The translations under genes were made by a program, and so were the position numbers. The notes below the pieces were generated by a model, which ran no database searches, was not told where the DNA came from, and saw only the letters and a program-made list of their open reading frames with translations. From assembly GCF_000185965.1 (NCBI RefSeq), contig NC_014924.1, positions 2,418,001-2,482,000 of the forward strand: DNA of 64,000 nucleotides, read 5' to 3'. Each line of letters starts with the position of its first letter. Position 1 is the first letter of the stretch. Source of the stretch: Pseudoxanthomonas suwonensis 11-1 (GTDB taxonomy: Bacteria > Pseudomonadota > Gammaproteobacteria > Xanthomonadales > Xanthomonadaceae). Shown piece after piece: positions 1 to 64,000 of the stretch.

Positions 1-1702
1 CAGAGCTCAAGCAGTGGAACTTGAAGCTGGAGGCGCTGCAAGAAACGCCAGCGACCCGATTGGCGTGGTCCACCAATGCCGTGGCGCACGCAGGGCACCG
101 GTCAACTAGGAACGGGTTTCTCGCTTCTGAGTTGCCGAGATCCCATTGCTCGAGTAGTTCCTCGGCATTGCTGAATTTGTTTGGGGTTAGGCTCTGCCCC
201 ACCCAGAGCCCGACGCTGAACGGGCGCCGCCCGAGTAGCTCGGGGGAAGACCTCCTGAGGAGTTCCAAGCTACACGCCAACATCCCGGTGCGTTGGAACT
301 GCTGGGTCGTCAGCATGCGCAGGGTGTACCGGCTCAGCACGCCCGTGCCCGCATCCACGCCCCCGCTGACCATGCGGCGGCGCAAGAGCTCGAATGCCGC
401 CACGAGCAAGTACGCCTCGGTCTTGCCACCGCCCGTGGGGAACCAGATGACGTCCACCACCTCCCGCTCGGTGCACGCTTCGTCCACCAGCGAGCGAATA
501 GTGCCAAGGAAGAAGGCAATCTGGAACGGTCGCCACTTGAACCCAAGCCCGCGGCCGAGCTCGGGCGCAGCCCGTGCTATTGAAGGTGGGTAGGGCCCGC
601 CCAGTCCGGCCTCCGCCATCTGCCTCTGCCAGAGCATTGCGCGGTTTGCGAGCTGGAAGACCTTGAAGGTCGCATCGTCCGCAAGCGACTCGACGCCCTC
701 GCGCATGCGCTTGCACCAGTCGCGGCACCGCTTCGCGAGCTTGATGCCAGCCTCAGCACCCGCGGTCCTCGCACCGTCTTCTTCTTCGTTCACCCAAGCC
801 TCGAAGGCTTCAACCAAGCCCTGGAGGACACGTTGGACCTCAGCGCGTTCCGGATGGAAGGCGAGGAACTCCACGTCGCTGTAGCGCGGGTCCAGCGGGT
901 TCGAGACGCGAATCTCGAACGTCGCCGAGCGCACTTCGCAGGAGGGAAGGAAGTCAGCCCAGACCCTCCTGCAGGGCAGCTGCCCGGCGCCCCACATAGC
1001 CGCCGCGCCATGCCCCCTCGCGAACGGGGGCGACTCCCTGTAGAGGTGCCGCAACTCCGCCTCCTCCTGGCCGAGGGCCGAGGGCGATTCCGGCTGCGGA
1101 TAAGGGAGGATTTCCCCATCATGGGCCTCGACGCTTAGGAGGCATTGAAAGAGAAGGGAAGCCGGGTCCAGGGTCTTGGCGGGCTCATTGGCGTTCACCA
1201 GCGTGACGGTTACAAGCTTTCGTCCCTCGCCCCATGGCCGGCAGTTCAAGTAGAGCCAACCGCGCCCGTCTAGGATGCCCTTCTTGCTCACTCCGTCGGA
1301 AAGGGTGAGCGGGATGTCCTCCCGCGGAAGTTGCTTGCGGCGCCACTTCGACTTGTCTCGCCGGGAAGACGAGCCGCCATCCGTCCGCTCATAGATGCCC
1401 GCGGACACCGTGGCGACGAGCATTGCGTCGGCAGGCACCAGGAAGCTCAATCCGACCGAGGACGGCATCGCACGCCGACTGGAATCTTGCGACTCATCGC
1501 CCTCACCGCCTGCCGTCCTCGTCCCCTCTTCTGTTCCATCCTCGGCGAGCTCGATCTCGCCCTGGCGGGGGAATAGCATCCCCATCATGTAGCGAAGGAG
1601 CGGGGTTCCTTCGACGTCCTCGTCGTCCCCTTGCATGGGGCCAATGAGGACACCCCTCACGTACTCCGCGAACTGCGCGCGAGCCTTGACTAGTTCTTCC
1701 AT
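1..1702 (-). CDS. DrmA-like DISARM helicase, N-terminal part (runs off window)
   Basis: An open frame without a stop runs from the ATG at 1702 to the window edge, giving 567 residues of a longer protein. It carries a P-loop FPTGGGKTEAY near residues 420-430, preceded by WRPFQIAFFLG, then RYTLRMLTTQQFQRT near 458-472 and a zinc-type CPAC pair at about 536/539. Near the N-terminus it has VLIGPMQGDDE and a PSSVGLSFLVPADA segment. From memory this combination is typical of DrmA, the DEAD-type helicase of DISARM phage defence, whose members usually exceed 1,000 residues. The start lies 4 bases after the stop of the NERD-helicase gene, so the two are almost certainly co-transcribed. Base composition is poorer in GC than in the housekeeping genes, consistent with acquired DNA. 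Family call is fairly firm; membership of a complete DISARM system cannot be judged from this window. Confidence 0.8.
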   Translation of the reverse strand, partial: MEELVKARAQFAEYVRGVLIGPMQGDDEDVEGTPLLRYMMGMLFPRQGEIELAEDGTEEGTRTAGGEGDESQDSSRRAMPSSVGLSFLVPADAMLVATVSAGIYERTDGGSSSRRDKSKWRRKQLPREDIPLTLSDGVSKKGILDGRGWLYLNCRPWGEGRKLVTVTLVNANEPAKTLDPASLLFQCLLSVEAHDGEILPYPQPESPSALGQEEAELRHLYRESPPFARGHGAAAMWGAGQLPCRRVWADFLPSCEVRSATFEIRVSNPLDPRYSDVEFLAFHPERAEVQRVLQGLVEAFEAWVNEEEDGARTAGAEAGIKLAKRCRDWCKRMREGVESLADDATFKVFQLANRAMLWQRQMAEAGLGGPYPPSIARAAPELGRGLGFKWRPFQIAFFLGTIRSLVDEACTEREVVDVIWFPTGGGKTEAYLLVAAFELLRRRMVSGGVDAGTGVLSRYTLRMLTTQQFQRTGMLACSLELLRRSSPELLGRRPFSVGLWVGQSLTPNKFSNAEELLEQWDLGNSEARNPFLVDRCPACATALVDHANRVAGVSCSASSFKFHCLSS

Positions 1703-1706
1703 GGTT

Positions 1707-3350
1707 TCATCCCAATGACGCCAGTAGCGACGCCTCGACCTTAGCTTTCAATCGCTCCATTACCCGGGGCGGCGCGACCACTGTCAGGGCAAAGTTCGCC
1801 CTGGTAATCGCCAGGTAGAACAACTTCGATAGCTCCAGGTCTCCCCCTTCGAAGGACGGGACGCAAAGCACTAGGAACGGGGATTCAAGGCCTCTGAACT
1901 CGTCTACGTCGCAGTAGCGGACGATGTTTGGCGGGGCGGGCACCTCCCACCAAAGCGCCACGCTGAATCCGCCGACCAAGCCGGCACGACGTGATATTTC
2001 CGCGGCATCGGAGCCTGGCGCGATGATGCAAATCTCGGAAGCTGGGATCCCCTGCGAGATCCAATCACGCACCTGAATTCCGACGACCCTAGCGAATGCC
2101 CCCGTATCGCCGCCTACCTCCTCGGTCTTTGGTGGCAGTCCCCGTCCCTTCGTGAGCGCGTGGCCAATCTGAACACCAGATGCAAGTTCGGCGAACTGGA
2201 CTATTTCCGGGGTGTTTCGGCAGTTCTTCCTGAGCTTCGGCTGGACGGACGAAAGTACGCGGAGTTCATCTAGCGCGACCCGGGCCACTTCGGGATCAAT
2301 GGTCAGCTGATAATTGGGATCCCCAAACCAAGCCCAACGCCCGTTGCGCAGGCCGCCCCTCACGCACTTATCGAGCATCGCCATCCGCTCGGGATCCAGT
2401 GCCTGTTGTCCCTCGTCTATTACCAATAGGTCGGCGGCAGGCCTATGGTCGGCATGCATGGCCTCAAGCTGTGGCAGCGAAACCACCCTCGTGGTGTCCT
2501 TAAGTGTCTCGCCTATCGTCCTCGCCAGATTGTCTGTCCCGCAGAGCATGAGGGCGTCAGAACCTTCGGCCCTGGCGCGCCTGAAGAGCTCCGTGGCCAG
2601 CAGTGTCTTACCGCATCCGGCCGGCGCCATGCAGAGGATTCGGCTGGCGCCCTCCCAAAGGTCCAGCGCCTCGTATTGCTCCTCCGTAAGCTCGACGAGT
2701 TCATTGATTGTCTGCTCGCGTGAGAGCGCGAGGGGCTTGACCTTGTCGAACTCCGGCCTGAGGGTCTTGACGAGCCGCTCGACGTCCCATGGAGCGATCT
2801 CCCGCTTCGCCCCACTCTTGTCCTGCCAGTGCTTCGCCACCCGCTTTAGGAAACGCTCGAACGCCCCCGGACTGGCGACGTCCTCCCGGGTCCCCGTTAG
2901 CTCATCCGGCAGTTCGGGTGTACCTAGCAAGCCATCTAGCTCCTTTCGCCCCGCTCCGGCTAGCACCACGCAGAACCCTGACGGCACCGAGGTGTCGAAG
3001 CCTCTCCCCATGGCGTCTTCGACATAGTTCCGGATCAGGGAAAAATACGCATCCTTGGCCTGTACAACTGGGGACTTGGACCGCTTGACCACCCTTCCAA
3101 GGCGATCCTCATAGATCCAGCACCCGTTAGCGCACGAGACATCGCCACCCTTGACCTCGATGGCTAGCAAGCCGCGAGGCCCTATTACCAAGAAGTCGAT
3201 TTCGCCCCACCGCTGGTAAAGGTGAGCCGGGAGATTGAGGCTATTCAACGCGCGCGCGCCTTGGCCCCAGTCGACCCCACGAAGTAGCTTGAGGACGAGC
3301 CTTTCCGATCCAGTCGAATCCGGATGCGGCATGTTCGGTATTACCTGCAC
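1707..3350 (-). CDS. NERD nuclease-domain / superfamily 1 DNA helicase fusion
   Basis: The protein is about 547 residues. An N-terminal NERD domain (nuclease-related, restriction-endonuclease fold) shows GEIDFLVI near residues 49-56 and EVKGG near 65-69, matching the D...ExK pattern. A UvrD/Rep-like helicase follows: Walker A APAGCGKT at about 242-249, Walker B VIDEGQQ at about 310-316, a motif-IV-like KNCRNTPEI, and a C-terminal motif-VI-like FYLAITRAN. I chose a GTG start because NERD proteins often begin with a short segment ending in IP(N/P) just before this point, and an AGGGG stretch lies upstream; ATG at 3332 is an alternative. It is the first gene of a two-gene unit with the DrmA-like helicase, 4 bases apart. 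It probably acts on DNA in phage defence. Role is inferred from domains and neighbour; I do not recall this domain architecture as a standard DISARM subunit. Confidence 0.8.
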   Translation of the reverse strand: MQVIPNMPHPDSTGSERLVLKLLRGVDWGQGARALNSLNLPAHLYQRWGEIDFLVIGPRGLLAIEVKGGDVSCANGCWIYEDRLGRVVKRSKSPVVQAKDAYFSLIRNYVEDAMGRGFDTSVPSGFCVVLAGAGRKELDGLLGTPELPDELTGTREDVASPGAFERFLKRVAKHWQDKSGAKREIAPWDVERLVKTLRPEFDKVKPLALSREQTINELVELTEEQYEALDLWEGASRILCMAPAGCGKTLLATELFRRARAEGSDALMLCGTDNLARTIGETLKDTTRVVSLPQLEAMHADHRPAADLLVIDEGQQALDPERMAMLDKCVRGGLRNGRWAWFGDPNYQLTIDPEVARVALDELRVLSSVQPKLRKNCRNTPEIVQFAELASGVQIGHALTKGRGLPPKTEEVGGDTGAFARVVGIQVRDWISQGIPASEICIIAPGSDAAEISRRAGLVGGFSVALWWEVPAPPNIVRYCDVDEFRGLESPFLVLCVPSFEGGDLELSKLFYLAITRANFALTVVAPPRVMERLKAKVEASLLASLG

Positions 3351-3630
3351 CACTCCCCCTACGGACCGGAAAAAGCGGCCCCCTCCCTCCAAGAGCCCCC
3401 CCCGAAGGACACATCCATTATGCGACTCTCGCTGGAACTTAAGTAGGGGGTCGGGCGAATGCCCTTGGACCACATCCCCTGACCGAAGCGCTCGCCCTGA
3501 TACATCGCTGGGAATTCCCGCCCAAACGGATGGCATCCGCCTGGGTCTTTGACGGTGGCACCAACAAACCAGTCGCCCCCTAAATGACTTTAATGGCCGC
3601 GTACCGGGGCATGCGAATGGGACGGCAGCT
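3351..3630. other. gene-free upstream region of the defence operon
   Basis: No convincing coding frame is seen between the NERD-helicase start and the fragment ending at 3631. G/C homopolymer runs occur near 3360-3410 and a short AT-richer stretch near 3560-3590. The promoter of the defence operon should lie here, but no clear -35/-10 pair stands out. Confidence 0.5.
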
Positions 3631-3879
3631 CTATGTCACCGGTGCGTCAGTGAGCCGATGCCCTTCAGCTACCACCAACTCGATCTCCAGTGAGTAATCC
3701 CCAAACCCCTTCCGCGCCCACACATCCCGCCGGGCGCTGGCGGTGACCGCGAGGTTGGCCTTGCGGGCGATGGCGTATCCGCCCGCTCCAGCGGATCCAG
3801 CAGGACGCGGTCTCAAGCGCCGCCAGCGCGGAAAGCGCCTAAGGCTCGATACGCGGCCGCGCTGAGGCGCAGTTGGCAC
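3631..3879 (-). pseudogene. unrecognised ORF fragment, C-terminal half looks coding
   Basis: An 82-codon frame with a GTG start. The first 30 residues are arginine-rich and look non-coding. The last 50 or so read like the end of a real protein, with ARRDVWARKGFGDYSLEIEL. I do not recognise the family. It sits directly beside a truncated esterase and shares its orientation, so it is more likely the surviving 3' end of a lost gene than an intact small gene. Nothing supports a function. Confidence 0.3.
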
Positions 3880-3996
3880 CGTGGACGTGGGGTGGTCGTC
3901 CTGGTAGTGCTCGCCGGTGTAAAAGGCGGCGCGGAGTGAGGCGGCGGCCAGACGCTGGGCGCTCCGGGAGGCAGCTCGGCGCGGCGGCGTTCCCTG

Positions 3997-4446
3997 TCAG
4001 CGCCCCTTCGCCGCCGCCACCACGTCCAGCCGTTCCCGCAGCGGGTCGGGCCCGACCACCGGGCCGTCCAGGGTGAAGTCGTTGATGGGTTCGCCTTCGG
4101 TGGCATGCGCTGGCCAGCCCGGGTTGCCGGTGCGGATGAAGCGCACCCAGGCGCCGTGCACCGCGTCCACCTCGCGGCGGTCCTCGGCCGACAGGTTCCA
4201 GTCCGCGGTATCGAACACGTAGGGCAGCTCGGCGCCGTGGTGGGCGCCGCGGGCGTGGGCGCGGTCCCTGGTGGGGACGTAGGAGAACCGGTACACCCAG
4301 GCGGCCGGGTGCTGGCGGGCATAGTGGCGCGCGGGCTCGACGTAGCCGGCGTCGGAGAGGATGCGCACCAGCGATTCGACCGGGCCAGCGCGTGCAATGT
4401 CGTAGGCACGTGCGGCGGCCTCGACCTGCGCCGGGTAAGCGGCCAT
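3997..4446 (-). pseudogene. carboxylesterase type B, C-terminal remnant
   Basis: The 149 residues match the end of the carboxylesterase/para-nitrobenzyl esterase family (alpha/beta hydrolase, normally about 500 residues). Visible signatures are WVYRFSYVP, GAHHGAELPYVFDT with the catalytic histidine region, and HGAWVRFIRTGNPGWP, the usual near-terminal motif. The nucleophile elbow and the acidic residue, which lie upstream in intact members, are absent, and no compatible N-terminal part is found in any frame before the broken antitoxin. The frame begins at an ATG overlapping the end of unrelated sequence. It is a decayed remnant with no expected activity. Confidence 0.75.
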
Positions 4447-4659
4447 CAGGCGTCCAGGCGCTGCTGGGCCTCCTGCGGCGGGAGGGCGTTCAGCGCGGCA
4501 TCGGCGGCAGTTGGGGGTTGGCGGGGGCGAGTGCGATCAGCTCGCTGGCGCGCAGTGCCCACGACGATGGAGCTCAAGTGCGCCATTCGGGGCAACTCGC
4601 CGGGTCAAAGTCGCGTAATGCGTGGCCCCGCAAGTCACTGATAGAGACACCCGCGATCA

Positions 4660-4849
4660 TCACCCGCTTTCCGCTTGAGGCGGACACGAAAGCTCACGAC
4701 GCACTTGCGCACACGCCTCGTGCAGAAGCGCCTCCAGCGACGGGATCACCTCATCGGCAGCTACGTAGCTGTCGCCCTCCCGGGCCGATGCAAAGGGCGG
4801 CCACGCCGCGTGCGATGAAATCGTCCCGGCGGAAGGGGGTCCGGTTCAT
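4660..4849 (-). pseudogene. ribbon-helix-helix (ParD/RelB-like) antitoxin, frameshifted
   Basis: From the ATG at 4849 the frame gives 18 residues ending DDFIARGVAA and then runs into a stop. Removing one C in the run near 4795 restores a second block, FASAREGDSYVAADEVIPSL, followed by EALLHEACAQVRRE, and ends at 4660. The pattern 'DxFIARGhAxxxxAREGxxYVxADEVhxxLExhL' is typical of short ParD/RHH antitoxins. An AGGTG stretch precedes the start. A 28-codon frame starts at 4660 with stop/start overlap (TGATG), where a toxin gene would be expected, but it does not resemble a known toxin. Probably a dead toxin-antitoxin module; a sequencing error in the C run is the alternative. Confidence 0.5.
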
Positions 4850-5248
4850 TTCGCACCTGCTGATCGCCCTGGGGGGCCGCTTCGCTGGTCTGGATGCGCG
4901 CTGCCGCCGCCAGCAGCATCAATGGATTGCTGGAAGCAATAGCGCGCACATGCGGGTCGGCGCGGGCTGCGAAAAGGGATGACAGCGTCAGCGGCCGGGT
5001 CGACCCAGGCACCAGCTACGCCGAGGGTAGATGTTGCCCGCAAGGCAACGATTGTCGCCTTTCCGGCAACGGATGAAGCGGGCAGGCTCGTTCAACCGAC
5101 CTCAGCTTTCCCCATCCATGCGCACCCACGGCGTCCCGGTGTACTTCCCACCCGTCTCGAAGAAAGCCCCGCTTGCGCGGGGCTCTCGACCTGCTCCACC
5201 GGGGCCGCGGCACGCGCGTGGCGCGCGCCGGGCCACCCGGTTGTCGCC
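4850..5248. other. degraded intergenic region with no supported gene
   Basis: This stretch lies upstream of the broken antitoxin and downstream of purA. Short minus-strand frames exist, one with a protein-like patch HVRAIASSNPLMLLAAAAR, but none has an intact start, length or recognised family. The only feature I can support is the purA terminator hairpin at 5158-5184. Confidence 0.5.
5158..5184 (-). terminator. probable rho-independent terminator of purA
   Basis: On the minus strand AGCCCCGC - loop GCAA - GCGGGGCT forms an 8-base-pair perfect stem, followed by TTCTTC. It lies about 65 bases past the purA stop codon. Confidence 0.6.
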
Positions 5249-6847
<1,599 letters not shown>

Positions 6848-8572
6848 TCAGTCGCCCGTGTAGACCGGCTGCCCGTCGACCCAGGTGGCTCGGACCTGCA
6901 GCCGGGAGAGTTCGCCGCCGGGGATGGCCAGGGGGTCGCGGTCCAGCACCACGAAGTCGGCGCGCAGGCCGGGAGCCAGGCGGCCGACGGTGTCCTCGTC
7001 GTGGCCGGCACGGGCGGCTTCCATGGTGAAGCCGCGCAAGGCCTCGAACGCGCTCAGGCGCTGGCCGGGCAGCCAGCCGCCAGGAGGCTGGCCATCGCGG
7101 TCCTGGCGGGTGACCGCGGCCTGCAAGCCCAGGCGCGGATCGACCTGCTCGACCGGGAAGTCCGAGCCCAGCGCCAGCGGCACGCCCAGGTCCAGGAAGC
7201 GGCGCCAGGCGTAGGCACCCTCCAGGCGCTGCGGGCCGAGGCGGTCGCCGGCCCAGGGCATGTCCGAGGTGGCGTGGGTGGGCTGCATCGAGGCGACCAG
7301 GCGCAGGCTGGCGAAGCGCGGGATGTCCTCCGGCGCCACCACCTGGGCGTGCTCGACCCGCCAGCGGTGGTCGGCGGCGGCGCCCTGCCCGGCCAGCGCC
7401 TGCTGGTAGGTGTCCAGGACGATGCGGTTGCCACGGTCGCCGATGGCATGGCTGGCGACCTGGATGGCGCAGTCGCGGGCGCGGATCACCGCGGCGCCAT
7501 AGGCGGCCGGGTCGGTGACCAGCAGGCCGCGGTTGCCGGGAGCGTCGCTGTAGTCCTCCAGCAGGGCCGCGCCGCGGCTGCCGAGGGCGCCGTCGACGAA
7601 CAGCTTCACGCCCTTCATCTGCAGGCGGCCGGCGGGATGCTGGTAGCGGCCGTGCTCGCACAGGTCGGACAGGGCCTCGCGGTCGCCATCGGCATAGGCG
7701 CTGATGCGCAGCGGCAGGCGGCCCTCGTCGGCGAAGCGGCGCATCAGGGCCAGGTCGGCACGGGAGACGCCCATGTCGTGCACGCCGGTCAGGCCATTGG
7801 CCACCGCGGCCTGCAGCGCCTTCTCCAGCGCCTGCGCGCGCCAGGCCTCGTCCGGCGGCGGCACCGCGCGGTCGACCAGGCGCATGGCGGCATCGACGAA
7901 CACGCCGGTGGCGCGCATGCCGTCGCGTTCGATGCGGCCACCATCGGGCTGCCAGTCGCCATCGAAACGGCGCGCGCCTTCGAGTGCCTCGGCTGCGCGG
8001 ATCGCGGCGGTGTTGGCCCAGGCGGCGTGGCCATCGATGCGCGAGAGCCACACCGGGCGGTCGGGGAAGGCGGCATCGAGATCGGCGGCGGTCGGGAACT
8101 GCGCGCCCGGCCACAGGTTCTGGTCCCAGCCCCAGCCGATGATCCAGCTGCCTTCCGGCGCGCTGGCGGCGTAGGCCTGCAGGCGTTCGATCACCTCCTG
8201 CGTGCTCTTCGCGCCGGAGAGATCGGCACGCAGCAGGGCGTAGCCAAGTTCCATGACGTGGGCGTGGGCGTCGATCAGGCCGGGAATGACGGTGGCATCG
8301 CCGGCATCGACCAGGCGCGCCTGCGGGTAGCGGTGGCGCAGCTCGGCGGCATCACCGGTGGCGACGATGCGACCGTCCTTGTCCCAGGCGATCGCGGTGG
8401 CCTGCGGCCGGCTGGCATCCAGGGTGTGGATGCGCGCGGCGGTGAGCACCGCGTCGGCGGTGGTGCCGGCGTAGGCGGGAGGCACTGGGGATTGCGGGGC
8501 GGCCTGTGCGTTCGCGGCGGCGAAGGCGGTGGCAAGGAGAAGCGGGAGGGCGCGGGTGGCGCGGAGTTGCAT
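6848..8572 (-). CDS. exported amidohydrolase family 3 (YtcJ-like) metal-dependent hydrolase
   Basis: The 574-residue protein begins with a signal peptide of about 23 residues (ATRALPLLLATAFAAANAQA). The amidohydrolase-3 fold follows: VIPGLIDAHAHVMELG gives the HxH metal ligands, KLFVDGALGSRGAAL and VASHAIGDRGN lie in the barrel, and LALGSDFPVE holds the final aspartate. The C-terminal beta domain has LRADFVVLDRDP. Proteins of this kind hydrolyse C-N bonds in amides or cyclic ureas; the substrate cannot be told. The ATG at 8572 immediately precedes the signal peptide, and upstream in-frame sequence is repeat-derived. It appears monocistronic, bounded by a terminator and repeats. Confidence 0.85.
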   Translation of the reverse strand: MQLRATRALPLLLATAFAAANAQAAPQSPVPPAYAGTTADAVLTAARIHTLDASRPQATAIAWDKDGRIVATGDAAELRHRYPQARLVDAGDATVIPGLIDAHAHVMELGYALLRADLSGAKSTQEVIERLQAYAASAPEGSWIIGWGWDQNLWPGAQFPTAADLDAAFPDRPVWLSRIDGHAAWANTAAIRAAEALEGARRFDGDWQPDGGRIERDGMRATGVFVDAAMRLVDRAVPPPDEAWRAQALEKALQAAVANGLTGVHDMGVSRADLALMRRFADEGRLPLRISAYADGDREALSDLCEHGRYQHPAGRLQMKGVKLFVDGALGSRGAALLEDYSDAPGNRGLLVTDPAAYGAAVIRARDCAIQVASHAIGDRGNRIVLDTYQQALAGQGAAADHRWRVEHAQVVAPEDIPRFASLRLVASMQPTHATSDMPWAGDRLGPQRLEGAYAWRRFLDLGVPLALGSDFPVEQVDPRLGLQAAVTRQDRDGQPPGGWLPGQRLSAFEALRGFTMEAARAGHDEDTVGRLAPGLRADFVVLDRDPLAIPGGELSRLQVRATWVDGQPVYTGD

Positions 8573-8642
8573 GGCGTCGTCCGGCGGCAAGGATGTGCGG
8601 TCGACTATGCCGGGGGCCGGCGATGGGGGCAAACGTCCTGCA

Positions 8643-8737
8643 CGTAGCCCGGATAAGCGAAGCGCATCCGGGAATGCCCAGCGGCACGTGGTGCCACGGC
8701 GGCCCCGGATGCGGCCTGCGGCCTTATCCGGGCTACG
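8643..8737. repeat. BIME-like paired REP element, copy 1
   Basis: Outer arms CGTAGCCCGGATAAG and CTTATCCGGGCTACG form a 15-base perfect inverted repeat. Each arm is itself a REP-like unit that can fold through CCCGGAT...ATCCGGG, so the element is two REP units head to head. A 12-base extension (CAGAACCTGCGG) beyond the right arm is shared with copy 2. Confidence 0.85.
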
Positions 8738-8854
8738 CAGAACCTGCGGGAGCGGCGCCTGAGTGCGTATACGTCGCCGCACCCCGGCAGTGCCAGGGCG
8801 CTTGCGAGGTCTGGCGCGTCGCCACGCTACTGGATCGGTTCAGTGCCGCATATA

Positions 8855-8953
8855 CGTAGCCCGGATAAGCGAAGCGCATCCGGGAATGGAGGCTGAGCGC
8901 CGCTTGGTGCCACGGCGGCCCCGGATGCGGCCTGCGGCCTTATCCGGGCTACG
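8855..8953. repeat. BIME-like paired REP element, copy 2
   Basis: Nearly identical to the element about 120 bases to its left: the same 15-base outer arms and the same inner GGTGCCACGGCGGCCCCGGA. Only a short interior segment differs, after ATCCGGGAATG. Close tandem presence suggests local duplication. Confidence 0.85.
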
Positions 8954-8985
8954 CAGAACCTGCGGGAGTGCGCGCGCGGCGCGGC

Positions 8986-9420
8986 TCAGCCAACCAGCTC
9001 GGCTTCGAGGCTGATCGGTACGGCGGACAGGGCCTTGGAAACCGGGCAGTTCTGCTTGGCGTCGTCGGCGATGGCGCGGAACTGCTTCTCGTCGATGCCG
9101 GGGACCTGGGCCTTCAGCTTCAGGCGGATCTGGGAAAGGCTGGGGCCGCCTTCCATCGACAGGTCGACCTCGGCGCGGGTGTCCAGCGCGGTCGGGGTGA
9201 AGCCGGCTTCGCCGAGCTTGGCCGACAGGGCCATGGTGAAGCAGCCGGCGTGGGCGGCGGCGATCAGTTCTTCCGGGTTGGTGCCCTTCTTGTCGCCGAA
9301 GCGGGTGTTGAAGCCGTAGGCGGTGCCGGAAAGCAGGCCGCTCTGCGGAGTGTCGAGCGTGCCCTTGCCGCCCTTGAGGTCGCCTTCCCAGTGCGCGGTG
9401 GCGTGGCGCGAGATGCCCAT
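8986..9420 (-). CDS. OsmC family peroxiredoxin
   Basis: Cytoplasmic thiol peroxidase of the OsmC/Ohr superfamily that reduces organic hydroperoxides. The 144-residue length fits OsmC. The two catalytic cysteines are visible: C60 in AAHAGCFTMAL and C125 in QNCPVSKAL. The N-terminal HATAHWEGDLKGGKG and the GTNPEELIAAAHAGC segment are typical of the OsmC branch rather than Ohr. It lies alone, divergent from the EF-G paralogue, with the repeat elements after its stop codon. Confidence 0.93.
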   Translation of the reverse strand: MGISRHATAHWEGDLKGGKGTLDTPQSGLLSGTAYGFNTRFGDKKGTNPEELIAAAHAGCFTMALSAKLGEAGFTPTALDTRAEVDLSMEGGPSLSQIRLKLKAQVPGIDEKQFRAIADDAKQNCPVSKALSAVPISLEAELVG

Positions 9421-9671
9421 GGCGTGGTCCTTGTGGTCGTGGAGGAACCGCGGAGGCTAGCGGCCGGAGCGTTAGCGACCCGTGCGTGCTGCCTTCACGC
9501 TCGTCCCGCAAGCGCCGGGTTGTGCGACGCAACGTGCCCGCCGCCGCGCAAGGCGCGATGGTGTGGCCTACCGCCATGACCGCCCGCAGGCACGCGCCCG
9601 GGCCGTCCCCCATGGATCGGCACGTGCCGCACAGCCATGACGGCTCCCCACCCCCGATGGGAGATCCGGCA

Positions 9672-11744
9672 GTGCCCTACACCACACGCGACATACGCAA
9701 CGTGGCCCTCGCAGGCCACCCCGGCGCCGGCAAAACAACCCTGTTCGAAGCCCTGCTGCATGCCGGCGGCGTCCTGGCCACGGCAGGCAGCGTCGAACGC
9801 GGGACCACCGTGTCCGACTCCGATCCACTGGAGAAGGCGCGCGGCCATTCTCTGGACATCGCCATCGCCAGCGTCGACCACGCCAACGGCGACGGCCGTG
9901 CCTACCACCTGAACTTCATCGACACGCCCGGCTATCCCGACTTCCGCGGCCCTGCCCTCTCGGCGCTGGCGGCGGTGGAGACGGCGCTGGTGGTGGTCGA
10001 TGCCGATACCGGCGTCGAGCACGGGACCATGCGCCTGATGGAGCGGGCCCGCGAGCGCGGACTGTGCCGGGCGATCGTGGTCAACAAGATCGACCATGAG
10101 CACGCCGACTGCAGCAAGGTGCTGCAACAGCTGCGCGACGCGTTTGGTCCGGAGGTGCTGCCGCTGAACCTGCCTGCGGACTGGGGCCGGCGCGTGGTCG
10201 ACTGCTTCGACGCCAATGCCGGCGACTCCGACCTGGGCCCGGTGACCGAGTGGCACCAGCGCATCCTCGACCAGGTGGTGGAAATGGACGAGGCGGTGGT
10301 GGACCGCTACCTGGAGGCCGGCGAGGCCGGGGTGAGCGCCGAGGAACTGCACGACGCCTTCGAGAAGGCACTGCGCGAGGGCCACCTGGTGCCGGTGTGC
10401 TTCGTCTCCGCGCGCAGCGGCGTAGGCGTGCCCGATCTGCTGCAGCTGGTGTCGCGGCTGTTCCCCGATCCCACCGAGGCCAATCCGCCGCTGCTGCTGG
10501 CCGGCGACGGCAACGGCGCCCAGCGGCCCATCCCGGTCAGTGCCGATGCCGACCGCCATGTGATCGCCGACGTGTTCAAGGTGGTCAACGACCCTTTCGT
10601 CGGCAAGCTGGGCGTGTTCCGGGTGTACCAGGGCACGGTGAAGCGCGACACCCAGCTGTTCGTCGACGATGGCAGGAAGCCGTACCGCGTCGGCCACCTG
10701 TTCGCGCTGCGCGGGCGCGAGCACGTGGAGATCGAGCAGGCCATCCCCGGTGACATCGCCGCGGTGGGCAAGATCGAGGACGTGCACTTCGACGCGGTGC
10801 TGCACGACAGCCACGACGAGGACGGCGTGCACCTGGCGCCGGTGTCGTTTCCCAAGCCGATGTTCGGCCTGGCGGTGGAGGCGGCCAGCCGCGGCCAGGA
10901 GCAGAAGCTGTCGCAGGCGCTGCGCAAGCTGGCCGAGGAGGATCCGGCGTTCGTGGCCGAGCACAACGTCGAGGTCAACGAGACGGTGATCCGCGGCCTG
11001 TCCGAGCTGCACCTGCGGGTGATGCTGGAGCGGCTCAAGGATCGCTTCGGCCTGGAGGTGACGACGCGGCCGCCGCGCATCGCCTACCGCGAGACGATCT
11101 CGGTGCCGGCCGAGGGCCACTGCCGGCACAAGAAGCAGACCGGTGGCGCCGGCCAGTTCGCGGAGGTGTTCCTGCGGGTGGAGCCGCTGCCGCGCGGCGC
11201 GGGCTTCGAGTTCGTGGACCAGGTCAAGGGCGGCGTGATCCCCGGGCAGTTCATCCCCGCGGTGGAGAAAGGCGTGCGCCAGGCGCTGCAGGGCGGCGCG
11301 ATCAGCGGCCACCCGATCCAGGACGTGCGCGTGGTCGTGCATGACGGCCGGCATCATCCGGTGGACAGCAAGGAGGTCGCGTTCGTCACCGCCGGGCGCA
11401 AGGCGTTCCTTGATGCGGTGGCCAAGGCCAGGCCGCTGGTGCTGGAACCGGTGGTCGCGCTGGAGGTGTGGGCGCCGGAGGCGCAGCTGGGTGACGTGAC
11501 CGGTGCGCTGGCCACCCGCCGCGCGCGCATCGTCGGCACCGACAGCGGCGACGGCCTGCGCGCGGAGAGCATCGTCCGCGCCCAGGTGCCGCAGGCCGAG
11601 CTGGAGGGGTTTGCCGCCGAGCTGAAGTCGCTGACCGCCGGCAAGGGCCGCTATGCGCTGGACTTCAGCCACTACGAGCCGGTGCCGCCCAACGTGCAGC
11701 AGAAGCTGGTGGAGGGGTGGAAGCCGAAGCCGGAGGAGGATTGA
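9672..11744 (+). CDS. elongation factor G paralogue (EF-G-like GTPase)
   Basis: A five-domain translational GTPase of about 690 residues. G motifs are present: GHPGAGKTT (G1), DTPGYPDF (G3), NKID (G4) and SARSG (G5). Domain IV carries HKKQTGGAGQFAEV and the C-terminal domain ends near VPPNVQQKLV. It differs from canonical FusA in length and in the switch I region, and no rpsL/rpsG/tuf genes are nearby, so it is an accessory EF-G of the kind common in xanthomonads. I chose the GTG at 9672 (product starting PYTTRDIRNVALAG) because relatives begin at this point and GGGAG lies 8 bases upstream; ATG codons at 9657, 9612 or 9576 would add residues of low plausibility. Its cellular role is not established. 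Confidence 0.88.
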   Translation: MPYTTRDIRNVALAGHPGAGKTTLFEALLHAGGVLATAGSVERGTTVSDSDPLEKARGHSLDIAIASVDHANGDGRAYHLNFIDTPGYPDFRGPALSALAAVETALVVVDADTGVEHGTMRLMERARERGLCRAIVVNKIDHEHADCSKVLQQLRDAFGPEVLPLNLPADWGRRVVDCFDANAGDSDLGPVTEWHQRILDQVVEMDEAVVDRYLEAGEAGVSAEELHDAFEKALREGHLVPVCFVSARSGVGVPDLLQLVSRLFPDPTEANPPLLLAGDGNGAQRPIPVSADADRHVIADVFKVVNDPFVGKLGVFRVYQGTVKRDTQLFVDDGRKPYRVGHLFALRGREHVEIEQAIPGDIAAVGKIEDVHFDAVLHDSHDEDGVHLAPVSFPKPMFGLAVEAASRGQEQKLSQALRKLAEEDPAFVAEHNVEVNETVIRGLSELHLRVMLERLKDRFGLEVTTRPPRIAYRETISVPAEGHCRHKKQTGGAGQFAEVFLRVEPLPRGAGFEFVDQVKGGVIPGQFIPAVEKGVRQALQGGAISGHPIQDVRVVVHDGRHHPVDSKEVAFVTAGRKAFLDAVAKARPLVLEPVVALEVWAPEAQLGDVTGALATRRARIVGTDSGDGLRAESIVRAQVPQAELEGFAAELKSLTAGKGRYALDFSHYEPVPPNVQQKLVEGWKPKPEED

Positions 11745-11759
11745 GGGCCCGCATGCTTG

Positions 11760-11816
11760 CGTGGCCCGGACAAGGAAGGGGTGAACCGGGATGCGCTTCG
11801 CTTGCCCGGGCTACGC
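11760..11816. repeat. single diverged REP-like unit
   Basis: CGTGGCCCGGACAAG and CTTGCCCGGGCTACG form imperfect outer arms around GGGATGCGCTTCGC, which is the reverse complement of the sequence in the BIME copies near 8.65 and 8.86 kb. It lies between the convergent EF-G and EamA genes. Confidence 0.65.
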
Positions 11817-11845
11817 AAAGCCTTTGCAGGCCGGCGTGGGGAAGA

Positions 11846-12856
11846 TCAGGCCGTGCGGCGTGCCACCGGAGCGCGGGAGACCAGCAGCACGCCTCCCAGC
11901 ACCAGCACCGTGCCGGCCACCTGCCAGGCGCCCATCGGCTCGTCCAGCAGCAGCAGGCTCAGCACGATGGTCGAGACCGGGCCGAGCATGCCGATCTGCG
12001 AGGCATGGCCGGAGCCGACCCGGGAGATCCCCAGCATCACCAGCAGCACCGGCGCCACCGTGCACAGCGTGCCGTTGGCCAGCGACAGCCAGTACACCTC
12101 GGCCGGCAGGTCCAGCGCCGACAATGGCCGCAGCAGCAGGAACTGGCCGATGCACAGCAGGCAGGCCACCGAGCTGCACAGCGCGGTCAGCCGCACCGCG
12201 CCGACCTTGCCCACCAGTTCGCCGCTGCCGGCCAGGTACAGCGCATAGGTCAGCGCGCTACCGAACACCAGCACGCCACCCAGCACGATGCCCTCGCCGC
12301 CGGCCACCAGGTCGTGGCCGAAGGCCAGGGCCACGCCGGCGTAGCTCACCGCCAGCGCGATCCACTGCAGCCGCCCCGGGCGGCGGCCGAACGCCAGCCA
12401 GCCGATCAGCAGGACCAGGGTCGGGGTGAGGTACAGGATCAGCCGCTCCAGGGTGGCGGTGATGTAGGCCAGTCCGGCGAAGTCCAGGAAGCTGGCCAGG
12501 TAATAGCCCAGCGACCCCAGCACCAGGATCCTCAGGTAGTGGCCGCGGTGCAGCGTGGTCCGTGCGCTCCGGGTCGCCCATGCGCCCATCAGCAGGAAGA
12601 ACGGGAACGCCACCAGCATGCGCAGCGCCAGCAGGGTGACCGCGTCGGCGCCATGGCGGTAGCCGAGCTTGACGATGATCGCCTTGCCCGAGAACAGGAC
12701 GGCGCCCAGCGCGGCATACAGCAGGCCCCAGCGCTGCCGCGCGCGGGCCTTGCGTGCGTCGTCCCCGCCCGCGGTGGCGGCCGCGGGCCGGGCTGGCGCC
12801 GGTTCCTCCGCGCCCTCGCCGGCCGCAGCGGCCAGGGCCGGGCCGCGTCCACTCAT
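11846..12856 (-). CDS. EamA/DMT-family inner-membrane transporter
   Basis: The 336-residue protein has a soluble alanine/proline-rich N-terminus of about 40 residues followed by ten hydrophobic segments in two EamA halves, the drug/metabolite transporter pattern. Recognisable pieces are AALGAVLFSGKAIIVKLGY in the first half, LYLTPTLVLLIGWLAFG, and the second-half LLLLDEPMGAWQVAGTVLVL. The ATG overlaps the stop of hutG by 4 bases (ATGA), implying translational coupling with the histidine-degradation enzyme. A transported substrate linked to histidine or its breakdown products is possible but unproven. Confidence 0.85.
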   Translation of the reverse strand: MSGRGPALAAAAGEGAEEPAPARPAAATAGGDDARKARARQRWGLLYAALGAVLFSGKAIIVKLGYRHGADAVTLLALRMLVAFPFFLLMGAWATRSARTTLHRGHYLRILVLGSLGYYLASFLDFAGLAYITATLERLILYLTPTLVLLIGWLAFGRRPGRLQWIALAVSYAGVALAFGHDLVAGGEGIVLGGVLVFGSALTYALYLAGSGELVGKVGAVRLTALCSSVACLLCIGQFLLLRPLSALDLPAEVYWLSLANGTLCTVAPVLLVMLGISRVGSGHASQIGMLGPVSTIVLSLLLLDEPMGAWQVAGTVLVLGGVLLVSRAPVARRTA

Positions 12857-13632
12857 GCCAGCACCGCCTGCAGCAGCGCGCGCAGCACCTGTTGCAGCGC
12901 CTCGGCGCGCACAGGGTCGTAGGCGAAGCTGTCCTCGTCCATGTAGGTGCGCTGGGCCAGTTCCAGCTGCACCGCCTGCACGCCGGTCTCCGGAGCGGCG
13001 TAGTGGCGGGTGATGTAGCCACCCTTGAAGCGGCCGTTGACCACGTGGGTGTATTGCGGGTGCGCGGCCAGCACTTCGGCCAGGCGCTGCTGCAGGGCGG
13101 GCGAACAGCTGCGGCCGGCGGCGGTGCCGAGGTTGAGGTCCGGCAGTGCGCCTTCGAACAGGTACGGCAGGGTGCCGCGGATCGAGTGGCCTTCCCACAG
13201 CACCACCCGGCCATGCTGGCCGCGGATGCGCTGCAGCTCGGCGTCGAGGTTGTCGTGGTACGGGCGCCAGTACGTCTCCACCCGGCGCGCGATCTCGGCC
13301 GCGTCGGGTTCGCCGCCGGGCAGGTACACGGGTTCGCCGCTGAACTGGGTCACCGGGCACAGGCCGGTGGTGTTCTGGCCCGGGTACAGCGAGGTGTCGT
13401 CCGGCGGGCGGTTGAGGTCGACCACGTAGCGCGAGCAGCGCGGGCGGATGATCGAGGCCCCGAGTCCGCGGGCGAAGTCGTACAGGCGCGAGACGTGCCA
13501 GTCGGTATCTGGAACGCGGCGGGCACTGTCGGTCATGCGCGCGGCGATGTCGTCGGGCACATGGGTGCCGTCGTGCGGCAGGCTGACCAGCAGCGGGGCA
13601 TCGCCCTGGTGCAGGTGGAAGATGTCGTCCAT
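12853..13632 (-). CDS. hutG: N-formylglutamate deformylase
   Basis: Hydrolyses N-formyl-L-glutamate to glutamate and formate, the last step of the five-step histidine degradation route. The 259-residue protein matches the N-formylglutamate amidohydrolase family: LLVSLPHDGTHVPDD near the N-terminus, DTDWHVSRLYDFARGLG, YVVDLNRPPDD, LWEGHSIRGTLPYLFEG and NGRFKGGYITRHYAAP. It forms a probable two-gene operon with the EamA transporter, overlapping it by 4 bases. The partner enzymes hutF and hutI lie about 46 kb away in the same window. Confidence 0.95.
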   Translation of the reverse strand: MDDIFHLHQGDAPLLVSLPHDGTHVPDDIAARMTDSARRVPDTDWHVSRLYDFARGLGASIIRPRCSRYVVDLNRPPDDTSLYPGQNTTGLCPVTQFSGEPVYLPGGEPDAAEIARRVETYWRPYHDNLDAELQRIRGQHGRVVLWEGHSIRGTLPYLFEGALPDLNLGTAAGRSCSPALQQRLAEVLAAHPQYTHVVNGRFKGGYITRHYAAPETGVQAVQLELAQRTYMDEDSFAYDPVRAEALQQVLRALLQAVLA

Positions 13633-13669
13633 GCGGGCGATTGTAGTCGGTGGCGTCAGGCCTCAGGCC

Positions 13670-15055
13670 TCAGGCCAGCACCAGTTCCTCGGCGGAAGTC
13701 GGATGGATGGCCACGGTGTCGTGCAGCTGGGCACGGGTGACGCCGAGCTTCAGGGCCACCGCGAAGCCCTGCAGGATCTCGTCCACCGCTTCGCCCAGCA
13801 GGTGGATGCCGACCACCCGCTCCTCCTCGCCCACGCAGACCAGCTTGAACAGGCTGCGCTGCGGCGAATCGGCCAGGGCGGTGAGCATGGGCCGGAAGTT
13901 GCTGGTGTGCACCTTCACCGCCGCGCCATGCTTTTCGCGCGCCTGCTCCTCGGTCAGGCCCACGGTGGCCAGCGGCGGATGCGAGAACACCACGGTGGGC
14001 ACGTTGTCGTAATCCAGCTTCGCATCGGCCTGCCCGCCGAACAGCCGCGCCATCAACCGGCGTGCAGCGGCGATCGCCACCGGCGTGAGCGCCAGCTGAC
14101 CGGTGACGTCGCCCACCGCGTGCACGCCTTCGAGCGAGGTGTCCTGCCACTCGTCGACGACCACCTCGCCGCGCTTGCCCAGCTTCACCCCGGCTTCTTC
14201 CAGGCCCATGCCGGCGGTGTTGGGGCTGCGCCCGGCGGCAAACATCACCTGGTCGAACGGCTCGGCGACCACGCCCTGTTCCTGGCCCTTGTGCACCACC
14301 CGGATGCCGCCTTCGCTGCCGGCGTGCAGCGCGCTGACCGGAGCCTCCAGGTGCAGGCGCACGCCGCGCGCCTGCATGTTGGCCTGGAGCACGGCCACCA
14401 CTTCCGCATCCATGCCCGTGAGCAGGCGCGGGCCGCGCGCGAATATTTCCACGCGGCTGCCAAGCGCCTGCAGCACGCCGGCCAGTTCCACCGCGACATA
14501 GCCGCCGCCGACCAGGGCGACCCGTCCGGGTGGCTGGTTCAGCTCGAAGAAATCGTCGGATACCCCCGCCAGCTCCGCGCCGGGGATATCGGGGCGTACC
14601 GGTTGCGCGCCGGTAGCGAGCAGGACGCGCCCGGCGTGCAGGCGCAGGCCGGTGTCGGTATCGACGGTGTGCGCGTCGCGCAGGCTGCCGCGGCAAGGCA
14701 TCAGGGCGATGCCGGCCTCGTCCAGGCGGCGACGGTAGCTGGCGTGGATGTTGGCGATGTAGCGCTGGCGATGGGCGATGAACACCGGCCAGTCCAGCGC
14801 CGGTGGCGCATGCGGCAGGTCGAAGCCGAGGTCGGCGGCCAGGGCCATGCGCTCGGACAGTTCGGCGGCCAGCCACATCGCCTTCTTCGGTACGCAGCCG
14901 ACGTTGACGCAGGTGCCGCCCAGCGCGCCCGGCTCGACCAGGGCCACGCGCGCGCCATGCGCGGCAGCGGCGAACGCGCCGGCCAGCCCACCCGAGCCTC
15001 CGCCGATCACCACCAGGTCGAATTTGGCCTGCGGACGGGAAGCGGTCTGGCTCAT
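13670..15055 (-). CDS. gor: glutathione-disulfide reductase-like flavoprotein
   Basis: A 461-residue class I pyridine nucleotide-disulfide oxidoreductase. The FAD-binding GGGSGGLAG is at about 18-26, the redox disulfide GGTCVNVGCVPKK has C49 and C54, the NAD(P)H site is VALVGGGYVAVELAG, and the interface motif near the end is AIHPTSAEE. The CVNVGCVPKK form and the HPTSAEE ending favour glutathione reductase (GSSG + NADPH to 2 GSH) over mercuric reductase or dihydrolipoamide dehydrogenase. It starts at the ATG at 15055, 17 bases after the DadA-like gene, so the two are likely co-transcribed. Substrate is inferred from motifs. Confidence 0.88.
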   Translation of the reverse strand: MSQTASRPQAKFDLVVIGGGSGGLAGAFAAAAHGARVALVEPGALGGTCVNVGCVPKKAMWLAAELSERMALAADLGFDLPHAPPALDWPVFIAHRQRYIANIHASYRRRLDEAGIALMPCRGSLRDAHTVDTDTGLRLHAGRVLLATGAQPVRPDIPGAELAGVSDDFFELNQPPGRVALVGGGYVAVELAGVLQALGSRVEIFARGPRLLTGMDAEVVAVLQANMQARGVRLHLEAPVSALHAGSEGGIRVVHKGQEQGVVAEPFDQVMFAAGRSPNTAGMGLEEAGVKLGKRGEVVVDEWQDTSLEGVHAVGDVTGQLALTPVAIAAARRLMARLFGGQADAKLDYDNVPTVVFSHPPLATVGLTEEQAREKHGAAVKVHTSNFRPMLTALADSPQRSLFKLVCVGEEERVVGIHLLGEAVDEILQGFAVALKLGVTRAQLHDTVAIHPTSAEELVLA

Positions 15056-15072
15056 GCGGAAGCTCCTTTGCG

Positions 15073-16326
15073 TTACTGGAAGCGCTCGACGCGGTAGGGA
15101 TGGGGATCGATGGCCGGCGTGCGGCCGGTCACCAGGTCGGCCAGCAGCTGGCCGCTGGCGGCACTCATGCTGATGCCAAGCATGCCGTGCCCGGCCGCGA
15201 TCCATACGTGAGGATGGCCCGGCGCGCGGCCCAGCGCGGGCAGGTCGTCCCAGGTCATCGGCCGCCAGCCATACCACTTCTCCAGCGCCTCGCCCGCCGG
15301 CGGCGGCTGCCGCAGGTACTCCTGCGCCGCACGCTCGAGCGCGCCCAGGCGCACCGGGTTGAGCGTGGTGTCCTGGCCGGAGAACTCCATGGTGCTGCCG
15401 AGGCGGAAGCCGTCCTCCCAGGCGGTGACGAACACCTGGCGGTCCTTGAGCACCAGCGGCCGGCGCGGCGCGCCGGGCTGCGGACCGTAGGTGATCGAGT
15501 AGCCCTTGCCCGGCTGGATCGGCAGGCGCACGCCCAGCGGGCGCAGCAGTTGCGGCGTCCACGCGGCCATCGCCACCACCACCTCGCGGCCGCGACGGCG
15601 ACTGCCATCGGCCAGTTCGACCGTGGCGCCATCGGCATCGGGCAATAGCGCGCGCACTGGCGCCTGTTCCTCGACCAGGCCGCCGCGGTCGCGGATCGCG
15701 CGGGCCAGGCCGGCGGTGTAGCGGTCCGGGCGCAGGTGGGCGTCGTCGGGGAAGTGGATCGCGCCGACCACGCCTTCGCGCAGCGCCGGCTCCTGGCGCA
15801 GGTAGTCGGGGCCTTCGATCACCTCGGTGGCGATGCCCATCTCCGCCAGCGGGCCGCACTCGGCCACGTAGGCCTCGAAGTTGCGGCGGTCGCGGAACAC
15901 GTAGTCCAGGCCGGCGGCGGTGAAGTGGCAGTCCAGGCCGTAGCGGCCGATCCACTGGTCCAGGCGCGCGCGCGAGTCGCGCAGGATCGCGGCGCGGCCG
16001 CGCGCGCTCTCCATCCAGGCCTGGTGGTTGCAGCGGCGGGCGAAGCGCAGCAGCCAGCGCCACAGCTCCGGGTCCAGGCGCGGCTTGAGGTACAGCGGGG
16101 CGTCGGGGGTCAGCATCCAGCGCAGCGCGCGCCAGGGCACGCCGGGTGCGGCCAGTGGTGGCGCATGGCTGGGAGTGACGGTGCCGCAGTTGCCGTGCGA
16201 GGTGGCGCCGCCGACGCGGCCGGCCTCCAGCACGCGCACCCCGCGACCGGCCTCCAGCAGCGACAGCGCGGTGGCCAGGCCGATGGCGCCGCCGCCGAGG
16301 ATGAGGACGTCGTCCGGGTTGTTCAC
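15073..16326 (-). CDS. DadA-like FAD-dependent amino-acid dehydrogenase/oxidoreductase
   Basis: The 417-residue protein belongs to the D-amino-acid oxidase (DAO) fold family. The dinucleotide motif VLILGGGAIGLATALSLLEAG opens the protein, SHGNCGTVTPSHAPPLAAPG resembles the small subunit of D-amino-acid dehydrogenase, and the end has GWRPMTWDDLPALGR and HGMLGISMSAASGQLLAD. Such enzymes oxidatively deaminate D-amino acids or related imino acids at the membrane. I use the GTG at 16326, just ahead of the FAD motif; the in-frame ATG upstream at 16380 adds an arginine/alanine stretch unlike the family. No racemase lies nearby, so the exact substrate is open. Confidence 0.82.
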   Translation of the reverse strand: MNNPDDVLILGGGAIGLATALSLLEAGRGVRVLEAGRVGGATSHGNCGTVTPSHAPPLAAPGVPWRALRWMLTPDAPLYLKPRLDPELWRWLLRFARRCNHQAWMESARGRAAILRDSRARLDQWIGRYGLDCHFTAAGLDYVFRDRRNFEAYVAECGPLAEMGIATEVIEGPDYLRQEPALREGVVGAIHFPDDAHLRPDRYTAGLARAIRDRGGLVEEQAPVRALLPDADGATVELADGSRRRGREVVVAMAAWTPQLLRPLGVRLPIQPGKGYSITYGPQPGAPRRPLVLKDRQVFVTAWEDGFRLGSTMEFSGQDTTLNPVRLGALERAAQEYLRQPPPAGEALEKWYGWRPMTWDDLPALGRAPGHPHVWIAAGHGMLGISMSAASGQLLADLVTGRTPAIDPHPYRVERFQ

Positions 16327-16386
16327 CCGTGCAAGTCTACCCGCCCGCCCCGCGGCCGCGGCACGTGGTTGCCGCCGCAACCGCGC

Positions 16387-18678
16387 CTACAGCGGCTTGC
16401 CGATCTCCAGGAACAGCACGCCCTCGCCGCCTTCGCGGCGGCCGTAGCCGAACAGCATCGGCCCCATCCACGAGTCGAAGCCCAGGTACACGCTGCCGTT
16501 CCAGATGCCGTCGGACAGGCGCATGTCGCCGCGCGCCTCCCAGGCGTTGCCGTACTCGATCGTGGTGCCGACCACCGCCGAGCGCCGGAACAGCGAGGCC
16601 AGCTGGTAGCTGTAGCCGGCCATCAGCACGCCGTAGTGCTGGCCGGCCAGCTCGTTGTAATGGAAGCCGGCCAGGCGACCGCGCCCGCCCATGCGATGGC
16701 GCAGGTGCAGCGGCAGTTCGCCAGAGAGCGTGACGTGATAGGCGATGCCGCCCTGCACGGCGTGGCGGCCGAACGGCATCGCCCCGAGCAGGTCCAGCCC
16801 GGCTTCCTTGAACCGGGCGTCGCCGCCCAGCCAGTCGGCGCTGCGGCGGTAGGCCAGGCGCGCCCAGTAGCCCTCGCGCGGCAGGTACAGGCTGTCCAGC
16901 CGGTCCACCGCCACCTGCGCGTACCAGGCGCCGGCGTCGATATCCACGTCCGGCAGGGTCGGATCGCCCACCTCCACGCCGGCCTTGCCGGCGCTGCGCT
17001 CCAGGCCGACCTCGGCCGAGGCGTAACGGCCGAAGGTCTGGCCGATACCGAACATGCCGCTGGCCACCTGCGCCTCGTAGCTGGCGATGCGGTTGCCGCG
17101 GTCGTCGAACACCGGCACGGTCGAGCGCCGCGCGCCGAGGCGGGCCTGCATGTACCAGCGCGCCTGCGGGTCGAACGGGTGGTAGTACTCGCCCTGCAGC
17201 TCCGGCTCGCTGCCGATGCCCAGCAGCACGCGGGCCTCGGCGCCGTAGGGCGTGGCCGGCGAGCGCAGCAGGGCCATGCGCAGGCTGCTGTCGTTGCTGC
17301 CGCTGAAGTCGGTGATGGTGCGGAACCCGGCCTGCAGGTAGTTGGGCCCCTGCGGTTTCTCGCGGGCGTTGACGACCACGCCGGTGAGGCCATCCGCGGT
17401 GCGCTCGACCTGGTAGGTGACGCTGGCGAAGGTGCCCTCGTTGTAGGCGCGCAGGGTCGCCTCCTCCAGCCGGTCGGCATCCAGCGGCTCGCCCGGCGGG
17501 ATGTCGATGATCGCGGCCAGCACCTGGTCGTCGTAGCGGCTCTCGTTCTCCAGGCGCACGTAGTCGACCCGGGCCGGGGCCTCGGCCTGCGGCGCCCTGG
17601 GTGGCGTCGAACGCCAGCGCGGCAGCGCAGCCAGCTGCGGGGCCGCGGCCTCGGCGGCCTCGCGGCCGATGCGCAGGGCGTCGGCGGCCTTGGCGAAATC
17701 GCCGGTGGAGACGTCCTCGCCCAGCTCCGGCACCACCAGCACGTCGCGCTCGCCCAGGCGCGAGGTCGAGTCGCGGGTGTTGCCGACGGTGAGCATGCCG
17801 GTCAGCTGCGAGACCACCTCCAGCACGCTGGCGTCGCTGTCCAGCTCCATCAGCGGGGTGCCGACGTCCACCGCGATCACGATGTCCGCGCCCATGCGGC
17901 GCACGGTGTCCACCGGCACCTGCTCGGCGATGCCGCCGTCGATCAGCACCCGGCCGTCGATCCGCATCGGCTGGAAGATGCCCGGCAGCGACATCGAGGC
18001 GCGCATGGCCTGGGCCAGGTTGCCGCGGCCCAGCTCCACCGCCTGGCCGGTGTTGAGGTCGGTGGCGATGGCGCGGAACGGGATCGGCAGGCGGTCGAAG
18101 TCGTCGACCGCGGCCACGTGCAGGGTCCTGCGCTGGAACAGGGAGAGGATGCGCTCGCCCTGCAGCACGCCCGGCGCCACCCGCCAGCCGCGCGGGCCCA
18201 GGCCCAGGCCGACCGTGGCCAGGCCTTCGCGGTCGTCCTGCTTGCGCCGGTAGCTGCGCTCGCGGCGCGGGATGGAGTCGTCGAACAGCTGCTTCCACTC
18301 GGTCTCCAGCACCAGCTGTTCCAGCTCGTCCAGCGACAGGCCGGCCGCGTACAGGCCGCCGGCCAGCGAACCCATGCTGGTGCCGGCGATGCAGTCCACC
18401 GGCACGCCCAGTTCCTCCAGCTTGCGCAGCACGCTGACGTGGGCCACGCCGCGCGCGCCACCGCCTCCCAGGGCCAGGCCCACGCGCGGGCGGCTGGTAT
18501 CGCCGTCGCGCTGCGGGCAGGAGGTGCCGGGGGCGTGGGGTTCAAGCGGCTTCGGGGGAGCTGCGGCCAATGACGGCGCAACCAGCGCCAGACACGCGGC
18601 CAGCAGCGAGCGCGATGCGGCCTTGCCGTAGTGGACGATCCTGCCCTTGCGTCGCCGTGGGGCTGCGACGTTGTCCAT
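16387..18678 (-). CDS. patatin-like phospholipase with POTRA and outer-membrane beta-barrel (type Vd, PlpD-like)
   Basis: A 763-residue protein. The N-terminus has a basic stretch then a hydrophobic signal (SLLAACLALVAPSLAAA). The patatin domain follows: oxyanion loop GGGGARG near 71-77, nucleophile S101 in GTSMG, and catalytic D247 in DGG. A POTRA-like region (RVDYVRLENES, GEPLDADRLEEA) leads to a C-terminal barrel of the BamA/Omp85 surface-antigen type ending in VLFLEIGKPL. This order matches PlpD-type autotransporters that display or release a phospholipase A. The ATG at 18678 has AAGGAG upstream. No operon partner is evident; the gene stands between the DadA-like and DUF418 genes on the same strand. 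Confidence 0.88.
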   Translation of the reverse strand: MDNVAAPRRRKGRIVHYGKAASRSLLAACLALVAPSLAAAPPKPLEPHAPGTSCPQRDGDTSRPRVGLALGGGGARGVAHVSVLRKLEELGVPVDCIAGTSMGSLAGGLYAAGLSLDELEQLVLETEWKQLFDDSIPRRERSYRRKQDDREGLATVGLGLGPRGWRVAPGVLQGERILSLFQRRTLHVAAVDDFDRLPIPFRAIATDLNTGQAVELGRGNLAQAMRASMSLPGIFQPMRIDGRVLIDGGIAEQVPVDTVRRMGADIVIAVDVGTPLMELDSDASVLEVVSQLTGMLTVGNTRDSTSRLGERDVLVVPELGEDVSTGDFAKAADALRIGREAAEAAAPQLAALPRWRSTPPRAPQAEAPARVDYVRLENESRYDDQVLAAIIDIPPGEPLDADRLEEATLRAYNEGTFASVTYQVERTADGLTGVVVNAREKPQGPNYLQAGFRTITDFSGSNDSSLRMALLRSPATPYGAEARVLLGIGSEPELQGEYYHPFDPQARWYMQARLGARRSTVPVFDDRGNRIASYEAQVASGMFGIGQTFGRYASAEVGLERSAGKAGVEVGDPTLPDVDIDAGAWYAQVAVDRLDSLYLPREGYWARLAYRRSADWLGGDARFKEAGLDLLGAMPFGRHAVQGGIAYHVTLSGELPLHLRHRMGGRGRLAGFHYNELAGQHYGVLMAGYSYQLASLFRRSAVVGTTIEYGNAWEARGDMRLSDGIWNGSVYLGFDSWMGPMLFGYGRREGGEGVLFLEIGKPL

Positions 18679-18775
18679 GGACCCGCTCCTTGATGAGTGG
18701 CGCGAGGTTAGCGGCAGGCGCGTGCGCGAGGAAGCAGCGGCGCCGGCCCCGACGCAGGGCCGTGGCCGTCCTGGA

Positions 18776-20068
18776 TCAGCCGGCCACGGGCTGCGCGCGC
18801 AGGCGCATCGGCTGCGGGCGCAGGTAGGTGGCCGAGCGCCACAGCCATTCCATCGGGCCGAAGCGGAAGCGCGCCAGCCAGACGTGGGCCAGCAGTACCT
18901 GCAGCACGAACAGCACCAACGCGAAAGGCACGTGCCAGGCGCGCGGCAGCTGGCCGTACCAGCCCAGGCCATAGCCGTAGAACACCAGGGTGCAGACCAC
19001 CGACTGCATCAGGTAGTTGGTCAGGGCCATGCGTCCGGCGGGCGCCAGCCAGGCGCCCAGCCGCGCGCCCGGGCCCTTGAAGAACGCCACCAGCCAGCCC
19101 AGGTAGCCCAGGCACATCAGGCCGCTGCCGAGCATGCCCAGGGCCTGGGCGCTGCCGGACCGGAAATCGAGCCGGTCGATCGGGGTATGGGACTCCATGG
19201 CGAAGCTGCCCCCCATCGCCAGCAGGCCCAGCGGCAGCGCGCCCCAGCGCAGGAAGCCGAACAGGCGCGGACGGCTTGCCGGCTGCAGGATCGCGCCGCT
19301 GCGGACCATGGCCGCGCCCAGCAGGAACATGCCCAGCACCATCGGTCCGAAGAGGAAGATGTTGTTGACCATGATCCCGAACTCGCGCACGCGCAGCTGC
19401 ACCGCCTCGGCGTAGCTGCCGGCGGCATAGATCCGGCTGGCATCGTCGACGATCGCGCGCACGTCCCCGGTACCCTTGGCGATGGCCTGGTCCCAGCTGG
19501 CGGCGCTCTCCGGGCTCAGGCTCATCAGCCCGGCGATCAGGGCGATGCCGAACATCATCGCCGGCGCGGCCAGGTAGGCGGCCCCGCCCAGCCAGGCCAG
19601 CCAGCGCGCGGGCACCGGCTGGAACGCCAGCAGCAGGAAGGACAGCAGCGCGTAAGTGACCAGCACGTCGCCGCTCCACACCAGCAGGGCGTGGGCCAGG
19701 CCGATCACCAGCAGGGCAACGCTGCGGCGCAGGTACAGCAGGGCGAACGGCCGCCCGGCGGCCTCGGCGCGCTGGACGATCACCGCGAAGCCCATGCCGA
19801 ACAGCAGCGAGAACAGGGTGAAGAACTTGCCCTGGACGAAGAAGTAGATGAGGCCGTCCACGAGCCGGTCGACCCCGGTGAGGGCCGGGTCCAGGCCGGA
19901 CGCGGAGAGGAACAGGGGGCCGTTGAAGGCCTCCATGTTCATCAGCAGGATGCCCAGCAGGGCGAAGGCGCGGATGGCGTCGAGCAGGGTGATGCGCTCG
20001 TTCGGCGCGATCGGGGCGAGGTTCGCTGCGGTCACTTCCAGCTCCGTTCCATGGATCGGGGGCGCCAT
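18776..20068 (-). CDS. DUF418 family integral membrane protein (YeiB-like)
   Basis: A 430-residue polytopic membrane protein. The family hallmark near the N-terminus is visible, LLDAIRAFALLGILLMNMEAF, and the C-terminal DUF418 block has APAGRMALTNYLMQSV and GPMEWLWRS. About ten hydrophobic segments are seen. Members occur widely in bacteria; no biochemical function is established. The ATG at 20068 is preferred because an earlier in-frame ATG adds low-complexity sequence. The gene is divergent from dnaE across about 107 bases. Confidence 0.85.
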   Translation of the reverse strand: MAPPIHGTELEVTAANLAPIAPNERITLLDAIRAFALLGILLMNMEAFNGPLFLSASGLDPALTGVDRLVDGLIYFFVQGKFFTLFSLLFGMGFAVIVQRAEAAGRPFALLYLRRSVALLVIGLAHALLVWSGDVLVTYALLSFLLLAFQPVPARWLAWLGGAAYLAAPAMMFGIALIAGLMSLSPESAASWDQAIAKGTGDVRAIVDDASRIYAAGSYAEAVQLRVREFGIMVNNIFLFGPMVLGMFLLGAAMVRSGAILQPASRPRLFGFLRWGALPLGLLAMGGSFAMESHTPIDRLDFRSGSAQALGMLGSGLMCLGYLGWLVAFFKGPGARLGAWLAPAGRMALTNYLMQSVVCTLVFYGYGLGWYGQLPRAWHVPFALVLFVLQVLLAHVWLARFRFGPMEWLWRSATYLRPQPMRLRAQPVAG

Positions 20069-20175
20069 GATCGCCGATCCGGGCCCCCGCGTGCCTTGCT
20101 GGGCGGGCGGACCCCGGCCGCGGCCGGGCGTCAAGCCTTGTTGCCCCCCCTGCCCCCCGGTACCCTGACCGCCGC

Positions 20176-23100
20176 ATGTCCGGCTTCGTCCACCTCCACG
20201 TCCACACCGAGTACTCGCTTGCGGACTCGATCATCCGCGTGCCCGAGAAACCGGACCAGGCGGACCCGGCCAAGGCCAAGCGGCCGAACCTGCTGAGCCG
20301 TGCGGTGGAACTGGGGCTGCCCGCCCTGGCGGTCACCGACCTCAACAACCTGTTCGCCCTTATCAAGTTCTACAAGGCCTGCGAGGCGGTCGGCATCAAG
20401 CCGGTGGCCGGCGCGGACCTGATGATCGCCAGCAGCCCGGGCGAGGCGCCGTGGCGGATGACCGCGCTGGTGCGCGACCATGGTGGCTATCTCAATCTTT
20501 CCCGCCTGCTGACCCGCGCCTGGATGGAAGGCCACCGCCAGGAAGGCGGCGTGGCCGTGCGCCCGGAATGGGTGCGCGAGTGCGGCAGCGGCCTGATCCT
20601 GCTGGCCGGCCGCGAGAGCCTGGCCGGGCGCCTGGCCTCGGAGAACCGCCACGACCTGGCCCAGCAACACCTGGCCGACTGGCAGCGCGACTTCGACGGC
20701 AACCTTTGCCTGGAGCTGACCCGCACTAGACGCGACGGCGAGGAGGCGTTCAACAGCTTCGCCCTGCACGCGGCGGCCGAGCGCGGCATCCCGGTGGTGG
20801 CGTCCAACGACGTGCGCTTCCTCGACCGTGCCGGCTTCGACGCGCACGAGGCGCGCGTGTGCATTGCCTCCGGCCGGGTGCTGGACGATCCCAAGCGCCC
20901 GCGCGACTACAGCCCCGAGCAGTACCTGAAGTCGCCGGAGGAGATGGCGGCGCTGTTCGCCGACATTCCCGACGCGATCAGCAACACGGTGGAGCTGGCG
21001 CGGCGCTGCAACCTCGAGCTGACCCTGGGCAAGTACGCGCTGCCGGACTATCCGGTGCCGTCGGACGAGACCCTGGACAGCTGGATCCGCAAGGAATCCT
21101 ACGCCGGCATCGAGGAGCGCCTGGCGAAGAACCCGCTGGCCCCGGGCAAGACCCGCGAGGACTACTTCGCGCGGCTGGACTTCGAGCTGGACACCATCAT
21201 CAAGATGGGGTTCCCGGGCTACTTCCTGATCGTTGCCGACTTCATCCAGTGGGGCAAGAACCAGGGCATCCCGATCGGCCCGGGCCGTGGTTCGGGCGCC
21301 GGCTCGCTGGTGGCCTGGGCGCTGAAGATCACCGACCTCGATCCGCTGCCCTACAACCTGCTGTTCGAGCGCTTCCTCAACCCGGAACGCGTGTCGATGC
21401 CCGACTTCGACATCGACTTCTGCATGGACCGGCGCGACGAGGTGATCGACTACGTCGCCCGCAAGTACGGGCGCGAGCGGGTCAGCCAGATCATCACCTA
21501 CGGCACCATGGCGGCGAAGGCGGTGGTGCGCGACACCGGCCGCGTGCTGGGCTTCCCGTACGGCTTCGTCGACGGCGTCGCCAAGCTGGTCCCCAACATC
21601 CTGGGCATCACGCTCAAGGACGCGATGGGCGAAGGCAAGGACAGCGAGATGGCCTCGGCCGAGCTGATCCAGCGCTACGGCAGCGAGGACGACGTCCGCG
21701 ACCTGATCGACCTGGCGCGCCAGCTCGAGGACCTGACCCGCAACGCCGGCAAGCACGCCGGCGGCGTGGTGATCGCGCCGACCCCGCTGCACACCTTCTG
21801 CCCGCTGTTCGCCGAACACGACCACGACGGCCTCGGCCGCAATCCGGTCACCCAGTTCGACAAGAACGACGTGGAGGAAGTCGGCCTGGTGAAGTTCGAC
21901 TTCCTGGGCCTGCGCACGCTGACGATCATCGACTGGGCGGTGAAGGCCATCAACCGCCGCCACGAGCGCGCCGGCATCCCGCCGCTGGACATCGCCGCGC
22001 TGCCGCTGGACGACGCGGCCACCTACAAGGACATCTTCGCCAGCGGCAACACCGGCGCGGTGTTCCAGTTCGAATCCTCGGGCATGCGCCGCCTGCTGAA
22101 GGACGCGCGCCCGGACCGCTTCGAGGACCTGATCGCCCTGGTGTCGCTGTACCGCCCGGGCCCGATGGACCTGATCCCGGACTTCAACGCGCGAAAGCAC
22201 GGCCAGCAGGAGATCGTCTACCCCGACCCGCGCACCGAGGCCATCCTGGCCGACACCTACGGAATCATGGTGTACCAGGAGCAGGTCATGCAGATGGCGC
22301 AGATCGTCGGCGGCTACTCGCTGGGCGGCGCCGACCTGCTGCGCCGCGCGATGGGCAAGAAGATCCCGGCGGAGATGGCCAAGCACCGCGAGATGTTCCG
22401 CGAGGGTGCGGCCAGGGGCGGCGTCGACGAGAAGAAGGCCGACGAGATCTTCGACCTGATGGAGAAGTTCGCCGGCTACGGCTTCAACAAGTCGCACGCC
22501 GCCGCCTACGCGCTCGTCTCCTACCAGACCGCCTGGCTCAAGCGCCATTACCCGGCCGAGTTCATGGCCGCCACCATGTCCTCGGACATGGACAACACCG
22601 ACAAGGTGGTGGGCTTCCTGGTCGAGGCGCGCAACCTCGGCCTGGCCATCCTGCCGCCGACGGTCAACGACTCGCCGTACATGTTCGAGGCGGTGACCGC
22701 CGACACCATCCGCTACGGCCTGGGCGCGATCAAGGGCGTGGGCCGCGGCCTGTGCGAGGCCATCGTCGCCGAGCGCGAAGCGGGCGGCGACTACCGCGAC
22801 CTGCTCGATTTCTGCCGCCGGGTGGACTCGACCAAGCTCAACCGCCGCGCACTGGAAGCGATGGTGAATGCGGGTGCGCTGGACGCGCTGGGCCGCAACC
22901 GCGCCACCCTGATGCTGCAGCTGCCGGAAGTGCTCAAGGCCACCGACCAGATGGCCAAGGAAGCGGCCGCCGGCCAGACCTCGCTGTTCGGCATGCCCTC
23001 GGCCGATGCCGGCCCGTCGATGCAGCTGGACCTGCCGGAGTGCGCCGAATGGCCGCTGCGCCAGGTGCTGGACGGCGAGCGCGAAACCCTTGGCCACTAC

Positions 23101-23751
23101 CTCAGCGGCCATCCGTTCGACCCCTACCGCGAGGACGTGCGCGGGCTGGTCGGCAGCGACCTGGGCGACCTGGAGAAGCTGTGGGCCGCCGGCACCAGCG
23201 GTGCCAACGAGAAGCGCAGCTGGCGTCCCGAGGTCCAGGTGGTGGTCGCCGGCCTGGTCGTGGGCCTTCGCCGCAAGGGCGACAGCCAGGTGTTCGTGCA
23301 GCTGGAGGACGGCCGCGGCCGCCTCGAGTGCGGCGTGTTCGCAGAGGCCGCCGCGGAGATGTCCAGCCTGCTGGTGCGCGACCGCGTGCTGGTCGTGCAG
23401 GGCGGCCTGCGCGAGGACGAGTTCAACGGTGGCTGGAGCCTGCGCCTGAAGCAGGCCTGGGACTTCGAGCAGCTGTGTGCCAACCACGCGCAGCGCCTGG
23501 CCCTGCGCCTGGACCTGCGCGACCCGCAGGCCTGGAACCGGATCGAGGACGTGCTCGCCCGCCACCGTCCCGGCCCCACCCCGCTGCGCCTGCACGTGCA
23601 GGTCGGCCGCAAGGGCGAGAGCGCCACCGGCGTGCTCGACCTCAACGGCAGCAACTCGGTGCGGGTGGCGCCGCCGCTGCTGGACGCGCTGCGCGGCCTG
23701 CCGATCGTGCGCGGGGTCAAGCTGGCCATCGGCCGGCCCTGGGTCAACTGA
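20176..23751 (+). CDS. dnaE: DNA polymerase III alpha subunit
   Basis: The replicative polymerase catalytic subunit, 1,191 residues, within the usual proteobacterial DnaE range. The PHP domain opens it (FVHLHVHTEYSLADS). The polymerase palm has GPGRGSGAGSLVAW and the catalytic aspartates in MPDFDIDFCMD near residues 409-418. YRPGPMDLIPDF and FNKSHAAAYALVSYQTAWLK follow, and an OB-fold-like segment VVVAGLVVGLRRKGD lies near residue 1,020. In relatives dnaE is followed closely by accA; here a divergent lysR/ridA pair intervenes. Its stop lies 3 bases from the stop of the convergent lysR gene. Confidence 0.98.
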   Translation: MSGFVHLHVHTEYSLADSIIRVPEKPDQADPAKAKRPNLLSRAVELGLPALAVTDLNNLFALIKFYKACEAVGIKPVAGADLMIASSPGEAPWRMTALVRDHGGYLNLSRLLTRAWMEGHRQEGGVAVRPEWVRECGSGLILLAGRESLAGRLASENRHDLAQQHLADWQRDFDGNLCLELTRTRRDGEEAFNSFALHAAAERGIPVVASNDVRFLDRAGFDAHEARVCIASGRVLDDPKRPRDYSPEQYLKSPEEMAALFADIPDAISNTVELARRCNLELTLGKYALPDYPVPSDETLDSWIRKESYAGIEERLAKNPLAPGKTREDYFARLDFELDTIIKMGFPGYFLIVADFIQWGKNQGIPIGPGRGSGAGSLVAWALKITDLDPLPYNLLFERFLNPERVSMPDFDIDFCMDRRDEVIDYVARKYGRERVSQIITYGTMAAKAVVRDTGRVLGFPYGFVDGVAKLVPNILGITLKDAMGEGKDSEMASAELIQRYGSEDDVRDLIDLARQLEDLTRNAGKHAGGVVIAPTPLHTFCPLFAEHDHDGLGRNPVTQFDKNDVEEVGLVKFDFLGLRTLTIIDWAVKAINRRHERAGIPPLDIAALPLDDAATYKDIFASGNTGAVFQFESSGMRRLLKDARPDRFEDLIALVSLYRPGPMDLIPDFNARKHGQQEIVYPDPRTEAILADTYGIMVYQEQVMQMAQIVGGYSLGGADLLRRAMGKKIPAEMAKHREMFREGAARGGVDEKKADEIFDLMEKFAGYGFNKSHAAAYALVSYQTAWLKRHYPAEFMAATMSSDMDNTDKVVGFLVEARNLGLAILPPTVNDSPYMFEAVTADTIRYGLGAIKGVGRGLCEAIVAEREAGGDYRDLLDFCRRVDSTKLNRRALEAMVNAGALDALGRNRATLMLQLPEVLKATDQMAKEAAAGQTSLFGMPSADAGPSMQLDLPECAEWPLRQVLDGERETLGHYLSGHPFDPYREDVRGLVGSDLGDLEKLWAAGTSGANEKRSWRPEVQVVVAGLVVGLRRKGDSQVFVQLEDGRGRLECGVFAEAAAEMSSLLVRDRVLVVQGGLREDEFNGGWSLRLKQAWDFEQLCANHAQRLALRLDLRDPQAWNRIEDVLARHRPGPTPLRLHVQVGRKGESATGVLDLNGSNSVRVAPPLLDALRGLPIVRGVKLAIGRPWVN

Positions 23752-23754
23752 GCC

Positions 23755-24663
23755 TCAGCCGGCGTCGTACGGCGCCATCAGTTCCACCATCCAGTCGATG
23801 AAGGCACGCAGGCGCGCCCCGACCTGCGGTCGCGGACGCCAGGCAAGCGACAGCGGCATCGGCGCCAGCCGCCAGTCCGCGAACAGCTCCACCAGCTCGC
23901 CGCGCGCCACGTGCGCGTCGGCCATGTAGCGCGGCATCCAGGCCACGCCCAGCCCGGCCAGGACCGCGGCCTGGTAGGCATTCCCGTCGTCCACGGCCAG
24001 CCGCGGCCGGGCGCGCACCTGCACCTGCTCGGTGCCGCGGCGCAGGACCGGCTGCAGCGGGCGGCCGCTGCTGGCCCACAGGAAGCCCACGCTACGGTGC
24101 GCGGCGCCTTCCAGCTCGCCCGGATGCGCCGGGGTGCCATGCCTTTCCAGATAGGCCGGAGCGGCGTACACGCCCAGCGCCAGCCGCGCCAGGCGGCGTG
24201 CCACCAGCGAGCCGTCGGCCAGTTCGCCACCACGGACCACGCAGTCGACATTGGCGCCCATCAGGTCCACCACGCGGTCGCTGGCACCCAGCACCAGCTC
24301 TATCTCCGGATGGCGCGCGTGGAACGCCGGCAGCGCCGGCACCACCACCAGCCGCGCCAGCGGGCTCGGCATGTCCACCCGCAGGCGCCCGCGGGCGGCG
24401 GCGGCCTGGCCCGGCAGTCCGGTCTCGGCGTCGTCCAGGTCGGCGAGCAGGCGCAGCGCGCGCTCGAGGAAGGCGCTGCCGTCGGCGGTCAGGGTCACCC
24501 GCCGGGTGGTGCGGTCCAGCAGCCGTACCCGCAGCCGTGCCTCCAGCTGCTGCACCAGCTGGGTCACGGTGGCCCGGGCCAGGCCCAGGTCGGTCGCCGC
24601 GCGGGTGAAGCTGCCGGTTTCGGCAACCCGGACGAAGGCCTGCATCGCGTCGAAACGGTCCAT
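23755..24663 (-). CDS. LysR family transcriptional regulator
   Basis: A 302-residue LysR-type regulator. The N-terminal winged helix reads FVRVAETGSFTRAATDLGLA and VTQLVQQLEARLRVRLLDRT, followed by the effector domain (MPSPLARLVVVPALPAFHARH, DLMGANVDCVVRGGE). This subtype with VDCVVRGG resembles regulators that often sit next to oxidoreductase or detoxification genes. It is divergent from a ridA-like gene across 136 bases, the usual arrangement for a LysR regulator and its target. The effector is unknown. Confidence 0.9.
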   Translation of the reverse strand: MDRFDAMQAFVRVAETGSFTRAATDLGLARATVTQLVQQLEARLRVRLLDRTTRRVTLTADGSAFLERALRLLADLDDAETGLPGQAAAARGRLRVDMPSPLARLVVVPALPAFHARHPEIELVLGASDRVVDLMGANVDCVVRGGELADGSLVARRLARLALGVYAAPAYLERHGTPAHPGELEGAAHRSVGFLWASSGRPLQPVLRRGTEQVQVRARPRLAVDDGNAYQAAVLAGLGVAWMPRYMADAHVARGELVELFADWRLAPMPLSLAWRPRPQVGARLRAFIDWMVELMAPYDAG

Positions 24664-24799
24664 GGGTCCGTCAGATGGCGTGGATTGTTTGGATTTTACA
24701 AACAGTCTGGCCAGGGCTGGGCGGTATATCCGCCGGGGCCGGCTTCCTACAGTGACCGCGGGCCATCCATCCCGGACGGCCACCGATGGAGCAACGGCG

Positions 24800-25198
24800 A
24801 TGGCAACCCGCGTGGCGGTATTCCCCGAAGGACGGCAGGACCTGTACACACGCAACCGCTACTCGGCGGCGGTACGCGCCGGCGACCTGCTGTTCGTGTC
24901 CGGGCAGGTGGGCAGCCGCGAGGACGGCTCGCCGGAGCCGGACCTGGAACGGCAGGTGCGACGCGCCTTCGCCAACCTGGAGGGGGTGCTGGCCGCGGCC
25001 GGCTGCAGCTTCGAGGACGTGGTCGACGTGACCGTGTTCATGGTCGACGCCGAGCGCGACTTCGAGCGTGCCTGGCAGGTCGCCGCCGAGTACTGGGGCG
25101 GGCCGCCCTATCCGGCCCTCACCGGCATCGGCGTGGAGTGGCTGTACGGCTTCCGTTTCGAGATCAAGGCGGTGGCGCGGATGCCACAGGCGGCCTGA
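24800..25198 (+). CDS. RidA/YjgF family protein, divergent subgroup
   Basis: A 132-residue protein of the RidA superfamily, whose archetype hydrolyses reactive enamine/imine intermediates. Recognisable are [43 protein letters not shown] and VVDVTVFM. The segment corresponding to the catalytic arginine region of archetypal RidA (VEVARLP) reads GVEWLYG here, so the key arginine appears absent. This suggests a non-archetypal Rid subgroup, possibly a different hydrolase or a binding protein. GGAG lies 8 bases before the ATG. It is probably controlled by the divergent LysR regulator (inference from arrangement). Confidence 0.85.
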
Positions 25199-25283
25199 GC
25201 CCCATACCGTACGGTCCGGTCCAATCACGTGTGTTCGGCTACACTCCCCGCCTTCCTGTACTACCCGGCATGCCGGACAACGG

Positions 25284-26243
25284 ATGAATCCGAACTACCT
25301 CGATTTCGAGCAGCCCATCGCGGACCTGGAGGCCAAGATCCAGGAGTTGCGCAACGCCAGCACCGGCCCGGCGGTCAACGTCGACACCGAGGTCAAGACG
25401 CTGCAGGACAAGCTCCGGGTCCGCACCGCGCAGATCTTCCGCGACCTGACCCCGTGGCAGGTCTCGCAGATGTCGCGCCACCCGCAGCGCCCCTATACGC
25501 TGGATTATGTGCAGATCATCTGCGACGAGTTCCAGGAGCTGGCCGGCGACCGCGCCTTCGCCGACGACAAGGCGATCGTCGGCGGCCTGGCCCGCATCGA
25601 CGGCCGTCCGGTCATGGTCATCGGCCACCAGAAGGGGCGCGACACCCGCGAGAAGGTGCGCCGCAACTTCGGCATGCCCAAGCCCGAGGGCTACCGCAAG
25701 GCCCTGCGCCTGATGAAGATGGCCGAGCGCTTCAGCCTGCCGATCCTGACCTTCATCGACACCCCGGGCGCCTGGCCGGGCATCGATGCCGAGGAGCGCG
25801 GCCAGTCCGAGGCCATCGCCCGCAACCTGCTGGAGATGGCCGAGCTGAAGGTGCCGATCATCTGCAGCGTGATCGGCGAAGGCGGCTCCGGCGGCGCCCT
25901 GGCCATCGGCGTGGGCGACGCCACGATCATGCTCGAGTACAGCACCTACTCGGTGATCTCGCCCGAAGGCTGCGCCTCGATCCTGTGGAAGGACGCGGGC
26001 AAGGCCAAGGACGCGGCCGAGCAGCTGGGCCTGACCGCGCGCCGGCTCAAGGAGCTGGGCCTGGTCGACAAGGTCGTGCGCGAGCCCACCGGCGGTGCCC
26101 ACCGCAACCCGCGGCAGATGGCGCGCCGGCTCAAGGCGGTCCTGCTCAACGAGCTCGACGCCCTGGAGCAGCTGCCGGTCGAGCAGCTGGTGCAGCGCCG
26201 CTACAAGCGCCTGCACGGCTACGGCGCCTACGAGGCCGCGTAA
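25284..26243 (+). CDS. accA: acetyl-CoA carboxylase carboxyltransferase alpha subunit
   Basis: With AccD it transfers the carboxyl group from biotin to acetyl-CoA, making malonyl-CoA for fatty acid synthesis. The 319-residue protein has the family start [19 protein letters not shown], then [53 protein letters not shown], and [15 protein letters not shown] for acyl-CoA binding. Length and start agree with orthologues. It lies between ridA and tilS, in its conserved place downstream of dnaE. Confidence 0.98.
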
Positions 26244-26351
26244 GACGAGCGCCCTGCGCGGCGGCGGCCATGCCGTCGCGCAGGACTTGTCACCGGGGCG
26301 AGCCGGCATGCCTGCACTTCCGGCCTGGCCCTGCCAACCGGCCCGGTCCAG

Positions 26352-26489
26352 GTGCCGCTGCTGGTGACACTGTCGATCAACCGGCTCGCGCCGCACCGCC
26401 GCTCGTCCCTTCCCGGCTGGATGCTGGCCTGGTTCATCACTGTGCGCTGGATCTTCGCGATCGTGATGATCCTGCGCCAGGTGCGCTGA
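26352..26489 (+). CDS. possible small membrane protein ORF
   Basis: A frame open since the accA stop encodes 45 residues from a GTG at 26352. It has a basic middle (NRLAPHRRSSLPGW) and one hydrophobic segment, MLAWFITVRWIFAIVMIL. The sequence has a protein-like composition and fills the otherwise gene-free accA-tilS gap, ending 24 bases before tilS. No good ribosome binding site is visible and no ATG exists near the natural start, so it may be the relic of a longer gene. Family unknown. Confidence 0.3.
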   Translation: MPLLVTLSINRLAPHRRSSLPGWMLAWFITVRWIFAIVMILRQVR

Positions 26490-26513
26490 GGCGGCGACGG
26501 CTACCATTGCGGC

Positions 26514-27845
26514 ATGGCATCCAGCCTGCCGCTTCCCTTCGATGCATTACCCGCGACCGGCGCCCTGGTCGTGGGTTTCAGCGGTGGGCTGGATTCGAGC
26601 GCGCTGCTGCACGCACTGGCCGCTGAGCCTGCCATCCGCGCCCGCGGCCTGCGCGCGGTGCACGTGCACCACGGCCTGCATGCCGATGCCGGCGACTGGG
26701 CCGCCCACTGCCTCCGCCAGGCCGCGGCCTGGGGCGTGCCGCTGCAGGTGATCGAGGTGCAGGTGCCGGCCGATGCCGGCCTGGGCCTGGAAGGTGCCGC
26801 GCGCGAGGCGCGCTATGCCGCCCTGCTCTCCACGCTGGGCCCGGGCGAGGTGCTGGTGACCGCCCACCACCTGGACGACCAGGCCGAGACCTTCCTGCTG
26901 CGTGCGCTGCGCGCCTCCGGCCCGGAAGGGCTGGGCGCGATGCGGCCGCTGCGCCGCTTCGGCGGGGGCTGGCACTGGAGGCCACTGCTTGGCCTGTCGC
27001 GCGCCGTGCTGGAGGACCATGCCCGCGCCCATGGCCTGGCCTGGGTCGACGACCCCAGCAATGCCCTGGCCGATGCCGACCGCAACTTCCTGCGACTGGA
27101 AGTGCTGCCCCTGCTGCAGCGGCGCTGGCCGCACGCGGCCGCGGCCCTGGCTCGCAGCGCAGGGCTGAGCGCCGAGGCCGATGCCCTGTTGCAGGAGGAC
27201 GAGGAAGCCCTGCTCCACCAGCACGCGGGCGAACACGGACACACCCTGCCGGTGGAGCTGCTGCTGTCGCTGACGCCGGCGCGGCGTGCACGCCTGCTGC
27301 GGCTGTGGGTCCGCAAGCTTGGACTGCCGCCGCTGCCGGCCCGCGGGATCGACCGGATCGAGCACGAGCTGCTGCAGGCGCGTCCCGACGCAGAGGCCTG
27401 CTTCGCCTGGTCCGGCGCGCGCGTGCTCCGCTGGCGCGGGCTGCTGCATGCCGACCAGGAGCGCCCGCCGCTGCCGGCGGACTGGAGCGCGACCTGGGAC
27501 GGGCACGCGCCGCTGGAACTTCCCGGCGGCGGCAGCCTTTGCTTTGTCGATGCCGATGCGAAGGACCAGCCAGCGGCGACCGCATTCGATGCGCCGCTGC
27601 AGGTGCGGGCGCGCCAGGGTGGCGAGCGCATCCGCCTACCCGGCCGCAGCCACTCGCACGCGCTCAAGCATGTCCTGCAGGAACGCGCGGTGCCGCCCTG
27701 GCGGCGCGCGCACCTTCCCTTGCTGGTCGATGCCGGCGGCGAGGTGCTGGCTGCCGCTGACGTGGCCTTGTCGGCCACACTGCAAGACTGGCTTGGCGCC
27801 CGTGGCCTGACCCTGCGCTGGCTGGCACCGGGCGATCCGCGTTGA
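26514..27845 (+). CDS. tilS: tRNA(Ile)-lysidine synthase
   Basis: Converts the wobble cytidine of the AUA-decoding tRNA-Ile to lysidine, using ATP and lysine; essential for correct decoding. The 443-residue length matches the long proteobacterial form. The N-type ATP pyrophosphatase P-loop SGGLDSS is at 23-29, [19 protein letters not shown] and [18 protein letters not shown] lie in the catalytic domain, and the C-terminal tRNA-binding domain carries [15 protein letters not shown] and [15 protein letters not shown]. It lies in the conserved dnaE-accA-tilS neighbourhood. Confidence 0.97.
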
Positions 27846-27876
27846 CCCTCCCCGCCCCACCGCGCACACTTGCCGC

Positions 27877-28134
27877 ATGCCGAAGAACGATGCCCTCGAA
27901 GCCTCTCCCGTCGCCCAGTTCGAGCAGTCGCTGGACGAACTGGAGCAGCTGGTCGAGAAGATGGAACAGGGCGAAATGAGCCTTGAGGATTCGCTGGCCG
28001 CCTACGAGCGCGGCGTCGGCCTGTACCGCCGCTGCCAGGGCGCGCTGGAGCAGGCCGAGCTGCGGGTGCGCCTGCTCTCCGATCCCGAACGTCCCGGTGA
28101 CGCCCAGCCCTTTGGCGCCGACGATGGCGCCTGA
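27877..28134 (+). CDS. xseB: exodeoxyribonuclease VII small subunit
   Basis: An 85-residue small subunit that binds XseA to form the processive single-strand exonuclease VII. The body [20 protein letters not shown], followed by [12 protein letters not shown], is the family signature of two amphipathic helices. It overlaps the ispA start by 11 bases, so the two are translationally coupled, as in many proteobacteria. The large subunit is not in this window. Confidence 0.96.
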
Positions 28135-28999
28135 GGTGTTCACGCGCTGGGCCGCGCGCACCGAAGCCACCCTCGACCGCCTGCTCCCCGCCGACACCGC
28201 CGAACCGCGGCGCCTGCACGCGGCCATGCGCCACGCCACCCTCGGCGGCGGCAAGCGCATGCGTCCGCTGCTGGTCTACGCCGCCGGCACCGCGCTGGGC
28301 GCCGACGAAGCCAGCCTGGACCTGCCGGCCGCCGCGGTCGAGCTGGTCCACGCCTACTCGCTGGTGCACGACGACCTGCCGGCGATGGACGACGACGACA
28401 TGCGCCGCGGCCGTCCCACCGTGCACGTGGCCTTCGACGAGGCCACCGCGATCCTCGCCGGAGACGCACTTCAGACCCTGGCCTTCGAGGCCCTGGCCGA
28501 TGCTGCAGCCCCGGCGGAACTGCGTGCAGGCTGGATGCAGTCGCTGGCGCGCGCCTCCGGCGCCGGCGGCATGTGCGGCGGCCAGGCCTTGGACATCGAC
28601 GCCACCGGCAGCCAGCTGCCGCTGGAAGCGCTGCAGCGCATGCACTCGCTCAAGACCGGCGCCCTGATCCGCGCCGCGGTGCGCATGGGCGCGCTGGGTG
28701 CCGGCGCCGACGAGGCGCGGCTGCGGCAGCTGGACCGCTATGCCGACGCGCTGGGCCTGGCCTTCCAGGTGCGCGACGACCTGCTCGACATCGAGGCCAG
28801 CTCCGAAGCGCTGGGCAAGACCGCGGGCAAGGACGTGGCCCAGGCCAAGTCCACCTACCCCGCGCTGCTTGGCGTGGACGGTGCCCGCGCCAAGCTCGGA
28901 CAGCTGGCGGCGGAAATGCGCGCGGCGCTGGAGGAGATCGACGGCGACTGCAGCCTGCTGCAGGCGCTGGGCGAGCTGGCGGTACGCCGCGACCACTGA
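28124..28999 (+). CDS. ispA: farnesyl/geranyl diphosphate synthase
   Basis: A polyprenyl synthase condensing isopentenyl with dimethylallyl diphosphate to farnesyl diphosphate. The 291-residue protein has the first aspartate-rich motif DDLPAMD at 83-89, the second DDLLD at 218-222, the substrate motif GGGKRMRP at 41-48, and [10 protein letters not shown] and HSLKTGALI in between. Start and overlap with xseB fit the family. In enteric bacteria dxs follows; here a terminator and a convergent DUF4870 gene follow instead. Confidence 0.97.
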
Positions 29000-29021
29000 C
29001 GCCAGCGCGATGCGCCGGAAA

Positions 29022-29053
29022 GCAAAGGACCCGGTCATTGCCGGGCCCTTTGC
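29022..29053. terminator. hairpin terminator between ispA and the DUF4870 gene
   Basis: GCAAAGG-a-CCCGG and CCGGG-c-CCTTTGC pair over 12 bases with one mismatch around a 6-base loop. AAA/TTT lie within the stem ends, and TTT follows on the minus side, so it could serve both convergent genes. Confidence 0.6.
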
Positions 29054-29075
29054 GTATCCACCTGTTGCGTCGTGC

Positions 29076-29486
29076 CTACTTCACCAGGCGCAGGGTGAAG
29101 GGATAACGGTAGGCGACGCCCTCGTTGGCCTTGATCGCGGCCATGATGGTCAGCACCAGCCAGGCCAGGAACAGCAGCAGCCCGACCGGGATGGTCAGGA
29201 TCGCGCCGAGGCCGAAGGTGATGAAGGTCAGGATCGCCAGCGCCACGCCGACCAGGGCCAGGGTGATGTTGAAGTTCAGCGCTTCCTTGGCCTGGTCGGC
29301 GGCGAAGGGCATGGTGTCCTTCTTGACCAGCCAGATGACCAGCGGGCCGACGATGTTGCCGATGCCGCCGGTGACCAGACCGGTGAACGCGGACAGGTGG
29401 CCGAACATGCCCCACTGCTTCTCTTCCTGGGAAGCAACGCCCACCGGCGCGGCCGGCGGTGCGGTGTAGTTCTCGAAATCGCTCAT
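29076..29486 (-). CDS. DUF4870 domain membrane protein
   Basis: A 136-residue protein. After a soluble start it shows the DUF4870 pattern: WGMFGHLSAFTGLVTGGIG, then IVGPLVIWLVKKD, FAADQAKEALNFNITLAL, and two long hydrophobic segments, ending in KANEGVAYRYPFTLRLVK. Three to four membrane helices are likely. No function is established for the family. AGAGGGG lies about 9 bases before the ATG. It is transcribed toward ispA and separated from pmbA by about 80 bases. Confidence 0.9.
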   Translation of the reverse strand: MSDFENYTAPPAAPVGVASQEEKQWGMFGHLSAFTGLVTGGIGNIVGPLVIWLVKKDTMPFAADQAKEALNFNITLALVGVALAILTFITFGLGAILTIPVGLLLFLAWLVLTIMAAIKANEGVAYRYPFTLRLVK

Positions 29487-29565
29487 CCTCGAATCCCCTC
29501 TTCGATGTGTCAGGTCCTGCGGCCCCGGTTTAAGCATTCACCCGGCCGTCACGCCGAAGCATACG

Positions 29566-30921
29566 TCATTCACCACCCGCCACGGTCATCCGCCCGACCA
29601 GGATCGGACCGGTGCGGATGTGCGAGCGCGGGTCGACCTCGCTGCCCACGGCCTCGATCGCGGCGAACATCGTGCGCAGGTTGCCGGCGATGGTCAGCTC
29701 GTCGACCGGGAAGGCGACCTGGCCATCCTCGATCCAGAAGCCGGCGGCGCCGCGCGAGTAGTCGCCCGTCACCCCGTTGACGCCCTGTCCCATGAGCTCG
29801 GTCACCAGCAGGCCGCGGCCCATGCCGCGCGCCATCTCCGCCAGGCTGCCGGCGTTGGCGCTGACCTGGAGGTTGTGCACGCCACCGGCATTGGCCGTGG
29901 TCTGCAGGCCCAGCTTGCGCGCCGAATAGCTGCCGAGGACGTAGCGGTGGAGCACGCCGTCGACCACCAGCGGGTTGTCGCGGGTGGCCACGCCGTCGGC
30001 GTCGAAGGCCGACGAACGCAGGCCGTGCAGCAGCAGCGGGCGCTCGTTGATCGACAGCCACTCCGGGAACAGGCGGGTGCCGACGCTGTCCAGCAGGAAG
30101 CTGGCCTTGCGGTACAGCGCACCGCCGGAGACCGCGCCCAGCAGGTGGCCCAGCAGCGAACGCGCGACCTCGGCCGAGAACAGCACCGGGTACTCACCGG
30201 TGGCCACGGTCCGCGGCTGCAGGCGCGAGACCGCGCGCTCGGCGGCGCGGCGGCCGATGGCCACCGGCGTTTCCAGGTCCTCGCGGGCCAGGCCGATGCT
30301 GTACCAGCCGTCGCGCTGCATCTGCTCGCCATGGCCGGCGATCAGGGCCAGGCCCAGCGAGTGCTGGGTCTCGCGCTCGCGGCCGATGAACCCGTGGCTG
30401 TTGGCGTACACCGACAGGCTCTCGCCGCTGCCGAAGGAGGCGCCATCGGAGTTGGCAACCCGCGGATCGGCCTCACGTCCGGCGGCTTCGCAGGCCAGGG
30501 CCAGCTCCACCGCCTCGTCGGCATCCAGGCGCCAGGGGTGCCAGGTGTCCAGGTCCGGGAACTCGCGCGCCATCAGCTCCGCGTCGGCCAGGCCGGCGGC
30601 CTCGTCGTCCTCGGTGTAGCGGGCGATGGCGCAGGCCTGCTCGACCGTGGCCTCGAGGCTGGATTCGTGCAGGTCGGCGGTGCTGGCGCTGCCCTTGCGC
30701 TGGCCGAAGTAGACGGTCACGGCGATGCCGCGGTCGTTGGACGACTCCACCGTCTCCACCTCGCCCATGCGCACGGACACGTTGAGTCCGCGCTCCTCGC
30801 TGCAGCTGACCTCGGCCTGGGTCGCGCCCAGCGCGCGGGCGCGGGCCAGCAGGCGCTGGGAAAGCTCGGCGAGGCGATCCAGCCGCTGCTGGCTGTCGTC
30901 GTTGCGCGCGATGTCGTTCAC
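29566..30921 (-). CDS. pmbA: PmbA/TldE metalloprotease subunit
   Basis: The 451-residue TldE subunit of the TldD/TldE complex, which matures microcins and other modified peptides and degrades unfolded peptides. Family features include [44 protein letters not shown]-like YANSHGFIG, and the end [20 protein letters not shown] and GFWIEDGQ. It lacks the HExxxH motif, as expected, because the metal site is on TldD. TldD is encoded 0.8 kb away on the same strand, with darP lying between in the opposite direction. Confidence 0.95.
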
Positions 30922-31052
30922 TTGTTGGTCCTGTGCAAATCGATACGTGGAAGCGCCCGGCGACGCCGGACGCGGGCCGCGCGCGCATGGGCGGCGCGGC
31001 AGTTCATGGCCATGCGGGTAGAATCGCGCCCATCAGAACGAGTTCCCACCCC

Positions 31053-31664
31053 ATGCGCGGACGCGACGAAGAAACCGGCGAATTCCTTTCCCCCAGCCGC
31101 AGCGAGCAGCGCCGCCAGGCGCTGGGCGTGCTGGAACTGGCGGAGAAGCTGGCCAGCCTGACCCCGACCCAGCTGTCGAAGCTGCCGATCCCGGAGGACC
31201 TGCTGCCGCACCTGGAGCAGACCCGGAAGATCACCGCCCACGTCGCCCGCAAGCGCCAGCTGGCCTTCCTGGCCAAGCAGATGCGGCGCCAGGACGAATC
31301 CGCGCTGGACGCGATCCGCGACGCGCTGGACGAGGACGGCGTGGCCGCGCGCCGCGAGGTGGCGCTGATGCACCGGGTGGAGACCTGGCGCGAGCGCCTG
31401 CTCGAGGAAGGCGATGCCGCCCTGGGCCAGCTGCTGGACGAGCATCCGCATGCGGACCGCCAGCACCTGCGCCAGCTGGTGCGCAGCACCCTGGAGGAGC
31501 GCAAGCGCAACAAGCCGCCGCGCGCCTTCCGCGAGCTGTTCCGCGAACTGAGGGCGCTGCTGGCCGGTGGCGCCGCTGCCGCCGGCACGCCGGCCGATGC
31601 CGGCGCCGCCGACGCGGAGTTCGACTTCGACGCCGGCGAGGACTTCGGGTCCGACGAGGACTGA
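31053..31664 (+). CDS. darP: ribosome biogenesis factor DarP (YjgA)
   Basis: A 203-residue DUF615 protein that associates with the late 50S precursor and supports peptidyl-transferase-centre maturation. Seen are [20 protein letters not shown] near the start, [33 protein letters not shown] and a basic C-terminal [13 protein letters not shown]-like segment ([18 protein letters not shown]), then an alanine/acidic tail longer than in E. coli. Its place next to pmbA is conserved in gammaproteobacteria. It is divergent from pmbA across about 130 bases. Confidence 0.95.
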
Positions 31665-31739
31665 GTTCCGCGGGCCGCGCATGCTCCGCGGCCCTGCTGG
31701 CAGGGCGAGGCTCACGCCGCGCCCTCCGGCTTCACCGCC

Positions 31740-33185
31740 TCAGGCACGCGTGCCGCCCACGGTCAGCCCATCGATCAGCAGCGAGGGCTGGCCGACGCCA
31801 ACCGGCACGCTCTGGCCGTCCTTGCCGCAGATGCCCACGCCCTCGTCCAGGGCCAGGTCGTGGCCGACCATGCGCACCTTCTGCATGGTTTCCGGGCCGT
31901 TGCCGATCAGGGTCGCGCCCTTCACCGGGGCGGTGATTTTCCCGTCCTCGATCAGGTAGGCCTCGGTCGCGGAGAACACGTACTTGCCGCTGGTGATGTC
32001 CACCTGGCCGCCGCCGAAGTTGACCGCGTACAGGCCCTTCTTCACCGAGGCGATCATCTCCTGCGGGTCGTGCTGGCCGGCGAGCATGTAGGTGTTGGTC
32101 ATGCGCGGCATCACCAGGTGCGCGAACGACTCGCGGCGGCCGTTGCCGGTCGGGGCCATGCCCATCAGCCGCGCGTTGAGCGAGTCCTGCATGTAGCCGA
32201 CCAGCACGCCGTCCTCGATCAGGGTGGTGCAGCGGGTCGGCTCGCCCTCGTCGTCGATGTTGAGCGAGCCGCGGCGGCCGGCCAGGGTGCCGTCGTCGAC
32301 GATGGTCACGCCCGGGGCGGCCACGCGCTGGCCGATGCGGCCGGCGTAGGTCGAGGTGCCCTTGCGGTTGAAGTCGCCTTCCAGGCCGTGGCCGACCGCC
32401 TCGTGCAGCAGCACGCCCGGCCAGCCGGCGCCGAGCACCACCGGCATGGTGCCGGCGGGCGCGTCGATCGCGTCCAGGTTCACCAGCGCCTGGCGCAGGG
32501 CCTCGCGCGCCAGCCGCTCGGGGCGGCCGCCGGAGAACAGTTCCTCGTACGAATAGCGTCCGCCACCGCCGGCATAGCCGGACTCGCGGCGGCCGTTGTG
32601 CTCGACGATCACCTGCACGTTGAGCCGCACCAGCGGGCGCACGTCGGCGGCCAGCACGCCGTCGCTGCGCGCCACCAGCACCGTGTCCACGCCGGCCGAG
32701 AGGCTGGCGCTGACCTGCTGCACGCGCGGGTCGGCGGCGCGCAGCAGCCGGTCCAGCGAGCGCAGCAGCTCGACCTTGTCCTCGTTGCGCATGCCGTCGA
32801 CCGGATCGACCGCCGGATACAGGTCGTGGCCGCCGCTGCGCACCAGCTGGCGCGGCGCATGGGCGCGGCCGTCGCGGGCGATCGCCCGGGCCGAACCGGC
32901 GGCCAGGCGCAGGGCCTCGGCGTTGATGTCGTCCGAATAGGCGAAGCCGGTCTTCTCCCCGGAGATCGCGCGCACGCCCACGCCCTGCTCGATCGAGTGG
33001 GCGCCGTCCTTGACGATGCCGTCCTCCACCGACCAGCTCTCGCGGCGGCTGTGCTGGAAGTACAGGTCGCCGAAATCGATGCCCGGTCCCAGCAGGGTGC
33101 CGAATGCATGGTCTAGGGCGGCAGGATCCAGCCCGCCGGGCTGGAGCAGGCGGGACTGGGCGAGGCTGAGGGAGGTGTCGGTCAT
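31740..33185 (-). CDS. tldD: metalloprotease TldD
   Basis: The catalytic partner of PmbA/TldE, 481 residues. The zinc-protease motif H261-E262-xxx-H266 lies in [13 protein letters not shown]. Other signatures are [20 protein letters not shown] near the N-terminus, [19 protein letters not shown], and the end [20 protein letters not shown] and [16 protein letters not shown] at 33185 is chosen over an upstream one because it fits the family length. It is divergent from the DUF6065 gene across 105 bases. Confidence 0.97.
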
Positions 33186-33290
33186 TTTCACTGGATGGGG
33201 TCGGCCGCCGGGCAAGGCAAGCCGGGCCGCCTATGATGACAGCAAGCCCATGCAAGGCCGATGCACGGCCGCAGACCACATCCATCACCG

Positions 33291-34019
33291 ATGAAACTGA
33301 CCGCCCACGTGCTCGACGGCCACACCCTGGACATCCGCCCCGCGCCGCTGGAGCGCGACTGGATGGACGCCACCGCCCAACGCTACGCCTACCGCTGCCT
33401 GCCGCTGGACATGGCCAACGCCCTGGGCTGGGAACTGCTGTGCCAGAGCGGCTTCAGCGCCAGCTGGAATGGCGGCGACGGGCTGGATGACCTGGCCATC
33501 GTCGCCGACCCGGGCACCCGGGCGCCGGCGGTCAGCCATTTCGGCCATGGCGTGCTGACCTTCCATATCCCCTGCCTGTTCCGCACCGACCCACGGGTCG
33601 AGCTGCTGGTCGGCGGGCCGGTCAACCGGCCGAAGGACGGCATCGCCGGGCTCACCGGCCTGGTCGAGACCGACTGGAGCCCCTACGCCTTCACCATGAA
33701 CTGGCGTTTCACCCGTCCGTGCACGGTGCGCTTCGAGGCCGGCGAGCCGTTCGCCCATCTGTTGCCGCTGCAGGCCACCCTGCTGGACCAGGTCGAGGCC
33801 TGCTGGAAGCCGCTGTCGGAGACGCCGGAGCTGGAGGCCGAATACCTGCGCTGGACCGAAAGCCGCGAGCACTTCCTGCGCACCTTGCACGACCCGGCCT
33901 CTCAGGCCGCACGCGAACAGTGGCAGCGCAGCTACTTCCGCGGGGTGGATACCGGCGGCTGCCCCGCCCCGCGCCACCGCACCAAGCTGCGGCTGCCAAT
34001 GTTCAACCGCGGCGGGTAG
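33291..34019 (+). CDS. DUF6065 family protein
   Basis: A 242-residue soluble protein. The family core is clear: YRCLPLDMANALGWELLC, VSHFGHGVLTFHIPCLFRTD, NRPKDGIAGLTGLVETDWSP and FTMNWRFTRP. No signal peptide or membrane segment is seen. Members are scattered, often near secondary-metabolite or regulatory genes, and I know of no assigned function. It is divergent from tldD and converges on yhdP, with 43 bases between stop codons. Confidence 0.82.
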   Translation: MKLTAHVLDGHTLDIRPAPLERDWMDATAQRYAYRCLPLDMANALGWELLCQSGFSASWNGGDGLDDLAIVADPGTRAPAVSHFGHGVLTFHIPCLFRTDPRVELLVGGPVNRPKDGIAGLTGLVETDWSPYAFTMNWRFTRPCTVRFEAGEPFAHLLPLQATLLDQVEACWKPLSETPELEAEYLRWTESREHFLRTLHDPASQAAREQWQRSYFRGVDTGGCPAPRHRTKLRLPMFNRGG

Positions 34020-34062
34020 TCGCCCGGCACCCGGGAGCGGGAGCGCGCGATCGCTGCCGCGC

Positions 34063-37000
34063 TCAGCGCGCGGCCTGCGGCTCCGTGGCGTCCGGCGCGC
34101 GGTGCTGGCGCGCCGGTGCGGGCTCGGTCGTCGCGGGCTGCACCGCCGGTACGGTCTCGCGCTCGACCACCTCCACCTTCGGCTCCTTCCACGGACCACT
34201 GACGTGGTAGGTGCGCGCGGCGATCCCGCCCAGCGGACGAGCCAGCACCGCGTTGGCGGCCGCGCCCACCGCCGCGCCCACCGGGCCGCCGGCGACCGCG
34301 CCGACCACGGCCAGCAGGTTGCCGGACTTGGGCTGGACGTCGATGGTCTGGTCGAACTGCTGGGCGACCAGGTCGGTGCGGCCGCGGATGCGGATCTCCG
34401 CCGCCGGGCCGTCGATCAGCATGTCCGGGGTGCCGGCGATGCCCTGCCCCACCTGCACCTGGCCTGCGAGCCGGTTGAAAGCCAGGCCGCGGGAGAAGAA
34501 ATCGCGGAAGTCGAGCATCAGGCGCCGCGGCAGCTGGGCCACGCTCAGCAGGCCGAGCACGCGGCCGGCGCCGGGCTCGACTTCCAGCAGCTGCCCGTTG
34601 CGCGCGTCGATCCGCAGGCTGCCTTCCAGCGCACCGAGCTGGAAACCCGCCGGCGAGCCGGGCCAGGCGGCCTGCAGGTGGATGGTGCCCTCGCCACGGG
34701 CGAGGAAGTCGGCATAGCCCAGGGCGGAGACCAGGCGGCCCATGTCCTCGCTGCGCACGTCCATGTCCAGGCGGGTGCGGGCCTGGTCGCCGCGGCCGCT
34801 CCACTCGCCGGTGACGTCGGCCTGCTGCCAGTCCGAACGCAGCTGCAGGCTTTCCAGCAGCAGGCCATCGTCGCTGGGACGCGTGCGCAGGCGCGCGGTG
34901 CCCAGCTTCGCGCCGCGGAAGCGCAGGTCGTCGATATCCAGCGACAGCGGCGGGATCGCGGCGGGGTCGAAGCTCTCGACGGTCTGCGGCGCAGGTGGCG
35001 CGGGCAGGTCGGTGGTCGCGGCCATCCCCGTGGCCGGCTGCGATGCGACCTCGTTTCCGACCGTGGTGGCGGGCGCCACGGTGGCCGCAACTTCCGGGCG
35101 CGCGGTCGGCGCCGGGCTGGCCGCGCCCTCGGCGCGCGGTTCGGGCTGCCAGTGCAGGCGGGTGAAGTGGCCTTCCACCGCCGCGCCCTTGGCATCGGGC
35201 ACCTGCAGGGTGCCGGCCAGGCCGGGACCGTCGACCTCGACCGCCAGCGCGCCGTGTACCGGGCGCAGCTGCAGCCGCGCCTGCGGGAACTGCCCGCCGA
35301 GCAGGTGCAGGCGCTCGGCCAGCACGTCGACCCGGCGCAGCGGCAGGTCGCCATCGCCGCCGCCACGGGCCAGGCCGATCCACTCCAGCGCGTCCAGCTC
35401 GCCGGTGCGGCCGCCGATCACCATGCCGCTGGCAGGCGGCTCGCCGGCCACGGTGCCGCTGCCCAGGGTGACCTGCACGCCAGTGGCGCCGTTCTGCTGC
35501 CGTGCGCGCAGGGCCAGGCGCTCGCCGAAGCCGACGTCGATCGGGCCGCTGCCGAACGGCAGGCCCAGCTGCACCTTCGTCGGCAGCACGCCGGCGGCCG
35601 GCTTGGCCAGCGGCGCGGGGAAATCCAGGGCGGTGCCGGCCAGGTCGGTATCCAGCTGCAGCCGCGCCGCGGGGCTGCCGGCGGGGACGCTGGCGGGCAC
35701 GGCCAGGCCCAGGGTCCACTGCGAGCGGCCATTGACGTAGGGACGCATCCAGTCCAGCTCGGGCGCGCGCGCCATCAGGCGCGAGGCGTCCATCGGCGCG
35801 TCCAGCGCGGCCTCGAACACCTGCGCCGGGTCCTGCACGTGGCCGCGCCCGGCGCGCAGCGACAGGCGCCCCGGCTGGCCATCCCAGGACACGGCCAGGT
35901 CGGCTGCGCTGAAGCCGTTGCCGTCGTAGCGGACCCCGCCGCGCACCGCGTCGAAGGCCAGGTCCCAGCGCTTCTCGACCAGGCGCACGCCGCCGAGGTC
36001 GACGTTGCCCGACACGCGTCCTGGCTGGCCGTCGCTGAGCGGCAGGTTGAGCGCGAAGTCCGCGCGCGCCGGGCCGCTGGCCTGCAGGTTGTCCAGGGTC
36101 TCGGCCTGGTCCTCGTACAGCGGACTGTTGCGCAGCAGTTCGACGAAGCTGCCGGCGTCGCCGCGGGCGGTGGCGCGTACCAGCAGCGGGGCGTCGCCGT
36201 AGTCGGCGATCCCGGCCTCGAAACGCTCGACCGGGACCCCGGCCAGCTCGCCGCTGCCACGCACCTGGAAGCCGTTTCCGACGAAGGCCACGTCGGCGCG
36301 GGTGGATTCCAGCGCCGGCCATTCGGCCTGGAAGCGGAAGCGCCCGTCCTCGATCCGGCCGCGCGCATCGAACAGCCCGTTGTCGTGCACGAACGGCCAG
36401 TCGTCGAGGTCACCAGCGACCAGCGCGCGGCCATCGCGCACCACGCCGTCCTCCAGGGCCATGTCCAGCCACTGCACCGCCGCCGGCGGCATCGACTGGC
36501 GCAGCCAGAACTTCTTGGCGGCCGGCACCGCGGCATCGTCCAGCTCGGCGGCCACGTCCATCCACGGCCGGGTGCCATCGCCCTGGAAATGCATGCCGCC
36601 ACGCACGCGTGCGCCGTAGTCGCTGGCGCGGATGGCCAGGTCCGGGGTGCCGACCTGCCAGCCGGCGCCCTCGCGCCAGGCCAGCACATGGCCATCCAGA
36701 CGCACGTCGTGGGCCACGCCGAAGCCGCCGGGCCAGTCCACCCGCAGTGGGGTGCCCGGGTCCAGCGCCAGGTGCACGCCCTCGCCATCGCCCTCGAACG
36801 CGCCGGCCAGGCCTTCCAGGCCCGGGGCGCCATTGACCGGTGCGAAGCCCACGCCTTCCAGCCGGCCCTGCAGGCGCAGCGGGCCACCGCGCTGGCCGGC
36901 CAGCTCGATGCCGGTCAGGCGCGCATGCGGGGCGGCGTCCAGCAGCCAGGCGCGGTGCGCGGCCGGCAACCGGTCGGACAAGGCCGCAAGGGCCAGCAGC

Positions 37001-38052
37001 GGCGACAGTTCCATGTCGTCGATCCGGAATGCGTACTGCTCGCCGGCGGCCAGCAGCAGGCCGTCGAGGGTCTGGCTGGAACCGGGAGACTGCAGCTGCA
37101 GGCGCGGTGCGTCCAGGCGCCAGCCCCCGGCGACCAGGCGCCAGATGACGTGGCCGGACAGGCCGGGCAGCTGCTGGCGTGGCCGCCCGCGGCCTTCCAG
37201 CGGCGCGCCGGCCAGGTCCAGGCCACGCAGCTCGAAGCGGGTGGTGGCCAATACCACGCGGCGGCCACGCAGCTCGGCCCAGGCCTGGATCCGGCCACTG
37301 CCGCCCTGCGGGGTGATCCCGGTCGGCTCCAGCAGCGGTGCCCAGGCGGAAAGGCTGGCCGCGTCCAGGTCCACGTAGACGCGGCCGTCGCCGCGGCTGC
37401 GGTCGAAATCAAGCGCCAGCGACAGCGGCTGGCCATCGGCATCGATCCAGCCGCGGGCACCGGCACGCACCTGCGACTGGTCCACCCGCAGGCGCAGGTC
37501 GATGCGCGGGATGCGCGCCTGCAGGCCGATCTGGGGCGCGTCGATGTCGAGGCGGCCGCCGATCACCTGCAGCTCGCCCAGGCCTTCCAGGTGCTGCAAT
37601 GGATCGGCCTGCGGCGCGTCGTCGGCCAGTGGCAGGCCGCGGATCGCCCAGCGGCCGTCATCCTCGCGACGCAGGGTCAGCGCCGGTCCGCGCAGGCGCA
37701 GCTCGGTGAAGGAACGGCCCGGCAGCAGGCCGGCGTAGAGCGAGACCAGCACTTCGGCCTGGCCGACCTGGACGCCGCCGCCATCAGCGCCGGGGCCACC
37801 CCCGATGCGCAGGCCGTCCAATTGCAGCAGCGGGCCGCGCCGGGTCCAGCGGGTGCGCACCTGGTCGAACGCCACCGGGCGCCCGGCCTTCTCGCTGAGC
37901 AGGGCAGCCACCCGGTCCGGATGGCGCTCGGCCAGCGGCAGCAGCTGGCTGGCCGCGCCCACCACCAGGGCCACCGCGATCAGCGCCACGGCAACGGAGT
38001 ACCCGGCCCAGCGGCGGGCATGGCGCAGGCGGTGGCGCAGCGGCACGGTCAT
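34063..38052 (-). CDS. yhdP: YhdP family AsmA-like envelope protein
   Basis: A 1,329-residue inner-membrane-anchored protein of the AsmA-like (bridge-like lipid transfer) group; YhdP in E. coli moves phospholipids to the outer membrane. One N-terminal hydrophobic segment (SVAVALIAVALVVGAASQ) is followed by a very long beta-rich periplasmic region. Family patterns include SFTELRLRGPALTLRREDDG at the start and, near the end, DFRDFFSRGLAFNRLAGQV and GPAAEIRIRGRTDLVAQQFD. The C-terminus has a proline/alanine tail. It belongs to the conserved rng-yhdP pair, 107 bases after rng on the same strand. Confidence 0.92.
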   Translation of the reverse strand: MTVPLRHRLRHARRWAGYSVAVALIAVALVVGAASQLLPLAERHPDRVAALLSEKAGRPVAFDQVRTRWTRRGPLLQLDGLRIGGGPGADGGGVQVGQAEVLVSLYAGLLPGRSFTELRLRGPALTLRREDDGRWAIRGLPLADDAPQADPLQHLEGLGELQVIGGRLDIDAPQIGLQARIPRIDLRLRVDQSQVRAGARGWIDADGQPLSLALDFDRSRGDGRVYVDLDAASLSAWAPLLEPTGITPQGGSGRIQAWAELRGRRVVLATTRFELRGLDLAGAPLEGRGRPRQQLPGLSGHVIWRLVAGGWRLDAPRLQLQSPGSSQTLDGLLLAAGEQYAFRIDDMELSPLLALAALSDRLPAAHRAWLLDAAPHARLTGIELAGQRGGPLRLQGRLEGVGFAPVNGAPGLEGLAGAFEGDGEGVHLALDPGTPLRVDWPGGFGVAHDVRLDGHVLAWREGAGWQVGTPDLAIRASDYGARVRGGMHFQGDGTRPWMDVAAELDDAAVPAAKKFWLRQSMPPAAVQWLDMALEDGVVRDGRALVAGDLDDWPFVHDNGLFDARGRIEDGRFRFQAEWPALESTRADVAFVGNGFQVRGSGELAGVPVERFEAGIADYGDAPLLVRATARGDAGSFVELLRNSPLYEDQAETLDNLQASGPARADFALNLPLSDGQPGRVSGNVDLGGVRLVEKRWDLAFDAVRGGVRYDGNGFSAADLAVSWDGQPGRLSLRAGRGHVQDPAQVFEAALDAPMDASRLMARAPELDWMRPYVNGRSQWTLGLAVPASVPAGSPAARLQLDTDLAGTALDFPAPLAKPAAGVLPTKVQLGLPFGSGPIDVGFGERLALRARQQNGATGVQVTLGSGTVAGEPPASGMVIGGRTGELDALEWIGLARGGGDGDLPLRRVDVLAERLHLLGGQFPQARLQLRPVHGALAVEVDGPGLAGTLQVPDAKGAAVEGHFTRLHWQPEPRAEGAASPAPTARPEVAATVAPATTVGNEVASQPATGMAATTDLPAPPAPQTVESFDPAAIPPLSLDIDDLRFRGAKLGTARLRTRPSDDGLLLESLQLRSDWQQADVTGEWSGRGDQARTRLDMDVRSEDMGRLVSALGYADFLARGEGTIHLQAAWPGSPAGFQLGALEGSLRIDARNGQLLEVEPGAGRVLGLLSVAQLPRRLMLDFRDFFSRGLAFNRLAGQVQVGQGIAGTPDMLIDGPAAEIRIRGRTDLVAQQFDQTIDVQPKSGNLLAVVGAVAGGPVGAAVGAAANAVLARPLGGIAARTYHVSGPWKEPKVEVVERETVPAVQPATTEPAPARQHRAPDATEPQAAR

Positions 38053-38159
38053 CAGCGGCGGCGCATCAATGGACTGCGCGCGCGCGAGGGCATCCAAGGC
38101 GCGGAAGCCGTTCCCATGCCGCGCGCCGTCCTGGCCCCGTTCGTCCCTGTGGCCCCGCC

Positions 38160-39647
38160 TCAGAGCAGGACCACATCGAACTGCTCCTGCAGGTACTGCT
38201 CGTCCGCCTGGAAGCGGATGCTCTTGCCGAGGAACTCCTCCAGCTCGGCCACCGCGGCCGACTCCTCCTCGGTGATCCGCGCCACCACCTTGGGCGAGGC
38301 GATCACCAGCAGGCGCGCGGCCTCGAACTGGCGCACGGCGCGAGTGATCTCGCGGAAGATCTCGTAGGTCACGGTCTCGGCGGTCTTCACCGAGCCGCGC
38401 CCGCCGCACTGCGGGCAGGTCTCCGACAGCTGCCGCTCCAGGCTCTCGACCGTGCGCTTGCGGGTCATCTCGACGAGGCCGAGCGGCGAGAAGTCGTACA
38501 CCGTGGTCTTGGCGTGGTCGCGCGCCAGCGACTTCTCCAGCGTGCGCAGCACCTGGCGGCGGTGCTCCGGATCGGTCATGTCGATGAAGTCGATGATGAT
38601 GATCCCGCCCAGGTTGCGCAGGCGCAGCTGGCGGGCCACCGCCTGCGCGGCCTCCAGGTTGGTGCGGTACACCGTCTCCTCGAGGTTGCGCTGGCCCAGG
38701 AACGAGCCGGTGTTGACGTCGATGGTGGTCATCGCCTCGGTCTGGTCGATGACCAGGTAGCCGCCGGACTTCAACGGCACCTGCTTGTCCAGGGCACGGC
38801 CGATCTCGTCCTCGACCCCGTACAGGTCGAAGATCGGGCGGTCGCCGGAATACAGCTCCAGCTTCTCGGCCAGCACCGGCATGTACTTGGCGACGAAGGC
38901 CTGCAGCCGGTCGTAGGTGTCGCGCGAGTCGACCCGCACCTTCTCCACGTCCTTGCGGATCAGGTCGCGCACCGAGCGCAGCGGCAGGCTCAGGTCCTCG
39001 TAGATGATCGTTCCGGCCGGGGCCTCGCGGCCGCGACGCTCGACCACGTTCCATACCCGCGACAGGTAGGCGATGTCCTCGGCCAGGGCCTCGGCCGGCT
39101 GGCCTTCGGCATTGGTGCGGATGATGTAGCCATGACCGCCGTGGCTGGCGGCCAGGTCGGAGACGATGGTCTTCAGGCGCTGGCGCTCGGCCTCGTCCTC
39201 GATCCGCGCCGACACGCCCACGGTGCGCGACTGCGGCAGCAGCACCAGGTAGCGGCTGGGGATGCTGATCTGGGTGGTCAGGCGTGCGCCCTTGGTGCCG
39301 ATCGGGTCCTTGACCACCTGGACCACGATTTCCTGGCCGTCGCGCAGCAGCTCAACGATCGAGGCCGAGGACAGCGGCTGCGGCGGGGCGTCGTCGGACA
39401 TGCCGGCATCCACCGGCGCCGGACGCACCACGTCGTTGGCGTGCAGGAACGCGGCGCGCTCCAGCCCGACCTCGACGAAGGCCGCCTGCATGCCCGGCAT
39501 CACCCGCTGCACCCGGCCCTTGTAGATGTTGCCCACCACGCCGCGGCGCCAGCCACGCTCGATGTGCAGCTCCTGCAGCATGCCGTTCTCGACCACGGCC
39601 ACGCGGGTCTCGCGCGGGGTGACGTTGACCAGGATCTCCTCTGACAT
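38160..39647 (-). CDS. rng: ribonuclease G
   Basis: An endoribonuclease of the RNase E/G family that matures the 5' end of 16S rRNA and cleaves A/U-rich single-stranded RNA. It has 495 residues, the RNase G size, without the long RNase E tail. The S1 region contains GNIYKGRVQRVMPGMQAAFV, the catalytic aspartates lie in TTIDVNTGSFLG and IIIIDFIDM, and the Zn-link CPQCGGRG joins protomers. Its stop is followed by yhdP; the maf gene lies 8 bases upstream, giving a maf-rng-yhdP transcription unit. Confidence 0.97.
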   Translation of the reverse strand: MSEEILVNVTPRETRVAVVENGMLQELHIERGWRRGVVGNIYKGRVQRVMPGMQAAFVEVGLERAAFLHANDVVRPAPVDAGMSDDAPPQPLSSASIVELLRDGQEIVVQVVKDPIGTKGARLTTQISIPSRYLVLLPQSRTVGVSARIEDEAERQRLKTIVSDLAASHGGHGYIIRTNAEGQPAEALAEDIAYLSRVWNVVERRGREAPAGTIIYEDLSLPLRSVRDLIRKDVEKVRVDSRDTYDRLQAFVAKYMPVLAEKLELYSGDRPIFDLYGVEDEIGRALDKQVPLKSGGYLVIDQTEAMTTIDVNTGSFLGQRNLEETVYRTNLEAAQAVARQLRLRNLGGIIIIDFIDMTDPEHRRQVLRTLEKSLARDHAKTTVYDFSPLGLVEMTRKRTVESLERQLSETCPQCGGRGSVKTAETVTYEIFREITRAVRQFEAARLLVIASPKVVARITEEESAAVAELEEFLGKSIRFQADEQYLQEQFDVVLL

Positions 39648-39655
39648 GCGTTCCC

Positions 39656-40252
39656 TTATCCAGCGATCGCGGCGCGGTGGCCGGACATTGTTTGGTGCCC
39701 GCCGGCCAGCAGCCGCGAGGTCTCGTGCAGGGGCAGGCCCATCACCCCGGAATAACTGCCAGCCAGGTGCTCGACGAAGGCCTCGGCGCGTCCCTGGATG
39801 CCATAGGCCCCGGCCTTGCCCATGGGCTCGCCGGTGGCGACATAGGCGGCGATGGCGGCCTCGTCCAGCGGCGCGAAGCGCACCTGGGTGGTCGATACCA
39901 CCTCGCGCACGCCGCCGGCGTCGTGGACCACCACCGCCGACAGCACCTGGTGGGTGCGCCCGGACAGGCGCCGCAGCATGGCCGCCGCGTCGGCGGCGTC
40001 GGCCGGCTTACCGAACACATCCCCATCCAGCACCACTTCGGTATCGGCACCCAGCACCCGCGCCCCAGTCTCGCCGGCGACCTGGGCCCAGCCGGCGGCG
40101 GCCTTGTCGCGGGCCACGCGCAGCACGTAATCGGCCGCGGCCTCGCCGGGGGCGCGGATCTCGGGAACGTCGACGTCGAGCAGGCGGTAAGCAATGCCCA
40201 GGCGGTCGAGCAGTTCGGCCCGCCGCGGGGACTTGGAAGCCAGATAGAGCAT
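39656..40252 (-). CDS. maf: Maf family nucleoside triphosphate pyrophosphatase
   Basis: A 198-residue house-cleaning hydrolase that removes non-canonical or excess dTTP/UTP-type nucleotides. The P-loop-like start [18 protein letters not shown], the metal/base region [10 protein letters not shown], the [20 protein letters not shown] segment and [19 protein letters not shown] match the family; the QGRA reading points to the YhdE (dTTP/UTP) subgroup. It is the first gene of the maf-rng-yhdP unit. Confidence 0.95.
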
Positions 40253-40416
40253 GGCGGCAAGGATAACCCGCGCCTGCTGGCTGAACCGTGTCCATTGGTC
40301 ACCCCTGGGCCTCGAACCCCGGGACGGCTCACGGCGCGTTCATGCGTACAACCGGACCCTGCCGCCCATCTTCACGCGCCGGGCCACGGCCCCCGTTCCC
40401 CAGGAGATCCACCGCA

Positions 40417-41139
40417 ATGCGCAGCCTGTTCGCCTCGATGCTTTCGCTCCCGCTGGCCTTCGCCATGGCCACCCCCGCCTCGGCCCAGGGCGTGGTCCCG
40501 CCGATCGCCGCCGACTCCACCCTGCTCTCGGTCCAGGCCCAGGCCGAGGCCAGCCAGGCCCCGGACATCGCCACCATTTCCGCCGGCGTGGTCACCCAGG
40601 CCGCCGACGGCAACGCCGCCATGCGCGAGAACGCCGGGCAGATGAACCGGGTGCTGGCCGCGCTGAAGTCGGCCGGGGTGGCCGAGCGCGACATCCAGAC
40701 CAGCGGGGTGAACCTGCACCCGCAGTACCGCTACGTCGAGAACCAGGCGCCGCAGATCACCGGCTACCAGGCCAGCAATACGGTCAACGTCAAGCTGCGC
40801 GACGTGGCCAGGATGGGCAAGGTCCTGGACGCGCTGGTGGCCAGCGGCGCCAACCAGATCAACGGCCCCAGCTTCGGCATCGACAAGCCCGAGCCGCTGT
40901 TCGACCAGGCCCGGGTGGAGGCGCTGAAGCTGGCCCAGGCCCGTGCCGAGACCTATGCCAAGGCCCTGGACCTGCGCGTGCGCCGGATCGTCAGCATCGG
41001 CGAAGGCGGCGCGGGCATGCCGGCGCCGATGCCGCGGATGGCGATGATGAAGGCCGAGGCCTACGACAGCACCCCGGTAGCCGCGGGCGAGAGCAGCGTC
41101 TCGGTCTCGCTGGACGTGGTGTTCGAACTGGGTCGTTAA
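40417..41139 (+). CDS. exported SIMPL (DUF541) domain protein
   Basis: A 240-residue protein with a clear signal peptide (LFASMLSLPLAFAMATPASA, cleavage near residue 24). The SIMPL domain follows, with LLSVQAQAEASQAPDIATIS, ALKSAGVAERDIQTSGVNL, PQYRYVENQAPQITGYQASN and a C-terminal SVSVSLDVVFEL. CAGGAG lies 8 bases before the ATG. Members are periplasmic or outer-membrane proteins tied to oxidative or envelope stress in some species; no precise role is known. It is divergent from maf and converges on the Oar receptor across a strong terminator. Confidence 0.9.
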   Translation: MRSLFASMLSLPLAFAMATPASAQGVVPPIAADSTLLSVQAQAEASQAPDIATISAGVVTQAADGNAAMRENAGQMNRVLAALKSAGVAERDIQTSGVNLHPQYRYVENQAPQITGYQASNTVNVKLRDVARMGKVLDALVASGANQINGPSFGIDKPEPLFDQARVEALKLAQARAETYAKALDLRVRRIVSIGEGGAGMPAPMPRMAMMKAEAYDSTPVAAGESSVSVSLDVVFELGR

Positions 41140-41200
41140 GCGCCCGGGCGACGGGCGCCCCCGCATGGGCGCCCGCGCCTGCCGGCGGCAAGCGATTGGC

Positions 41201-41233
41201 AAGAAAAAAGACCGGCGCCCGAGGGCGCCGGTC
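41201..41233 (-). terminator. strong terminator of the Oar-like receptor gene
   Basis: On the minus strand GACCGGCGCC - loop CTCG - GGCGCCGGTC, a 10-base-pair perfect stem, is followed by TTTTTTCTT. It lies 26 bases after the receptor stop and may also slow transcripts from the SIMPL gene. Confidence 0.9.
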
Positions 41234-41259
41234 CTGTTCCAGCAAGCTGAAACTGCGGC

Positions 41260-44200
41260 TTAGAACGAGTAGCGCACGCCCAGGTAGGCACGGCGCGGCT
41301 CGACCCAGTCGTTGGGCTGGCCGAAGGCGTACACGCCGTTGCCGTCGACCAGGGCCATGTGGCTGATGGGCGACTGCTTGTTGAGTACGTTGAACACGTC
41401 GACGAAGAACTCCAGCTCACCGACCGGCAGCTCCTTGACGTACTTGGCGCGCATGTCGAGCGTGTAGTACGAGGGACCGGTCTCCGCTCCGATGCTGTTC
41501 GGCAGCACCCAGGTGTCGTAGATGCCGTCGAACTCGTACTCCTCGCCCATGATCGGCAGGTAGCGGCTGGAGATCAGCTGCGAGCGGCTGTAGATGATGC
41601 CGCTGTTCCAGTTGAACACCGCGCTCAGCTCCAGGCCGAAGTTGAACTCGTACGAGCCGAAGGCCTTGAACTGGTGCTCGATGTTGCCCGGCTGGCGGCC
41701 CCACATGTTGGGAGCGCGCGGGTCGATGGCCAGCCAGTCGCCCTGGAAGTCCGCGTTGGAGTCGGAGTTCGTGTTGCCGTGGGCGTCGTTGTAGGTGTAC
41801 GACAGCATGCCCTGCCAGTTGTCGCTCTTGAACTTCTGCAGGGTGATCTCCAGGCCGTTGTACTCGCGCTTGCCGCCGGCCAGGGTGCCGATCACGTAGT
41901 TCGAGTTCGGGGCGCCGTTGTAGCCGAAGTACGAGTACGGCAGGTAGAACATCGAACCCGGGTGGGCCACGCCATGGTCACCTGGCTCGACCGACGGATC
42001 GGAGTACAGCGCCAGGTCGTAGTCCTCCAGGATGTCCTTGGTGGTGCGACGGGTGAAGGTCACCGAAAGGCTCATGTCCTGGCCGATGGTGTGCGAGGCA
42101 CCCAGCATGAACTCGTCGGTGTACGGGGTCTTGGTCGAAGGCGCGAACAGGGCGTCCGGGGTCTGCTCGCCACCGCGCACGCGGAAGGTCAGCCAGCGGT
42201 CGCCGATGAAGACCTGCTCATACAGCAGCGGACCGGTCAGGTTGCCGGCGAAGTCGGCCATGTTGGTGCGGATCGGGTCGTAGTAACGCCCGTAGAACCC
42301 GAACACCTTGGAGCGGCCGTCGCCGAACACGTCATACACCACGCTCAGGCGCGGGGCGATTTCCCAGTCGAACTTGGCCGATTGCTGGCCCTTGGAGTTC
42401 TCGTGGGTCCATTCCTCGGCACGGATACCGGCATTGACCGTCCACTGGTTGAGGGTCCAGGTGTCCTGCAGGTAGAAGGTCTTGCCCTTGGTATAGACCG
42501 AGAACGGCGCGGCACTGGCCTCCATGATGCGGTAGTTGTTGACCTGGCCGGTCGGGTTGCCCGCGGTGCTGGTGAACTGGTAGGCGTTGAGCTCGTCCAC
42601 CGAGACCGTGCCGTCCCCGTTGAGGTCCACGACGCTCAGGAAGTACGCGCGGTCGGCAGCGGTGGAGTCGCCCACGCCAGGGCGGCCGGTGTCGTTGATC
42701 AGGCGCGAGTAGTCGCTGCTGGAGATGGAACGGGTGCCGGACCAGCCGGGCCCGAAGAACTCGCCCAGGGTGACGCCGGCATTGGCCGCGGCGATCGACG
42801 CGTAGCGCGCACGGTCCGGGCCGGTGATCACCGAGTCCTCGAAGTACTCGTTCTCGCTGTAGGAGAAGCCACCCTTGATGGTGTGCGTACCCCACGAGGT
42901 ATCCAGGTAGTACTCCAGGCTCGCACCGAACTCGTCGCGGTTGCGCTCGGTGATCAGCGCGGTACCGCCGCCGCCCTGGCTGCGCTCGGCCAGGCTGGCC
43001 GGCGAGTTGAAGAAGGCGACGTTGTTGAGCGACACGTCCTGGTACGCCGGGATCTGGCTCAACTCACCTTCGTGGCGGAAGCCATAGGCGTTCAGCAGTA
43101 CCGGGCCCCAGTCGCGGGTGTATTCGAGCTTGTAGTTGTCGCCGCCCTGCTTCTGGGCGAAGTCGCGGTTGTTGAGGGTGGTCGCGGTACGCGAGCCGCT
43201 GATCTCGGTTGGATCGTTGAAGAACGTGGCGACCAGGCGGTCGTTCTCGGTGATCTGCCAGGTGGTCTTGAAGAAGGCGTAGCGCGCGTCGTTGTCAACG
43301 GTGCGCATGGCGCTGCCGGTGGACGGGTCGAGCACGTCGTCCTCGCGGTACTTCTTCTGGTAGGAAGCGAAGAACCACAGCTTTTCCTTCACGATCGGGC
43401 CGCCCAGGGTGAAGGCGGTGTCGTAGGTGGAGAAGCCGGCGGACTCGCCATGCTTGTCCTTGTTCACCAGGTTGTCGTTCTGCAGGTAGTAGTTGAGCGA
43501 GCCGTGCCACTCGTCGCTACCGGACTTGGTGATGACCTTGGAGATCAGGCCCGAACCGCCCGCGTACTCGGCAGGCACGCCGCCGGTGATGACCTGCTGC
43601 TCCTGGATGATCTCGGAGTTGAAGTTGGCACCGAAGGTACCGGTGTTGCTGTCGGTGACGTCGACGCCGTCGATCAGGTAGACGTTGTCGCTGGAGGTAC
43701 CCGCGGCGCCGCCGATGTCGCTGTAGTTGACGCCGGACTTGGAGGACGGGTTGCCGCCCGGGCTCGGCTTCACGCCGGGGACCAGCTGCAGGTAGCTCTG
43801 GTAGTTACGGCCGGTGGGCAGCGATTCCACCATCTGCAGGGTCAGGGTCGAACCAACCGTGGCGGAGGTGGTGTCGATGGCGGCCAGCGAAGCGCCGGTG
43901 ACGACCACGGCATCCAGGGTGGTGGCGCTGCTGGAGCTGCTCCCACCGCCGAGGCTGTAGCCCAGGCTCAGGTTGCGGCCCGAAACGACCGCCACGTTGG
44001 ATGCGCTGTAGTCGTTGTAGCCGGCCGCGGAGATCTCGACCGTGTAGTTGGTGGCAGGGTCCAGGCCCTGCAGGCGGACCGTACCGTCCTCGCCGGTCAC
44101 GCCGGTCTTGCTGACCAGGCTGTCCGGCGAGCTGACCTTTACCGTGGCGCCCGCGACGGGCCTGCCATCGGCGCCGTTGATGCTGATACGCAGGCCGCCG

Positions 44201-44304
44201 GGATCGGCCGCCCAGGCCGCGCCGGCGATGCACATGCCCAGCGCCACGGTAAGGACGCTGCGCTTGATGCCTTTCATGCCAAGGGAATTCTTCTTGTCCG
44301 TCAC
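41260..44304 (-). CDS. Oar-like TonB-dependent outer-membrane receptor
   Basis: A 1,014-residue receptor. A signal peptide (VALGMCIAGAAWA) precedes a carboxypeptidase-regulatory-like beta domain (ISINGADGRPVAGATVKVSS). The plug follows with DAVVVTGASLAAIDTT, YLIDGVDVTDSNTG and QEQQVITGGVPAEYAGGSG. A large barrel ends with RRAYLGVRYSF, the aromatic end expected of an outer-membrane barrel. An EF-hand-type loop, DLNGDGTVSVDE, lies at residues 560-571. The frame opens with GTG at 44304, with GAGAGG upstream. Oar-type receptors import large or peptide ligands using TonB; the ligand here is unknown. A TonB-like gene lies divergently 749 bases away. Confidence 0.92.
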   Translation of the reverse strand: MTDKKNSLGMKGIKRSVLTVALGMCIAGAAWAADPGGLRISINGADGRPVAGATVKVSSPDSLVSKTGVTGEDGTVRLQGLDPATNYTVEISAAGYNDYSASNVAVVSGRNLSLGYSLGGGSSSSSATTLDAVVVTGASLAAIDTTSATVGSTLTLQMVESLPTGRNYQSYLQLVPGVKPSPGGNPSSKSGVNYSDIGGAAGTSSDNVYLIDGVDVTDSNTGTFGANFNSEIIQEQQVITGGVPAEYAGGSGLISKVITKSGSDEWHGSLNYYLQNDNLVNKDKHGESAGFSTYDTAFTLGGPIVKEKLWFFASYQKKYREDDVLDPSTGSAMRTVDNDARYAFFKTTWQITENDRLVATFFNDPTEISGSRTATTLNNRDFAQKQGGDNYKLEYTRDWGPVLLNAYGFRHEGELSQIPAYQDVSLNNVAFFNSPASLAERSQGGGGTALITERNRDEFGASLEYYLDTSWGTHTIKGGFSYSENEYFEDSVITGPDRARYASIAAANAGVTLGEFFGPGWSGTRSISSSDYSRLINDTGRPGVGDSTAADRAYFLSVVDLNGDGTVSVDELNAYQFTSTAGNPTGQVNNYRIMEASAAPFSVYTKGKTFYLQDTWTLNQWTVNAGIRAEEWTHENSKGQQSAKFDWEIAPRLSVVYDVFGDGRSKVFGFYGRYYDPIRTNMADFAGNLTGPLLYEQVFIGDRWLTFRVRGGEQTPDALFAPSTKTPYTDEFMLGASHTIGQDMSLSVTFTRRTTKDILEDYDLALYSDPSVEPGDHGVAHPGSMFYLPYSYFGYNGAPNSNYVIGTLAGGKREYNGLEITLQKFKSDNWQGMLSYTYNDAHGNTNSDSNADFQGDWLAIDPRAPNMWGRQPGNIEHQFKAFGSYEFNFGLELSAVFNWNSGIIYSRSQLISSRYLPIMGEEYEFDGIYDTWVLPNSIGAETGPSYYTLDMRAKYVKELPVGELEFFVDVFNVLNKQSPISHMALVDGNGVYAFGQPNDWVEPRRAYLGVRYSF

Positions 44305-45053
44305 AGCACCAACCTCTCTCGTTTCGTGGAAGGGGTGGATCTGGATTGCTTGCCCCGGCGCGCAGACAAACGTGGACAGAACATGAATGAAACGCCGGGT
44401 TAACCCGAATATAACGAGGCTTTCTTTTCAGCAGAATCGGTTGCTGATCAGATTCAATTGAAACAATTAATGCATTGAGAGAGGTGCAAGTGCCCGGTTT
44501 TATTGAATTCCGGTCGGATGCGTACGGTAGAGCTATAACGTGAATAGCAGTACTGCGATGCGACATGGAGAAAATTGAATATTTCCTCGCTAAATGACCC
44601 CCGGTTTCCTGCAGGTTTTGCACACAAAAGGTGCGCGGATATGAACAGGCTCGCCTATTCATTAGTTTCAGATGAGGTATTTCAGCTCTGGATTGCTTGC
44701 TGAGCGCTACTTGCGCGCGGGTTTGTCAGGCCGCGACGGTATAGGCAGCCGCTGGAACCCGGTCACAGGTACTGCTGCCGGGGATGCCCGGAGACCTGCC
44801 AAGCCTCGTCGCGGTGCCCGAGCGAATCGGGTAGGCGCAGCGTCGGTGATGCCCAGGTCCACGCCCCCGCTCCACGTGTGACGACAGCGCGAAGTGCCAG
44901 CCCCACCTCTCCGCCTTCTACCTTGGTCGCAGTGCGGCGCTCTTGTCCGCGTACTCCATGCGGCGCAGTCTGGAACCGGCCATCGCAGCCCTAACCCCGG
45001 TTGCCCTGTCCGTGCGTTTTCAGCTCCGTCACCCGACAACAAGGAGGTGGACC
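44305..45053. other. AT-rich gene-free region between the receptor and TonB-like genes
   Basis: No credible coding frame. From about 44400 to 44700 the DNA is distinctly AT-rich against the GC-rich surroundings, as in long promoter leaders or silenced regions. The part next to the tonB gene returns to normal composition and ends in AAGGAGGTGG, a strong ribosome binding site. I found no riboswitch, tRNA or convincing small-RNA terminator. Confidence 0.6.
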
Positions 45054-45710
45054 ATGGTTCGTACGTTGCCGTCCGACGCCAGCCAGCGCGTGGATTTCCA
45101 GCGGGTACTGGCGACCAGTTTCGCCATCGGCCTGCATTTCCTCGCCCTGCTGGTGCTGCTGCTGCCATTGACCGCTTCGCTGCCGGAGGAGCACCGCGAA
45201 AAGCCCGTCGAACGCTGGCAGGTGCGGCAGCTGCCGCCGCAGCCCCCGCTGCCGCCACAGGTGGTGCAACCGCAGCCCCGGGTCCAGCCCGCAGCTCCGC
45301 GCCCGGCGACGCCGGCGCCCGTACTGCCAGTGCAGCAACCGTCGATGATCGACCAGGGCAGCCTGCCCGCGGAGCCCGTCGTCGACGCGGGCCCGGCGGT
45401 GCCGGATATCGCGCCGGCCTACAGCGGTCCGGTCGCCGGCGCCGACCTGCGGCTGGCCGTGGCCCCGCCGCCGCCCTACCCGCGCGACGCGCTGGCTGCT
45501 GGCGCCGAGGGCACGGTGATGCTGCGGGTGCTGGTGGACGTGGACGGACGCCCGCTTGAAGTGAGCGTGGAGCGCAGCAGCGGCAACCGCTCGCTGGACC
45601 GCCAGGCCCTGCGCCAGGTGCAGCAGCGCTGGCGCTTCCAGCCGGCCATGCGTGACGGCCAGCCGGTCCAGGCCTGGGGCCTGGTGCCGATCGACTTCAA
45701 CCTGCAGTAG
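45054..45710 (+). CDS. TonB-like energy transducer protein
   Basis: A 218-residue protein with TonB topology: a short cytoplasmic start, one membrane helix (FAIGLHFLALLVLLLPLTA), a proline-rich periplasmic spacer (PPQPPLPPQVVQPQPRVQPA), and a C-terminal TonB domain with PPPYPRDALAAGAEGTVMLR, VDVDGRPLEVSVERSSGNR and WRFQPAM. It would deliver energy from ExbB/ExbD to outer-membrane receptors. ExbB/D are not here. Its location facing the Oar-like receptor suggests a dedicated pairing. AAGGAGG sits just before the ATG. Confidence 0.9.
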   Translation: MVRTLPSDASQRVDFQRVLATSFAIGLHFLALLVLLLPLTASLPEEHREKPVERWQVRQLPPQPPLPPQVVQPQPRVQPAAPRPATPAPVLPVQQPSMIDQGSLPAEPVVDAGPAVPDIAPAYSGPVAGADLRLAVAPPPPYPRDALAAGAEGTVMLRVLVDVDGRPLEVSVERSSGNRSLDRQALRQVQQRWRFQPAMRDGQPVQAWGLVPIDFNLQ

Positions 45711-45741
45711 CCGCAGCGGACGGCCGGCGCCCGCCGGCCGT

Positions 45742-45793
45742 CCCGCCCTCGCCCGCCCTCGCCCTCGCTCGCCCTCGCTCGCCCCCGCTCTCG
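45742..45793. repeat. low-complexity CCCTCGC/CTCGCTCG tract
   Basis: About 50 bases made of imperfect short repeats of (G)CCCTCGC and CTCGCTCG between the tonB-like and rlmH stops. It is intergenic and probably arose by replication slippage. Confidence 0.7.
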
Positions 45794-45818
45794 TCCATCG
45801 CGCGGCGCGCCGCGCCGC

Positions 45819-46289
45819 TCAGGCGCGGTGGTAGGGATGGTTGGCCAGCATCGCCGCGGCGCGGTACAGCTGCTCGGCCACCACCAGCCGCACCAGCATG
45901 TGCGGCAGGGTCAGCGGGCCCAGCGACCAGGATTCATTGGCGATCGCCTTGACCTCCGGCGCGTGGCCCTCGGGCCCGCCGATCAGGAAGGCCAGGTCGC
46001 GGCCCTGCTGGCGCCAGTGCTCCATGCGCGTGGCCAGCTGCTCGGACGACCATGGCTTGCCGGGCACGTCCAGGGCGATCACATGCGCGTTCTTCGGCAA
46101 GGCCGCCAGCACCCGGCGGCCCTCGTCCTCGGCCGCGCGCTGCGGATCCCGGCCCTTGCCACGCAGGCCTGGCTCCACTTCCACCAGTTCCAGCGGCATC
46201 CAGTGCGAGAGCCGCTTGCGGTATTCGGCGAAACCCTCGGCCACCCACGAGGGTGCGCGTTCGCCGGTCGCGATCAGTCGTGCCTTCAT
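45819..46289 (-). CDS. rlmH: 23S rRNA (pseudouridine1915-N3)-methyltransferase
   Basis: A SPOUT-class methyltransferase of 156 residues, the usual RlmH size, acting on assembled 70S ribosomes. Family marks are EYRKRLSHWMPLELVEVEPG, VIALDVPGKPWSSEQLATRM, the SAM-knot LAFLIGGPEGH, and the end LTLPHMLVRLVVAEQLYRA with HPYHRA. It is the last gene of the leuS-to-rlmH block, downstream of rsfS. Confidence 0.97.
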   Translation of the reverse strand: MKARLIATGERAPSWVAEGFAEYRKRLSHWMPLELVEVEPGLRGKGRDPQRAAEDEGRRVLAALPKNAHVIALDVPGKPWSSEQLATRMEHWRQQGRDLAFLIGGPEGHAPEVKAIANESWSLGPLTLPHMLVRLVVAEQLYRAAAMLANHPYHRA

Positions 46290-46361
46290 CCGCACATGAT
46301 ACGCACCGCATGCGCCGGCCCTGCCTGGCGCCAGTGACCCGCGATTCCCGGATGCCGGAAA

Positions 46362-46390
46362 CGAAGAAGGCCGCGCACCTGGCGCGGCCT
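46362..46390 (-). terminator. probable terminator after rsfS
   Basis: On the minus strand AGGCCGCGC - CAGGT - GCGCGGCCT, 9 perfect pairs, is followed by TCTTCGTTT. It falls between rsfS and rlmH and could attenuate transcription into rlmH. Confidence 0.6.
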
Positions 46391-46438
46391 CCTGCGATCG
46401 GTCATCGACACGCCAATGGAAGGCGCGACGGACGCGGC

Positions 46439-46855
46439 TTACTCGGCCTCGTCGCCTTCGTCGGCATCGACGCCCGGCTTCTGGTCGCCGACGCTCCACA
46501 GCCGCTCCAGCGCGTAGAACTCGCGCACGCGCGGCAGCATCACGTGGACGATGACGTCGCCAAGGTCGACCAGTACCCACTCGGCCTCGCGCTCGCCTTC
46601 CACGCCCAGCGGCATGGCGCCGAGGTTCTTGGCGAACTTCACCACTTCGTCGGCGATCGACTTCACGTGGCGGGTGGAGGTACCCGAGGCGATCACCAGG
46701 TGGTCGGCGACGCTGGTCTTGCCGCGCACGTCGATCTCCACGACGTCCTTGGCCTTGATTTCCTCGACCGCGGCGCGCACGGCGGCGAGCAGCTGGTCGA
46801 CGGAGGGGGGCGGCTCGGGAAGCCGGGGCTTGATGACGTGTGCCTGGTTGCTCAA
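46439..46855 (-). CDS. rsfS: ribosomal silencing factor RsfS
   Basis: A protein of 138 residues of the Iojap/RsfS family, which binds uL14 and blocks subunit joining under starvation. Core: EEIKAKDVVEIDVRGKTSVA, DHLVIASGTSTRHVKSIADE, GEREAEWVLVDLGDVIVHVM and LPRVREFYALERLW. No ATG lies upstream in frame near the expected N-terminus; a TTG at 46855 starts a protein (SNQAHVIKPRLP) that aligns with relatives, so a TTG start is chosen. The next gene upstream is nadD, the common arrangement. Confidence 0.93.
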   Translation of the reverse strand: MSNQAHVIKPRLPEPPPSVDQLLAAVRAAVEEIKAKDVVEIDVRGKTSVADHLVIASGTSTRHVKSIADEVVKFAKNLGAMPLGVEGEREAEWVLVDLGDVIVHVMLPRVREFYALERLWSVGDQKPGVDADEGDEAE

Positions 46856-46937
46856 GGAAGACTCTGGGGTAGCCGGGGGAAAGGCCGGCACGGGCCGGCT
46901 GCGTGGCGGATTATACCGGCGCCAGGTGGCCGGCCCG

Positions 46938-47615
46938 TCATGGCGTCCCGCTGGCGCCCGCGCCGTCGGCCTGGGCGGCGCCATACAGGCCATGGTGGAG
47001 GATGTAGCCGGCCACCGCCGGCGGCACCATCGACTGCCATTGCGGATCGCCGGCCGCGATCGCCGCGCGCACCGCGGTGGCGGAGGCCGGATTGAGCGGT
47101 TGCCGCAGCGCGAGGATGCGGCCATTGGCGGTGCTCGCGAGCGCCGCCGGCGAATCGGTCCAGCGCCCCTGCCCCTCGGCGGCCAGTTCCGGCGGGAGGT
47201 CGCGGTCGACCGCTTCGTCGCCGCGGCTGGCCACCACCAGGTGCGCCAGCGTCGGCAGTTCGCGCCACTGGTGCCAGGTCGGCAGCGAACGGAAGCTGTC
47301 GGCGCCCAGCAGCAGGGCCAGCGGCGCATCCGCGCCGTGCAGCGCGCGCAGTTCGCGCAGGGTGTCGACGGTCCACGACGGGCCGCTGCGCTGCAGTTCG
47401 CGGCGGTCGACCCGGAGGCGGCGGTCGCCGGCCACCGCCACGTCGAGCATGCGCGCGCGGTGGTGGGCATTGGCGCCCGGTGCGGCCCGGTGCGGCGGAT
47501 CGGCCGCGGGAGCCAGGGTCACGGGCACGCCGAAGGCATCGGCCGCGGCGCGGGCGATGGCCAGGTGGCCCTCATGGACCGGATCGAAGGTGCCGCCGTA
47601 CCAGAGCCTGAGCAT
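46938..47615 (-). CDS. nadD: nicotinate-nucleotide adenylyltransferase
   Basis: Transfers AMP to nicotinate mononucleotide in NAD biosynthesis. The 225-residue protein has the nucleotidyltransferase start LWYGGTFDPVHEGHLAIA (HxGH), VDRRELQRSGPSWTVDTL, LALLLGADSFRSLPTWHQW and the late NPASATAVRAAIAAGD, equivalent to the ISSTxIR motif. It lies 14 bases after holA and about 80 bases before rsfS. Confidence 0.96.
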   Translation of the reverse strand: MLRLWYGGTFDPVHEGHLAIARAAADAFGVPVTLAPAADPPHRAAPGANAHHRARMLDVAVAGDRRLRVDRRELQRSGPSWTVDTLRELRALHGADAPLALLLGADSFRSLPTWHQWRELPTLAHLVVASRGDEAVDRDLPPELAAEGQGRWTDSPAALASTANGRILALRQPLNPASATAVRAAIAAGDPQWQSMVPPAVAGYILHHGLYGAAQADGAGASGTP

Positions 47616-47629
47616 CGCGGCGGGAGGAT

Positions 47630-48667
47630 TCAGCCGGTGGAGGCCAGCAGCCGGGTTGCCGGCGCGTCGGCGATCGCCAGCAACAGCCGTTCCAGCAGCA
47701 CCCACGGATCGCCCGCGGCCCGGCCCTTGGCGGCGCGGTCCACGCGCGAGGCGTAGGCGGCCAGGCGGTTCCAGCGCAGCGGCGTGGCATGGCGCTGCAG
47801 CGCGCGCTTGAACGGCGCCTGGCGCGCTACCCACAGGCCCTGCGACGTCATTTCCGCGGCGAGATTGGCGCCACGGGCCTGGGCCCGCGCCAGCGCCGCC
47901 GCGCGCAGCAGTTCGCGGATGACCACCGGCATCAGTCCGGCGACCTGCTCGCCCTCGGCACGCAGGCCAGCGAGCATGCGCCGCACCTGGGCGGAGTGCC
48001 CGGACAGCGCGGTCTCGACCAGCCGGAACACGTCGTAGCGGGCGGCATCGGCCACCAGCGACTCCATCGTCGCCAGGTCCAGGGTGGCGCCCGGTGCCAG
48101 CAGCGCGAGCTTGTCGATCTCCTGGGCGGCGGCCAGCAGGTTGCCCTCCACCCGTTCGGCCAGGCCCTGCACCGCCTCGGGGCTGGCGCGCAGGCCGCGG
48201 TCGCGCAGGCGGCGCTCGATCCAGCCGGGAAGTTCGTGCGGCTTGAGCGCCCAGGCGATGGACACCACGCCCTGCTTGCCCACCGCCTCGTACCACTTGG
48301 TCTGGTGCGCCTTGCTCCATTCGTTGGCGACGATGAGCAGGGTCACGTCCGGCGCCGGGTTGGCGCAGAAGGACATGATCACTTCAGAACCGGTCTTGCC
48401 CGGCTTGCCGCTGGGCAGGCGCAGTTCCAGCAGGCGGCGCGAGGCGAACAGGCCCGGGGCGTCGAAGCTGGCCGACAGTGCATCCCAGTCCGGCTCGCGG
48501 CCTTCGGCCTCGAACACCTCGCGCTCGGCGCCCTCGGCACGGGCGCGGGCGCGGATCGCATCCGCCGCTTCGAGCACGTGCAGGGTTTCAGGGCCGGCGA
48601 CCAGGTACACCGGGCGCAGCGGCTGGCTGGCGGCCTGGGCGACCAGCTGGTCGGGCTTCAGTTCCAT
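47630..48667 (-). CDS. holA: DNA polymerase III delta subunit
   Basis: The clamp-loader subunit that opens the beta clamp. The 345-residue protein fits the family: MELKPDQLVAQAASQPLRPV, YLVAGPETLHVLEAADAIR, REVFEAEGREPDWDALSASF, the helical middle VEGNLLAAAQEIDKLALL, and the C-terminal collar domain. It sits between lptE and nadD, the conserved order, with 25 bases to lptE. Confidence 0.96.
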   Translation of the reverse strand: MELKPDQLVAQAASQPLRPVYLVAGPETLHVLEAADAIRARARAEGAEREVFEAEGREPDWDALSASFDAPGLFASRRLLELRLPSGKPGKTGSEVIMSFCANPAPDVTLLIVANEWSKAHQTKWYEAVGKQGVVSIAWALKPHELPGWIERRLRDRGLRASPEAVQGLAERVEGNLLAAAQEIDKLALLAPGATLDLATMESLVADAARYDVFRLVETALSGHSAQVRRMLAGLRAEGEQVAGLMPVVIRELLRAAALARAQARGANLAAEMTSQGLWVARQAPFKRALQRHATPLRWNRLAAYASRVDRAAKGRAAGDPWVLLERLLLAIADAPATRLLASTG

Positions 48668-48692
48668 CGCGCCGCGCCTGCCAGGATCGGGC

Positions 48693-49313
48693 TCACGGGC
48701 TGGTGCTCTCCGCGCCGTTTGCGGCGGGCGCGTCGACCGGCTGGCCTGCCGGGAGGTCAGCCGGCTGCGTGCCCTGCGACGGGACCGCGCGCGAGGGATC
48801 GGCGCGGACCACGCTGTCGAGGCGGCGCAGGATCGACACCGCCATCTCGCGGCGCAGCTCGTCGGCCAGGATCTCGCGCTCGCTGCTGGTACCGGTGGCG
48901 TTTTCCGGCGGCGAGACGTAGTCGCGCGACAGTTCCACCGACTGCTGTGGCACCAGCACCGTGCCATCGCCCAGCACCGCGGTGAACACGGTGGCGTAGC
49001 GCAGCGAGAACTCCTGGGCGCGACCACGTTCGTCGATCGCGATCGGCAGGTCGCCCCAGCGCTCGGACAGCACCTCCAGGCGCATCACGTCGCTGGTTGC
49101 GGCGTCCTCGCCGGCCACCGTGGCGCCGGCGTTGCGCAGGTTGCGCTCCAGCAGGTTCACCAGCGGGCTGTACGGGGTGCTCGAGATCACCCGCACCGGC
49201 GGCGCATCGCTTGGCAGGGCGAGCCGGTCGCGCAGGTGGAAACCGCATCCGGCCAGGGCCAGGGTGGCGAGGAAGAGCAGCGCCCGGGCGGGCGAAGATG
49301 CGGTCAGGATCAT
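48693..49313 (-). CDS. lptE: LPS-assembly lipoprotein LptE
   Basis: The 206-residue outer-membrane lipoprotein that plugs LptD. The signal ends in the lipobox LALAGC with the lipidated cysteine near residue 23, followed directly by GFHLRDRLALP, the family signature. VRVISSTPYSPLVNLLERNL and LSRDYVSPPENATG are also typical. A proline/alanine-rich tail follows. ATG at 49313 is chosen because it gives a standard signal peptide. It precedes holA. Confidence 0.94.
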   Translation of the reverse strand: MILTASSPARALLFLATLALAGCGFHLRDRLALPSDAPPVRVISSTPYSPLVNLLERNLRNAGATVAGEDAATSDVMRLEVLSERWGDLPIAIDERGRAQEFSLRYATVFTAVLGDGTVLVPQQSVELSRDYVSPPENATGTSSEREILADELRREMAVSILRRLDSVVRADPSRAVPSQGTQPADLPAGQPVDAPAANGAESTSP

Positions 49314-49619
49314 GTGCGGAAGTCTGGACGAGGCAGCCGCAAGCGGCAACAGGCGCGCAGCCTGACCCATCCCCCGTGAACGCCGGTTGAGAGCGCTTTC
49401 CCGCGTCCGCCTGGCGCAACCGGGAGGCCGCGAGGGTTAAAGCCACCACCACCGACAAGGCGGCAGGCAGGCTGCTTTCGCCATGTATCCGGAGGAATAG
49501 CCCCCCCAAGTTGGGGGGCTGTCCGCGCGCAGCGCGGGCGGGGGGATGGAGGCAAGCAAAGGCGCGCCCTAGGTTCCGCGAGGAACCTCGGGCTGCGGGC
49601 GGCGACGCCGCCCGCGCGC

Positions 49620-49636
<17 letters not shown>
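49314..49636. other. gene-free gap between lptE and leuS with stacked hairpins
   Basis: No coding frame fits. The gap carries several strong inverted repeats: AGCCCCCC...GGGGGGCT at 49499-49520, AGGTTCC...GGAACCT near 49572-49590, GGGCGGC...GCCGCCC near 49597-49613, and the hairpin around the leuS stop. In related genomes leuS and lptE are usually close together and co-transcribed. Confidence 0.6.
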
Positions 49637-53374
<3,738 letters not shown>

Positions 53375-53378
<4 letters not shown>

Positions 53379-53596
53379 GGCTCCCTCCAGTGGAAGACGT
53401 CCTCGACTCCCACCCCGAAGGCGCGGGCAATGCGGAAGGCCAGTTCCAGCGACGGCGCATAGCGCCCGGCCTCCAGCGCGATGATGGTCTGCCGGGTCAC
53501 GCCGCAGGCGTCGGCCAGGGCCTGCTGGGTCATCTCCCCGCGTTCGAAGCGCAGGCGCCGGATCTCGTTGGCGACGGGCGTGGTACCGGTCGTCAT
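53375..53596 (-). CDS. small XRE-family transcriptional regulator (YgzD/YozG-like)
   Basis: A 73-residue protein that is little more than a helix-turn-helix: [40 protein letters not shown], then [19 protein letters not shown]. This compact form is typical of regulators that control membrane-protein operons. It overlaps its neighbours by 4 bases on each side (ATGA at both junctions). It is the likely reader of the TTACA/TGTAA palindromes upstream of the operon (inference). Confidence 0.92.
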
Positions 53597-54045
53597 CGGC
53601 GGTCGCGCCAGTGCAGTACCGCGTGTGCGCACGCGCCAACGGCGATCGAGGACAACATCACGAACAGCACCCCGATCTTGATCCACTCCGGGGAGCGCGA
53701 GACCACGTACCCGCGCAGCGAATCCATGTCGCACGCCAGCGCCATCACCAGCAGGCAGAACCCAAGCCACCTGGCGGCCGCATTGCCGGAGCGACTCATG
53801 AGATGACGGTCATGCTCGTCGAGCGCCTCGGCGTCCGGCCGGACGGCCCATGCAACCACCAGGGCCAGCACGACTGCGAACCAGCGCACGGCTTCGGCAA
53901 GGCCGCCCACTTCGCCGGCCCGCCCCGCCGGCGCCCCGAACAGGGTCCAGCCGACGCAAGCGGAAACCAGGCCGAAGGCCACGGCCGCGATCCAGGCCGC
54001 ACGCTCGTCCTTGCCCATCGAATCGGCAAAGGCCCGGATATCCAT
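53593..54045 (-). CDS. hypothetical four-helix membrane protein
   Basis: A 150-residue protein, first in the operon with the XRE regulator. Hydrophobic segments are at about 18-38 ([20 protein letters not shown]), 53-67 ([16 protein letters not shown]), 92-106 ([15 protein letters not shown]) and 121-145 ([18 protein letters not shown]). A short acidic loop ([15 protein letters not shown]) lies in the middle. I recognise the general arrangement of DUF2178-like or similar membrane proteins seen next to YgzD-type regulators, but not a firm family. Confidence 0.75.
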
Positions 54046-54093
54046 TCCTGTCCTCCCTGGTGATTGGCCGCGTCGGCGGCAGGTAACGTCTGC

Positions 54094-54108
54094 CTTACAC
54101 GATGTAAG
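54094..54108. promoter_or_regulatory. palindromic operator-like site 1
   Basis: CTTACA-CGA-TGTAAG is a perfect 6-base inverted repeat, 49 bases upstream of the membrane-protein/XRE operon start. It is likely an autoregulatory operator; the match to site 2 supports this. Confidence 0.55.
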
Positions 54109-54146
54109 CCAAACTTTACTTTTGCCCGCGGCAATGTCAACTGGAC

Positions 54147-54164
54147 CTTACATCCGCTTGTAAG
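54147..54164. promoter_or_regulatory. palindromic operator-like site 2
   Basis: CTTACA-TCCGCT-TGTAAG repeats the same half-sites with a 6-base spacer, about 54 bases from site 1 and 53 bases before the thioredoxin-like gene. It could serve either divergent promoter. Confidence 0.5.
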
Positions 54165-54216
54165 CTGCCTCCCCCGGCTCCATCTGCCGCCTACATACCC
54201 GCAACCGGAACCCTCC

Positions 54217-55074
54217 ATGTCCAACCTTCCCCACGTCGTCGACGTCACCACCGAGAACTTCGAGACCGAGGTCCTGCAGAAATCGCTGCAGACGCCGGTG
54301 CTGGTCGACTTCTGGGCGACCTGGTGCGGCCCGTGCAAGTCGCTGGGTCCGATCCTGGAGAAGCTGGCCGGCGAGTACGGCGGCGCCTTCGTGCTGGCCA
54401 AGGTCGATGTGGACCAGCAGCAGCAGGTCGCCGCGGCGTTCCAGATCCGCTCGGTGCCGACCGTGTTCCTGCTGGTCGGCGGCCAGCCGGTGGATGCCTT
54501 CCAGGGCGCGCTGCCGGAAGGCCAGCTGCGCCAGTTCCTGCAGCAGCACGGGATCGAGCCGCAGGTCGCCGCCGAGATGGTGGAGGCCGAGGCCGCGCCA
54601 CTGGATCCGCACGAGGAAGTGCTGCGCCTGCGCCAGGCCGTGCAGGCCGAGCCGGAGAAGGACGAGCTGAAGCTGGACCTGGCCCTGGCCCTGCTGCGCA
54701 CCGGCGCCGCCGCCGAATCCGAGCAGCTGCTCGATGCCCTGCCGGCCAACCTCGCCACCGACGATCGTGCCGTGCGCGCCCGTGCCCGCCTGGGCTTCGC
54801 CACCCTGCTCAAGGACGCACCGCCGCCGGCGGCCCTGGAACAGGCCCTGGCCGCCAACCCGGACGACCACCGCGCGCGCCACCTGCTGGCCGTGCACCAG
54901 CTGGTCGCCGGCGACTCGGCTTCGGGCCTGGAAAACCTGCTGGAGCTGCTGCGCCGCGACCGCGCCTACGAGGATGGCCTGGCGAAGAAGGCGCTGATCG
55001 ACGCCTTCCGCGTGGTCGAGGACGAGGACCTGGTCGGCCAGTACCGCCGCAGGATGGCGTCGCTGCTGTTCTGA
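54217..55074 (+). CDS. cnoX: thioredoxin-TPR chaperone (CnoX/YbbN-like)
   Basis: A 285-residue protein: a thioredoxin domain, residues 1-115, then a helical TPR-like region (DELKLDLALALLRTGAAAES, ARHLLAVHQLVAGDSASGLE) matching the tetratricopeptide part of CnoX/YbbN, the chaperedoxin that delivers substrates to GroEL. The active site WCGPC is at 36-40, so unlike E. coli YbbN it keeps both redox cysteines. SVPTVFLLVGGQPVDAFQGA is the cis-proline loop region. It is divergent from the XRE operon, with the palindromes between. Confidence 0.9.
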   Translation: MSNLPHVVDVTTENFETEVLQKSLQTPVLVDFWATWCGPCKSLGPILEKLAGEYGGAFVLAKVDVDQQQQVAAAFQIRSVPTVFLLVGGQPVDAFQGALPEGQLRQFLQQHGIEPQVAAEMVEAEAAPLDPHEEVLRLRQAVQAEPEKDELKLDLALALLRTGAAAESEQLLDALPANLATDDRAVRARARLGFATLLKDAPPPAALEQALAANPDDHRARHLLAVHQLVAGDSASGLENLLELLRRDRAYEDGLAKKALIDAFRVVEDEDLVGQYRRRMASLLF

Positions 55075-55137
55075 TCCAGGCATTCCTGGACCACCTCCAC
55101 GGCGCGGCAGGCCTCGCCGCCGCGCCGCTGTCCCGGC

Positions 55138-55914
55138 CTACATCCCGCGGAAGCGGTGCAGGAACGCACCGCTGACCGGCAGCACTTCCGGATGGCCCTT
55201 GAGCCGCAGGCTGTGGCGGCCGAGTTCGTTGCGCACCAGCCGGTCGATCGCCGAGACCCGCACCACCGCCCCGCGGTGCACCTGCCAGAAGGTGTCCGGA
55301 TCCAGCCCCATCAGCAGTTCCTTCAGCGGCGTGCGGATCACCGCGTCGCCGTCGGCCGTGGCCACCCGCACGTACTTGTCCTGTGCCTGGAAGAACAGCA
55401 CCTCGTCGATGCCGATCATGCGCACGCTCTCGCCCACGCTGGCGGTGATCCAGCGGATCAGCTGCTCGCCGCGTGGGCGCAGGCGCGCCTCCAGCCCTTC
55501 CAGCAAGGACTGCAGGTCTGCCGCGGGACTGCCATTGCGTTCGGCCAGCCGCTGCCTGAGGCGTTCGACCGCCTGCCCAAGCCGCTCCGGCTGCACTGGC
55601 TTGAGCAGGTAGTCGGCGGCGCCAGCCTCGAACGCGCGCACGGCGTAGTCGTCGTAGGCGGTGGTGAACACCACCATGCCGCCATGGGCGGCCACCGCGC
55701 GGGCCACGTCCATGCCGCTGGCGCCAGGCATGCGGATGTCGAGGAAGGCCACCGCCGGGCGATGCTCCTCCACCGCGTCCAGCGCGGCCTCGCCGTCCTC
55801 GCACACCGCCACAAGCTCCAGCTCCGGCCAGGCCGCGCGCAGTTGCTCCACCAGCGCGCGCCGCTGCGGCGCCTCGTCCTCGGCCACCAGCGCGGTCAAC
55901 CTGCCCGTGCTCAT
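55138..55914 (-). CDS. LytTR-family response regulator
   Basis: A 258-residue regulator. The receiver domain has the acidic pocket ED near 12-13, the phospho-accepting D59 in FLDIRMPG, TTAYDDYAVRAFEAGAADYL and the lysine in LKPVQP. The C-terminal LytTR DNA-binding domain shows VLFFQAQDKYVRVATADG, FWQVHRGAVVRVSAIDRLVR and LPVSGAFLHRFRGM. Its start overlaps the kinase stop by 4 bases, so it is the partner of that kinase, in an AlgZ/AlgR- or LytS/LytR-like pair. Confidence 0.95.
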   Translation of the reverse strand: MSTGRLTALVAEDEAPQRRALVEQLRAAWPELELVAVCEDGEAALDAVEEHRPAVAFLDIRMPGASGMDVARAVAAHGGMVVFTTAYDDYAVRAFEAGAADYLLKPVQPERLGQAVERLRQRLAERNGSPAADLQSLLEGLEARLRPRGEQLIRWITASVGESVRMIGIDEVLFFQAQDKYVRVATADGDAVIRTPLKELLMGLDPDTFWQVHRGAVVRVSAIDRLVRNELGRHSLRLKGHPEVLPVSGAFLHRFRGM

Positions 55915-57158
55915 CGCGATGCCTCCTTCCGTGCCGCCTCCTGCAACGCGGCGCAGGCCACGTCGATCCGCGCCACCACGCCGCCGCCAGCTGCAGCCTG
56001 CAGGCGCAGCGAGGCCCGGCCGCCGAAACGCTGGGCCAGCTGTTCGCGCACGTTGGCCAGGCCCATGCCGCCACCCACGCCCGGCTGCAGGCCGGCGCCG
56101 TCGTCGACCACCCGCACCACCAGCTGTTCGCCTTCGCGACCGGCGGTGATCTCGACCCGGCCCGGACCGGGCCTGGGCTCGATGCCGTGCTTGATCGCGT
56201 TCTCGACCAGGGTGATCAGCAGGGCGGGCGGGAACGGCAGCTCGCGCAGGGCCGGATCGACCTGCACCGCCCACGACAGGCGCCCGCCCATGCGTACCTC
56301 CATCAGCGCCAGGTAGCTGGCGCAGATGTCCAGCTGCTGGCCGAGGGTGGAAACCATGCCCTGTCCGTCGCGCATGCGCGGGATGGTCGCGCGCAGGAAG
56401 GCGACCAGCGCATCGAGCGTGGCCTCGGCCTGCGCCGGATCCTGGCGCACCAGGGCGCGCACCGAAGCCAGGGTGTTGAACAGGAAGTGCGGCTCGACCT
56501 GGGCCTGGAGCACGCCCAGGCGCATGTCGGCCTCGCGCGCACGGGTGGCCATCTCGGCCAGCTCGCCGGCGTGCCGGTGGGCCTCCCAGCGACGCCGCTC
56601 GCTGAAGTACGCGCGCAGCGCCAGGCCGCCACCGAACAGGCCGTAGATCACCGCCAGCACCGCCAGGTTCACCGCGAGCAGCAGGGCCTTGGCCACCGCG
56701 CCCAGCTCCAGCTTCGGCGGCGGCGCGCCGAGCAGGGCCAGGCGCGGTTTCATCAGCTCGTTGACGTATCCGGAGGCGACGTGGTCCACGCCATAGCTCA
56801 GGACCATGCCCAGCAGCACCGCGATCACCACGCCCCAGCGCTCGCGCGGCTCCGGCCAGCCTCGGTGGCGCACCCAGGTGGCCAGCGCGGGGCCGAGCAT
56901 GGCCATCATCGAGAAGGCGGTGAACTGCGCGCCCCATACCTGGGCACCGATGCGCGCGCTCTGCATCGCCAGCGCCACGGCGCCGCCGATCAGGATCGTC
57001 GCCACCAGGATCACGCCGCAGAACAGCAGGCTGCGACCGGCCAGCCAGCGCCAGCTGAAGACCGGGTACTGGTGGTAACGGCTCCAGATCGCGTTGCCAC
57101 CCACCAGCACCTGCGGCGGCAGTACCTGCTGCAGCGAATATCCCGTCCGCGGACCCAT
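55911..57158 (-). CDS. LytS/AlgZ-type sensor histidine kinase
   Basis: A 415-residue membrane kinase. Four hydrophobic segments occupy roughly residues 40-180, followed by a short helical linker and the His_kinase domain with H224 in QVEPHFLFNTLASVRALVR. The ATP-binding part has LITLVENAIKHGIEPRPGPG, VRVVDDGAGLQPGVGGGMGL and ANVREQLAQRFGG. No PAS or periplasmic sensor domain is visible, so sensing is probably within the membrane. It overlaps a tiny upstream ORF by 2 bases and the response-regulator gene by 4. Confidence 0.94.
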   Translation of the reverse strand: MGPRTGYSLQQVLPPQVLVGGNAIWSRYHQYPVFSWRWLAGRSLLFCGVILVATILIGGAVALAMQSARIGAQVWGAQFTAFSMMAMLGPALATWVRHRGWPEPRERWGVVIAVLLGMVLSYGVDHVASGYVNELMKPRLALLGAPPPKLELGAVAKALLLAVNLAVLAVIYGLFGGGLALRAYFSERRRWEAHRHAGELAEMATRAREADMRLGVLQAQVEPHFLFNTLASVRALVRQDPAQAEATLDALVAFLRATIPRMRDGQGMVSTLGQQLDICASYLALMEVRMGGRLSWAVQVDPALRELPFPPALLITLVENAIKHGIEPRPGPGRVEITAGREGEQLVVRVVDDGAGLQPGVGGGMGLANVREQLAQRFGGRASLRLQAAAGGGVVARIDVACAALQEAARKEASR

Positions 57159-57241
57159 CAGCGCTTCCCCCCACCGCGCCCCGGCTGCAGCAGCAGGAGC
57201 ATCGCCAGCAACGGTGCCAGCAGTTCGAAACCCATGTCCAT
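57158..57241 (-). CDS. 27-residue hydrophobic peptide ORF before the kinase gene
   Basis: An ATG at 57241, with GGGAG about 8-9 bases upstream, opens a 27-codon frame with a hydrophobic core (GFELLAPLLAMLLLLQPG) and a basic end (RGGGKR). Its stop overlaps the kinase ATG as TGATG, and its start lies 14 bases after the serine-hydrolase stop. This placement suggests a real coupled gene or leader peptide rather than chance. It would be a single-helix membrane peptide; no known family. Confidence 0.5.
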   Translation of the reverse strand: MDMGFELLAPLLAMLLLLQPGRGGGKR

Positions 57242-57255
57242 GGCGACGGCTCCCG

Positions 57256-58887
57256 TCACTGCGCCTGGCGCTGGCCGCGCAGCACGCGGCCGGCCTGGTG
57301 CAGTTCCACCGCCTCGACCTCGCCGTTGGCGCCGCGCAGGAACAGGAACTCGGCTCCGAACGCCGCCGCCTCGAACCGGTCCTTCGCCACCGCCTCCAGC
57401 GCGACCGGGCCCTGGCCCGTCGCCTGCGCGACCATCTTGCCACCCTCCTCGCGCACGGACAGGTCGAAGCCCGGCATCAGCGGATAGGTCCCGGCATAGG
57501 CGGCCAGCTCGGCCGGCGACGGCTGCGGGAATGCCGCACGCGGCTCGATCCTCACCGCATGCAGCACGGCACCTGCCTGCATCCAGGTGAATCCATACGT
57601 GCCGTCGGCGCGCTTCGCGGGGCGCAGCACGGCGTCGAAATCCCGCGGGTAGAAGTCGCCGGCATCGTCGTAGGCCATCTCGTACTCCGGCTGGCCCGCC
57701 GGCTGCAGGAACAGCGTTCCATCACGGCTGCGCAGGCTCATCTTCATCGCGCCCTGCACCTGGTACTCGCCGGCCAGTGCCTGCAGCAGCGCCGGTTCCG
57801 GCGTGGCCGCGCGGCGCGGCTTGCCCAGCGGCAGCGAGGGTTCGGCCAGGTGGTTGCCGAGGCTTGCCAGGCCACCTATCGAGATCCAGTTGGTGTCCGA
57901 CAGGATCACCACGCCGCGCTCCTGCTCCGGGTCCAGCATCACCAGCGACGAGAAGCCGCCGGTGGCACCTTCATGGACAAGCAGCTTGCGGTCGCCGGCC
58001 GGCGCGATCATCCAGTTCATGCCCATCGGCGGCGTCTGCGAGACCGGCACATGGGTCATGGCCATCGCCCGCGCAACCGGCGTATCGCCCGGGGCCAGTC
58101 CGCCCTGCACGTAGCGGACCATGTCATCGAGGGTGGCACGCACGCCACCCACGCCGGCAAGGTCGGTGGCGAAGCGCCACGCGGGCACCTCCTTGCCGCT
58201 GGAGCCATGTGCCTTCGCCTCGCGCACGCCGTCGGGGCGGCGGTTGATGAAGGCCCGGTCCATTCCCAGCGGCGCGAACAGGCGCTGCTGCAGCAGGGTT
58301 TCCAGGTCGGTACCGGCGCGGCGCGCGACCGCATACGAGAGCAGCATCGAAGCATAGTTGGAGTAGGCGAAGCGGCCGCCCGGGGCGCGGTCGAGCTGCA
58401 CGTCGGCCAGCGAGGCCAGCAGGCTTTCCGCATCAAGCCCGGCGTAGGGATCGTCCATGCGGGTCAGGTCCATGCCCCGCGACGGCAGCGCCGGCAGCCC
58501 CGACGTGTGGGTCACCACGTGGCGCAGCAGGATCGGCTGGCCCTGGAATTCCGGCACCTTCGTGCCTTCAGGCAGCCACGAGGCCAGGGTGTCGTCCAGC
58601 GACCCCTTGCCCTGCTGGACCAGGTCGGCCAGCAGGGAGGCGGTCATGGTCTTGCTGACCGAGCCGATCTCGAAGGCCACGTCGGGACCGATGCGGCCGG
58701 CCTCGGCGGGATCGGCGCACTGGAAGGTGCGCGAGACGTGGGTCTTCTCGACCACCGCCACGGCCATGCAGGCGCCGGTGCGGTCGCCATCCAGGCGCTG
58801 GCGGACGAGCTGGGCGAGGCTGGCATCGTCCATCGCATGCGCCGGGGCGGCGGCGAGGACCAGGGCAACCAGGGCGGCAGGCTTCAT
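57256..58887 (-). CDS. exported serine hydrolase, beta-lactamase/penicillin-binding (class C) family
   Basis: A 543-residue protein. A signal peptide of about 18 residues (AALVALVLAAAPAHA) is followed by the class-C-like fold: S76-x-x-K79 in SVSKTM, Y175-S-N177 in RFAYSNYASML, and a late HEGATGGFSS in place of KTG. THTSGLPALPSRGM is another family mark. The C-terminal half contains a lipocalin-like DUF3471 region (LAAYAGTYPLMPGFDLSVRE). Such proteins are peptidases, esterases or D-aminopeptidases more often than lactamases. It appears to head the operon with the two-component system. Confidence 0.9.
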   Translation of the reverse strand: MKPAALVALVLAAAPAHAMDDASLAQLVRQRLDGDRTGACMAVAVVEKTHVSRTFQCADPAEAGRIGPDVAFEIGSVSKTMTASLLADLVQQGKGSLDDTLASWLPEGTKVPEFQGQPILLRHVVTHTSGLPALPSRGMDLTRMDDPYAGLDAESLLASLADVQLDRAPGGRFAYSNYASMLLSYAVARRAGTDLETLLQQRLFAPLGMDRAFINRRPDGVREAKAHGSSGKEVPAWRFATDLAGVGGVRATLDDMVRYVQGGLAPGDTPVARAMAMTHVPVSQTPPMGMNWMIAPAGDRKLLVHEGATGGFSSLVMLDPEQERGVVILSDTNWISIGGLASLGNHLAEPSLPLGKPRRAATPEPALLQALAGEYQVQGAMKMSLRSRDGTLFLQPAGQPEYEMAYDDAGDFYPRDFDAVLRPAKRADGTYGFTWMQAGAVLHAVRIEPRAAFPQPSPAELAAYAGTYPLMPGFDLSVREEGGKMVAQATGQGPVALEAVAKDRFEAAAFGAEFLFLRGANGEVEAVELHQAGRVLRGQRQAQ

Positions 58888-59007
58888 GTCGGGCTCTCCA
58901 TTGCGTCTCGGGATGGCGCCATCATTGGCACCGGCAACGCCAGCGTGCGGACATGCGACGAACGCGGCCCCGCGGGCGACGAACGCCCCCGGATGCGTCG
59001 CCGATGC

Positions 59008-60240
59008 TCAGCCGGCCAGCAGCCCGGCCATCGCCTTGCGGTAGCGGGCGGCGATGGCCTCACCGTCGAGGTGGCGGCCGCCACGCACCCGCACCTGTCC
59101 CGCCACCCGGGTTTCGGACACCAGCGGCCGGTTGCCGGCGAACAGCCAGCGGTCGGCCAGGTCATCGGCGGTCGCGCCGGCCAGCTGCGGCGCCGTGGCA
59201 TCCAGCAGCACCACGTCGCCGGCGGTGTCGGCGAAGCCGGTGGCATCGGCCGCGCTGGCGGCGACACCGGCCAGCAGGGTGGCGCCGACGTGGGGGTTGT
59301 CCGCGTCGGCGGCGATGTTGCGGCGGCGGGCAATCAGGCGCTGCCCGTACTCAAGCCAGCGCAGCTCCTCCACCGGCGACACCGAGACGTGCGAGTCCGA
59401 GCCGATGCCCCAGCGCCCGCCGGCATCCAGGTAGTCGCGCAGCGGGAACAGGCCGTCGCCGAGGTTGGCCTCGGTGGTCGTGCAGATCGCCACCGTCGCG
59501 CCGCTGGCGGCGATGCCCTGCACTTCCTCCGCGTCCAGGTGGGTGGCGTGGACCAGGGTCCAGCGGCGGTCGACCGGGAACCGTCGCAGCAGCCACTGCA
59601 CCGGGCGCTCGCCACGCACCGCCAGGCTGGCCTCGACCTCGGGCACCTGCTCGGCGATATGCACATGGATACGCGCGTCGCCCGGCAGCGCGTCGAGCAC
59701 CGCGCGCATCGCGTCCTCGGGCACCGCGCGCAGGCTGTGGAAGGCGCAGCCGATGCGCAACATGTCGTCCTGCAGCGGGCGCAGGCCGTCGAGCAGGCGC
59801 AGGAAGCCGTCCACGTCGTGGGCGAAGCGCCGTTGCCGCGGCGACAGCGGCTCGCCGGCGAACCCGCCGCTCATGTACAGCACCGGCAGCAGGGCCAAGC
59901 GGATGCCGGTATCCCGCGCGGCGGCGATGAGCGCGCGCGACATCGCCGCCGGATCGGCATAAGGCGTACCGTCGGGCTGGTGGTGCACGTAGTGGAACTC
60001 GCACACCGTGGTGTAGCCGGCTTCCAGCATCTCCGCGTACAGCTGCGATGCGACCGCATAGGTGCTGTCCGGGTCCATGCGCGCGGCGAAGCGGTACATC
60101 AGCTCGCGCCAGGTCCAGAAACTGTCCTGCGGATGGGTACGGTGTTCGGCCAGTCCGGCCATCGCCCTCTGGAAGGCATGCGAGTGCAGGTTGGCGATGC
60201 CGGCCAGGGCGTATTGGTGGTCGTTGTGCATGGACCGCAT
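59008..60240 (-). CDS. hutF: formimidoylglutamate deiminase, N-terminally shortened
   Basis: Converts N-formimino-L-glutamate to N-formylglutamate and ammonia, step four of the five-step histidine route. The barrel is intact: [14 protein letters not shown] (metal HxH), [44 protein letters not shown] and [20 protein letters not shown]. The product of 410 residues, however, starts only about 15 residues before HxH, whereas family members have roughly 45-55 more residues forming part of the beta domain. No alternative frame in the 71 bases before hutI supplies them. ATG at 60231 is an alternative start; neither has a good ribosome binding site. It may be impaired, or a compact variant. Confidence 0.82.
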
Positions 60241-60311
60241 TGTGCCCGGCCTGCACGCCGCCGGGTGCGTGCGAGAATCCGTGGCATGACCGACACGATC
60301 CCGACCATCCC

Positions 60312-61535
60312 ATGACCCGCGCGCCCCTTTGGGATGGCCTGCTGCTCGACGCGCGCCTGGCCACGCTGGATGGCGCCGGCTACGGACTGGTCGAGGACGC
60401 CGCGCTGGGCTGGAAGGACGGCCGCATCGTCCATGCCGGTCCGCGCGACGCGCTGCCGCCATCCGACGGCCCGCTGGCCACGCAGGTGCTGCAGGGCGGA
60501 GGGCGCCTGGTCACGCCAGGACTGGTCGACTGCCATACCCACCTGGTGTTCGGTGGCGACCGCGCCGGTGAACTCGAGCAGCGCCTGCTCGGCGCCAGCT
60601 ACGAGGAGATCGCCCGTGCCGGCGGCGGCATCGTGTCCACGGTGCGCGCCACCCGGCAGGCGGATGCGGCCTCGCTGCTGGCACAGTCGCTGCCGCGCGC
60701 ACGGGCCCTGGTCGCCGACGGCGTGACCACGCTCGAGATCAAGTCGGGCTACGGCCTGGATTTCGATGGCGAGCGGCGCATGCTGCAGGTCGCGCGCCAG
60801 GTCGGCGCCAGCCTTGCCATCGAGGTGCGCACCACCTTCCTTGGCGCCCATGCCCTGCCGCCGGAGTACGCGGGCCGCGCCGACGACTACATCGATGCGG
60901 TCTGCCAGTGGCTGCCGCGGCTGCATGCCGAAGGCCTGGTCGATGCGGTGGACGCGTTCTGCGAGCGCATCGGCTTCGACGCGGCGCAGACCCGGCGCGT
61001 GTTCGAGGCCGCGGGCGCGCTCGGGCTGCCGGTGAAACTGCACGCCGACCAGCTCAGCGACGGCGCCGGCGCGGCCCTGGTCGCGGAATTCGGCGGACTG
61101 TCGGCCGACCATGTCGAACACACCTCGCCGGCGGGCGTGGCGGCGATGGCACGCGCCGGCACCGTGGCCGTGCTGCTGCCCGGCGCCTTCCATGTGTTGC
61201 GCGAGACGAAGCTGCCGCCGCTGGAGGCCTTCCGCGCCCACGGCGTGCCGATGGCAGTGGCCACCGACTGCAATCCCGGCACCTCGCCGCTGCAGTCGCT
61301 GCGCCTGGCCATGGCCCTGGCCTGCACCCACTTCCGGCTCACCCCGGAGGAGGCGCTGCGCGGCGCCACCGTGCACGCGGCGCGGGCACTGGGGCTGGAG
61401 GACCGCGGCCGCCTGGCCGAGGGCCTGCGCGCGGACTTCGTGCTGTGGAATGCGAAAAGCCCGGCCGAGCTCTGCTACTGGCTGGGCGGCAACCTGGCGG
61501 CCTCGGCCTGGAGCGGCGGGCGCCAGCTGTACTGA
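60312..61535 (+). CDS. hutI: imidazolonepropionase
   Basis: Hydrolyses 4-imidazolone-5-propionate to formimino-glutamate, step three of histidine degradation. The 407-residue amidohydrolase shows [92 protein letters not shown] and [19 protein letters not shown], all typical. Divergent from hutF across about 71 bases, so both probably share control. hutH and hutU are not in the window. Confidence 0.97.
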
Positions 61536-61569
61536 GGGCCGCAGCTGGAAACACGTACCCCTGAAACGC

Positions 61570-61596
61570 GGAACGCGGCGCCTGGCGCCGCGTTCC
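61570..61596. terminator. bidirectional hairpin between hutI and the THX gene
   Basis: GGAACGCGGCGC and GCGCCGCGTTCC form a 12-base perfect stem around a 3-base loop, lying between two convergent genes. Neither side has a full T-run; on the minus side TTT is near. Confidence 0.6.
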
Positions 61597-61622
61597 GGAT
61601 GGTGCTGCCGATGGAACCGGGA

Positions 61623-61793
61623 TCAGCCGGCCTTGGCCACCGACTTCTTGGCCACCGCCTTCTTCACGACGGTCTTCTTGGCCGCCGGAGCAGCCGAACC
61701 GGCGGCGGCACGGGTGCCCCCGTGGCGGCGCGCATTGCCGTAGCTGGCGTTGTAGCGCTTGCCCTTGGCGGTCTTGCGGTCACCCTTGCCCAT
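61623..61793 (-). CDS. 30S ribosomal protein THX with lysine-rich tail
   Basis: A 56-residue basic protein. The first 24 residues, MGKGDRKTAKGKRYNASYGN and ARRH, are the bTHX signature, a small peptide bound in the head of the 30S subunit. The remaining half is an extra tail of alanine and lysine with repeated AKK/VAKK units (KKAVAKKSVAKAG). AAGGAG lies 7 bases before the ATG. It is too short for common ORF cut-offs and so easily missed. It is convergent with hutI across a hairpin. Confidence 0.93.
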   Translation of the reverse strand: MGKGDRKTAKGKRYNASYGNARRHGGTRAAAGSAAPAAKKTVVKKAVAKKSVAKAG

Positions 61794-61866
61794 CTTCAAC
61801 TCCTTGATTCAAATGACGTATACGGCGCGCGGCGCGCGACAGGCCGGAAAGCCTAGCATGCCGCGC

Positions 61867-62286
61867 TCAGTGGGCGCAGCTGGCGTCATGAACGTGGCCA
61901 TGGTTGAGCCGCAGGTTCAGCAGGTGGGCGACACCGACCATGGTGCCGCCGAAGGTCATCGCCACCGCGTGCGGAACCACCGATTCGTGCAGCGGCGCGT
62001 ACAGCAGGGCAGCCCACAGCGCGACCAGGCCCGGGACTAGCAGGCCCAGGGCACGCAGCGCGCGGTGGCGGCGGTAGCTCAGGCCCAGGCTGAACAGCCC
62101 CAGCAGGGTCACGAACGACACCAGCGCCCACTCCACCCCGTCGTCGAACCACAGCGACACGCCCAGCGCGGGGATCACCGCCAGCAGAAGGGGCGCCGCA
62201 GCGCAGTGGATCGCGCACAGCAGCGAACCCGTGGCGCCGAAACGGTCCAGGAGGTTGTGGTGCCGGTGGTGGTGGTCGTGCGGCAT
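61867..62286 (-). CDS. MerC-like membrane protein
   Basis: A 139-residue protein with a histidine-rich start (HDHHHRHHN) and four hydrophobic segments in the MerC pattern: FGATGSLLCAIHCAAAPLLL carries the CxxHC metal-binding motif, followed by ALVSFVTLLGLFSLGLSY and LLVPGLVALWAALLY, and ends HGHVHDASCAH. MerC proteins carry mercury, but similar proteins in xanthomonads sit in zinc regulons. It is divergent from a zinc-type TonB receptor across a Zur-box-like sequence, which favours zinc handling (inference). Confidence 0.85.
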   Translation of the reverse strand: MPHDHHHRHHNLLDRFGATGSLLCAIHCAAAPLLLAVIPALGVSLWFDDGVEWALVSFVTLLGLFSLGLSYRRHRALRALGLLVPGLVALWAALLYAPLHESVVPHAVAMTFGGTMVGVAHLLNLRLNHGHVHDASCAH

Positions 62287-62313
62287 CGGTGGCCCGGGGG
62301 TGGCGACAGAAGT

Positions 62314-62334
62314 GATAGATACATTATAACATTC
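62314..62334. promoter_or_regulatory. Zur-box-like site between merC-like and receptor genes
   Basis: GATAGATACA-t-TATAACATTC spans 21 bases. The right half equals the half-site TATAACATTC of the gammaproteobacterial Zur box; the left half matches 6 of 10 positions. It lies 28 bases before one start and 42 before the other, in a small AT-rich island, well placed to repress both divergent genes when zinc is ample. Confidence 0.55.
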
Positions 62335-62375
62335 GCTATCCCACGTCACCCCCTGGATCCCACGTGCTTCAAGAG

Positions 62376-64000
62376 ATGTATCCCGCGCGCGCCCCGCTGG
62401 CGGCCGCCCTGGCCCTGGCCTGCCTTGCGCTGAGCGCCCCCGCCCTTGCCCACGACGATCCCACCGACCTGCCCGCCCTGCAGGTCACCGCCTCGCCGCT
62501 GCCTGGCGATGCCGAGAGCCTCACCCGCCCGGTCGAGGTCCTCCAGGGCGAGACCCTCGACGACGCCCGCGGCGCCACCCTTGGCGAGACGGTCGCCCGG
62601 CTTCCCGGCGTGCAGACCAGCTATTTCGGCCCGGGTGTGGGCCGGCCGATCCTGCGTGGCCTCGATGGCCCGCGGGTGCAGGTGCTCGCCAGCGGCCTCG
62701 GCAGCCAGGACGCCTCCACCGTCAGCGCCGACCACGCCGCCAGCGTCGAGCCGTTCCTGGCCGACCAGATCGAGGTACTCAAGGGCCCGGCCACCCTGCT
62801 GTTTGGTTCCGGAGCGATCGGTGGCGCGGTCAACGTGGTCGACGGGCGCATCGCCCGCGAGGTGCCGGAGGCGCCGCTGTCCGGCCGCGCCGAACTGCGC
62901 GGCAACACGGTCAACCACGAACGCAGCGGCATGTTCCGGCTGGACGGCGTCAGCGGCGGCAACCTGGTGCTGCACGCCGATGGCCTGGTGCGCGACACCG
63001 ACGACTACCGCATCCCCGGCCAGGCCCATGCCACGCATGCCGAAGGCGAAGACGAGGCCGGCCACGACACGCCGGCCGGCCACCTCGCCAACAGCGCAAT
63101 GCAGACCCGTGCCGCAGGCCTCGGCCTCACCTGGTTCGGCGAAGCCGGCTACCTGGGTGTCGCCGCGAGCACGTACCGCAGCGAATACGGCATTCCCCCG
63201 GGCGCGCACGTCCACGCCCACCCGCACGATGATGACCACGACCACGATCACGATCACGGCGGGGACGGGGAGGAAGAACACGGACACGAGGCGCACGAGG
63301 CCGACGTACGCGTCGACCTGCGCCAGGACCGGCTGGAGCTCAAGGGCGGCATCTACAACCCGGCGTCCTTCCTGGAGCGGATAGATTTCCATGGCGCCTG
63401 GAGCGATTACGAGCACGTGGAGCTGGAAGGCCACGAGGTCGGCACCCGCTTCACCAGCCGCGGCCACGACGCGCGCCTGCAGGCGGTGCAGCAGGAGCTG
63501 GCCGGCTGGCGCGGTGCGTTCGGCCTGCAGTCGACCCGGGTCGATTTCGGCGCGGTGGGTGCCGAGGCTTTCGTGCCCGGCACGGTTACCCGCAGCACCG
63601 GCGTGTTCGTGCTGCAGGAGAAGAGCGCAGGCCCGCTGAAGATGGAGTTCGGTGCGCGCCACGACCGGGTCGAGCTGGATCCGCAGGGGGCGAACCCGCA
63701 GCGCAGCTTCGGTGCCACCAGCCTCTCCGCCTCGGCCATCTGGAAGCTCACCCCGGCGCTGGACCTGCGCTTCGGTGCGGACCGCTCCGAGCGCGCGCCC
63801 ACCCAGGAGGAGCTGTACGCCAGCGGCCTGCACGTGGCCACCGCCTCGCTGGAGATCGGCGATGCGCGGCTGGAGACCGAGAGCGCCCTGCGCGGAGAGA
63901 TCGGCCTGCATGCGCACCACAGCCGCTTCGACCTGGAACTGTCGGTCTACCGCAGCCGTTTCGACGACTTCATCCACCTGGCGGACACCGGCGTGAGCGA
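62376..64000 (+). CDS. zinc-type (ZnuD-like) TonB-dependent receptor, N-terminal part (runs off window)
   Basis: An open frame without a stop gives 541 residues. A signal peptide (APLAAALALACLALSAPALA) precedes a plug with LPALQVTASPLPGDAES, ETVARLPGVQTSYFGPGVGR, PILRGLDGPRVQVLASGL, DQIEVLKGPATLLFGSGAIG and GAVNVVDGRI. The barrel contains a histidine/aspartate-rich loop near residues 280-310 (AHVHAHPHDDD, HDHDHDHG, EEEHGHEAHE), a hallmark of ZnuD-type zinc receptors. GTG at 62364 is an alternative start. With the Zur-like box and MerC-like partner, zinc uptake under limitation is the likely role (inference). Confidence 0.9.
   Translation, partial: MYPARAPLAAALALACLALSAPALAHDDPTDLPALQVTASPLPGDAESLTRPVEVLQGETLDDARGATLGETVARLPGVQTSYFGPGVGRPILRGLDGPRVQVLASGLGSQDASTVSADHAASVEPFLADQIEVLKGPATLLFGSGAIGGAVNVVDGRIAREVPEAPLSGRAELRGNTVNHERSGMFRLDGVSGGNLVLHADGLVRDTDDYRIPGQAHATHAEGEDEAGHDTPAGHLANSAMQTRAAGLGLTWFGEAGYLGVAASTYRSEYGIPPGAHVHAHPHDDDHDHDHDHGGDGEEEHGHEAHEADVRVDLRQDRLELKGGIYNPASFLERIDFHGAWSDYEHVELEGHEVGTRFTSRGHDARLQAVQQELAGWRGAFGLQSTRVDFGAVGAEAFVPGTVTRSTGVFVLQEKSAGPLKMEFGARHDRVELDPQGANPQRSFGATSLSASAIWKLTPALDLRFGADRSERAPTQEELYASGLHVATASLEIGDARLETESALRGEIGLHAHHSRFDLELSVYRSRFDDFIHLADTGVS

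Follow-up and report, generated by a model that had tools for sequence, protein, structure and literature searches.

A candidate DISARM-like operon in Pseudoxanthomonas suwonensis 11-1 that encodes a NERD nuclease-helicase and gives no DrmC match

The window analysed here is a stretch of 64,000 nucleotides from Pseudoxanthomonas suwonensis 11-1, whose base 1 is position 2418001 of contig NC_014924.1. At its left edge a NERD domain joined to an SF1 helicase is encoded next to a DrmA-type helicase, which raises the question of whether the two belong to a DISARM-like defence system and, if so, which nuclease would cut the DNA. A sequence-only reading had proposed a DISARM-like operon opening with this fusion, 4 bases ahead of DrmA, and had placed the rest of the operon outside the window. 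Both genes are indeed there, on the minus strand, with a 4-base gap between the end of the NERD-helicase and the start of DrmA, and the quoted DrmA motifs (FPTGGGKTEAY, RYTLRMLTTQQF and CPAC) are present. The remainder of DrmA, DrmB, a second SF1 helicase and a fifth protein were read beyond the window, making up a five-gene operon entirely on the minus strand with spacings of 4, 1, 9 and -20 bases, in order (Table 1).

Table 1. Genes of the operon and of the adjoining cassette; positions are on the contig unless marked as window positions.
Feature	Position	Strand	Remark
NERD-SF1 helicase	window 3536-1707	minus	609-aa ORF; Pfam NERD, homologue comparison
DrmA-type SF2 helicase (YprA family), first 567 codons	window 1..1702	minus	
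DrmA, whole gene, 1042 aa	window 1702 to -1426, past the window to 2416574	minus	
DrmB	2414752-2416572	minus	beyond the window
Second SF1 helicase, 400 aa	2413540-2414742	minus	beyond the window
Fifth protein, 561 aa	2411874-2413559	minus	beyond the window
MvaI/BcnI nuclease	2410270-2411472	plus	neighbour
Dcm	2408840-2410258	plus	neighbour
Vsr	2408103-2408921	plus	neighbour

We put the chance at roughly two in three that the operon is a DrmC-less DISARM-like anti-phage system with the NERD nuclease-helicase as its effector. The genes present, their spacing in the operon, the conservation of the set and of the NERD motif, the defence hotspot and the lack of a DrmC match were observed, while defence activity and every biochemical step are what we infer.

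The DISARM-like reading was supported by the two central genes. DrmA matched the PADLOC DrmA model (E 9.3e-185, 613.9 bits), NCBIfam DISARM_DrmAS (798.6 bits, below the equivalog cut-off of 950) and the solved DrmA 7s9v_A (E 2.6e-120), although it is shorter than the 1325-residue 7s9v chain and the match starts at chain residue 228. It is followed by DrmB (NCBIfam DrmB_fam, 402.8 bits, cut-off 240), which contains an MZB domain (Pfam, 36.5 bits); both proteins match the solved DrmAB complex 7s9v. The alignment to Serratia DrmA ends at residue 1282, short of the proposed methylation sensor V1296, and a search for the trigger loop yielded just an acidic segment (10 of 36 residues) that precedes the PSSVG motif.

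The genomic site was compared with those of related genomes. A convergent cassette of Vsr, Dcm and MvaI/BcnI adjoins the operon, the island has a GC content of 0.56-0.65 against 0.68-0.72 on its left, and the same site holds a Type I R-M system instead in one genome of the genus and a 3.9-kb gap in another. The site is a defence hotspot. This bears on the idea that DrmAB and the SF1 helicases form a DNA-repair or anti-plasmid system with MrfAB-like logic, not an anti-phage one, which would suit the MZB domain of DrmB and the membership of DrmA in the YprA/MrfA family, as given in PMC12458937. The Type I R-M system at the same site, the frequency of R-M genes as neighbours and the rarity of DrmA in the order (200 genomes searched, 7 with some match at 1e-20, counting the source genome) argue against it, and we regard it as very unlikely.

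A GTDB scan for relatives of DrmA was used to ask how often the arrangement recurs. The best 80 of at least 587 confirmed relatives were analysed; these loci are relatives of the window's DrmA by construction, hence a biased sample, and flanks were full for 59 of them and shorter than wanted for a full locus in 21. Within these best 80 of at least 587, a NERD-helicase lies in the operon in 45, from many phyla; in 32 of these it is the nearest component upstream of drmA and in 13 it lies downstream. The other 35 have none. The adjacency is therefore not unique to the source genome, and the pairing is not chance, given that, of 143 genomes from the class, 77 have NERD matches, with one to three in each. 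Some SF1-class helicase is found in 68 of the same 80, and Dcm or Vsr in the retrieved flanks of 43, namely 33 of the 45 loci with a NERD-helicase versus 10 of the 35 without.

The fifth protein is present in 11 of these best 80 of at least 587 loci, and all 11 also have the SF1 helicase and the NERD-helicase. Written as N (NERD-helicase), A (DrmA), B (DrmB), S (SF1 helicase) and H (fifth protein), their order is N-A-B-S-H in 6 and A-B-S-H-N in 5. Distantly related bacteria share this five-gene set. Among genomes of the same order, one has the full set (G289) and one a permuted set (G375); in a third (G299), parts of the permuted set are spread over two contigs. A-B-S-H without a NERD gene in the stretch examined is found in three mobile elements, namely two plasmids of Photobacterium and a viral contig (L148).

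The NERD domain of the window's helicase was recognised by Pfam (33.5 bits, cut-off 22.1). Homologues align from about residue 65 of the 609-aa ORF, or about window 3344, close to the boundary drawn in the sequence-only reading, and the true start is probably near there. The nuclease motif is EIDFLVIGPRGLLAIEVK. The NERD residues E112, D114, E127 and K129 (numbering of the 609-aa ORF) are invariant. The motif was found by pattern in 44 of the 45 NERD-helicases from the best 80 of at least 587 DrmA loci, and by eye in the last one (L070). Strong matches to the NERD-helicase (at least 270 bits) occur in 7 genomes of the order, 3 of which have no DrmA match; in 2 of those 3 the gene overlaps a DruE1-like helicase or a TmtA-like gene. 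The NERD-helicase thus also occurs without DrmA and is a portable partner.

These occurrences could mean that two adjacent modules are being read as one, a stand-alone NERD-helicase defence gene, resembling Nhi or DRT, that works independently beside a minimal DrmAB. The DruE1-like and TmtA-like settings without DrmA, the three A-B-S-H loci without a NERD-helicase and the nearest PADLOC models (RTasNERD-Hel at 60.2 bits and, weakly, Nhi at 24.4, with AbiO at 21.8) would all fit such a split. The 4-base spacing speaks for a joint unit, as do the recurrence, in different phyla and in either of two gene orders, in 45 of the best 80 of at least 587 DrmA loci and the NERD-helicase in 11 of 11 fifth-protein loci from that set and in G140, a locus found by the fifth protein alone. 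Two independent modules are an unlikely explanation.

The sequence-only reading had looked for DrmB, DrmC and a methyltransferase further along; of these, DrmB turned up, but neither DrmC nor a methyltransferase within the operon did. A profile made from 4 class-1 DrmC proteins, positive in 6 independent loci, gave no match at the operon locus or at any of 95 loci examined, nor at any of the best 80 of at least 587 DrmA loci. No match to DrmD, DrmMI or a DrmE-like protein was found at the operon locus, and Pfam, PADLOC and NCBIfam gave no methyltransferase among the five operon proteins; of the three neighbours searched with them, the adjoining convergent 5mC methyltransferase scored higher as PADLOC MTase_II (243.1 bits) than as DrmMII (150.7 bits). 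Small ORFs 3' of drmB were also scanned, with no more than two ORFs, each 170-420 aa long, taken from each locus (84 picked, 1 dropped for a bad coordinate, 2 DrmC controls added). Pfam PLDc_2 was matched in 3 of these 85, including the L123 control (the L102 control is DrmC) and at least one of the 83 non-control ORFs.

Compared with class 1 and class 2 DISARM, the operon shares separate, adjacent DrmA and DrmB homologous to the solved DrmAB, as well as the R-M neighbourhood, but it has the NERD-SF1 helicase, the second SF1 helicase and the fifth protein instead of the DISARM parts that gave no match above. This bears out the earlier caveat that it could be a variant or a distinct system; the fifth protein, the adjoining R-M cassette and the hotspot lay out of sight of that reading. 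ARMADA, TALON and BRIGADE, as described in PMC12458937, have a YprA-family helicase in common with the operon; ARMADA type II includes a GajB-like UvrD helicase, and TALON a NERD nuclease. There a single protein usually combines the helicase with DUF1998, whereas here DrmA and DrmB are separate genes. ARMADA has BrxHII-like and PglX-like genes, neither of which was found by Pfam, PADLOC or NCBIfam in the five operon proteins and three neighbours. TALON joins NERD with an ARMADA-like YprA, TPR-CSD and TBP; the operon has NERD but its DUF1998 is in a separate gene, and TPR-CSD and TBP had no Pfam match in the same eight proteins. Nhi, AbiO and DRT RTasNERD-Hel show weak-to-moderate profile likeness to the window's NERD-helicase, which differs in being tied to DrmA-DrmB. 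Literature searches, mainly of open-access main texts, returned Bell et al. alone for DrmA/DrmB with a NERD helicase and for DUF1998 with NERD defence; nothing was found on DISARM together with a NERD domain or, judged by title, on DrmA paired with an ADP-ribosyltransferase.

In the preferred reading of a DrmC-less DISARM-like system, DrmA and DrmB would be a DNA-loading motor as in DISARM, loading on single-stranded 5' ends of phage DNA as it enters or replicates. The NERD (PD-(D/E)xK) nuclease and its SF1 helicase would take the place of the DrmC phospholipase-type nuclease, unwinding and cutting the engaged DNA, and the second SF1 helicase may assist. Self and non-self might be told apart by the structure of the DNA, as DrmAB senses it, and possibly also by 5-methylcytosine from the neighbouring R-M methyltransferase. 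The operon may show how DISARM-like systems without DrmC cut DNA. In 45 of the best 80 of at least 587 loci, DrmAB is accompanied by a different nuclease that carries a helicase of its own.

The fifth protein gave no family match in Pfam, PADLOC or NCBIfam. Structure models were made of homologues, using sequence sets of 11 and 7, and had modest confidence (mean pLDDT 53 and 65). For the second model the first seven Foldseek places in the PDB are all DarT (E 2.7e-4 to 1.1e-2, probability 1.00), and for the first, weaker one DarT comes twelfth (probability 0.98). The homologues are thus predicted to have a DarT-like ADP-ribosyltransferase fold, with a putative enzymatic role; in one of them it is the fold of the N-terminal domain, which is joined to a large helical region. 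The likeness to DarTG is structural only, and the operon differs in having no Pfam match to DarT or to the DarG macrodomain. The protein might mark or block DNA, or be a non-catalytic nucleic-acid- or NAD-binding adaptor; if active, it would link DISARM-like machines to DNA ADP-ribosylation. We consider it rather doubtful that the operon represents a widespread DrmC-less branch with a NERD nuclease-helicase effector in which a sub-branch adds the DarT-like protein, with DNA ADP-ribosylation and 5mC from the neighbouring R-M system marking or blocking DNA.

One could go further and take the fifth protein for the true effector, with DarT-like ADP-ribosylation of DNA, helicases exposing single strands and the NERD-helicase repairing or removing modified host DNA. 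The DarT matches of both homologue models point that way, together with a match to PF22546 2CompART in one homologue (L060, 25.4 bits) and an Azospirillum plasmid that carries DarT as a separate gene after the NERD-helicase. However, the models are of homologues and of modest confidence, the 2CompART score falls short of the curated threshold of 27, no family was matched by the protein of the operon itself, and only 11 of the best 80 of at least 587 loci have the protein at all, which makes this quite unlikely. A literature search on 2CompART gave only unrelated work among the matches listed.

Used alone as a sequence query, the fifth protein matched 3 of 274 genomes of the class: itself, G223, where no component profile hit lies within 14 kb, and G140, the one other true locus, which has the whole set as N-A-B-S-H, with a same-strand Dcm gene immediately upstream. 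Plasmid records gave no match, and the family is too diverged for plain sequence searches. Its profile gave three matches among PDB sequences (E 0.05 to 0.68), none related. A weak hint of likeness to the ADP-ribosylhydrolase ARH3 came top for the weaker model (E 6.4e-3) and was absent from the 50 matches listed for the second. Kinship with NERD, SF1, UvrD, DrmC or Dcm was ruled out (hhalign probability at most 0.1%), as was kinship with DrmE (at most 0.4%); the DrmE-like genes (PF24957) of other loci are a different protein, encoded upstream of drmA.

Five genes follow one another with intergenic spacings of 4, 1, 9 and -20 bases in the genome that holds the window, a single contig of 3.42 Mb. 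The sequence-only reading had described a NERD-SF1 helicase 4 bases ahead of a DrmA-type helicase; the gap is indeed 4 bases, and all of the sequence motifs it quoted for DrmA are found in DrmA. Of the DISARM genes, DrmA and DrmB are present, DrmC and the class markers have no profile match at the locus, and a methyltransferase occurs only as a neighbour. By these defining features the operon is DISARM-like, and is neither class-1 nor class-2 DISARM (the known DrmA-DrmB-DrmC anti-phage system). Bell et al. (PMC12458937) state that many uncharacterized DISARM-like classes exist, and its abstract and sections 5 and 8 give no description of a NERD-DrmA-DrmB-SF1-H5 system; Bell et al. 2024 (PMC11090510) mention a DISARM-like system adjoining McrBC genes.

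Genes of the operon in window coordinates; negative values lie beyond window base 1
Gene	Position	Strand	Length and profile match
NERD-SF1 helicase	3536-1707	minus	609 aa; Pfam NERD 33.5 bits, cut-off 22.1
DrmA-type helicase	from 1702, running out of the window	minus	1042 aa
DrmB	-3248 to -1428	minus	606 aa; NCBIfam DrmB_fam 402.8 bits, cut-off 240
SF1 helicase	-4460 to -3258	minus	400 aa; UvrD_C_2
Fifth protein (H5)	-6126 to -4441	minus	561 aa

The NERD-helicase probably starts near window 3344, because its homologues start near residue 65; its SF1-helicase matches, C-terminal to the NERD domain, are below their cut-offs. DrmA aligns with the solved Serratia DrmA 7s9v_A from residue 228 of that chain onward (E 2.6e-120), DrmB matches 7s9v_B (E 1e-53), and the SF1 helicase keeps its helicase motifs across five aligned proteins. 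No Pfam, PADLOC or NCBIfam family matched H5.

Five genes of these kinds, arranged in this order, were found on Deinococcus gobiensis plasmid P4, with Dcm, Vsr and DUF2357 nearby. When GTDB species genomes were scanned with a DrmA alignment, at least 587 relatives were confirmed; the best 80 loci were kept, 59 of them with full flanks, and their ORFs were scanned with profiles from the first loci. Among these best 80 of at least 587, the operon holds a NERD-helicase in 45 loci (next upstream of drmA in 32, downstream in 13), a compact SF1 helicase in 31, a UvrD helicase in 18, a DrmE-like gene in 14, H5 in 11 and at least one SF1-class helicase in 68; in the 59 full-flank loci the counts are 32, 23, 14, 10, 8 and 51, respectively. 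The NERD-helicase/DrmA pairing is thus not unique to this genome; uniqueness was one of the outcomes that the earlier reading had named as counting against its proposal.

All 11 H5-bearing loci among the 80 carry both a NERD-helicase and an SF1 helicase; the order is NERD-DrmA-DrmB-SF1-H5 in six of them and DrmA-DrmB-SF1-H5-NERD in five. That the NERD gene switches operon ends while the set stays whole argues that the five proteins function jointly. Against this, DrmA-DrmB-SF1-H5 stands without a NERD gene, in the sequenced stretch examined, on two Photobacterium plasmids and a viral contig (L148), and 35 of the best 80 of at least 587 loci have no NERD-helicase.

Gene order was also compared with a quick IQ-TREE tree of 99 DrmA proteins, for which support is SH-aLRT only and the program warned of uneven letter composition and one long branch (L020). 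The window's DrmA groups with that of Pseudomonas sp. BN102 (63% identity, support 100), the two join an Acidobacteria MAG (support 100), and all three have the same five-gene order. The five DrmA-DrmB-SF1-H5-NERD loci form a single group (support 100), as do 11 DrmA-DrmB-SF1 loci from ten GTDB Streptomycetaceae genomes and one Streptomyces plasmid, and six plasmid class-1 DISARM DrmA proteins fall on their own side of a branch (support 99). Gene-order labels require 31 changes on the tree versus a shuffled mean of 76.3, with 0 of 200 shuffles as low. A second recurrent layout, in nine tree rows, combines a DrmE-like gene (PF24957), NERD-helicase and DrmA-DrmB with no DrmC match, and includes loci L063, L073, L077, L101 and L009. 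Rhizobium leguminosarum plasmid L014 holds a broken copy (DrmA in two ORFs, DrmB in three, NERD-helicase in two), and on a Tsukamurella plasmid a RelA/SpoT-domain gene (L013:6741-8135) lies ahead of a UvrD-DrmA-DrmB operon.

Few genomes of the order carry a DrmA relative: at E 1e-20 one was found in 7 of 200, the window's (G000) counted. Among the six others, G289 has UvrD-DrmA-DrmB followed by a complete NERD-DrmA-DrmB-SF1-H5, in tandem on one strand (L120, G289:C4:282000-301000); G375 has the permuted set, G299 has pieces of it across two contigs, G295 has class-1 genes including DrmC, and G324 and G435 have weak DrmA matches only. With the window's H5 as sole query, three of 274 genomes of the class matched: G000, G140 and G223. 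The G140 match reaches only E 1e-5, and its locus (L158, G140:C1:177000-192000) holds a complete NERD-DrmA-DrmB-SF1-H5. A Dcm gene of the same strand lies 26 bases upstream, and the methyltransferase might here be part of the operon. G223 has no operon component within 14 kb, and its match is probably due to chance.

Bravo et al. left open the identity of the DISARM nuclease. A DrmC profile seeded with four class-1 DrmC, canonical class-2 DrmC left out, had no match at E 1e-3 in 95 loci (80 GTDB, 14 plasmid and the window). The same profile finds DrmC in a non-seed genome of the same taxonomic order (L123, 230 bits, confirmed PLDc_2) and in 5 of 20 viral-contig loci (L141, L144, L147, L150 and L153), and none of these six DrmC-bearing loci has a NERD-helicase match. 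The three viral-contig loci with an in-operon NERD-helicase (L139, L140 and L143) show no DrmC match, nor does L156, where the NERD-helicase is on the opposite strand. When 83 small ORFs from downstream of drmB were scanned with Pfam together with two DrmC controls, 3 of the 85 matched PLDc_2, at least one of them a test ORF; a simple HKD pattern occurs in one ORF among the 95 loci (L085). A pattern search found the NERD nuclease motif in 44 of 45 NERD-helicases and visual inspection found it in the 45th, so the nuclease is probably active. The gene set, its conservation, the conserved NERD motif, the absence of a DrmC match and the hotspot are established here. In the simplest reading, the nuclease of the DrmC-less branch would be the co-encoded NERD-helicase; the mechanism would involve loading on phage ends and cutting of DNA by NERD, and 5mC and H5 may also play a part.

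The NERD-helicase was also searched for in 200 genomes of the order, apparently the set used for DrmA. It matched at E 1e-20 in 31 of 200, with 20 of 35 matches spanning the helicase part only. Seven genomes reach at least 270 bits: four have DrmA (G000, G289, G375 and G299), and G309, G379 and G436 have no DrmA match at E 1e-20. In G309 the NERD-helicase overlaps a DruE1-like helicase (PADLOC 1473.8 bits) by 4 bases, and in G436 a TmtA-like Sacsin/NOV-domain gene (2297.1 bits) by 20 bases; these loci (L136 and L135) have no DrmB match, and for DrmA nothing matches except the DruE1-like protein, at 26 bits. The G379 copies are at contig ends. The NERD-helicase is thus portable, pairing with several large motor or sensor proteins; this agrees with an effector role, though it shows as well that the gene is not DISARM-specific. 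G000 has a second NERD-domain match (G000:C1:3341641-3341922) in an open frame of 1113 aa.

The H5 family is strongly diverged: window-type and permuted-type members are linked by profile comparison over window-type columns 12-375 (hhalign probability 96.9%, E 1.9e-10). Two homologues, L022 and L069, were modelled with AlphaFold, with 11 and 7 aligned sequences as input, and compared with known structures by Foldseek. The L022 model (mean pLDDT 53) has ARH3 on top (E 6.4e-3), with DarT only at rank 12 and nothing below E 0.001. The L069 model (mean pLDDT 65, pTM 0.58) has DarT in places 1-7, four of them below E 0.001, with probability 1.00 and TM-scores by target length of 0.45-0.55, or 0.30 for a 376-residue chain. 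Among viral models there was one match below 0.001, which is nameless. Pfam 2CompART scores 25.4 bits in L060 H5 (cut-off 27) and 15.9 in L121, with no match in the 16 other members or candidates scanned, the doubtful member L031 among them. Of 17 aligned members, 14 keep a glutamate on a predicted strand, and the window's H5 is one of them; the TN..NL pattern of the permuted type's first strand is replaced in it. H5 likely has a DarT-like fold, going by these models, with putative enzyme activity. An Azospirillum plasmid carries a DarT gene (L015:15069-15671; PF14487, 43.9 bits) directly after UvrD-DrmA-DrmB-NERD-helicase; no second DarT gene was found in the fetched loci searched with it.

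At the window's locus, Vsr, a cytosine-5 methyltransferase and an MvaI/BcnI-type restriction enzyme are convergent with the operon. Of the best 80 of at least 587 loci, 43 have a cytosine methyltransferase or Vsr gene in the flanks retrieved: 33 of the 45 with a NERD-helicase versus 10 of the other 35 (Fisher p 1e-4, kinship ignored), or 25 of 32 versus 10 of 27 with full flanks (p 0.003, kinship ignored). Vsr alone is found in 20 of the 59 full-flank loci; the baseline, 24 Vsr matches in total across 143 genomes from the class to which the window belongs, is about 0.1% per 23 kb, assuming a mean genome of 2.8 Mb and in taxa that differ from those of the loci. G000 has a second Vsr match at G000:C1:1774435-1774656.

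The chromosomal site next to purA is a defence hotspot: Type I R-M genes fill it in a genome of the same genus, G012 (L133, G012:C13). There HsdM, HsdS, a GmrSD-like gene and HsdR are flanked by the purA side and by a match to G000 2407012-2407629, and a further part of the left flank sits on a different G012 contig. In same-genus G382 the flank matches are 3.9 kb apart versus 16.4 kb in G000, and the island's GC is 0.56-0.65 versus 0.68-0.72 on its left. Left of the island, at about G000:C1 2402000-2406300, several unrelated ORFs share the peptide PGSECN, which may point to a repeated intergenic element there.
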